From: a virus | Reading direction: 5' to 3' (one strand) | Length of the DNA: 31,394 bases | IMG/VR virus record: IMGVR_UViG_3300011113_000377 | Span: 1 to 31,394 of that record | In this document: positions 1 through 31,394 of the stretch, in pieces | Position numbering within the stretch: position 1 is the stretch's first letter | Layout: each line of letters opens with the position of its first letter | Program-made: the position numbers and the translations under genes | Notes under the pieces: model-generated | What the model saw: only the letters and a program-made list of their open reading frames with translations | What the model was told of the DNA's origin: nothing | Database searches by the model: none

Positions 1-705
1 ACTTTGACCGCTAGACCAGCACAATCAAAAAATAAAATCAGTCGTGTTTTACTCATGGAGAACATAATGAATCCAGAAGAATTAAAGGCTATGACAGCCG
101 ATCAATTGGTGGCCTTAGTGCTAGAAAAAGATCAACTTGTCAAGCAACTAGAAGCGCAAATCGAAGGCTTAAAATCTGAAAATGATCAATTGTCAGCGCC
201 AGAAGATGGCAGTATGGCAGACGGTCAAGAAGTTGAGATTGAGCTTGAAGGCGAAAATCTTGATAAAAAAAAGATGGCAATGGCTGAGGCCGCTGCTTTA
301 TCTGAAAAGGCTCAAGCTAAATTGATGAACGAATTGAACGCTCAAGTCACTGCTTTGTCTGAGCAAGTAAAATCTTTGAAAGCTGAAAAACATCAAGCTG
401 AAAGAAAACTTGTTATCGATGGATTACTCAACACTGGCAAGATTGCACCTAGTGAAATTTCAGCCGTTGAATCAGCCTATGATATCAAGGATAAATTCCC
501 AGCTATTTGGCAGTCATTCAGTGAGCGTAAAGCAAATCAAGCGATCAATCTCTCTGAAAAGGGACATGCTAGCACCGCTCAAGAAATCAGCTTTATTGAT
601 CAAGTCAATGAAATCAAAAAGACAAAAGGCATCACTTTCTCAGAAGCCTTAAATGTCATGAAAAACGAACAACCTGATGCATATATCAAACATTTCAAAG
701 GATAA
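1..705 (+). CDS. Prohead protease/scaffold protein, C-terminal part (5' truncated)
   Basis: The reading frame is open from base 1, so the gene enters from outside the window; 234 codons are visible. The first residues read T-L-T-x-R-P-A, which resembles from memory the SLT..P segment that ends the protease domain of Mu gpI-like phage proteases. After it come an acidic, Gln/Lys-rich helical stretch that looks coiled-coil (roughly 45-150) and a compact C-terminal part. That is the usual build of a protease fused to a scaffold, which fills the prohead, organises coat assembly and is then degraded. The neighbours (decoration and major capsid genes directly downstream) fit. No catalytic residues are visible because the N-terminal part is missing, so the protease assignment rests on a short motif. 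A strong internal start at 67 is listed separately. Confidence 0.5.
   Translation, partial: TLTARPAQSKNKISRVLLMENIMNPEELKAMTADQLVALVLEKDQLVKQLEAQIEGLKSENDQLSAPEDGSMADGQEVEIELEGENLDKKKMAMAEAAALSEKAQAKLMNELNAQVTALSEQVKSLKAEKHQAERKLVIDGLLNTGKIAPSEISAVESAYDIKDKFPAIWQSFSERKANQAINLSEKGHASTAQEISFIDQVNEIKKTKGITFSEALNVMKNEQPDAYIKHFKG
67..705 (+). CDS. Capsid scaffold protein from in-frame internal start
   Basis: ATG at 67 has GGAG at 57-60, six bases upstream, a much better start than the TTG at 4; the ATG at 55 lies at the edge of the GGAG itself. The 212-residue product is acidic at first (MNPEELKAM...), then rich in Gln, Lys, Glu and Ala with heptad-like spacing, and ends in a basic segment with aromatic residues. 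Scaffolds are typically helical, charged proteins whose basic C-terminus contacts the coat. Since the same frame continues upstream without a stop, this is probably a nested gene, as in lambda C/Nu3 and Mu I/Z: the full product carries the protease and the short one is the free scaffold. If no longer gene exists upstream, this is simply a stand-alone scaffold. It lies five bases before the decoration gene. Confidence 0.6.
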   Translation: MNPEELKAMTADQLVALVLEKDQLVKQLEAQIEGLKSENDQLSAPEDGSMADGQEVEIELEGENLDKKKMAMAEAAALSEKAQAKLMNELNAQVTALSEQVKSLKAEKHQAERKLVIDGLLNTGKIAPSEISAVESAYDIKDKFPAIWQSFSERKANQAINLSEKGHASTAQEISFIDQVNEIKKTKGITFSEALNVMKNEQPDAYIKHFKG

Positions 706-710
706 TAATC

Positions 711-1103
711 ATGAGCTTAAACAATCATGCTATCTATAAAACCTTCATCGCAGCTGCATCTATCACCGCTTTGACTCTTGTCAAACTTGATAACGCTGGC
801 AAAGTTACACCATGTACCGCAGCAACTGACATCCCCGTCGGTGTTGCTCAACTCTCTGGCGCAAGTGGTGATGCTATCAATGTATGTGTCAGCGGCGTGT
901 CTCGTGTTGTTGCTGGTGGTACAATCACCGCAGGCACTGATTTTTTTGTGATGCCTGGCACTGCTGGCAAAGTTTATGCTTATGACGGTTCAGCCGGTAG
1001 CACACAAATTATTGCAGGCCGCTTCTTGCCAAACGTTGCAAACACCGCAGCCAGTGCAAATGAAGAAATCGAAATCCTTGTAAATGTATCTTTAGGAGTC
1101 TAA
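711..1103 (+). CDS. Capsid decoration / head-stabilising protein (DUF2190-like)
   Basis: This 130-residue protein is rich in Gly, Ala, Thr and Val, with short hydrophobic beta strands and turns. It contains the pattern VKLD..GKVTP......IPVGVAQ, followed by Gly-rich turns, which I recognise as the DUF2190 type of small beta-barrel capsid protein. Such proteins sit on the outside of the capsid lattice and stabilise it after expansion. Its place between scaffold and major capsid protein supports the assignment. AGGA lies about nine bases before the ATG, and only four bases separate its stop from the coat gene. A virion decoration role is inferred from family resemblance and position; another small capsid accessory protein is possible. 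Confidence 0.65.
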   Translation: MSLNNHAIYKTFIAAASITALTLVKLDNAGKVTPCTAATDIPVGVAQLSGASGDAINVCVSGVSRVVAGGTITAGTDFFVMPGTAGKVYAYDGSAGSTQIIAGRFLPNVANTAASANEEIEILVNVSLGV

Positions 1104-1107
1104 TTAA

Positions 1108-2139
1108 ATGGCAAATCCATCTTATAGCAATCTTCATCCAGTAAATGAAATTCTTCGCAATCTCGCAATTGAAGCAATTCCTAGCGATGGCCAACTGATC
1201 GCCGATCAAGTGATTGAAAATGTTGATGTCAAAGCAATTGGTCCAACTGGCACTCTTTTAATTGAAGAAACACGCAACTTCATGGGATCTCCAGATGTTG
1301 ACGCTCAACGTGCACCAGGTGCAGACCGCCAAAGAATTGGCAACTTTGACCGTTCAAGCACAACCTTCTCAGCTAAGATTTATTCTCTTTCTGATGAGAT
1401 TGCACTTGAAGATATCAAGTATTCACAATATCCAGGCAACGAAGAACAAAGATCTTTCCGTAAGGTACAAAGATCAATGTTGCTCAATCGTGAAACTCGT
1501 TTAGCTAATCTCTTGTTTGGCGCTGGCAATTGGGGGAGTTATACTTCTGCTTTAGCAAGTCTTGCAAGTGGCTCAAATGGTACACAATGGAATCAAGCTG
1601 GCGCAGAACCTTTAACTGATCTTCATGCTCTAATCGATGTTATTCGTGCAAATTCTCATGGCATCCTCCCTGATACTTTAGTACTTGGGTATGGTGCTTT
1701 GCGTGCTTTATCCCGCAATGCTGAAGTACGTGGATTTTTCACTGCTGGCGCTACTCCTTCCGGTACTGCTGCCGGCAATCGCTTGATGAAAGATGACATG
1801 GTCATTTCCGTTCTTAAAGAAGTTTTAGGGATTCCAAATGTACATGTTGGCAGTGCTAGAAAAGAAACAGCAAACGCTGGCCTAACATCTTCTGAGGCTC
1901 AAATATGGACAGATGACAGCGTTTTCATGGGTATTATGAAGGGATCTGACGCTATTGCAAATAAGAACGGCGTCAAGGTCATGCCAGTGGCCGCTCTCAA
2001 TTTTGTTTATGAAGGCTATTCTTCTGGTGCTTATGATGATCTTGCTATGACCAAGAGAACCGTTTGGATGGAGCACACACATCAAGATAAGATTATCGCT
2101 CAAAACTACGGCTTTTTGCTCACTGATTGCTTAGCTTAA
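1108..2139 (+). CDS. Major capsid protein
   Basis: The 343-residue product has the size and build of a phage coat protein of the HK97 fold. It has an N-terminal helical part with IADQVIENVDVKAIG, a middle with SLSDEIALEDIKYSQ followed by a long helix with repeated Arg (RKVQRSMLLNRETRLANLLFG), then DTLVLGYGALRALSRN. The C-terminal half ends in a beta-rich stretch (KRTVWMEHTHQDKIIAQNYGFLLTDC). This pattern (a DE..DI helix, then a conserved 'gallRaL..N..V' segment, then a tail asking for strands) is common in coat proteins of phages whose heads resemble Mu or marine siphoviruses. It assembles into the icosahedral shell. AGGAG at 1093-1097 provides the ribosome binding site. Codon use looks slightly more regular than in its neighbours, as expected for a highly expressed gene. 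Confidence 0.85.
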   Translation: MANPSYSNLHPVNEILRNLAIEAIPSDGQLIADQVIENVDVKAIGPTGTLLIEETRNFMGSPDVDAQRAPGADRQRIGNFDRSSTTFSAKIYSLSDEIALEDIKYSQYPGNEEQRSFRKVQRSMLLNRETRLANLLFGAGNWGSYTSALASLASGSNGTQWNQAGAEPLTDLHALIDVIRANSHGILPDTLVLGYGALRALSRNAEVRGFFTAGATPSGTAAGNRLMKDDMVISVLKEVLGIPNVHVGSARKETANAGLTSSEAQIWTDDSVFMGIMKGSDAIANKNGVKVMPVAALNFVYEGYSSGAYDDLAMTKRTVWMEHTHQDKIIAQNYGFLLTDCLA

Positions 2140-2155
2140 GCTTGATTAAATTCCT

Positions 2156-3076
2156 ATGTATTGTTCTCATTGCCTTAATATTTTCAATAGTGTGGTTCAC
2201 TTAGCGGAAGCCGGTGATGCAGATACGCAGGCAATAGAAGATCTTAGGAGACAATGGATTGATGAACGCAATCCACAAATGAGACTCCTCTTAAAGATGA
2301 GGCTGGATGTGCTTATAAAAGAAGTCAATTCGGCTAAAACTTTTGAGGAAGAGATGAAAAAAGCAACAAATCGATTATATCGAGCAATTGCTGAAATGGT
2401 GCAACAAGGTCAAGGGCAAATGCTTGTTGCGATGTCACCTGATGAACTTAAATCTTTTTTAATCTCAAGTGGCATGGGAGACGCTTTGATGTATTTTGAG
2501 CGTTCTCAAGTGGGCATAGTGGAATTGATCAATAAAGCTACGATCGCGATTGATCCTGAGTTTAGATCAGCACCTCCCAACATCATTCAAGCTATTGCTC
2601 AACAGACTTCATCACAAGTGTTTGATGCTCAGATCTTGCCTTCGCTTAGTAGTGCAATTCGCAATATGGCAACAACTGCCGTCATTGTGGGGAGCTCTAA
2701 GCCGGCACTTGATCAGATGAGAGTTGCATTTGATAAGTCAGTTGGCATTGGTACAACTCAAGCCAGAACGAAGATCGCTGAATTTGGCAGGTCTATCAAT
2801 GCCTTAAATGCTGATGAAGCTGGCTTAGAAAACTTCATTTATGTAGGACCTAAAGACGGTATCACTAGACCATTTTGTCGCAAACTTGTTGGAAAAGTGC
2901 TATCTAAAAAGCAAATTATCAAGCTTGATAATGGGCAACCTTCAAGCGGTCCTCCATTGACTTCAGGCGGTGGCTATAATTGCAGACACTCATGGGCTCC
3001 AGTTAGCAAGGGATTTCTAAAGGTCAATGATTTGACGGTGGTTTCAGATAGTGAAATTAAGGATATAATGATATGA
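2156..3076 (+). CDS. Minor head protein, Mu gpF / SPP1 gp7-like head morphogenesis
   Basis: This 306-residue protein carries the signature of phage minor head proteins near its C-terminus: D234-x3-R238-P-F-C241, then GGGYNCRHSW at 271-280. The two Cys and the NCRH sequence are conserved in the Mu gpF-like head morphogenesis domain. The N-terminal two thirds are helical and amphipathic. Such proteins are present in a few copies inside the capsid near the portal and act in head completion or DNA ejection. The first six residues, MYCSHC, contain a CxxC pair. No good ribosome binding site precedes the ATG at 2156, so the start is the weakest point of the call. The stop TGA overlaps the next start (ATGA). 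Confidence 0.75.
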   Translation: MYCSHCLNIFNSVVHLAEAGDADTQAIEDLRRQWIDERNPQMRLLLKMRLDVLIKEVNSAKTFEEEMKKATNRLYRAIAEMVQQGQGQMLVAMSPDELKSFLISSGMGDALMYFERSQVGIVELINKATIAIDPEFRSAPPNIIQAIAQQTSSQVFDAQILPSLSSAIRNMATTAVIVGSSKPALDQMRVAFDKSVGIGTTQARTKIAEFGRSINALNADEAGLENFIYVGPKDGITRPFCRKLVGKVLSKKQIIKLDNGQPSSGPPLTSGGGYNCRHSWAPVSKGFLKVNDLTVVSDSEIKDIMI

Positions 3077-3240
3077 AAACATTTTTAGCTTTGTTACCTC
3101 AACGATTCAGATGGTCAATTCATAATTTAATAGCACATCCATTAAGTGAAATCTGCTATCTTGTAGGCTTGGAGCAATTGAGCAACATCATACACGATTG
3201 CACAATTCCAGACCACAACACAGAGGAGGGAAGAGGATGA
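3073..3240 (+). CDS. Conserved 55-residue phage protein of unknown function
   Basis: The gene is short but well supported: its ATG overlaps the stop of the minor head gene (ATGA at 3073-3076), and its own stop overlaps the next start (ATGA at 3237-3240), so it is translationally coupled on both sides. The product begins MKTFLALLPQRFRWSIHNLI and continues AHPLSEICYLVGLEQLSNIIHD, then TIPDHNTEEGRG. The pattern RWSxHNxIAHPL...LG...HDxTxP recalls from memory small proteins annotated as hypothetical in many phages. There is no clear signal peptide or transmembrane segment, although the middle is moderately hydrophobic. Its function is unknown. Its place between two head genes suggests a role in the virion or in head assembly, which is an inference. 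Confidence 0.7.
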   Translation: MKTFLALLPQRFRWSIHNLIAHPLSEICYLVGLEQLSNIIHDCTIPDHNTEEGRG

Positions 3241-4187
3241 GAAAAGCACAACAAGGCAAAAATTATAATTTTATCTGGCAGTCTCCAGCTCCCTTAAGTG
3301 GTACTCCGTCAATTGCATTCTATCTTGAAAGTGGATCAGTTGGCGGCGCTATGACTCAAGGCAGAGCGGATTTAATAGCTACTGATCTAGATAGAGATAG
3401 AAGAGCAATCACTTTATCAGCATCTGCAACAGCTTTAAAACCTTTTCAAAGCGATGCATTCTTATTGACTGATGCAGATACTTTTTTTTCAATCAAGATT
3501 GTACGAATAGTAGGCAATCAATTGATCCTAGCTGATCCACTGCCTAGAGACATTTCTTTTACTGCCAATTCAACAATTCAATTTGCCAGCTGGCTTTATA
3601 CTTGCTCATCATCCAATGTCACAGCGTCTAAGCAGACAATCGCTTATGCAATTGAGTATGTGCAAAGTGAAGGTACTCAAACAATCAACCGAATTGAAAA
3701 GGGAAGTTTGAAGGTTGTGCCAAGGCCTTTTGATACTGGCTTAGATCATAATAAACTATGCTCAATCTTCCCTCATGTGGCAGATTTAGCACCTAGAAGA
3801 TCGAATGGTTTTGAGGAGCAGATATCATCATCACTTGATGAGTTGGCTTTATATGTTAGAGATTTAATTGTGCCTAGGGATGTTGATGAAGATGATATAC
3901 ATAATTCACATGATTTGCTACAGGCTCACGCTTATCTTGCGATTGCTCGTATCCATGAGCTTAATGGCAATATCGATTTAAGCGAAAAGATGAGATCCAG
4001 GGGTATTGAGTTGGCTGATCTATCTATGAAAACAATCAGCCTTGATTTAAACACTGATGGGATTATTCAAACAACTGAAAACAATCAAAGAGTGAGCGCC
4101 AGTAAAGACATTCGGGGGAATTTTGCCGGTCGAGTTGTTGGGGAATATGAAGCTCAATTTATACCTTCAAGAAATATGAGATGGTAA
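3237..4187 (+). CDS. Head-tail connector candidate / virion protein
   Basis: The 316-residue protein starts at 3237, where AGGAGGG at 3224-3230 lies six bases upstream; earlier in-frame starts have no such site. The N-terminal half (to about 130) is beta-rich and has a segment on values switching with position (SGSVGGAMTQ, FFSIKIVRIVGNQLILADPLPRD), the pattern of small adaptor-like beta domains. The C-terminal half has long helices (DDIHNSHDLLQAHAYLAIAR...MRSRGIELADLSM), which resembles helical head-tail adaptor proteins that bind below the portal. I do not recognise a specific family. Position after the minor head protein and before the head-closure and tail terminator genes supports a connector role, but it could be another neck or head protein. 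Confidence 0.5.
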   Translation: MRKAQQGKNYNFIWQSPAPLSGTPSIAFYLESGSVGGAMTQGRADLIATDLDRDRRAITLSASATALKPFQSDAFLLTDADTFFSIKIVRIVGNQLILADPLPRDISFTANSTIQFASWLYTCSSSNVTASKQTIAYAIEYVQSEGTQTINRIEKGSLKVVPRPFDTGLDHNKLCSIFPHVADLAPRRSNGFEEQISSSLDELALYVRDLIVPRDVDEDDIHNSHDLLQAHAYLAIARIHELNGNIDLSEKMRSRGIELADLSMKTISLDLNTDGIIQTTENNQRVSASKDIRGNFAGRVVGEYEAQFIPSRNMRW

Positions 4188-4697
4188 ATGAAAACAACTC
4201 TAAGCCTAAATCTGCCAGCGTTAAATTTAACTAAGCCGGTTATGACTGCAATCGCTCAAGACATCTTGGCAATCATCAAAATTAGGATTTATAAAGGCCT
4301 AGATTATAATTTAAGCAAGTTTAGAGCATATTCAACGAAGCCAATTTACATCAACTATAAATCAACAACATATAAAAGGCTTAAACCTAAAGGCGGAATA
4401 AAGAAGCCAAATAGCATGCTATTCCCTGGCGGTTATGCTGAATACAAAGAAAAGTCTAGAAAAAGATCAAATGCAATTGAAGGCCAAACCGCTGCGGTTG
4501 ATTTAACCTTATCGGGGATGATGCTTCAAAATTTTGTAGTGCTTGACTCAACAAATACAAAATTTACGATTGGTCTTTTGCCTCCAGTGCAAGACTATGG
4601 CTATGCAGTCAATCAAGATCGTGGTTTTATTGGTCTTGCTAAAAAAGAAGTTGATCAATTAGTTGAAATTGTTAAAGCAAATTTACTTGGAGAATAA
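4188..4697 (+). CDS. Head closure / virion morphogenesis protein (HK97 gp10-like) candidate
   Basis: This 169-residue basic protein starts directly after the previous stop (TAA then ATG). It begins with a hydrophobic amphipathic stretch, then a long, Lys/Tyr-rich middle (YKRLKPKGGIKKP), and ends with NQDRGFIGLAKKEVDQLVEIVK. A conserved R.F.GL followed by an amphipathic helix is typical of the Mu gpG / virion morphogenesis and HK97 gp10 families, which sit at the head-tail junction. The position between a connector candidate and the tail terminator candidate is the standard place for this family. Sequence similarity is limited to the end of the protein, so the call is moderate. Confidence 0.55.
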   Translation: MKTTLSLNLPALNLTKPVMTAIAQDILAIIKIRIYKGLDYNLSKFRAYSTKPIYINYKSTTYKRLKPKGGIKKPNSMLFPGGYAEYKEKSRKRSNAIEGQTAAVDLTLSGMMLQNFVVLDSTNTKFTIGLLPPVQDYGYAVNQDRGFIGLAKKEVDQLVEIVKANLLGE

Positions 4698-5155
4698 TGA
4701 TGGGAATTTATGAAGCACTGGATCATCTTATTGATCGAATAGAGGCTATCACGCCAAAGACCGACATTTATCATCATTTTGTCTGCATCAAAGACGCTCA
4801 GGGAAACACGCTATCGCTTGAAAGCAGATCAAATCAAAATAGGCTATTTGATATCTCTTTCAATACTCTTGCTCAAGATGATGGTCAAGCCGGCATCAGT
4901 GGCAGAAAGAGAATTGAGCTATCTTTAAGAATAAGATATGATATTGGTGGCGATCGAGGATTGCTTGAAAGAATGATAGCTGAAGACTCAAGCAACCTCA
5001 TCAACACATTGAAACAACCTGATTATGATTTTTCAATAACTGGTATCGTTTCTTTAATACCTGGTCAAGCCACTACTCAAGAGATCCAGAATGATCCTTC
5101 TCAAGTTGGCTATCTTCTAGTTTTACCATTTACTTTACTCTATTTGGAGGATTGA
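4697..5155 (+). CDS. Tail terminator candidate
   Basis: This 152-residue protein overlaps the previous stop by one base (TAATG). A second ATG at 4700 is spaced better from GGAG at 4689-4692, so translation may begin one codon later. It has an N-terminal helix (YEALDHLIDRIEAI), a beta-rich middle with an alternating pattern (RIELSLRIRYDIGGDRG), and a C-terminal strand (YLLVLPFTLLYLED). This alpha/beta build, size and place directly upstream of the tail tube gene match tail terminator proteins, which cap the tube and join it to the head. No family motif is visible; the assignment rests on size, fold-like pattern and gene order. Confidence 0.5.
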   Translation: MMGIYEALDHLIDRIEAITPKTDIYHHFVCIKDAQGNTLSLESRSNQNRLFDISFNTLAQDDGQAGISGRKRIELSLRIRYDIGGDRGLLERMIAEDSSNLINTLKQPDYDFSITGIVSLIPGQATTQEIQNDPSQVGYLLVLPFTLLYLED

Positions 5156-5156
5156 C

Positions 5157-6449
5157 ATGACAGTCACACACAGATCAATTTCCGTTGCCACCGAAGCAAC
5201 ATTCGGCAGTTTATCATCATCAACCGGCTTGCCTGATTTCAGTGGCTTGTCTTTCATTTCTTTACCATGTGAAAGAGATCCAGTAGTCATTTACGGCGAT
5301 GTTGTAGCCAATGAAAGACTTGAGACAAGAGACGGACCACATGGATTGCCTCCTGAACCTGATACCGTATGGAGTGGATCAAGTCGAGTGCAAAGACGCA
5401 CCGGTCAAGTACAAATCACAATGGATTTTACAACCGTTGGCAGTGGTGCAAATACTTATGCTTCAACCGGCTTAGGGAAATTATTAAATGCTGGATTTCT
5501 CACAAATCTTGCAGGCTTTACTTCCAGCGATACAGTTACCGCAGATGATGAGAATGTATTTACTCCAACTACTACCAATACAAATTATAAAATTGGTGGC
5601 GTTGTTTCTTCTCTTATCAATGGAAGATGTGAGTATTCATCAGTGACAGCAAACAATCGTGGCGGTGCTGGTAAAATTGGCGTATCTCCTGCATTTAGTG
5701 CAAATCCAACTGCTATTTACCCAATGCAAACTTGGTTTGCTCCCTATGGCGCTTCAAGCGGTCAAGTGGTCTCTTCTCTATGCTTTAGAGTTGACGGCGT
5801 TGGCTTCCGCACTTATGCCTACGGATGCAAACTAGCAAGTTTAAATATTTCCGTAAATGCTGGCAGAGTTATGGGGGAATTTACTTTTCAAGCGGCCTTA
5901 ATTCAAGATGATCATGGCAATGCAAGTGGACCAGTTGAACCGGTTGTTTTAAGTGGTGCAACTCAACATTTTAGAAATGCTTATGCTGTTGTTTCTGATG
6001 CAGTCACTTATTCAAGAACGAATGTAGTTGGCACAACCGGTGAAGAATTAAGCCGTATCGCTTTAGATGCAGAAGGCTTTACATTCAATATCTCTAACGC
6101 TTTAACTCCTAAAGGTCATTCAAATTCTATCTTGGGAATGTCTGATATGGAAGTTTCAAATGTTGATGTTGAATGCACTTTAACCTTATCATCAGTAAAT
6201 ACAACTTTAGCATCAGATTTTAATGATAGAGTTATTCGTCAAGTGTTAATAGGCACTGGACCAGTTGGGGATGGCAAAGGTATGGCTTTATTTATTCCTG
6301 CTGGTTATTTAACTGTTGATCCAAATAAATATGATGTAGCAGGTGAAATCGTCAAGCAAGTGTTGACCTACAAGCAAAGCCGTTTTGGTGGTGATGTAGG
6401 CACAACGCAGCCAGCAAATTCACCTGTGAGAGTTGCTCTAGGAATTTAA
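5157..6449 (+). CDS. Major tail tube protein
   Basis: This 430-residue protein is dominated by Gly, Ser, Thr, Val and Asn with strongly alternating beta strands. Its position between the terminator candidate and the tail assembly chaperone pair is diagnostic for the tail tube subunit. It begins SISVATEATFGSLSSSTG, an N-terminal arm similar to that of large tube proteins of marine and environmental siphophages. It is longer than the compact tube proteins (about 150-250), so it probably has an added Ig-like or surface domain. The gene starts two bases after the previous stop; GGAGG in TTTGGAGGATTGACATG gives a good ribosome binding site. It polymerises into hexameric rings around the tape measure. 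Confidence 0.75.
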   Translation: MTVTHRSISVATEATFGSLSSSTGLPDFSGLSFISLPCERDPVVIYGDVVANERLETRDGPHGLPPEPDTVWSGSSRVQRRTGQVQITMDFTTVGSGANTYASTGLGKLLNAGFLTNLAGFTSSDTVTADDENVFTPTTTNTNYKIGGVVSSLINGRCEYSSVTANNRGGAGKIGVSPAFSANPTAIYPMQTWFAPYGASSGQVVSSLCFRVDGVGFRTYAYGCKLASLNISVNAGRVMGEFTFQAALIQDDHGNASGPVEPVVLSGATQHFRNAYAVVSDAVTYSRTNVVGTTGEELSRIALDAEGFTFNISNALTPKGHSNSILGMSDMEVSNVDVECTLTLSSVNTTLASDFNDRVIRQVLIGTGPVGDGKGMALFIPAGYLTVDPNKYDVAGEIVKQVLTYKQSRFGGDVGTTQPANSPVRVALGI

Positions 6450-6453
6450 AACA

Positions 6454-6966
6454 ATGCTAAAATTCAGCACTACAACAACGATTGAAATTAAAATTGCAGT
6501 GTCTTGCGATCCTGCTTTAGATATGACTCCAGCCGAGATTTCCGCTTATCTTCAAGGGGATTTTGACTCCCTCAAGATCAAGCAAGATCAAGCGCCAACC
6601 TATTTTTTTATCAAGCCACTCTCTCCGGCTGATAGAGAAGAGATTGAAATTAAGGCTGGTGCATATACTAGATCGGAATTAGGCAGGATGATTTATCTTG
6701 ATCAGCCAGATGATCAAAAGACTCGTGCTTATTGGCATGACGCTTTATCTGATCAAGAAAAGAACGCATTCGCTCAATATCAATCCTATCTCAATCGTGT
6801 GTATGCTGAGACCGCTAAAAAGGCACTAGTACGAATTGAAGGCTTTGAAGGCAATGCTTGGGATGCGATCCAGTCTATCAAGCCAGATGCACATAGGATT
6901 TTGACAATCGCTGAAATCGTTGCTCATACGCAGAGACTTTCTCTTTTAGGTGATTCGGGAAAATAG
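6454..6966 (+). CDS. Tail assembly chaperone, short form (lambda gpG-like)
   Basis: The 170-residue product is acidic and mostly helical (PAEISAYLQGDF, LSPADREEIEIKAGAY, LSDQEKNAFAQYQSYLNRVY). It ends D-S-G-K-stop. In lambda-like tails the gene between tail tube and tape measure encodes a chaperone that coats the tape measure. Its stop codon TAG (6964-6966) follows directly after the slippery heptamer G GGA AAA, so part of the ribosomes should change frame and make the longer form listed separately. There is no clear Shine-Dalgarno next to the ATG (AATTTAAAACAATG), and translation may depend on coupling to the upstream tube gene. The chaperone role is inferred from position plus the frameshift architecture. 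Confidence 0.8.
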   Translation: MLKFSTTTTIEIKIAVSCDPALDMTPAEISAYLQGDFDSLKIKQDQAPTYFFIKPLSPADREEIEIKAGAYTRSELGRMIYLDQPDDQKTRAYWHDALSDQEKNAFAQYQSYLNRVYAETAKKALVRIEGFEGNAWDAIQSIKPDAHRILTIAEIVAHTQRLSLLGDSGK

Positions 6967-7394
6967 CAATCACATCCTCAATCTGGCTATCTCAAAATAA
7001 AGGGAGATCTTGGGGATGTGAGCAATGTAAATCTAAGCCAGGATTGAGACAACTTAGAGGAAATTGCGGTGGTCCATTTCAAAAGGGATTGCCTTATTTA
7101 GATGAAGATGAGCAAGGTTTATTCATTCCTGCTTATCGTGTGGCACCTGATAGCGATGAGGCTTTCAGCGAGCTTAAAATAAGATCCTGTCCTGTTGCAC
7201 TGGCCAATATGGCTGCGCCAATCGTCAATGCTTTTTTTAGTCATGTAAATGGTCTATTTGACATAAAAACATCTTATCCATCGCCGTCTTGTGCTATTGT
7301 TGAAGCAGTAGATTTATTGTATTATCATCATCAATTATTAAAGAACCGTCTTCATGAAAGACAGATGAGCGAGCTAAACAATGGCAGAAAATAA
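6454..7394 (+). CDS. Tail assembly chaperone, -1 frameshift fusion (gpGT-like)
   Basis: The long form is made by a -1 slip on GGGAAAA at 6957-6963. The zero frame is read to codon AAA (6961-6963) and translation then continues at ATA (6963-6965), giving about 313 residues. The -1 frame has a stop at 6951-6953 just upstream and is then open through 7391. The added 143 residues read IAITSSIWLSQNKGRSWGCE, and then QCKSKPGLRQLRGNCGG, so a CxxC pair and a third Cys lie upstream of the TTG at 7044 that a gene finder would choose. Cys-rich extensions are common in gpT-type domains, which contact the tape measure or tube. The last 14 bases overlap the tape measure start at 7381. There is no ribosome binding site for an independent start at 7044. 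Confidence 0.82.
6957..7021 (+). promoter_or_regulatory. Programmed -1 ribosomal frameshift signal
   Basis: The heptamer GGGAAAA (6957-6963) is in phase as G GGA AAA, the classical X XXY YYZ form close to lambda's GGGAAAG. The zero-frame stop TAG follows at once. After a six-base spacer (TAGCAA), TCACATCCTCAA at 6970-6981 can pair with TTGGGGATGTGA at 7010-7021: twelve pairs including one G-U wobble. Inside the loop ATCTC (6989-6993) can also pair with GAGAT (7004-7008). Slip site, spacer length and stem all match known bacterial -1 frameshift elements. Confidence 0.85.
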
Positions 7395-9525
7395 AGTGAT
7401 TATTGATGTTGAGGTGCAGGGAGTGCAAGACGCTCAAAAAGACCTTGAAAAAGTCAACTCATCAGCTTCTGAGATAGGCGACTCAGTCAAAGGTGTTGGC
7501 GAGTCTTTTAAAGGTGTTGGCGCAGTTGTTTCTGCTCAAGGTGGAGTCATGGGGGAAGCGTTTAATTCCCTTGGCGAGTCAGTTGGCGGTTTAGTTGATG
7601 GATTTAGCGCTATGAGTGAAGTCATGACAACTGGAGGCAAGAGTGGCATGCTGGCATTTATGGGAATGCTTGGACCTATTTCCGCAATAGCTGGCGCTTT
7701 AGCGTTGGCAATAGAAGCGTTTAGGCAATTTAGTGGAGCGGCCAAAGAAGCGGAGCAAATAGAAGCAGCAGTGACAGCGGCGGCCAGTGATTTGACTTCC
7801 AAGATGGAAGAGTTGGCTGATAAGGGGATAAAGCCAACAAATGACGAATTAAGAAAGTTAATCGGCTTAAATTCTGAAGCTAGACTCAAGCTTGAAGTGT
7901 TAAATGAGAAAAATGCAAGTTTAACAAAGGTTTATACTGAGCAAATTTTAGCACAAAAGTTGCTTGAGAAAGAGCAAAGAATTTATTTAGCTCAGACAAA
8001 TGAGCGAATTAAATCTGATGCCTATGTGATATCAGCTCAAGAAAGATTGGCGAAAGCTGATAAAGAAGTTGCTAAAGCTCAAGAAGAATTAACTAAGGGG
8101 TATGAGGCAGCATTGCCAGCGATACAAAAGGCTCAAGAATATCAAAGAGAATTGGCTATGACTGAGCAAGAAGCAATGGATGCACTTAAAGCACAATTAG
8201 AAATTCAAAAAGAATACAATGATTTATTGCTCAGCACTTCCACGCTATCAGCCTATGAAAAATCAATCTTACAAAAAGAAAGAGATTTGAGCGTTGAGCA
8301 AAGACTTGCCGGCCAACATGGTAAGACCAGCAAAGAAATTCAAGCACTAACTAAGGTTATTGAAGAAGAAAATAAGGCAAGACAAGCAGGGGAAACGCTC
8401 CAGCTAAAAGAGATTAAAAATCAACAAGAAATCGAGCAGATTAAAAAGGCTGAGGCTGATCGATTAAAGGCTGAGCAAAAGGCCAGATCAGACGCTTTCA
8501 AAGCAAGACAAATGCAAGTGATATCTGAGCAATCTCAAATCAATGCACTTGAAATTCAATTGACTAAATCAGGATTTGATGAGCAAATAGCATTGGCGGA
8601 AAACAATTATAAAACTGCGCAAATGCTAAACAAATATAATAAAAATCAATTGCTCATTGCTGAAAAACAATATCAATTAGCGATTAGAGATATCAATGAT
8701 CAGCAACTGGCACAAGAACAGGCCAAAGTTGTAGAGCAAGAAAGAATCAATCAAGAGTTAATCAGCCAAAGAAATGCATATAGTGAGGCAGTTTATCAAT
8801 CAATGGTAGCTTATGGAGCTAAGGAGCAAGAGTTAAGAGATAAGATTGCAATTCTGGATATTGAAGCGGGCAAAGATGAATATCAAAAACAACTCGATCT
8901 ATTAGCTAAAAATCAAGAGATTGAATTAAGATCAGTTGAGAATAATGAGATTGCTAAGGCTGAAATTCAAAAGAGATACGCAAATCAAAGAGTAAAGGTT
9001 GAAAGCTATGCGGCCGCTCAAATGGGGGAGATGGCAACCGCTACCACTCAAGCATTTGCTGCGTCGGTTGCAGGTGCAATCATGGGAGCTCAATCAATGC
9101 AAGAAGCAATCAAGGCAACGCTTGAAGGCCTAGCACAAGAAGCAATCACCAGATCAATCTTTGCAACCGCTATGGGATTTTCCGCTTTGGCTTTAGGTCC
9201 TATTGGCGGGGTATCTGCTAGCCAGTATTTCAAATCAGCTGCTTTATTTGCTGGTGTTGGTGCTGTTGCTGGTATTTCATCAAAGGCTATGGGAGGAGGG
9301 GGAAGCGGTGGAGGATCTGCTTCTAGCGTGTCTCCCACTGGTCTTGCTCAATCTCAAGCGCCATCTAGACCGGAAGCCAGCAAAACCGAGCCAATGATTT
9401 TTAATATCAATCTTGGCGGTAGTGTGATCTATGATACAAAGGCCGCTGCTGAGCGTGCATTTGCTGATAGAATAGTTAGACAGATCAACAACTCAAACAG
9501 AGGAATGGTACGATTAAATGCCTAG
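7381..9525 (+). CDS. Tail tape measure protein
   Basis: The 714-residue protein has the usual tape measure build. There is a short alpha/beta start (KVIIDVEVQGVQDAQKDLEK), a hydrophobic segment around 90-115 (MLGPISAIAGALALAIEAF), a long helical and probably coiled-coil middle rich in Gln, Glu, Lys and Ala (roughly 120-545), and a second hydrophobic part (roughly 550-640). It ends with a Gly/Ser-rich linker (GGGGSGGGSASS) and a beta-rich tail. It sets the tail length and may enter the host membrane during DNA ejection. By the common rule of about 1.5 angstroms per residue, 714 residues suggest a tail of about 100 nm. It directly follows the frameshifted chaperone, the standard order. The start overlaps the end of the fusion frame by 14 bases. 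Confidence 0.9.
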   Translation: MAENKVIIDVEVQGVQDAQKDLEKVNSSASEIGDSVKGVGESFKGVGAVVSAQGGVMGEAFNSLGESVGGLVDGFSAMSEVMTTGGKSGMLAFMGMLGPISAIAGALALAIEAFRQFSGAAKEAEQIEAAVTAAASDLTSKMEELADKGIKPTNDELRKLIGLNSEARLKLEVLNEKNASLTKVYTEQILAQKLLEKEQRIYLAQTNERIKSDAYVISAQERLAKADKEVAKAQEELTKGYEAALPAIQKAQEYQRELAMTEQEAMDALKAQLEIQKEYNDLLLSTSTLSAYEKSILQKERDLSVEQRLAGQHGKTSKEIQALTKVIEEENKARQAGETLQLKEIKNQQEIEQIKKAEADRLKAEQKARSDAFKARQMQVISEQSQINALEIQLTKSGFDEQIALAENNYKTAQMLNKYNKNQLLIAEKQYQLAIRDINDQQLAQEQAKVVEQERINQELISQRNAYSEAVYQSMVAYGAKEQELRDKIAILDIEAGKDEYQKQLDLLAKNQEIELRSVENNEIAKAEIQKRYANQRVKVESYAAAQMGEMATATTQAFAASVAGAIMGAQSMQEAIKATLEGLAQEAITRSIFATAMGFSALALGPIGGVSASQYFKSAALFAGVGAVAGISSKAMGGGGSGGGSASSVSPTGLAQSQAPSRPEASKTEPMIFNINLGGSVIYDTKAAAERAFADRIVRQINNSNRGMVRLNA

Positions 9526-10699
9526 AAATGAATTTGCTGCAAATTTTGCATTGATGACTGATTTTGATGCAAGACCTTTTACCGGCGTTTTATATACCGC
9601 TGAAGGTCAAAACATTAGTTTGCCAACTGCATCTCAAATTGTTTTTGATGATCCTATTGAGTTTCTAAATGGCAAAGGGATGAGTGCGAGTTACTCTCTT
9701 AAGCACGATTTAGAAGCTGATAAAGGTAGCACTTGGACGATATCTATTGACTCTCAAGATCGAATTAAGTGGCTGGCGTCTCCTGGCGTGAATATGGATA
9801 TTACAACAGATTGGGGAGGAGGCCAGATTTGGGGATTGAATTATGATTATTATGAGATGATAGATACTCAGCCGGCTATCTTCCCAAATGACTGGCAAAG
9901 GGGAAATTTAGTTTTATGGCAAAGTGGCAATGCAAACTATGGCAAAATAAATTATACTGGAGCAGGCACGGCATCACCATCTCTATATCCAAATTTTCCA
10001 CTCGCTCAAGACATGATATCTCTTTTATCGATTAGATCTGGCAATGGTCAATATTGCCTACAATCAAGAGATGAATTTTACTTTGCTCAAGCTCATCAAT
10101 GGATTTTGCGGGATGATGGTCATGTTGTGAGAATGTCAAGTTTTGCAAATCCATCATTTTCATGGGTAGATACTGCATTTAGAGACCGTCTTGGCTTTAG
10201 TGGAAATGAGCAGTGGATTTCTCTTTATGGAAGGAAAGCGCTGATTGCTGATTATGTGATGCCTGGCGTCTTATATCCATCAAGGCCATTTCAAGACCAT
10301 CACATTGCTTATGATCGAGTTAGCGAATATCAGCGTAAAATAGGCGGTGGCTTTACATCTAACTTCATTGGAAATTACGTTAAATCTAGATTGACATTTC
10401 ATTTAGACGCTTATGCAGACATCCAGAACGATTATAGATTTTTCAGTGATACGCTAGGCAACTTCTTTTATAAGGGAGCTAAGATCAATTTCTTTCAAGG
10501 TGTTGGCGATCCTAGACTAGCAAGAATAACGAATGACATCACTGCATCTAAGCCGGCGTATTCGCTCACACACACAAGTGAAAACAACGGCGATCAAGGA
10601 GTGATTAGAGGCACTATCACAGATATTTCTTCAGAATTGTCTTATGATGGTATGATCAGAAGAAGAGTGCCTATCACAATGGAGATTGAGCATGACTAA
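9518..10699 (+). CDS. Distal tail / tail tip protein
   Basis: This 393-residue protein overlaps the end of the tape measure gene by eight bases. It is beta-rich with many aromatic residues (FNGKGMSASYSLKHDLEADKG, GGGQIWGLNYDYYEM) and ends in a compact domain with TDISSELSYDGMIRRRVPIT. Position immediately after the tape measure gene is that of the distal tail protein or the first tip protein in siphophages. A phrase such as DWQRGNLVLWQSG suggests a jelly-roll or carbohydrate-binding insert, but I cannot prove this. Specific family not recognised; the assignment is by gene order and composition. Confidence 0.5.
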   Translation: MPRNEFAANFALMTDFDARPFTGVLYTAEGQNISLPTASQIVFDDPIEFLNGKGMSASYSLKHDLEADKGSTWTISIDSQDRIKWLASPGVNMDITTDWGGGQIWGLNYDYYEMIDTQPAIFPNDWQRGNLVLWQSGNANYGKINYTGAGTASPSLYPNFPLAQDMISLLSIRSGNGQYCLQSRDEFYFAQAHQWILRDDGHVVRMSSFANPSFSWVDTAFRDRLGFSGNEQWISLYGRKALIADYVMPGVLYPSRPFQDHHIAYDRVSEYQRKIGGGFTSNFIGNYVKSRLTFHLDAYADIQNDYRFFSDTLGNFFYKGAKINFFQGVGDPRLARITNDITASKPAYSLTHTSENNGDQGVIRGTITDISSELSYDGMIRRRVPITMEIEHD

Positions 10700-11759
10700 T
10701 TCTATCTTAAATCCTATTGTTGCGCTTGATCCATTTGTCTATGTATCAGGAAGAGAAATCTCAAATGATGCTAATGCACTGGCAAACCTTGGCAAAATGC
10801 AAAACTATCTTCATGCAAACTACGGCGCTGGCGTAGTGATTGAACAGAATTTTGATGATGGTATATTTTACTATGATTCCGGAACGCCAAAGTTAGCATG
10901 TTTTTGGCGGATTCCGGTTGTTAGTGTCAATCACAAGATTTTTAGAGTCAATGTTAATGTGAGGTCACATACTGGATTGAATTTTGTTTCAGTTAAATTT
11001 ACCGCTGGAGCAAATAATAACACCTTATCTTTTACGCTTACTCCCAGCGTTACAGCTTGGTATTCTGGAAGTGCTACACTAGGCAGCATTGCAAATTCAA
11101 CAACTTATATTGATGTTGAATTAACCGTTGTCGGTCATCTTCAAGTAAATTCTATTTGCGTTGAAACACTGCCTTTATCCTCAGTTGTTGATGGTGCAGT
11201 CTATCAGCCAAATGGTGCAGATTATTTTTACCCAGTTGGAGACACAACGCTTGAAAGTGATAAGGCTTTATCATCTGCCAAGGGAAGGCAGTTATTAAGC
11301 AATCTTCGGCTATTGCAGAAAAGACCTCGATCATTGTTTTGTGCATCTGGAATTGATGTAAATGCAGATGGAGGCACAACAAACTCATTCAATGCTGGCT
11401 CAATCCATCCACAAAAAACATTCACTTATCAAGACTTGATTGCTATGGTGGCAAACATCCCACAATGGGAAGGATCAACAACATTAGGATTAAATCTGAC
11501 AATTCATTTATATGTAGTTAATCCATCAGCATATGATTATATATTCTTTTTATGGTCTGGCAAAATAACCGTATCAGCTGGAGAGCCTGGGAAGTGGCTA
11601 GTGATTACTAGCCGATATCCATCTGATTTCAATGCCTTTATTATTGATTTAACCTATCAATTAACTGCGTTTAGAGTAAATCCTAAATTGTCAACAGATA
11701 TTTTAAATCCAACCTTAATTTCATCTCCAATCAAATCAATTTCCATATGGGGATCATAA
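10692..11759 (+). CDS. Tail tip structural protein, unknown family
   Basis: The product from ATG 10692 has 355 residues. GGAG at 10681-10684 lies seven bases upstream, so this ATG is preferred over the TTG two codons before it. The gene overlaps the previous stop by eight bases. The sequence is beta-rich, with many Asn, Thr, Ser and Val residues and an apparent jelly-roll-like section (HTGLNFVSVKFTAGANNNT, TLSFTLTPSVTAWYSGSATL), resembling carbohydrate-binding or fold-on modules of tail proteins. The surrounding genes (distal tail candidate and large hub candidate) place it in the tail tip. I do not recognise its family. Confidence 0.45.
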   Translation: MTNSILNPIVALDPFVYVSGREISNDANALANLGKMQNYLHANYGAGVVIEQNFDDGIFYYDSGTPKLACFWRIPVVSVNHKIFRVNVNVRSHTGLNFVSVKFTAGANNNTLSFTLTPSVTAWYSGSATLGSIANSTTYIDVELTVVGHLQVNSICVETLPLSSVVDGAVYQPNGADYFYPVGDTTLESDKALSSAKGRQLLSNLRLLQKRPRSLFCASGIDVNADGGTTNSFNAGSIHPQKTFTYQDLIAMVANIPQWEGSTTLGLNLTIHLYVVNPSAYDYIFFLWSGKITVSAGEPGKWLVITSRYPSDFNAFIIDLTYQLTAFRVNPKLSTDILNPTLISSPIKSISIWGS

Positions 11760-12376
11760 TGGCTTTCATATCTCAAACAACTAGAAAAGCGCCACTTGAT
11801 CAAGAAGTTAGCATCAGTCAGCCAGTACTTGGCGCAACGATTTCACAAATCGCCAACGGCTTAAATCACTTAGCATTTGCCAAAGGCAGGAGATCAGCAA
11901 TAGCGTATACTTCAAGAGATAATCCTAATTCTTGGAATTATAATCAGTCTCATATTTTGGCAGATATAACCGAATTAAGACACATTCCGAAGGGAAATCA
12001 GACTTATATTCATCTGCATCAATCATCAAAAAATTGTGAGCATATTGGATTTATATTGAGATATGCAACAAGTGATCAACCTATTTCAATCACAATTTCA
12101 TTGATCAGAAATCCAACAACAACGCAAGACATCATTGATAATGGATGCGTTTTATCAGATGGGAATGGTGAGCTTGTAGTTTTGCCAGGTTTTAAATCGG
12201 CGGTTGTTTCAAGCTCAATAGATACAACTGGCTCATCAACGGTTCAAACAGATTTTTCAAGGCCTTTATTTTTACCCAGCACTTATCGAGGGGAATTGTT
12301 AGCTTTAAAAATTGCCTGCGTTGATTGTAAGCTTGATATGATAGGATCTTATGAATTGTATAAGGAGCAAGTTTAA
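11759..12376 (+). CDS. Small tail tip protein, unknown family
   Basis: The ATG at 11759 overlaps the previous stop (TAATG) and has GGGGA at 11749-11753; an ATG four codons earlier has no comparable site. The 205-residue protein begins MAFISQTTRKAPLDQEVSIS and is mostly beta strands and turns, with one stretch on neutral polar residues (HLHQSSKNCEHIGFILRYAT). Its stop overlaps the next start by one base, so it is part of the tail tip transcription and translation unit. Similar-sized proteins at this position are often tip or adaptor proteins that link hub and fibre. Function not determined. Confidence 0.45.
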   Translation: MAFISQTTRKAPLDQEVSISQPVLGATISQIANGLNHLAFAKGRRSAIAYTSRDNPNSWNYNQSHILADITELRHIPKGNQTYIHLHQSSKNCEHIGFILRYATSDQPISITISLIRNPTTTQDIIDNGCVLSDGNGELVVLPGFKSAVVSSSIDTTGSSTVQTDFSRPLFLPSTYRGELLALKIACVDCKLDMIGSYELYKEQV

Positions 12377-14997
12377 TGAGTACCAAACTAGAAGATGATC
12401 AAGGATATCGAGTCTTTGGCTTAGAGATACAAGGCTTGATGACTAGATTTTATATGGGAGCAAATCCATTTCCAACCTCCTCACTATATGATCTATTATA
12501 TGCCGATTTAGACTGCATCCAGTCAGTCACACCATATCAGGCTAGCATAGAACCGTCTGGAGGAGTGGCAACATACCAGCCAATTTCAATCTCTTTGGCT
12601 ATGGATAGAATGAGAGGCTCAAGCGTTGATCCACATGTCATCTTCAGCCGTCTATCAAGATCAAGCTCTATTTGGAACGGCCAAATCGTTGCCAATATTT
12701 TACGCTCAGATGACACTCCTGATTTGGTAGTGGATAGCAATCCATCGATTTCATATCCACATCTTTTGCATATAGGATCAGAAAGTTTTTATTGTACTGG
12801 TCAATCTGAAAGTGGCGGAGTCTATACAATAACGACAACGCACAGGCTGGGATTTAGGCAACAGCATCAGATTTATTTAGGGGGTACTGATACGCCAATT
12901 GTATCAAGTGAGCTGGTATCTTGGCGAGGAAGACAAGCTAAGATTTACGCTTGTACAATAGATCAAAACGGCCAAACTTGGGATAATCAAATTATTTTTC
13001 AAGGTATTATAGAAAGCTCTCCAACGATTGAAGGCTTAAATTCAGTTACGATTTCAATCTTGCCTATTATCTCCATGCTAGACAATAAGGTGTCATCTGG
13101 CACTCAAAAAACTAAGCTGGCTTATGGAATGCACTATTATGGAGATATCAGAAATCAAATCAACAATCTAATTTATAGATACCCCAATGCTTCGGCGTAT
13201 GGATATAATCCAATTGACTTAGGATCAGGCCTAAAGACTCATGATGAGACAATAGATTTAATCAATACATATGGCGATTCTATTGCAGAAAAATTCTCAA
13301 TCATCAAGAGAAGCGGTCGATATATGCTCAGACTTGCAGAAGATGCAACGAACGCCAATCTTGTATTTTCTGACAATTCGCAACTTTTAATTCAAGCCAG
13401 CAATGAAACTTACGCTTTCGATGTGCCACTTCCCTATATTGCTGATGATCCTCAAGCTCAATCTTTTGGCATCAGTTTTTTAGGTTCACTTGCACCAATT
13501 AGAGAGAAGGCGGATGACAAGACTTATCAAGCGGATTTAGGCTTAAAATTCACTGTAACCGAATTTCCTTATGGAATAGGTCAACCTTCATTTTATGATA
13601 TTAAGGGAGTGGCTTTAGGATGGAGAGATAGAGATGAGTACCACATTTTGGTGCAAGACTCTCTAGGCCTGCCAACTGAGGCAGATGGCAATCAATACGC
13701 AATTCAAATTAAAATTGGGGATCAAGTTATAAATGCAATAGCCACTCATGAACAAGATCTAGGATCAGCATTTTTGATTTATCTTGATAGAAATTCAGAT
13801 GAAAATAGACGGCTTCCACCATTTGGAGACTGGCTAGGAGAAGCAGCGCCAATTGAGATTTCTAAGGGGATGATTATCACTAGAAGGCCAGCCGGCGAAG
13901 TTATTTTGCAACTGCTTGAAAGTGGGGGAGGCAACGCAATCAATGGAAGCTATGATTTACAACTGACCGGATGCAATTTAAACTCAAGCATAATTGATGA
14001 GCAATCGTTTTTGAGCTTGAATTCCGCTAGTGGCATCACTGACTGGATGTTTTCTTTGCCAGCTGATGAGCTCACTTTAAGAGAGATACTTGATCCTATG
14101 CTCAAGACCGCTGGCGCTTGCATTGTCATGAATAGAGATAGTTATAATCCAAAGATTTCTTTGATGCTACTAGGACATGAAGCAGATGAAAATCAATTGT
14201 CTCTATCAGATAGTGACTTTTTAGCGAATAAGCTTCCATATTGGTCAAACTTCGAGGATATCGTGACGCAATTTAAATTCAACTACAATATGCATCAAGA
14301 AAATCCAACATCAAGAATAGTCAATAATTACGATGCAATCAACCGGCTGGCAGGTGAGACTAAATCAATGGAATTGAATTTATATGGTATCACTAGCGAC
14401 ATCTTGGGAGGTACAAATGCAAGTGATTTTCTAGAGAGTTTCTTGCCTACTTATGCAAGACTTTTTAGGCTATATGGTCAAGCGGTGAGAATGTGGAATT
14501 TTTCAGTTGGCACCGGCAAAGCGTTATCTTTGGATGTTGGCGGATATTTGAGAATAACTAGCCAGTTTTTGAAGGGGTATTCAGACGCTTATGGAGTCTC
14601 CAATAAGGTTGCTATGATACAAGAAATTAACATTGATCTTATGGGAGAAGGAGCAGATTTAAAGCTGGTCCACTTGGGAGACTCATCACCATCTTGGAAC
14701 GCATCGGCCAAAGTAAAAGCTATCATCAATTCAACAACTTTAGAAATAGAAGCAGCGTTTTATTCTGATGAAGATATAAATTATTTTCAAGTTGGGGATG
14801 TGATAGAGTATAGCATGCCAGGATCTGATGACACGATTTTGACAAAAACAATAAGTGCAATCAGTGGCAATCAGATCACATTTTCATCAAATCATGGCGC
14901 TAGTGTTGGCGGTATAATCCAGCCTACCACTTTTTTGAATGCGCCTGCTCATCACACAAAAAGAGCATATATCGACAGGAGTTTTATTTATGAGTGA
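12376..14997 (+). CDS. Large tail hub / tip protein candidate
   Basis: This 873-residue protein is the largest of the tail tip set and starts on the last base of the previous stop (TAATG). It begins STKLEDDQGYRVFGLEIQGL and has several beta-rich stretches in sequence, such as SISLAMDRMRGSSVDP and SNPSISYPHLLHIGSESFYC. In the middle there is DYNPIDLG-like loop sequence and a helix-rich section around 290-340, and the C-terminus has SDEDINYFQVGDVIEYSMPG. The order tape measure, distal tail, other tip proteins, large protein, fibre fits the hub (gp27/gpJ-like) that closes the tube and holds the fibres. No hydrolase motif is evident. The hub assignment is inferred from size and position. Confidence 0.5.
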   Translation: MSTKLEDDQGYRVFGLEIQGLMTRFYMGANPFPTSSLYDLLYADLDCIQSVTPYQASIEPSGGVATYQPISISLAMDRMRGSSVDPHVIFSRLSRSSSIWNGQIVANILRSDDTPDLVVDSNPSISYPHLLHIGSESFYCTGQSESGGVYTITTTHRLGFRQQHQIYLGGTDTPIVSSELVSWRGRQAKIYACTIDQNGQTWDNQIIFQGIIESSPTIEGLNSVTISILPIISMLDNKVSSGTQKTKLAYGMHYYGDIRNQINNLIYRYPNASAYGYNPIDLGSGLKTHDETIDLINTYGDSIAEKFSIIKRSGRYMLRLAEDATNANLVFSDNSQLLIQASNETYAFDVPLPYIADDPQAQSFGISFLGSLAPIREKADDKTYQADLGLKFTVTEFPYGIGQPSFYDIKGVALGWRDRDEYHILVQDSLGLPTEADGNQYAIQIKIGDQVINAIATHEQDLGSAFLIYLDRNSDENRRLPPFGDWLGEAAPIEISKGMIITRRPAGEVILQLLESGGGNAINGSYDLQLTGCNLNSSIIDEQSFLSLNSASGITDWMFSLPADELTLREILDPMLKTAGACIVMNRDSYNPKISLMLLGHEADENQLSLSDSDFLANKLPYWSNFEDIVTQFKFNYNMHQENPTSRIVNNYDAINRLAGETKSMELNLYGITSDILGGTNASDFLESFLPTYARLFRLYGQAVRMWNFSVGTGKALSLDVGGYLRITSQFLKGYSDAYGVSNKVAMIQEINIDLMGEGADLKLVHLGDSSPSWNASAKVKAIINSTTLEIEAAFYSDEDINYFQVGDVIEYSMPGSDDTILTKTISAISGNQITFSSNHGASVGGIIQPTTFLNAPAHHTKRAYIDRSFIYE

Positions 14998-15151
14998 AAA
15001 ACCTGCATTAACAATGAGATATTTAGCTGATCTCATCGAAAAACTAGAAGAGAGAATTGCTATTTTAGAGCAAAAGAATGACAATAAGAAGACTAGTAAA
15101 AAAATCGTTGTCATTGAAGATCAACCTATCACCATAAAGAAGGCAAAATGA
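14990..15151 (+). CDS. Small coiled-coil protein
   Basis: The 53-residue protein starts at ATG 14990, with AGGAG at 14977-14981, and overlaps the end of the hub gene by eight bases. After MSEKPALTMRY comes a short helical section (LADLIEKLEERIAILEQK) with a heptad pattern of Leu and Ile, followed by a Lys-rich tail. It is likely a small helical accessory protein of the tail, perhaps forming a multimer through the coiled coil. The next gene begins inside its stop codon (ATGA). No family is recognised. Confidence 0.6.
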   Translation: MSEKPALTMRYLADLIEKLEERIAILEQKNDNKKTSKKIVVIEDQPITIKKAK

Positions 15152-15528
15152 ACCGCTTGCAATATCAAATCCAAACCGGCGAATTTATCGCTTGTAAGAG
15201 TACTTCAGCCAATTCATCCACTGACTGGACCAATTTGAATTCTAGTGATTTTATTGATAGCACAACCGGAGAAGCGCTTGATGCTGATTTGGCCTTTTGT
15301 GATGTCAGTGTATATAATCCAGGAGCGTCAACCGCTTATTTTAAGCTAAGACCTCGAACAACTGCATCAGATAGCACAACAAATGAAATTTTTATTTTAG
15401 CTGGCGGTGCAATTGATATTCAGTGCGGTGGGACAAAAAGCGGAGCAATCACTGATATCTCCTATAAAAAAGGCGCTAGCGGGGATAATATTGTTTTCAT
15501 TTGTGCATTTAATAGAAAGGTTGTTTAA
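15148..15528 (+). CDS. Small beta-rich virion protein
   Basis: The 126-residue product starts in the ATGA overlap with the coiled-coil gene. It is beta-rich with Ser, Thr, Gly and Asn and contains DVSVYNPGASTAYFKLRP, which looks like an Ig-like or jelly-roll surface strand pair, and ends in FICAFNRKVV. It resembles small proteins found next to tail fibre genes and, in general style, the proteins encoded at 17981, 18358 and 18735. A role as a tail or capsid surface protein is likely but not demonstrated. Confidence 0.45.
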   Translation: MNRLQYQIQTGEFIACKSTSANSSTDWTNLNSSDFIDSTTGEALDADLAFCDVSVYNPGASTAYFKLRPRTTASDSTTNEIFILAGGAIDIQCGGTKSGAITDISYKKGASGDNIVFICAFNRKVV

Positions 15529-15530
15529 TC

Positions 15531-17981
15531 ATGGCAATTATTATTAAACCTCCAGTAAGTGGCGGCGGTGGTGGCGCAGTTGACTCAGTCAATGGAGAGA
15601 CTGGCGTTGTTGTTTTAACAACTGACAATATCGCAGAAGGCTCAAACGCTGATCGTCAATATTTCACTTCAACATTGCAAGCTGATTTAGATGCCAAAGC
15701 CGATCAAACTGCTTTAGATACGGTACAAAGTAAAACTCTTTATTCAAATTCTTATTATGTAAATGAGAATGTTAATGATATTCAGACGGTCATTGATGCT
15801 ATTGCTGGCGGAAATGGCGCTTATGCTGTTTATATATCTGCTGGATCTTATAGCGGTTCAACTTTAACAATTGGCAATGCTCCCAGTGGTGTTGATATAA
15901 TAGGACCTGAACATCCAACAAGTGGCCATATTTGTGAGCTTGTTTCAAGAGGCTTGACCATTTCAGGCGCTAGCACAACAAGAATTAGAATGAATAATAT
16001 CAATGTTGAAGGTGCACTCTTAATCAATGGTACTCAAGGCAGACACTACTTCAAAAATGTTATCTTTGATAGCACCGTAACAATCAATAATGCTTGTGCA
16101 AATTTCATCACTTTTGAGCAATGCTCATTTGCTGGTGGCATTTCTATTGCATCCAATGTGACCGCTACGGTTTATTTTGATAGATGTGCTCTAGGCAATC
16201 AATTTATTACTTCATCAAGATCTGGCGCCGGTTCTCCATTGCTTACAATCTTAACTGAATGCAGTGGCGTAAATGCACTACAAACAAATTTAAGTAGCAA
16301 TGTCGCTTTAGTTGGTCGCACTGGATTTAATAGCGGTTTAGTCGTTCAATATCAAAATTCTGATAGTTATGTTTATGATCTAAATAACGGCTTATCAACA
16401 TCATTTAGTGGATCATATAGCGAATTAAGAAATAAGCCAACAATCCCAACTTCAAGCGATGATTTGACTGAAGGATCAACAAATCTTTTCTATACCAATT
16501 CAAGATTCGATACCCGCTTAGCGACAAAAACAACCGATAATTTAAGCGAAGGATCAACTAATCAATATTTTACTGCTGCTAGAGCAAAGACCGCCGCCGT
16601 TGTCAACAGCATGGCAGACACTCAAACCGATCAAGCGCCATCAGTTTCATCAGTGAAATCATATTATACTGCTGGCACTGGCATCTCTCTCTCCAGCGGT
16701 CAAATCTCATCAACAATCACACAATACACCGATGCAGATGCAGATGCTAGAATCAGCCTTCAAAAAGGTGCAAACAATGGAATTTGTGAGCTAGATGCAA
16801 ATGGTCTTGTGCCTACAAATCATCTTCCTCCCTTAGCAATCACTGATGTGCATGTAGTGGCTGATGCAGCCGCTAGACTTGCATTGACTGCTCAAGAAGG
16901 TGATGTTGCTATTCAAACAGATGACTCTTCATCTTGGATCTATGACGGTACGGCGTGGGTGGCATTTGGCACAAGTGGCGCCGTCTTGTCGGTCAATGGT
17001 CAAACGGGTACGGTTTCACTTGATACTGATGATATTTCAGAAGGATCAGTTAATCAATATTTTACTACTGCTAGAGCAAAGACCGCCGCCGTTGTCAATA
17101 GCACTGCTCAATCAGAGACTGATCAGGCTGCATCAGTGGCAGCAATGAAATCCTATGTCGCTGCAAATGCTGGTGCGGTTAACTCGGTTAATTCAGTTTC
17201 CCCAGTTGCCGGAAATGTAAGCTTGACAACTGACAATCTGACTGAAGGATCAACTAATCTTTATTATACCAACACAAGATTTGATAATAGATTGGCAACA
17301 AAAACAACCGACAATTTAAGTGAAGGATCAACAAATCTTTACTATACAAGTACTAGAGTTAATTCGGCGTTTGATACACGCTTAGCGACAAAAACAACTG
17401 ACAATTTAACTGAAGGCACAACAAACAAGTACTTTTCAGACACACTTGCAAGAAATGCGTTTAGTGCTGGCACTGGCATCTCTCTCTCCAGCGGTCAAAT
17501 CTCATCAACAATCACACAATACACTGATGCGCTTGCTAAATCTGCGGCGGTTGTCAATAGCATGGCAGGAAGCCAGCCGGATCAAGCGCCATCCGTTTCA
17601 TCAGTGAAGTCTTATTATACTGCTGGCACTGGAATCAGCATCGTAGGTGGTCAAATTTCTGCAACTGGTGGCGGGGGAGGATCTAGGCCAACATATAGCA
17701 CTGAATCATCTTTCCCTCTAAATCTTGGCAGCGTTGATTATACTGGAGTTATTAAAAGAAGATATTATATCAACAACGGATCTTCAGCCGTTACCATTAA
17801 CCTTCCAGCGGTAGCGTCAAATGATGGCCTGGAGCTTGTGTTTAAACTGCTGGGTACTGGTACGGCTACACTTGACGGCAATGCAAGTGAGACGATTGAC
17901 GGCGCAACAACCTTGGCTTTATCTTCTCAAAATTCATCAGTCAATATCGTGGCAACATCTAGCGGCTGGAGAATAGAATAA
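15531..17981 (+). CDS. Tail fibre protein with repeated shaft motifs
   Basis: The 816-residue protein begins with a Pro/Gly-rich stretch (PPVSGGGGGAVDSVNGETG). Residues about 60-290 hold a beta-helix-like domain (NDIQTVIDAIAGGNGAYAVY; VIFDSTVTINN). The shaft then carries seven copies of a motif like TTDNLSEGSTNLYYT, with variants NIAEGSN, DLTEGST and DISEGSV, plus three copies of VNGxTGxVxL. One segment (ITDVHVVADAAARLALTAQE) is a motif widely found in phage fibre stalks. The last part (after about 715) is a small beta domain that probably forms the tip. Repeats of this kind build trimeric fibres, and changes in repeat number or tip alter host range. Start chosen from AAGG upstream of the ATG at 15531. 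Receptor binding is inferred from architecture. Confidence 0.85.
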   Translation: MAIIIKPPVSGGGGGAVDSVNGETGVVVLTTDNIAEGSNADRQYFTSTLQADLDAKADQTALDTVQSKTLYSNSYYVNENVNDIQTVIDAIAGGNGAYAVYISAGSYSGSTLTIGNAPSGVDIIGPEHPTSGHICELVSRGLTISGASTTRIRMNNINVEGALLINGTQGRHYFKNVIFDSTVTINNACANFITFEQCSFAGGISIASNVTATVYFDRCALGNQFITSSRSGAGSPLLTILTECSGVNALQTNLSSNVALVGRTGFNSGLVVQYQNSDSYVYDLNNGLSTSFSGSYSELRNKPTIPTSSDDLTEGSTNLFYTNSRFDTRLATKTTDNLSEGSTNQYFTAARAKTAAVVNSMADTQTDQAPSVSSVKSYYTAGTGISLSSGQISSTITQYTDADADARISLQKGANNGICELDANGLVPTNHLPPLAITDVHVVADAAARLALTAQEGDVAIQTDDSSSWIYDGTAWVAFGTSGAVLSVNGQTGTVSLDTDDISEGSVNQYFTTARAKTAAVVNSTAQSETDQAASVAAMKSYVAANAGAVNSVNSVSPVAGNVSLTTDNLTEGSTNLYYTNTRFDNRLATKTTDNLSEGSTNLYYTSTRVNSAFDTRLATKTTDNLTEGTTNKYFSDTLARNAFSAGTGISLSSGQISSTITQYTDALAKSAAVVNSMAGSQPDQAPSVSSVKSYYTAGTGISIVGGQISATGGGGGSRPTYSTESSFPLNLGSVDYTGVIKRRYYINNGSSAVTINLPAVASNDGLELVFKLLGTGTATLDGNASETIDGATTLALSSQNSSVNIVATSSGWRIE
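16671..16729 (+). repeat. 59-bp direct repeat in fibre gene, copy 1
   Basis: This stretch beginning GCTGGCACTGG is identical over 59 bases to 17466-17524 and codes for AGTGISLSSGQISSTITQYT in the same frame. The exact DNA identity, beyond what the protein repeat needs, points to a recent duplication or gene conversion within the fibre gene. Confidence 0.9.
17466..17524 (+). repeat. 59-bp direct repeat in fibre gene, copy 2
   Basis: Second copy, identical to 16671-16729; the base that follows differs (T here, C in copy 1). The shared segment lies about 0.8 kb from the first, a distance suitable for in-frame deletion or expansion by recombination. Confidence 0.9.
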
Positions 17982-18361
17982 TGTCATATCATCTAGTAAA
18001 AGAAGTGACTCCGGAAGTTGCGATATGTAGCTTCTCATCATCTGGATCTGGAAATGTGACTTTTGTTTTTGATAGTGGATCTTTTACGCCGTCAATCGCA
18101 ACAACGGTTGTCACACTGCCAGCAGGTTATGAATATCACATTATCAGCTCTCCGGCTGCTGTAAGCGCTCCCAGCACAGTAAATCACATTGTGAATGGAG
18201 TCTCTGAGACTGGATACGCTATTATATCCACTGGCTTTGCTTCTGGTCTAGATCAAATTCAAAGCTCGATTATAGCCGATGCTAGTGTAACTTTTTCTTT
18301 AGCATGCAATTCTGCAACTGGAATAAATAGCAGATTGCAAATCTGGAGGTTTCCATTATGA
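17981..18361 (+). CDS. Small beta-rich protein downstream of fibre
   Basis: The 126-residue protein starts in a TAATG overlap with the fibre gene. It has alternating hydrophobic residues, many Ser and Thr (SFSSSGSGNVTFVFDSGSF), a segment typical of an exposed beta sandwich, and it ends LQIWRFPL. The same build and a similar end occur in the next two genes. It is probably a fibre-associated or virion surface protein, but no specific family is recognised. Translation is coupled to the fibre gene and to the next gene (ATGA at 18358-18361). Confidence 0.45.
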   Translation: MSYHLVKEVTPEVAICSFSSSGSGNVTFVFDSGSFTPSIATTVVTLPAGYEYHIISSPAAVSAPSTVNHIVNGVSETGYAIISTGFASGLDQIQSSIIADASVTFSLACNSATGINSRLQIWRFPL

Positions 18362-18738
18362 GTTATGACGCTAGCAGAGAAAACGGATGTAGAGCAATTC
18401 AAATGGATATTGCGGCGGCGGTAAAATTAAGTCAAGACTTCACTCAACGCACAATAGAATCTATCACTGCAAATGCTCAATATTTCATCGAGTCAAGGAA
18501 ATATGTTGTAACTGATACAAATTTGGCTGGCTTAATTCTTTATCGGAATTGGGCTAATTTTACTTGGGCAGGTGCAACGATTAGATGCAATTCAGCATCA
18601 ACTGGATCCACTACAACTGATGAAAGCTATTTTGGAGCAAATCAAGCAGGGGTCATATTTACTACTGCATCTAATTCAACAGGCATGGCTAACATTTCAT
18701 CGCAAACTCATATAAATACATTTTGGAGGCTGTCATGA
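18358..18738 (+). CDS. Small beta-rich protein downstream of fibre
   Basis: This 126-residue protein begins MSYDASRENGCRAIQMDIAA with a short helical start, then TQRTIESITANAQYFIESRK and beta strands, and ends INTFWRLS, like its neighbours. It overlaps both genes by an ATGA. The helix at the start could serve for attachment to another tail part. The family is not recognised; a role on the virion surface is inferred from context only. Confidence 0.45.
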   Translation: MSYDASRENGCRAIQMDIAAAVKLSQDFTQRTIESITANAQYFIESRKYVVTDTNLAGLILYRNWANFTWAGATIRCNSASTGSTTTDESYFGANQAGVIFTTASNSTGMANISSQTHINTFWRLS

Positions 18739-19253
18739 GTTTCTTCGGATTTAAGAAAAAAATCTTGATGTCATGTAGTGCGATTCAACTGACTGCAACA
18801 CAATCAATCTCCACAACAATTGTAGATATTTCAATTTTTGATACGGCTATTATTCATCAAGTAGCAGCAGCCTCAAGCGTGGGATATCCAACAATTTCAA
18901 CAACAGCCAGTCAAATCACACTTGAAGCCGGCTGGAAATACTTTATTGAAGTAAAATCAAAAGTAACCGATTCCATTGCACCACAAGGAAATGACAATTT
19001 TGCGTATTGGCTGACAAATACAAGTGACACGCAATTTTCTTCAACTGGTTTTTCTTCCACATATTCAGATACAATTCCTAATCGAGCTCAAGAAACTTGT
19101 ATAGCGTTTGTTGACGCCACGGCATCAAGTTTTGTGTTTAAGATGAAAGCTCAAAAAACTGGATCGGTAGGATCAACCGTTGAATTTAATGGATCTGCTG
19201 ACTCTGGCAATACAAACTTTAAATCACATATCTTGATCAAAGCATGGAGATAA
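18735..19253 (+). CDS. Small beta-rich protein downstream of fibre
   Basis: Start ATG 18735 follows GGAGG at 18725-18729 by five bases and overlaps the previous stop (ATGA); an in-frame TTG at 18723 is inside the ribosome binding site and is not used. The 172-residue product begins with a basic patch (MSFFGFKKKILM), then beta strands (TTIVDISIFDTAIIHQV), a Trp-rich middle (LEAGWKYFIEVKSKV) and the end SHILIKAWR. Probably another virion surface or fibre-associated protein. The family is not recognised. Confidence 0.45.
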   Translation: MSFFGFKKKILMSCSAIQLTATQSISTTIVDISIFDTAIIHQVAAASSVGYPTISTTASQITLEAGWKYFIEVKSKVTDSIAPQGNDNFAYWLTNTSDTQFSSTGFSSTYSDTIPNRAQETCIAFVDATASSFVFKMKAQKTGSVGSTVEFNGSADSGNTNFKSHILIKAWR

Positions 19254-19255
19254 AG

Positions 19256-19633
19256 ATGCAAGTAACTAAAAATTTCAAATTATCTGAGCTTGAATTTTCT
19301 GATGAAATCCCTCCTGAGCTGGTAGCCAATGCAACGGAATTGCTCAAAAATTTGCAGGTTATCAGAGATCATTTTCAAAAGCCGATTATCATCATCAGTG
19401 GGTATCGATCACCAGCTAGAAACGCTCAAGTTGGCGGTGCTGACAAGTCTCAACATCTTCATGCAAAGGCGGCTGACATTAAGATCGCTGGAGTATCAAC
19501 TGAAGAGATTTACAATCGAATTGATAAGCTGATTGCTCAAGGTCTCATCAAGCAGGGAGGCCTTGGCAAATACATAAAATCCGGTTTTGTGCATTATGAT
19601 ATCCGTGGCACTAAAGCCAGATGGGAGGGCTGA
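19256..19633 (+). CDS. Endolysin, peptidase M15 (zinc D-Ala-D-Ala/L-Ala-D-Glu peptidase)
   Basis: The 125-residue enzyme carries the zinc ligands of the M15 family: S65-Q-H67-x6-D74 (SQHLHAKAAD) and H113 in FVHYD. It also has the conserved segment ISGYRSPARNAQVGGADKSQ before the first ligand. These peptidases cut the peptide part of peptidoglycan, so it is the likely endolysin. It has no signal peptide and would need a holin or another way through the inner membrane. ATG 19256 has GGAG at 19246-19249, six bases upstream; the ATG at 19244 lies in the previous gene's end and is part of the ribosome binding site. The following small membrane protein may be its partner. Confidence 0.85.
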   Translation: MQVTKNFKLSELEFSDEIPPELVANATELLKNLQVIRDHFQKPIIIISGYRSPARNAQVGGADKSQHLHAKAADIKIAGVSTEEIYNRIDKLIAQGLIKQGGLGKYIKSGFVHYDIRGTKARWEG

Positions 19634-19635
19634 TC

Positions 19636-19878
19636 ATGAATAGCGACATGATTTCAATCAGTGCATTGACAGCCGTCATCACTGCGCTTCTGCCGGCTTT
19701 CAAAATCTTTTCATCATATGATAAAAGAATTGCACTACTCGAACATCAAACGATGGCGCTACTTGTCAAGCAAGAAAAGACAGATGCTGAGCTGGATATG
19801 ATCAACAAAACTTTAAATCAGCACACAGTAATTCTTGAAAGAATTGAGACGAATGTCGATTTTCTAAAAAATAAATAG
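19636..19878 (+). CDS. Small membrane protein with coiled coil, holin or spanin-like candidate
   Basis: The 80-residue product starts at ATG 19636 with GGAGGG at 19624-19629. It has one N-terminal hydrophobic segment (ISISALTAVITALLPAFKIF), then a long helical part with a heptad-like pattern (RIALLEHQTMALLVKQEKTD...LERIETNVDFLKNK). A single anchor followed by a coiled coil occurs in inner-membrane spanins and in some holin-like phage proteins. It directly follows the endolysin, a usual place for lysis partners. It could instead be a small tail or membrane anchor protein. The stop is followed by a short gap before the reductase gene. Confidence 0.6.
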   Translation: MNSDMISISALTAVITALLPAFKIFSSYDKRIALLEHQTMALLVKQEKTDAELDMINKTLNQHTVILERIETNVDFLKNK

Positions 19879-19920
19879 GAATTGTGTTTTAATGATCATC
19901 CCCTTTACATGGAGAAGATC

Positions 19921-21861
19921 ATGTCACAAAACGCACTTCTTGGCAAAGTTGCTTTTGCCACTCAATACGCACATATCAAACCGGATGGAAAAAGAGAAAC
20001 TTACATTGATGCGATGCGAAGAGTCAAAAATATGCATCAAGAAAAATTTCCTTATTTATCATCAAGCATCGATCAAGTTTTTCATAAATTTGTATATCCT
20101 GGATTGGTGTTTCCATCTCAAAGAAGCACGCAATTTGCGGGGGTTGCTATCAAACGCAACAATATGAGGATGTACAATTGCACTGCATCCTATATCGATA
20201 GAGTACGATTTTTCGCTGAGGGTTTTTGGCTACTCATGAGCGGATGCGGTGTCGGTTTTTCAGTGCAAAAGCATCATATTAACAAGCTCCCAAACTTGAT
20301 TTCTAAAGATCAAAGAGACTCAAGACTGAAGAAAATTCATGTTGTTGAAGACTCAATCGAGGGATGGGCTGAAGCTATCAACTCACTCATGAAAAGTTAT
20401 TTGCCAGCCAATGAAGATGAGGCTGGCTACTGCATAAATTTTCATTATGATCAAGTAAGGCCAGAAGGATCTCCCATCTCCATTGGTGGCGTTGCTCCAG
20501 GTCCCAAAGTGCTTGAAACGGCAATTGAAAAAGTCAGATCTATTCTTGATGATGCAGTCAATCAAGGTCAAGCAAGACTCAAGCCAATCCAGTGTTTTGA
20601 TATCTTCATGCACATAAGCCACGCCGCACTTTTAAGCTCAAGACGAGCAGCGACAATTGCACTCTTTTCACCGGATGATGATGAGATGATGACCGCTAAA
20701 ACTGGCGATTGGTGGAAAGACAATCCCCAAAGAGCTTATGCAAATATCAGCGCTCAAATCGTCTTGGATGGATGTGAGAAAAAAGAGACCTTTACAACCA
20801 TCATCGACAATGCGAAGCAGTACGGCGAGCCAGGTTTCTTCTTTGCATCTAGTAAAGATTTTGCAACAAATCCATGCGGGGAAATAGGTCTTTACCCCAC
20901 CTATAAAAATGAAGATGGAAGCACTGAAAGCGGCTGGGCCGTATGCAATTTAAATGAAATTGTTGTTGCAAAGATTGACAATGCGGATCAGCTCAAAGAA
21001 GTATGCGCCGCCGCTGCCTTCTTAGGTACTCTTCAAGCCAGCTATACAAACGCCGGCTATCTTGGAGATACCACTAGAAAGATCATTGAAAGAGATGCAC
21101 TTTTAGGCGTCTCTATGACTGGCATCATGAGTGCACCAGGAATGATTTTTGATGAATTTCTGCTGAAGTCTTGCGCTCAAATCGTGATTGATGAAAATAA
21201 GTTGATTGCAAAAAAGATCGGTATAAATCCAGCACTTAGAGCAACAACAATCAAGCCGTCTGGCAATAGCTCAACGGTGGCCGGTTGCTCAGCCGGCATC
21301 CATCCGTATCATGCTAAAAAGTACATTCGCACCATGAGAATAAATAAAATAAATCCGATTTGGCAAGAGATCATCAGCCAGTTGCCGGAAGTTTGCGATG
21401 ATAGAGATCCACAAGTTGGGATTGTCTCTTTTGCTTGTGAAGCGCCAGCCGGTGCAATTGTCAGAAAAGATCTATCAGCGGCTGACTTCTTGGAGAAGGT
21501 GGAATTTATCCAACGCTACTGGGTAAAGCCAACAACACAACTCAGGGAAAAAGATCAATTTGGATTGACTCACAATGTTTCAAATACATGTACCGTCAAG
21601 GCTGATGAGTGGGATGATCTGACATCTAGGATTTGGCGTCTTAGAGATAGCGTAAAAGGGATATCTCTTTTATCTGACTATGGCGATCATGTTTTTGAAA
21701 ATGCACCTTATCAGACAGTTGAGGATGATAACATTGATCTGGTTGAAAAATATAATAAATTGCTAGCGGCTGACTGGTCAAAGGTCAATCTCAATGTCGG
21801 TGGTTTCAAAGAAAATCCGGCAGTTGAACCAGCTTGTGCCGGTGGCGTTTGCCTTATTTAA
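19921..21861 (+). CDS. nrdJ: Adenosylcobalamin-dependent ribonucleoside-triphosphate reductase (class II)
   Basis: The 646-residue enzyme matches the monomeric class II reductase typified by Lactobacillus leichmannii RTPR. MYNC (C87) and C342 in CNLNE are the expected pair of active-site Cys that reduce the substrate; C319 in NPCGE with E321 is the thiyl site. SGCGVGFSVQ and TIKPSGNSSTVAG follow the family pattern. The C-terminus ends PACAGGVCLI with C639 and C644, the C-x4-C shuttle pair that re-reduces the active site. The enzyme turns NTPs into dNTPs using coenzyme B12 and needs no oxygen and no small subunit. It is about 90 residues shorter than the L. leichmannii enzyme (739). ATG 19921 has GGAGA at 19911-19915, so the shorter start is preferred. 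Its stop overlaps the opposing annealing protein's stop. Confidence 0.9.
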   Translation: MSQNALLGKVAFATQYAHIKPDGKRETYIDAMRRVKNMHQEKFPYLSSSIDQVFHKFVYPGLVFPSQRSTQFAGVAIKRNNMRMYNCTASYIDRVRFFAEGFWLLMSGCGVGFSVQKHHINKLPNLISKDQRDSRLKKIHVVEDSIEGWAEAINSLMKSYLPANEDEAGYCINFHYDQVRPEGSPISIGGVAPGPKVLETAIEKVRSILDDAVNQGQARLKPIQCFDIFMHISHAALLSSRRAATIALFSPDDDEMMTAKTGDWWKDNPQRAYANISAQIVLDGCEKKETFTTIIDNAKQYGEPGFFFASSKDFATNPCGEIGLYPTYKNEDGSTESGWAVCNLNEIVVAKIDNADQLKEVCAAAAFLGTLQASYTNAGYLGDTTRKIIERDALLGVSMTGIMSAPGMIFDEFLLKSCAQIVIDENKLIAKKIGINPALRATTIKPSGNSSTVAGCSAGIHPYHAKKYIRTMRINKINPIWQEIISQLPEVCDDRDPQVGIVSFACEAPAGAIVRKDLSAADFLEKVEFIQRYWVKPTTQLREKDQFGLTHNVSNTCTVKADEWDDLTSRIWRLRDSVKGISLLSDYGDHVFENAPYQTVEDDNIDLVEKYNKLLAADWSKVNLNVGGFKENPAVEPACAGGVCLI

Positions 21862-22766
21862 TACCTCTTCCAATGTCTGGCCTCATCTTCTCCTAGATCT
21901 TCCACCAGCTCTTTGTATTCATCTTCATCCAGCTCTCTTAGAAGGTCCATCTCTCTTTCATCCAGCTTTTTTCTCATTGATGTGTTATTGTACGCGTGCT
22001 GTGTGATAGCTGCTTTCTGCTCACTTGGGAATGGTGCAGGTTGTGGCGATTTGCTTTGTGCTGGTTGCACTTGCACCGGTTGCACTGGCTGAGCAGGTTG
22101 CACTTGTACCGGTTGCACTGGTTGCACTGGTTGCACTGGCATTGGCTGAGTCTTGACGGGAGTCTTTGGCTTAGCTGGTGCAGTTTGTCTTGTACTGGTG
22201 ATTTGAGTATCAAGTTCACTATTCAAAATCTCAAGTCTTTCATCTTCGCTCATATCCATGCTATCAGCAATCTCAACTGCATCATAGCCACTGATCACAT
22301 CGCCAAAGACGTCACGCACTGCCATTGATTTGCATCTGGCCATGAGCATTTGCTTTGGCATGGTCTGCCACTGACGATTATTTGTAAGGCCTTGGCGTTG
22401 TGCCATTTCAATCGTGAAGCTGACAACATACTTTTGATTATTGTCTGATCTAGTAAATTCGAGTGAGCATTCAACATCTGAATTGGTCAAAACACGCCAA
22501 GATTTGCACTTTGAAGAAGCAATCACAATGCCAAACATTGTTGCAGCTTGATATGTGATCTTGCCTTTAATGACATTCATCTTTTCCATTGTTTGCGCGA
22601 TATTCCAGCCGTGCATGATACCATAAGACAAATAAGCGGTGGTCAATTGTTGTGCGGTCCAGTTTGTGCCAGTGGTCAAAAATCCTGCTAGCTTTACGAT
22701 TTGCTCCATACTTCCGGCGATTGCGTTGATGTCTGAAAGAGACTCTAAAAGCTTTTGAGTAGCCAT
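21858..22766 (-). CDS. Single-strand annealing protein, RecT/Red-beta-like, with proline-rich tail
   Basis: The 302-residue product starts at ATG 22766 with AGGA about eight bases upstream. Residues 1-170 have the phage annealing protein pattern: LSYGIMHGWNIAQTMEKMNV with IKGKITYQAATMFGIV, then TMPKQMLMARCKSMAVRDVF and GDVISGYDAVEIAD. Such proteins anneal complementary single strands in phage recombination and concatemer repair. Residues about 200-240 are a low-complexity Pro-Val-Gln linker, and the last 40 are strongly acidic and helical (DEREMDLLRELDEDEYKELV). The acidic tail may bind other replication proteins; this is an inference. Last gene of a minus-strand cluster that reads toward the reductase gene; the two stops overlap (21858-21861). 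Which subfamily (RecT, Erf or other) is uncertain. Confidence 0.7.
   Translation of the reverse strand: MATQKLLESLSDINAIAGSMEQIVKLAGFLTTGTNWTAQQLTTAYLSYGIMHGWNIAQTMEKMNVIKGKITYQAATMFGIVIASSKCKSWRVLTNSDVECSLEFTRSDNNQKYVVSFTIEMAQRQGLTNNRQWQTMPKQMLMARCKSMAVRDVFGDVISGYDAVEIADSMDMSEDERLEILNSELDTQITSTRQTAPAKPKTPVKTQPMPVQPVQPVQPVQVQPAQPVQPVQVQPAQSKSPQPAPFPSEQKAAITQHAYNNTSMRKKLDEREMDLLRELDEDEYKELVEDLGEDEARHWKRY
22061..22140 (-). repeat. Short tandem repeats encoding the PVQ linker
   Basis: Near-identical nine-base units (GGTTGCACT on the plus strand) encode the repeated Pro-Val-Gln of the annealing protein linker. They are the kind of repeat that changes length by slippage. The opposite strand also has long open frames here, which are by-products of the repeat. 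Confidence 0.8.
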
Positions 22767-22776
22767 GTTGATTATC

Positions 22777-22995
22777 CTATTGTGCGATTTGAGAAAGTTG
22801 AGTGTTGATTGCAGCAATAATCTGATCAGGTGATGCAGATTGATCTAGAGAAAGAGAAGCGATCTTGATTGTGAGTGTGTGAGTGCCAATTGTGAAAGAT
22901 ACATCATCACAATCGATTTCCCAGTCTTCAAAGAAGTCATCAAACTGATGCATAAGTTTTGCAGTTTGATCAAGTTGAGTGAGGTTGAGTTTCAT
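22777..22995 (-). CDS. Small acidic phage protein, unknown function
   Basis: The 72-residue protein lies ten bases upstream of the annealing protein on the same strand. It begins MKLNLTQLDQTAKLMHQFDD and has an acidic middle (FFEDWEIDCDDVSF), then beta strands (TIGTHTLTIKIASLSL) and a helical end (PDQIIAAINTQLSQIAQ). The ribosome binding site (AAGG) is moderate. No family is recognised. The tight spacing suggests co-transcription with the recombination gene, and it may assist DNA metabolism; this is an inference from position. Confidence 0.55.
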   Translation of the reverse strand: MKLNLTQLDQTAKLMHQFDDFFEDWEIDCDDVSFTIGTHTLTIKIASLSLDQSASPDQIIAAINTQLSQIAQ

Positions 22996-23020
22996 GGTGG
23001 TTGCCTTATGTTTTTTGTGT

Positions 23021-23185
23021 TTAAGCTGCTAGCCAGTAAAGAGTGCAGATCACGCCGAATGCGCCAACTGCTGAGAAGAAGAGATAAGCCAAGACGGTTT
23101 CAATAAAGTCTCTTAGAGCACTTTTCTTTGCCACTGGTCTTGCTACGATTGGGAATAATCCACATTCTGGAGAACGGTTTTTCAT
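23021..23185 (-). CDS. 54-residue single-span membrane protein
   Basis: This short gene has ATG at 23185 and AAAGGA about nine bases upstream on the minus strand. The product begins MKNRSPECGLFPIVARPVAK and continues KSALRDFIETV, then a hydrophobic segment, LAYLFFSAVGAFGVICTLYW, and ends LAA. The basic N-terminus followed by one strongly hydrophobic helix predicts a single transmembrane protein with the N-terminus inside. It fills the gap between two operon genes without overlap (25-26 bases on each side). The function is unknown; small membrane proteins in early phage operons often act on host membrane proteins or exclude other phages. Another long open frame at 23100-23300 is in a different frame and lacks these features. 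Confidence 0.65.
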   Translation of the reverse strand: MKNRSPECGLFPIVARPVAKKSALRDFIETVLAYLFFSAVGAFGVICTLYWLAA

Positions 23186-23211
23186 CTTTTTTGATCCTTT
23201 GTGTTTTAGGT

Positions 23212-23466
23212 TTATAAGCCAATGCTTGACATGAGTTTGACAATTTCAGATACGACATCGCCATCTTCTGGCATATCGTATTCATCCCAGATGCTTCCAT
23301 CTTCTCTAAGCATAAAGATTTCTGCGTCTGTCACTCTAAACAATGGTCTGCCATATGTGAATGGAGTTGTTGGGATGACTAATGCGTCACAGCCATTCAA
23401 TTCGGCATCAAATTTGCTGCTGGTTGCGTTTAGGATTTGATCAACTGGAGAGAGATTTAAGTACAT
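23212..23466 (-). CDS. Small protein, tandem paralogue of the next gene upstream
   Basis: The 84-residue product shares most of its residues with the one encoded at 23495-23752: NLSPVDQILNATSS near the start, DALVIPT, LFRVTD.EI.ML, and WDEYDMPEDGDVV near the end. The two genes are clearly a tandem duplication. The sequence is acidic and looks like a small alpha/beta domain. I do not recognise a family. The ribosome binding site is weak (A-rich, no clear GGAG), so the start is less certain than for other genes. Expressed with the minus-strand recombination cluster. Confidence 0.6.
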   Translation of the reverse strand: MYLNLSPVDQILNATSSKFDAELNGCDALVIPTTPFTYGRPLFRVTDAEIFMLREDGSIWDEYDMPEDGDVVSEIVKLMSSIGL

Positions 23467-23494
23467 TTTTTTCTGCTTTCTTTTTTTTAGAGGT

Positions 23495-23752
23495 TTAGAA
23501 ACCTACTGAGGAGAGAAGGGATTTTACACATTCAACAACATCGCCATCTTCTGGCATATCGTATTCATCCCAAACATTGCCATCTGCATCGAGCATAAGG
23601 ATTTCGCTGTCTGTGACTCTGAAAAGTGCTTTGCCATAAGCCATTGCGTTTGTTGGAATAACTAAGGCATCACCACAATCAAATTCTGCATTGAAGCGGC
23701 TGCTGGTTGCGTTTAGGATTTGATCGACTGGGGAGAGGTTTGAGCTTTGCAT
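23495..23752 (-). CDS. Small protein, tandem paralogue (first copy)
   Basis: The 85-residue protein is the first gene after the TTGACA promoter at 23816-23844. It repeats the pattern of the 84-residue neighbour (NLSPVDQILNATSS, DALVIPT, ALFRVTDSEILML, WDEYDMPEDGDVV) but differs in charge in the middle and at the end (CVKSLLSSVGF). Conserved acidic WDEYDMPEDGD could be a metal or protein binding loop. Function unknown. As the first gene of the cluster it should be strongly expressed; the leader from the promoter is about 55 bases. Confidence 0.6.
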   Translation of the reverse strand: MQSSNLSPVDQILNATSSRFNAEFDCGDALVIPTNAMAYGKALFRVTDSEILMLDADGNVWDEYDMPEDGDVVECVKSLLSSVGF

Positions 23753-23815
23753 TTTGCATTTCTCTTTCTGATCTTGATGATCATGTTTGACTTACTTGTC
23801 TTTGTTGATAGATGG

Positions 23816-23844
23816 AGTGTAAAATAAAATTTTGTTATTGTCAA
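23816..23844 (-). promoter_or_regulatory. Sigma70-type promoter for the recombination cluster
   Basis: On the minus strand TTGACA (plus coordinates 23839-23844) is followed after 17 bases by TACACT (23816-23821). The -35 box is perfect and the spacing ideal. It lies in the 122-base intergenic stretch (23753-23874) upstream of the 85-residue gene, with AT-rich DNA before it. Transcription would start near 23809 and run toward 21858. Confidence 0.7.
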
Positions 23845-23874
23845 TAAAAATTATTAAAAAAGATAAAATATTTT

Positions 23875-25368
23875 TTAAAAGTGCTGTCTATCTGAAATTC
23901 TTTGACAACTTCCCAAAAATTCAACGTGTGCAGTTTTGCATTCTCCATGACGATTTTTTGTCACTATGATCTCCATGTCGGTCTCAGATGCATGCTCGTC
24001 ATATGCATATTCTCTATAGAGCATCATCACAACATCTGCATCTTGCTCAATAGCGCCAGACTCTCGAAGATCGCTCAATAGCGGTCTTTTATTTGCTCGC
24101 TGCTCAACTCCACGATTGATCTGAGCTAGCGCAATCACTGGACAACTCATCTCTTTGGCAAGTGCCTTTAATCCCCTGCTGATTTGAGAAATCTCTTGCT
24201 CTCTGATCATGGCTGGAGATGTCATAAGCTGAAGATAGTCAACGATAATCAAGCCAACGTCTTCGCTTCTCTTTTTGATGTCACATATAGATCTCATCTC
24301 ATCTATAGATAGCGCTGCTCGGTCAATAATCTCTAGAGGCATAGATTTGATTTCAAAGAGAGTCTCAGCAATTTTGTCTTGTGTGTGACTGGCTAACTGG
24401 CCAAAAGGCTGATCAAAAATTGTCTGAGAAATCCCACTCCAGTTACTAGCCAGCCGTTTAATCAGCTGAGTATCTGGCATCTCTAGAGAAAAAAATAGAG
24501 TTTTTTTATTCGGTTGTGCCTGCATTGCTGCTAAAGCGAAAGTGAGGGAAACGGCGGTTTTACCCATGGCAGGCCTACCTGCTACCACATATAAGCAGCC
24601 GTCTTTCCATCCTTTTGTGATGTTATCTAGATTTCTTAATCCACTTGATAGGCCTTGCTTAAAATCCTTCATAGACTCAAGCAGAGATTGCACTTGTTGA
24701 GATAATCCCATATTTGGCTTTGGCTTAAGATCTTTTACCTTCCGTTCGTTCTCAAGAAAAACGTCATCGCACTCTTTGAGAGAATAGCCGTGCGCCAATG
24801 CAATTTCTTTATAACGATAGATTTGGGATAGTCTCAGGCTGATAAAATCATCATAGATTTTATTGATATGATCTTCAACAACATGAATCATGGCTGGTCC
24901 TCCATAGTAGACGTGGCACGGATCCAAATTCTCAGCCATCCAACTGCAAATATATTCCGCAAGCATACTTTGCTTATAGGTCTTTCTTCTCTCTTCATGA
25001 GTACGCTGATAGACATCAACGACATTCTCAAAATTGATAGGTCTTTGATTTTGTCTTAGCTCGATGCAGACATTAAATAAGCATATACATGTATGATCAA
25101 TCAAAATCCTTGGATCTGGGATCATCTTGAAGATCATTATTTTAACGGCTTCGCTGCGTTGCTCCAAAGAGAAGGCCAAGGATCCATCAGGCTGTGTTGA
25201 TGTGATAGATGATGGCCAAAGCAATTGAGTGAGAACGAATCGAATTCGGCTTTGAAGCAAAAGTTGGCGATCATAATTCATGTCTTGCCATGACTGGCTC
25301 ATGATATAGTCAAAAGTGACTTCGTTGTAGCCATCCTCTGGATTTTGAAAAGTTTGATATGCAGTCAT
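23875..25368 (-). CDS. dnaB: Replicative DNA helicase, DnaB family
   Basis: The 497-residue protein has a helical N-terminal half and a RecA-like ATPase C-terminal half. Walker A is GRPAMGKT at 264-271, the catalytic Glu lies in SLEM (E296), Walker B is IIVDYLQLM at 374-382, and the arginine-finger region includes KNRHGE at 471-476. The INRGVEQRANKRPLLSDLRES segment with GAIEQDAD is also a DnaB hallmark. As a hexamer it unwinds the replication fork 5' to 3'. The N-terminal half is longer than that of host DnaB and not closely similar, typical for phage helicases. Its start overlaps the end of the small HTH gene (ATGA). The partner loader is probably the AAA+ domain of the gene at 25686. Confidence 0.92.
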   Translation of the reverse strand: MTAYQTFQNPEDGYNEVTFDYIMSQSWQDMNYDRQLLLQSRIRFVLTQLLWPSSITSTQPDGSLAFSLEQRSEAVKIMIFKMIPDPRILIDHTCICLFNVCIELRQNQRPINFENVVDVYQRTHEERRKTYKQSMLAEYICSWMAENLDPCHVYYGGPAMIHVVEDHINKIYDDFISLRLSQIYRYKEIALAHGYSLKECDDVFLENERKVKDLKPKPNMGLSQQVQSLLESMKDFKQGLSSGLRNLDNITKGWKDGCLYVVAGRPAMGKTAVSLTFALAAMQAQPNKKTLFFSLEMPDTQLIKRLASNWSGISQTIFDQPFGQLASHTQDKIAETLFEIKSMPLEIIDRAALSIDEMRSICDIKKRSEDVGLIIVDYLQLMTSPAMIREQEISQISRGLKALAKEMSCPVIALAQINRGVEQRANKRPLLSDLRESGAIEQDADVVMMLYREYAYDEHASETDMEIIVTKNRHGECKTAHVEFLGSCQRISDRQHF

Positions 25369-25589
25369 AGGATTTCACCGATAAACTGATAACAAGTTGG
25401 CGCTGCGTATAGGAAGAATTGATGAGAGATTTTTGTTGACTTCTCAAGTTTAAGTGCCAGTTTCATAGGTGCATGAGCATCATCTTTCATGATTTGATAG
25501 AGTCTCATCCTAGTGATGCCAGCTTCCTCAGCAATCTTTGTGGCGGTCTTGCCAGTTTTTAAAAGTAATACAGACATTTTTTTAGTCAT
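25365..25589 (-). CDS. Small helix-turn-helix DNA-binding protein
   Basis: The 74-residue product has MTKKMSVLLLKTGKTATKIA, followed by EEAGITRMRLYQIMKDDAHA, a short helix-turn-helix of the Cro/YdaS-like kind (roughly 13-36). It lies immediately upstream of the helicase gene and downstream of the divergent promoter region, an excellent position for a regulator of both promoters. The C-terminal half is partly hydrophobic (FFLYAAPTCYQFIGEIL) and may serve dimer formation. It may be a Cro-like regulator of the early genes; no CI partner is visible, so it does not by itself imply lysogeny. Confidence 0.65.
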   Translation of the reverse strand: MTKKMSVLLLKTGKTATKIAEEAGITRMRLYQIMKDDAHAPMKLALKLEKSTKISHQFFLYAAPTCYQFIGEIL

Positions 25590-25613
25590 GATTTCTCCAT
25601 TTGTTTTTTTTGA

Positions 25614-25641
25614 TTGAAATTATTTTTTACTTTTGTATATT
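25614..25641 (+). promoter_or_regulatory. Rightward promoter for initiator/loader gene
   Basis: TTGAAA (25614-25619) and TATATT (25636-25641) are separated by 16 bases on the plus strand. The start codon of the initiator gene is at 25686. It overlaps the opposite promoter almost completely, so one polymerase or a bound regulator would affect both. Confidence 0.5.
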
Positions 25642-25660
25642 GTGTCTTATTGTTTGTCAA
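25632..25660 (-). promoter_or_regulatory. Leftward promoter for HTH and dnaB genes
   Basis: On the minus strand TTGACA (plus coordinates 25655-25660) is followed by TTTGTA on the plus strand (TACAAA on the minus strand) at 25632-25637 after 17 bases, or TATACA after 15. The sequence around the -35 box (TTTATTGACAA) is identical to that of the other minus-strand promoter at 23839-23844. Confidence 0.55.
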
Positions 25661-25685
25661 TAAATATTTATCAAGGAGAAGCAAG

Positions 25686-27014
25686 ATGAAGCTAAAAAAT
25701 GCAAGATTTGACAACTTTCAATTCATTATCGGCAATTTGATGCGCTGTCCATTGCTGCAATCGGTATCACATGGATTTGCTTTGATGTATCGGATTTTTG
25801 AGTTTTATGAGTTTGAATCCATGAGTCAAGACATGTCTTTTGAATGCACGTACGCCGATTTATCATCTGAAATAGGAGTATCTGAGCGGATGATCACAAG
25901 ATCGATCGATCAGCTTTGTGCACTGGGATTGATCCAGAAGAAGAAAAGAATAAGCAAGACTCAGTTTTTTATCATGCCTTCAACGGTTGAAAGATACTGG
26001 ATGAGAACGATTGACTTTAAAAACATGATTGCAGGCTCGATAAATGCGGATCCTACCAAAAATGGTATAATCGAAACTACCAAAAATGGTATAATCGAAA
26101 CTACCAAAAATGGTATAATCGAAACTACCAAAAATGGTATAATCGACATACCAAAAATAGTAAGATCATATATATATGAAACTAATGAAACTAATAATGA
26201 AACTAATAATGAAATAAAAGAAAACTACGTAAAAGAAAAGACCGGCTCAAAAAGCGAAGCGTGGATACTGATTGAAAATAAAATGAAGATGAAAGATGGC
26301 CGTCTTATGGCAGACTTTCAAGATCCTCCTGCTGAATGGTCAAATCGCAATGATGGCACATGCTACTCTCTTTTAGACGCTACGCAGCACGATAAAGAAA
26401 GATCTAGGATCAATGCCATATCTAGACAGCTGTCAGCCAGTTATTTTACTGATCATCATAGAAGCATGTATCTGGATCACTTCAATGCCAGCCAGCTTAC
26501 TCAAGATCAAATCATCGGCCTCACCTCTATGACTCAAGATCAAAATCTAAAGGTCTTTATCACTGGACCAGCTGGATCAGGCAAGACGCACCTCATGACT
26601 GGCCTTTTAAAGCGTATCGCAGAAGAAAGACGCTACGCCGGCCGGCTTCATGAAGTGGGAAGATTTTTTTATGGCACTCTTGACCAGCTGGACCGATGGA
26701 GAAAATCGGAGTATGACAAAGCCAAAGCGGAAAATAAGCCAATTCCCTCCGTCGGTGATTTACTATCAAAATTTGATATCATCTGCATTGATGATTTTAT
26801 GGCTGCAAGACTCAATCCATTATTTGAATTGACAATTGATCAATTTATTGAGCTAGCAAACTCTTTCAATGGATGCTTGATTTTAGCGTCTAGAAACGAT
26901 TTAAATCACTTGCCTATACCTTCACAGCCAAAGAGTGATTTAAATCGATTTAAAGCGTGTTTTTTAAACACAACAATTTCACTCACTCAAAAAAATAAAT
27001 ATGAAATCAAATAA
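25686..27014 (+). CDS. Replication initiator fused to AAA+ helicase loader
   Basis: The 442-residue protein joins two functions. Residues 1-115 form a winged-helix type domain (LSSEIGVSERMITRSIDQLC, then ALGLIQKKKRI), as in lambda O or DnaD-like initiators. Residues 124-155 are four copies of TKNGIIET, encoded by DNA iterons. A polar linker follows, and residues about 265-440 form a DnaC/DnaA-like AAA+ ATPase with Walker A GPAGSGKT at 294-301 and Walker B IICIDDF at 365-371. It should bind the origin and load the phage DnaB. The ATG at 25686 has AGGAG upstream; in-frame starts further upstream lie inside the promoter region. An origin inside the initiator gene is as in lambda, but there the loader is a separate protein (P). 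Confidence 0.85.
   Translation: MKLKNARFDNFQFIIGNLMRCPLLQSVSHGFALMYRIFEFYEFESMSQDMSFECTYADLSSEIGVSERMITRSIDQLCALGLIQKKKRISKTQFFIMPSTVERYWMRTIDFKNMIAGSINADPTKNGIIETTKNGIIETTKNGIIETTKNGIIDIPKIVRSYIYETNETNNETNNEIKENYVKEKTGSKSEAWILIENKMKMKDGRLMADFQDPPAEWSNRNDGTCYSLLDATQHDKERSRINAISRQLSASYFTDHHRSMYLDHFNASQLTQDQIIGLTSMTQDQNLKVFITGPAGSGKTHLMTGLLKRIAEERRYAGRLHEVGRFFYGTLDQLDRWRKSEYDKAKAENKPIPSVGDLLSKFDIICIDDFMAARLNPLFELTIDQFIELANSFNGCLILASRNDLNHLPIPSQPKSDLNRFKACFLNTTISLTQKNKYEIK
26055..26167 (+). repeat. Four perfect 24-bp iterons plus a degenerate fifth (origin)
   Basis: Units of ACCAAAAATGGTATAATCGAAACT start at 26055, 26079, 26103 and 26127. The fourth changes only in its last five bases, and a degenerate fifth half-copy lies at 26150-26167. 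Each unit contains the inverted repeat ACCA-AAAA-TGGT and TATAAT. The unit length of 24 is a whole number of codons, so the reading frame is kept. Tandem units with internal dyad symmetry, inside the initiator gene and next to AT-rich DNA, match the iterons of lambda ori. Confidence 0.85.
26168..26230 (+). other. AT-rich tract, probable DNA unwinding element of the origin
   Basis: Directly after the iterons the DNA is very AT-rich: 26161-26230 has 57 A/T of 70. It contains ATATATATAT and three imperfect copies of GAAACTAATAAT. A weak duplex next to initiator binding sites is what an origin needs for melting. It codes for a Thr/Asn/Glu-rich linker in the protein, so the amino acids are probably dictated by the DNA. 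Confidence 0.65.
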
Positions 27015-27229
27015 GTCAGCCATTTGTTTAATCATTGCCAACTCCATCCTAAGCGAAGAGACCTATTGTTTGAGTGCGTAGAACCTTCGGAGTGGCAACA
27101 AATCGCCGGTCATTTGGTTAAATGGAAATCACAAAATACGCTAAACTAAAACCGACCGGCTCAAATCTTGCCTGCGACCTTTTTGTGAAGTATGAAAACA
27201 ATCGAATGCGTAGCACCTTGGCAGGCAAT
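27015..27229. other. 215-bp convergent intergenic region with structured repeats and tiny reading frames
   Basis: No gene longer than 47 codons fits here. The region holds two similar segments: GAGTGCGTAGAACCTTCGGA at 27072-27091 and GAATGCGTAGCACCTTGG at 27204-27221. Three hairpins can be drawn: 27035-27045 with 27089-27098; 27105-27111 plus 27116-27119 with 27150-27160; 27168-27175 with 27221-27228. There is no T-run after any stem on either strand, so no standard terminator is seen although two genes converge here. Small reading frames are described under findings. Confidence 0.5.
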
Positions 27230-27265
27230 TTACATCTTTACGATATCAATTCCATTCATAGATAA
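27122..27265 (+). CDS. Possible 47-residue protein (uncertain)
   Basis: An ATG at 27122 follows a stop codon TAA immediately upstream and opens 47 codons: MEITKYAKLKPTGSNLACDL, then FVKYENNRMRSTLAGNLHLY and DINSIHR. The composition is normal for a small protein, with alternating hydrophobic residues. There is no clear ribosome binding site, and the last 36 bases run antisense into the dCMP deaminase gene. It competes with another frame in which this region shows a codon-level repeat. It is listed only as a possibility. Confidence 0.2.
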   Translation: MEITKYAKLKPTGSNLACDLFVKYENNRMRSTLAGNLHLYDINSIHR

Positions 27266-27670
27266 ATACTCTTCCCCCGTAGAGATCCATCTATCACTGT
27301 TGTTTTCATAGACCACTGACTTGATACCAGCATGATGGATCAGTTTCGCACACATCAAACAAGGTGGCGCCGTAACATAAATCGAACATCCCTCAGTGGC
27401 TATCCCACATCTAGCAGCATTCGCAATTGCATTAAATTCAGCATGGTGGCAACCGATCTGGCTTTCTGATCCACTTGCTATTTTATTTATATCTCTTAGG
27501 CAACAATTTCCCCCACAAAGGCCGGCCTGCTTTCTAGCAATGCCATTGAAAGATGATACCACTGGCACATCCCCCCGAACGATAACGGCGCCAACTTTTG
27601 CTCGATTGCATGGAGATAGACTAGACATTATCCCAGCCATATCTAAAAAGGCCTTATCTTTAGCAGTCAT
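27230..27670 (-). CDS. dCMP deaminase (deoxycytidylate deaminase)
   Basis: The 146-residue product has the zinc deaminase signature: H76-A-E78 (CHHAEFNAI) and P-P-C104-L-M-C107. E78 is the proton shuttle, and H76, C104 and C107 bind zinc. It turns dCMP into dUMP, the substrate of thymidylate synthase (ThyX is in the same cluster). The ATG at 27670 has AGGA six bases upstream; earlier Met codons lie in the overlapping upstream gene. Additional Cys (C52, C56, C57) may bind a second metal, as in T4-type dCMP deaminases. It overlaps the preceding transglycosylase gene by 11 bases. A related cytidine deaminase activity cannot be ruled out. Confidence 0.85.
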   Translation of the reverse strand: MTAKDKAFLDMAGIMSSLSPCNRAKVGAVIVRGDVPVVSSFNGIARKQAGLCGGNCCLRDINKIASGSESQIGCHHAEFNAIANAARCGIATEGCSIYVTAPPCLMCAKLIHHAGIKSVVYENNSDRWISTGEEYLSMNGIDIVKM

Positions 27671-28136
27671 GACAATCCTCATCTTTGGAAGCAAAGCAGG
27701 CCAGATCAGCAGCCAACTTGAGAATTGCTTTAGATCTTTTACCGCACTTGCCTTTATTGCCTACTGTGTATCTGCCTAAAGCAAGACAAACATCCCCTTG
27801 ACTATTGATCAGCCATGTTTGATAAGCCTTTATTCCATACTCGATTTCACTGCATCCAGTACAATCGACAAATTGTTTTTTTACCTGCATCACTCCTTTT
27901 GCTCCAGCTGATGAAGTCAAGCCAGCTTCAAACCGGCTTTCATAGTAGGCTAGAGCAATCATGAGATATGGATCGATTTCAAACTTGTCTGCGGCTTTGG
28001 CTACATGCAAACACTGATCCATTCTGGCGGGGATGGATTTGGCAATCAGTTTGCTCCATCCAGTACTATGAGGAGACCGACTAGGATTCACTATCAATCC
28101 CATCACAATCCAGCAAATTTCAAAATAACTAGTCAT
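27660..28136 (-). CDS. Lytic transglycosylase (SLT family), exported
   Basis: The 158-residue protein starts at ATG 28136 with GAGG six bases upstream. The N-terminus MTSYFEICWIVMGLIVNPSR looks like a signal sequence or anchor. The SLT domain has the catalytic Glu in ALAYYESRFE (E66) and the conserved SAGAKGVMQV at 76-85. These enzymes cut the glycan strands of peptidoglycan. Its place between a zinc-ribbon gene and dCMP deaminase, away from the M15 endolysin, is unusual. It could act in lysis as a second enzyme, or locally in entry or exit. Nine Cys in a short protein (including CTGC and the last C.DC) suggest disulphides in the periplasm. Confidence 0.75.
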   Translation of the reverse strand: MTSYFEICWIVMGLIVNPSRSPHSTGWSKLIAKSIPARMDQCLHVAKAADKFEIDPYLMIALAYYESRFEAGLTSSAGAKGVMQVKKQFVDCTGCSEIEYGIKAYQTWLINSQGDVCLALGRYTVGNKGKCGKRSKAILKLAADLACFASKDEDCHDC

Positions 28137-28311
28137 CTTCATCCTCACTCTTTGTTATATCATCCCACTCATAAGAATAATCGACATCATCAAAAGATAA
28201 TACGATTGCGTTTTGATCGAGGATTGCTCGGCAGTTTTTACAATAATGATATTCTATACTAGATCCAGCTAGGCTTGATCGGATTTCATTCTGACATCTT
28301 AGGCATTGCAT
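28129..28311 (-). CDS. Small zinc-ribbon protein
   Basis: The 60-residue protein has two CxxC knuckles, C3-C6 (MQCLRC) and C24-C27 (YHYCKNC), 17 residues apart, a zinc ribbon. The C-terminal half is acidic (DDVDYSYEWDDITKSEDEDD). The gene overlaps ThyX at its start (26 bases) and the transglycosylase at its end (eight bases). Small zinc ribbons in phages may bind nucleic acids or proteins; the acidic tail argues more for protein contact. No specific function can be assigned. Confidence 0.65.
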   Translation of the reverse strand: MQCLRCQNEIRSSLAGSSIEYHYCKNCRAILDQNAIVLSFDDVDYSYEWDDITKSEDEDD

Positions 28312-28957
28312 TGATAAGCTCCATCGTCTTGGGAAAAATTGTTGATGCTATATCATACACTGCTTTGGCAAATTCCTGCATCTCAAATTGTGCATGACTG
28401 TCTAAACGCAGCTTTAAAAAGTGCATCACTGCCTGAGTGCTAGCGCTCCAAATGCATTCGCTATAAGTGCCAACTGGCAAAATAATTCTTGCCTGCTCCC
28501 TGCAAACTCCCATATCAAGTAAACGCAAATAATTGCTGTATGCAACTTGATAGCTTTCAACAAAAAGAGTCAACGCTTGATCTTCTTTTTCATCATCTAG
28601 TTGGCCAATAGACGATTGCTTGTTTTTAGTGTCTTGCAGTCTAAAGCAATCCGGATAAAAGAAACTCTCTTTAATCTCGGTGTATCTTGCTGATTGCTCA
28701 TTCCATGCACAGCCGACTTGATGCTTCATCCACTGCCTCAAAACAAAGATCGGCGCTTTAATCCTAAACTTCACACTGCCATGTCTAAAGGGAGATGAAT
28801 GATTGTGCTCCCAAAGATATCTCAAAAGTTTCTCATCCCTATCAGACCAATCTTTACTCTCTCCGGCATAAGAGACACGAGCGGCGTTGACAATTGCCAG
28901 ATCATCCCCCATGTGGTCAATCAACTCCACAAATCCATCACTCACATTTATTTTCAT
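28286..28957 (-). CDS. thyX: Flavin-dependent thymidylate synthase ThyX
   Basis: The 223-residue enzyme starts at ATG 28957 after AAGGAGC; upstream Met codons lie in the AT-rich control region. It has HSSPFRHGSVKFRIKAPIFV and the signature region RQWMKHQVG (74-82), then NEQSARY (86-92). The family motif RHRx7S is altered to K78-H79-Q80 with S89 kept. A KHQ form is, from memory, common in phage ThyX. The enzyme makes dTMP from dUMP with FAD, NADPH and methylene-tetrahydrofolate. With dCMP deaminase downstream it forms a dTTP supply pathway, useful in a host with a limiting TMP supply. First gene of the minus-strand cluster that ends at 27230. Confidence 0.9.
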   Translation of the reverse strand: MKINVSDGFVELIDHMGDDLAIVNAARVSYAGESKDWSDRDEKLLRYLWEHNHSSPFRHGSVKFRIKAPIFVLRQWMKHQVGCAWNEQSARYTEIKESFFYPDCFRLQDTKNKQSSIGQLDDEKEDQALTLFVESYQVAYSNYLRLLDMGVCREQARIILPVGTYSECIWSASTQAVMHFLKLRLDSHAQFEMQEFAKAVYDIASTIFPKTMELINAMPKMSE

Positions 28958-28982
28958 AATGTGCTCCTTAAAAATATTATAT

Positions 28983-28998
28983 ATTATTATATAATAAT
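28983..28998. promoter_or_regulatory. 16-bp perfect palindrome in the thyX divergent region
   Basis: ATTATTATATAATAAT (28983-28998) is a perfect palindrome in the 86-base gap between thyX and the 91-residue gene. It lies on the thyX side. It contains TATAAT on both strands, so it may be an operator, a -10 region for leftward transcription, or both. Confidence 0.4.
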
Positions 28999-29007
28999 TG
29001 TTGTTAA

Positions 29008-29027
29008 TGTGTTTATATAATAACACA
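29008..29027 (+). promoter_or_regulatory. Inverted repeat around a rightward -10 box
   Basis: TGTGTT (29008-29013) and AACACA (29022-29027) are inverted repeats eight bases apart. They frame TATAAT (29016-29021), a perfect -10 hexamer in the forward direction; no good -35 hexamer lies at the right distance. This looks like an operator on the promoter for the SSB-terminase cluster. Confidence 0.4.
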
Positions 29028-29043
29028 CAACAGGAGAAAGTTT

Positions 29044-29319
29044 ATGTTGAATACTAACTTAATCAATCGTCTTATCAGTCTTGAGTCAATCGTCGATGCT
29101 ATGTTTAAAATCGAAGCGCCAGATATTGCAGCAGCCTTGAAGATCTGCATCAGCGACATCTTTTCAGATATGGTCAAAAAACATGGGGAAGATCTTGAAA
29201 AGCAATTCGTTTTTGAGCAGGAATTGGAAGATCGAATTAAAGACCTATCCGGTCAAAAAACAGCCGAAGACATCAAGCAAATCAAAAATATTTATGATCA
29301 ATTGAGAGTAAAAAAATGA
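29044..29319 (+). CDS. Small helical protein, unknown function
   Basis: The 91-residue product starts seven bases after CAGGAG (29031-29036). It is mostly helical (NRLISLESIVDAMFKIEAPD; AALKICISDIFSDMVKKHGE) with a charged second half (LEDRIKDLSGQKTAEDIKQI) and a probable coiled coil. It is the first gene of the rightward cluster behind the operator-like repeat and overlaps the next start by an ATGA. An early regulatory or replication accessory protein is possible. No family recognised. Confidence 0.55.
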   Translation: MLNTNLINRLISLESIVDAMFKIEAPDIAAALKICISDIFSDMVKKHGEDLEKQFVFEQELEDRIKDLSGQKTAEDIKQIKNIYDQLRVKK

Positions 29320-29747
29320 TGCATATTGAAACCTCAATGACTGCATTCAAAGATAATGCAATTTCTCTTCATAGCTTCTTTCAGTCTCTTTATGTGATGA
29401 AGGGAAGAGTTGGCTATACATATCAGGCAACTGACAACGGATTTATCATAAAGTCTCCATTAAGTGGCCTTTATCTGCAAGTTGTCATCGATGACTACGA
29501 ATTTACAAAAGAGAATTTTGATCTAAAGCTAGGCAACAAGACGATTTCATTGCACTATCTGGTTGAAAAGATGGTGACCATCTGCATGAAGATCATTCGC
29601 AATCGCAACCTTTTGAGAAGAGTCACCAGTGCCAAAGATCCAGAGACTGAGCTGGTCAAACTAGCAAATTCTTTTTATCGTTTCCTTTACATTTCAGCAG
29701 TGGATAACCTCCACCAAACAAAGAGAGTACTAAAACATGCTCAATAA
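29316..29747 (+). CDS. Unknown phage protein upstream of SSB
   Basis: The 143-residue protein starts in an ATGA overlap; a second ATG directly behind gives the same product minus one residue. The middle is an alpha/beta segment (GYTYQATDNGFIIKSPLSGL...YLQVVIDDYEFTKENFDLKL) and the second half is helical and basic (KIIRNRNLLRRVTSAKD). It overlaps the SSB start by 11 bases. Location between early genes and SSB suggests a role in DNA metabolism. No family recognised. Confidence 0.5.
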   Translation: MMHIETSMTAFKDNAISLHSFFQSLYVMKGRVGYTYQATDNGFIIKSPLSGLYLQVVIDDYEFTKENFDLKLGNKTISLHYLVEKMVTICMKIIRNRNLLRRVTSAKDPETELVKLANSFYRFLYISAVDNLHQTKRVLKHAQ

Positions 29748-30021
29748 AATGCACATTATCGGCCGAGTTGGCGCTGATCCACAAATCAAAAAAATTGGCG
29801 AAAAAGATCTTGCCACTTTTTCAGTTGCCTATTCTGAACGCTATAAAGATCAAGATCAAGTAACATGGTTTAATTGCGAATGCTGGGGGAGTCTTGCCAA
29901 TCTGGTATCAACTCAACTCAAAAAGGGAGATAAGGTCACCGTTATCGGCAAGATCCAGATCAATCAGCATGAGGGGAAAACCTATGTCAAGCTTCTAGCC
30001 AGTGAGATTATTTTTCTATGA
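29737..30021 (+). CDS. ssb: Single-stranded DNA-binding protein, short form
   Basis: The 94-residue product is a single OB fold: MLNKMHIIGRVGADPQIK, then ATFSVAYSERYKDQDQVTWF, FNCECWGSLANLV and KKGDKVTVIGKIQINQHEGK with YVKLLASEI. The segment W-F-x-C-x-x-W-G is the standard SSB strand 3 to loop. It covers the DNA-binding core of bacterial SSB but lacks the Gly/Pro-rich linker and acidic DDDIPF tip that recruits partner proteins, as in some phage SSBs. It protects single strands during replication and recombination. The stop overlaps the next start (ATGA at 30018-30021). Confidence 0.9.
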   Translation: MLNKMHIIGRVGADPQIKKIGEKDLATFSVAYSERYKDQDQVTWFNCECWGSLANLVSTQLKKGDKVTVIGKIQINQHEGKTYVKLLASEIIFL

Positions 30022-30254
30022 AGATCAAAGATAGAAAGTCAATCCTCAATCTCTATGTGTCAACAAAGCTGATCAGCCTGCTCGACGCCTTCAGTGATAG
30101 AAGATCCATCAAGGTCTCAAAACTGGCGGAAAAACTCATGCTCGATGGTCTCAATCGATCTGATCTTGATCAAGTCTTGTCTATCGATGATGATGACGCT
30201 ATTGAGAAAATCACTACTAAAATCATTAAGGAGCTAGATCATGGCAAAGAGTAA
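30018..30254 (+). CDS. Small ribbon-helix-helix-like protein
   Basis: The 78-residue product has a short N-terminal strand (SILNLYVSTKLISLLDAFSD) and two helices (RRSIKVSKLAEKLMLDGLNR, then DQVLSIDDDDAIEKITTKII). This is the order of CopG/Arc/MetJ DNA-binding proteins, with an acidic helical tail added. It lies between SSB and small terminase, overlapping both, so it may be a regulator of late transcription or of its own cluster. The DNA-binding call rests on this pattern alone. Confidence 0.5.
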   Translation: MKIKDRKSILNLYVSTKLISLLDAFSDRRSIKVSKLAEKLMLDGLNRSDLDQVLSIDDDDAIEKITTKIIKELDHGKE

Positions 30255-30786
30255 AGCGCCAACAACAGCCAATAAATCAGCCGTGAAAAGTGATACGGTT
30301 GATTCTAAGGCCGGCAAAAATAGCAATGCACTCACAAAAAAGCCAGAAGAAGACAAGGCTGAAATCGCAAAGAGAAAGAGACTAATCTCAACCGAGCAAG
30401 TACTTGATTTTATCTCTCAAGGCCTTTCTCAAACTGATGCTTTATCTCTTGTAGGAATTGCCTATAGCACATGGAACGGATGGATGAAGAATGATCCGGA
30501 TCTAGTGGCAGACATCAAGCGAGCTGAAATTTCATTGAAGATCAAGCACCTTCAAAACATCCAGCGCCATTCTGAAAATGATGTGCGTGCCTCCCAGTGG
30601 TTACTCGCTCGAAAGTTTCCTCTAGAGTTTGGAGAGAAGCAGACTATCGACATGAACACAAAGGGAGATGATAGTAAGGTGATCATCAATGTCATCCAGC
30701 AAGTGCAAAAAGAGAAGCATGGCAAAGCGATTGAAATCAAACATGACCTGCCAGAGATAGAAGATCAAAGCGATGAAGAAGATTGA
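30241..30786 (+). CDS. Terminase small subunit
   Basis: The 181-residue protein has a Lys/Ala-rich, disordered start (roughly 1-45), a helix-turn-helix (STEQVLDFISQGLSQTDALS with LVGIAYSTWNGWMK), a helical middle rich in charged residues (RAEISLKIKHLQNIQRHSEN), and an acidic C-terminus (EIEDQSDEED). It lies directly upstream of the large subunit with overlapping ends. In other phages this subunit forms a ring that recognises the packaging site and stimulates the large subunit. The HTH and the place next to terminase make the call firm; specificity (pac or cos) cannot be read from it. Confidence 0.8.
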   Translation: MAKSKAPTTANKSAVKSDTVDSKAGKNSNALTKKPEEDKAEIAKRKRLISTEQVLDFISQGLSQTDALSLVGIAYSTWNGWMKNDPDLVADIKRAEISLKIKHLQNIQRHSENDVRASQWLLARKFPLEFGEKQTIDMNTKGDDSKVIINVIQQVQKEKHGKAIEIKHDLPEIEDQSDEED

Positions 30787-31394
30787 TATTGAGCTTAAAT
30801 TAAATCCGCTACAAATCGATTTAATTGATCAACTCCTCTATTCTGGCGAGCCTTTTATCGCCGTTCGTGCTGGCTGGGGTAGTGGCAAAACTTCCGCTCT
30901 AGTCTTTGCGTTGTGGACCTGGTCAAGCATCCATCCCAATAAGTCATCCCTTTTAGTGACTGATACCGCTCCACGCTATAGAAGCGTTTTAGGTCCAGAA
31001 TTGGAGAAGTGGCTTGTGCCTTATGGATGGATTTATCATCAGCAAGAAGGCAAATGGACCGCTCCAAATGGTCATGTGGTCTGGTGCAGATCCTATTTTA
31101 GACCAGGCACAAGAGACGCTACGCACAATCCACTAGAAGGCTTAAACATAACTTCCGGTCTTGCCTTGATTGATGAATGTCAGACTCTATCTGAAGAAGT
31201 AGCGCAGAAAACTCTTGGCCGTCTTAGATCTGGTCCATCCCCCAAGATGATCATGGTAGGCCTGCCGGTTTGGGGAGCTTGGTGGGTAGACTTTGCAGAA
31301 AAGGCAGGATGCACGCCAATCTTCCATTCAAGCCATGTCAACAAAGAAAATCTATCAGAAGCATGGTTTGACGCCGTCAAGAATTTGCCAGAGT
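30773..31394 (+). CDS. terL: Terminase large subunit, N-terminal part (3' truncated by window end)
   Basis: ATG at 30773 overlaps the small subunit gene by 14 bases, and 207 codons are visible before the window ends. The ATPase part shows Walker A AGWGSGKT at 33-40, Walker B LALIDE with D134-E135, and a coupling segment MVGLPVWGAWW. It is the motor that packages DNA and, in the missing C-terminal nuclease part, cuts the concatemer. Complete terminases of this type have about 450-500 residues, so more than half is outside the window. The upstream site is weak (no GGAG), so coupling to the small subunit is likely. Confidence 0.92.
   Translation, partial: MKKIDIELKLNPLQIDLIDQLLYSGEPFIAVRAGWGSGKTSALVFALWTWSSIHPNKSSLLVTDTAPRYRSVLGPELEKWLVPYGWIYHQQEGKWTAPNGHVVWCRSYFRPGTRDATHNPLEGLNITSGLALIDECQTLSEEVAQKTLGRLRSGPSPKMIMVGLPVWGAWWVDFAEKAGCTPIFHSSHVNKENLSEAWFDAVKNLPE

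Follow-up and report, generated by a model that had tools for sequence, protein, structure and literature searches.

A candidate replication origin inside a phage gene that seems to join an initiator to a helicase-loader-type ATPase

Introduction

Work on helicase loading has usually dealt with a relay from an origin-binding protein to a separate loader. In phage lambda, the C-terminal part of the initiator O binds P, and P brings DnaB. The four lambda iterons occupy codons 117-144 of O; they are bound by O mid-way in its own gene, and the adjacent AT-rich tract opens (PMC7466680, PMC6022878). In the staphylococcal plasmid pSK41, the N-terminal ~120 amino acids of Rep bind four Rep boxes within the rep gene, the linker encoded by the origin (residues 121-199) can be deleted without loss of function in trans, and the C-terminal domain is DnaD-like, binds the DnaG primase and contacts the replisome (PMC5703833). 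An origin placed in the hinge of an initiator is already known from both lambda O (PMC7466680, PMC6022878) and pSK41 Rep (PMC5703833).

Here we describe an uncultured phage whose replication very probably starts at a repeat array within its own initiator gene. One protein seems to combine the marking of the start site with the loading of the helicase, two tasks that are split between two proteins in the other phages examined. The unusual part of this locus is the fusion to an AAA+ domain and not the origin in the linker.

Results

A three-part gene divergent from dnaB

The window, i.e. the whole stretch of DNA analysed, is IMG/VR record IMGVR_UViG_3300011113_000377, positions 1-31,394, an uncultured viral contig of 31,394 bp. 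The record is probably incomplete, since a large-terminase-like ORF runs past its right end. The features considered below are the following.

23875-25368, minus strand: DnaB-type phage replicative helicase (Pfam DnaB_C, 5.3e-84)
25365-25589, minus strand: small divergent HTH protein of 74 aa, conserved in 14 loci
25590-25685, no strand assigned: divergent intergenic promoter region, with TTGAAA-N16-TATATT at 25614-25641; gene order conserved
25686-27014, plus strand: candidate fused initiator/helicase-loader gene, one ORF of 442 aa
25686-26000, plus strand, codons 1-105: N-terminal winged-helix-type domain (sub-cut-off profile matches, low-confidence model)
26053-26148, plus strand: four tandem 24-bp iterons, with period and position kept in relatives
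26149-26172, plus strand: degenerate fifth unit that links the array with the AT-rich tract
about 26156-26226, plus strand: AT-rich tract with TAATGAAACTAA repeats, candidate unwinding element (GC 0.15 in the best 60 bp)
26166-26186, plus strand: invariant 21-mer TCATATATATATGAAACTAAT, with a 14-bp palindrome inside (26166-26179)
26487-26975, plus strand: AAA+ domain of the DnaC/IstB/DnaA clade, by profile matches and Walker motifs
26565-26588 and 26778-26795, plus strand: Walker A (GPAGSGKT) and Walker B (IICIDD), both conserved in relatives

The ORF starts at ATG 25686, is preceded by an SD-like AAGGAG, and its start is common to the relatives described below. The array, the degenerate fifth unit and the AT-rich tract all lie within it, the iterons at codons 123-155 and the repeats together with the AT-rich tract at codons 123-186. 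A preliminary description had proposed that one protein carries a winged-helix part, the iterons with the AT-rich tract, and an AAA+ part in this order, and we indeed found this three-part layout in a single ORF.

In 14 loci, dnaB and the small HTH gene are both retained next to the initiator-loader gene, from which they diverge. The phage DnaB is the expected client of the putative loader. In the intergenic region, matches to the promoter consensus were no more frequent than in shuffled sequence. Elsewhere in the window, this small phage carries a nucleotide-metabolism set (a ribonucleotide reductase-like protein, a deoxycytidylate-type deaminase and ThyX; 19882-21861, 27230-27694 and 28286-29026). 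A proline/glutamine-rich tandem repeat (22063-22141) lies in the C-terminal part of a RecT-like annealing protein (21858-22817, minus strand).

A C-terminal AAA+ domain resembling helicase loaders

By searching profile collections with the C-terminal half of the protein, we found matches to the PHROG of DnaC-like loaders (PHROG 50, 4.6e-7) and, in NCBIfam, to IstB (4.5e-8) and Hda (7.9e-8). The curated cut-off of Pfam IstB_IS21 was not reached (19.6 bits vs 24.1). With hhalign, the AAA+ part aligned to a DnaC-family alignment over 171 columns with a probability of 97.4% (E 1.2e-11), compared to 56.5% over 71 columns for E. coli DnaA, which was represented by a single sequence. Conversely, an HMM built from the DnaC alignment found the gene at 25686-27014 with an E-value of 1.7e-6, and this was its only match across the window, which has no second DnaC-like ORF. 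Besides its Walker motifs, the protein shares with the DnaC/DnaI/IstB ATPases a C-terminal Arg motif, SDLNRF, which by eye resembles the DRLR-type motif of DnaC.

An AlphaFold model of the C-terminal part, of low confidence (pLDDT 56), had Hda, DnaA, IstB and DnaC as its first PDB matches, and the best 12 rows of a second structural alignment were DnaA, IstB and DnaC chains only (Z 5.6-6.3). Such Z scores, near 6, do not reach what counts as clear, and we take this model as supporting evidence only. Together, the profile matches place the C-terminal half among the AAA+ ATPases of the DnaC/IstB/DnaA/Hda clade, and its likeness to DnaC-family loaders supports the earlier assignment to the helicase-loader type. 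The C-terminal model agrees with this clade assignment without being strong evidence for it.

Because the scores for Hda or DnaA are as good as those for DnaC, these comparisons do not by themselves tell a loader apart from a DnaA-like opener. Hence the array might well be an origin while the AAA+ part is a DnaA/Orc-like ATPase that opens it, the helicase being recruited by some other protein, for instance one of the host. Hda and DnaA do rank alongside IstB and DnaC in both profiles and structure, and a PDB profile search also listed Hda, weakly. We nevertheless consider this reading unlikely: the longer and stronger alignment favours the DnaC family over the single DnaA sequence, the PHROG match names DnaC-like loaders, and the phage has its own DnaB in a window without any other match to the DnaC profile.

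The N-terminal part resembles a winged helix, with weak matches. Below the curated cut-offs, it matched HTH_Crp_2, HTH_24, MarR and phage replication-initiation PHROGs. Its helix and strand order comes from a low-confidence full-length model (pLDDT 41), which was set aside as poor. A RepA_N domain was absent among the Pfam matches listed for this part at E 1. We also compared its profile with those of lambda O and one other O protein and obtained a probability of 0.4%, that is no detectable homology, with alignments that were shallow. With homology looked for and not detected, the protein should not be filed in the lambda O family.

A direct 24-bp repeat followed by an AT-rich tract

The array had been described as four exact 24-bp iterons with internal dyads, encoding a linker of four TKNGIIET repeats. 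We confirmed the four tandem copies, and a 22-bp core, CTACCAAAAATGGTATAATCGA, is exact in all of them and occurs nowhere else in the record. Likewise, a 21-bp core of the iteron had no match in 100 dinucleotide-preserving shuffles. Over the full 24 bp, however, only copies 1-3 are exact. Copy 4 has one mismatch (CGACA), so that TKNGIIET is encoded exactly three times and the fourth repeat reads TKNGIIDI. The internal dyad, TACCA-N4-TGGTA, is present in the window unit, where a shuffled unit equals it 10% of the time. By a gapped score, the arm is 5 bp in the window (p 0.10) and 6 bp in the related contig L005 (p 0.03), as compared to p 0.007 for lambda, and no dyad was found by this score in the units of the L008 and L017 clades. 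Since the dyad is weak in the window and absent from these clades, what is conserved is the 24-bp direct repeat rather than an inverted one.

The degenerate fifth unit and the AT-rich tract that had been reported to follow the iterons were both confirmed, the former in all relatives examined. Windows of 60 bp with a GC content as low as that of the tract make up 0.2% of those in the record; it is not the minimum of the record, two other stretches being lower in GC. In a scan of viral contigs, the 21-mer TCATATATATATGAAACTAAT was found in 13, every one of them from the family of the window protein, and the version in L019 and L020 has one base different.

The array is kept by all relatives that include the linker

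The protein is encoded in 16 other IMG/VR contigs, 15 of which include the linker. These relatives amount to about seven distinct sequences with 67-84% identity, all metagenomic and closely related. All 15 linker-bearing contigs have, in the same place, 3-6 in-frame units repeated at a period of 24, together with the junction unit and the AT-rich tract; we looked for a relative that kept the protein and lost the repeat, and there was none. The unit is ACTACCAAAAATGGTATAATCGAA in the window, ACTACCCAAATGGGTATAATCGAA in L005-L007 and ACTACTGAAAACACTACAATCGAA in L008-L020 (with variants), and the copies inside one genome mostly change together.

The fusion, which had been suggested as a trait to look for in related phages, is a single ORF in every relative except L017. 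There, an in-frame TAA (8307-8309) at codon 109 falls between the winged-helix part and the linker, with the next ATG at most five codons on. This TAA, seen in a single assembly, may be an error, a dead gene, or a split into initiator and loader.

Outside this group, no relative turned up among 50,697 phage records or 72,556 plasmids searched with tblastn, and a search of genome contigs gave no confirmed one. Viral contigs were scanned again with other segments of the protein, with the neighbouring DnaB and with the AT-rich 21-mer, and only the same closed group came back. Three candidates were rejected, L033 as a spurious short match, and L072 and L073 because they share the DnaB core only, with no initiator-loader relative seen.

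The cassettes right after the stop of the initiator-loader gene differ between relatives (L008:7429-8001; L005:5145-6017; window 27015-27230). A SegE-like GIY-YIG endonuclease gene overlaps the stop in L007, L008, L013, L017 and L019, and a PAPS-reductase-domain gene follows it in L005 and L015, with nothing there in the window. In the 3' part of the window gene, a near-perfect 17-bp inverted repeat lies around GATTTAAATC (26894-26950), which arises partly because DLN codons repeat.

Selection acts on the iterons and the AT-rich tract at the DNA level

Comparing the window with L005, we counted 14 nonsynonymous and 0 synonymous differences in the iterons (dN 0.21, dS 0.00), while dS is 1.68 in the winged-helix part and 0.77 in the AAA+ part. 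Five comparisons of the AT-rich segment gave dS values of 0.07-0.33, with the domains on either side ranging from 0.77 to saturated. We then compared codons across four lineages and obtained the expected counts by amino-acid-matched resampling from the rest of the gene. In the AT-rich segment, 19 of the 20 comparable (same-residue) codons are identical in the four lineages, with 7.6 expected. Adding the iterons brings this to 27 of 32 codons against 11.5 expected, a count that none of 20,000 resamples reached. Moreover, from one clade to the other all copies of the iteron were switched as a unit, and this altered the protein, AAA AAT becoming CAA ATG and KN becoming QM. The change from the window unit to that of L005 is compensatory in the dyad, where an A-T pair became C-G. 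Since the iterons have a dS near zero and codons of the AT-rich segment are invariant, the protein yields to the DNA in the linker, and selection acts at the DNA level on both elements.

Recent recombination among relatives, instead of selection, could also lower the synonymous divergence of the linker, and the gene does bear traces of exchange at its 3' end, next to the swapped downstream cassettes. There, the last ~70 codons also have low synonymous divergence with signs of exchange, which recombination may explain since the neighbouring cassette has been exchanged between relatives. For the AT-rich tract this cause is less likely because the adjacent iterons differ between lineages: a tract of ~90 bp would have had to move repeatedly between lineages with differing iterons next to it, and the tract is equally fixed in four lineages. 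As the cause of the low synonymous divergence of the linker, recombination in place of selection is very improbable, although in so small a region, with relatives recombining nearby, part of the low dS could stem from local exchange.

We give as little credit to the possibility that the repeats are a minisatellite-like protein linker grown by slippage, with no function as DNA and the origin lying elsewhere. Copy number does vary, copies are homogenised within each genome, and interdomain linkers tolerate repeats. Slippage accounts poorly, however, for an iteron dS near zero amid many nonsynonymous changes and for the invariant AT-tract codons, as well as for a place and period that are the same in all relatives and an AT-rich 21-mer restricted to this family.

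Finally, each iteron of the window holds an extended -10-like TGGTATAAT (within 26053-26148) that is not retained in the other clade. Together with the small conserved HTH gene on the divergent side, this could point to a role in regulation or partition in place of an origin, with the units serving as operators of the HTH protein, as tandem promoters or as a centromere. We hold this reading to be highly doubtful, given that the other clade has TACAAT instead of TATAAT in most of its units and that an array inside a gene, by an AT-rich tract and beside dnaB, has the anatomy of an origin. Tandem promoters were rejected, no promoter-like site being called within the array.

Discussion

Taking our observations together, the array and the AT-rich tract are probably an intragenic origin bound by the phage's own initiator, and this initiator would be joined in one chain to a DnaC-like loader for the phage helicase. 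GC skew is uninformative here because it is confounded by gene direction. By analogy with ori-lambda, the N-terminal winged-helix part would bind the 24-bp iterons as an oligomer, and the bound oligomer would strain the adjacent AT-rich tract until its strands open. The C-terminal AAA+ domain of the same chains, as a DnaC/DnaI-type loader, would then put the phage DnaB on the exposed single strand, and replication would start at the array. The protein segment encoded by the origin would serve as a tolerant, unstructured hinge.

The plan is lambda-like, as had been proposed: a DNA-binding-type domain at the N-terminus, iterons and then an AT-rich tract in the linker in the middle of the initiator, and a domain for a replication partner at the C-terminus, as in the origins of lambda O and Stx phage O. 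Also as in these phages, iteron number varies between relatives (four vs six), adding residues to the protein (PMC7466680, PMC6022878). On the evidence available, the window protein appears to work like lambda O, although no N-terminal homology was detected. Lambda uses a separate loader, P, whereas the C-terminal domain of the window protein is an AAA+ ATPase itself. The lambda iterons are inverted repeats, while in the window family the dyad is absent in one clade. The predicted origin likewise shares with that of pSK41 Rep, of the RepA_N type, a three-part plan with repeats in the linker between N- and C-terminal domains, but the C-terminal domain of Rep is DnaD-like and not an AAA+ loader.

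In all four phages inspected (Javan274, YMC11/11/R3177, ctQRb9 and IME307), a separate DnaC-type gene of ~250-275 aa lies beside an initiator or a hypothetical gene, in contrast to the loader-type domain of the window, which follows the putative origin and its linker in the same protein. No repeats were found in the initiators of Javan274, YPHTV-1 and Lucielle, so not every phage has iterons within its initiator gene. In the open-access literature we found no description of a phage initiator fused to a DnaC-type loader, which is no proof of novelty. DnaA and Orc1-Cdc6 do have an AAA+ domain and a DNA-binding domain in one polypeptide that acts at origins; unlike them, the window protein has its DNA-binding part first, and its putative origin is inside the gene.

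On balance, we lean towards a self-contained, cis-acting start, in which the middle of the gene is the origin and its single product recognises this origin and loads the phage DnaB through its own AAA+ domain, with no separate loader. If true, this would be a DnaA/Orc-like combination that arose independently in a phage, with the domain order reversed. Such a natural fusion would hold origin recognition and helicase loading at a fixed stoichiometry and geometry. It would also offer a minimal system in which recognition, opening and loading could be reconstituted with one protein, ~180 bp of DNA and one helicase. As the clades have different, matched iteron types, N-terminal domains and arrays could also be swapped among them as a probe of specificity.
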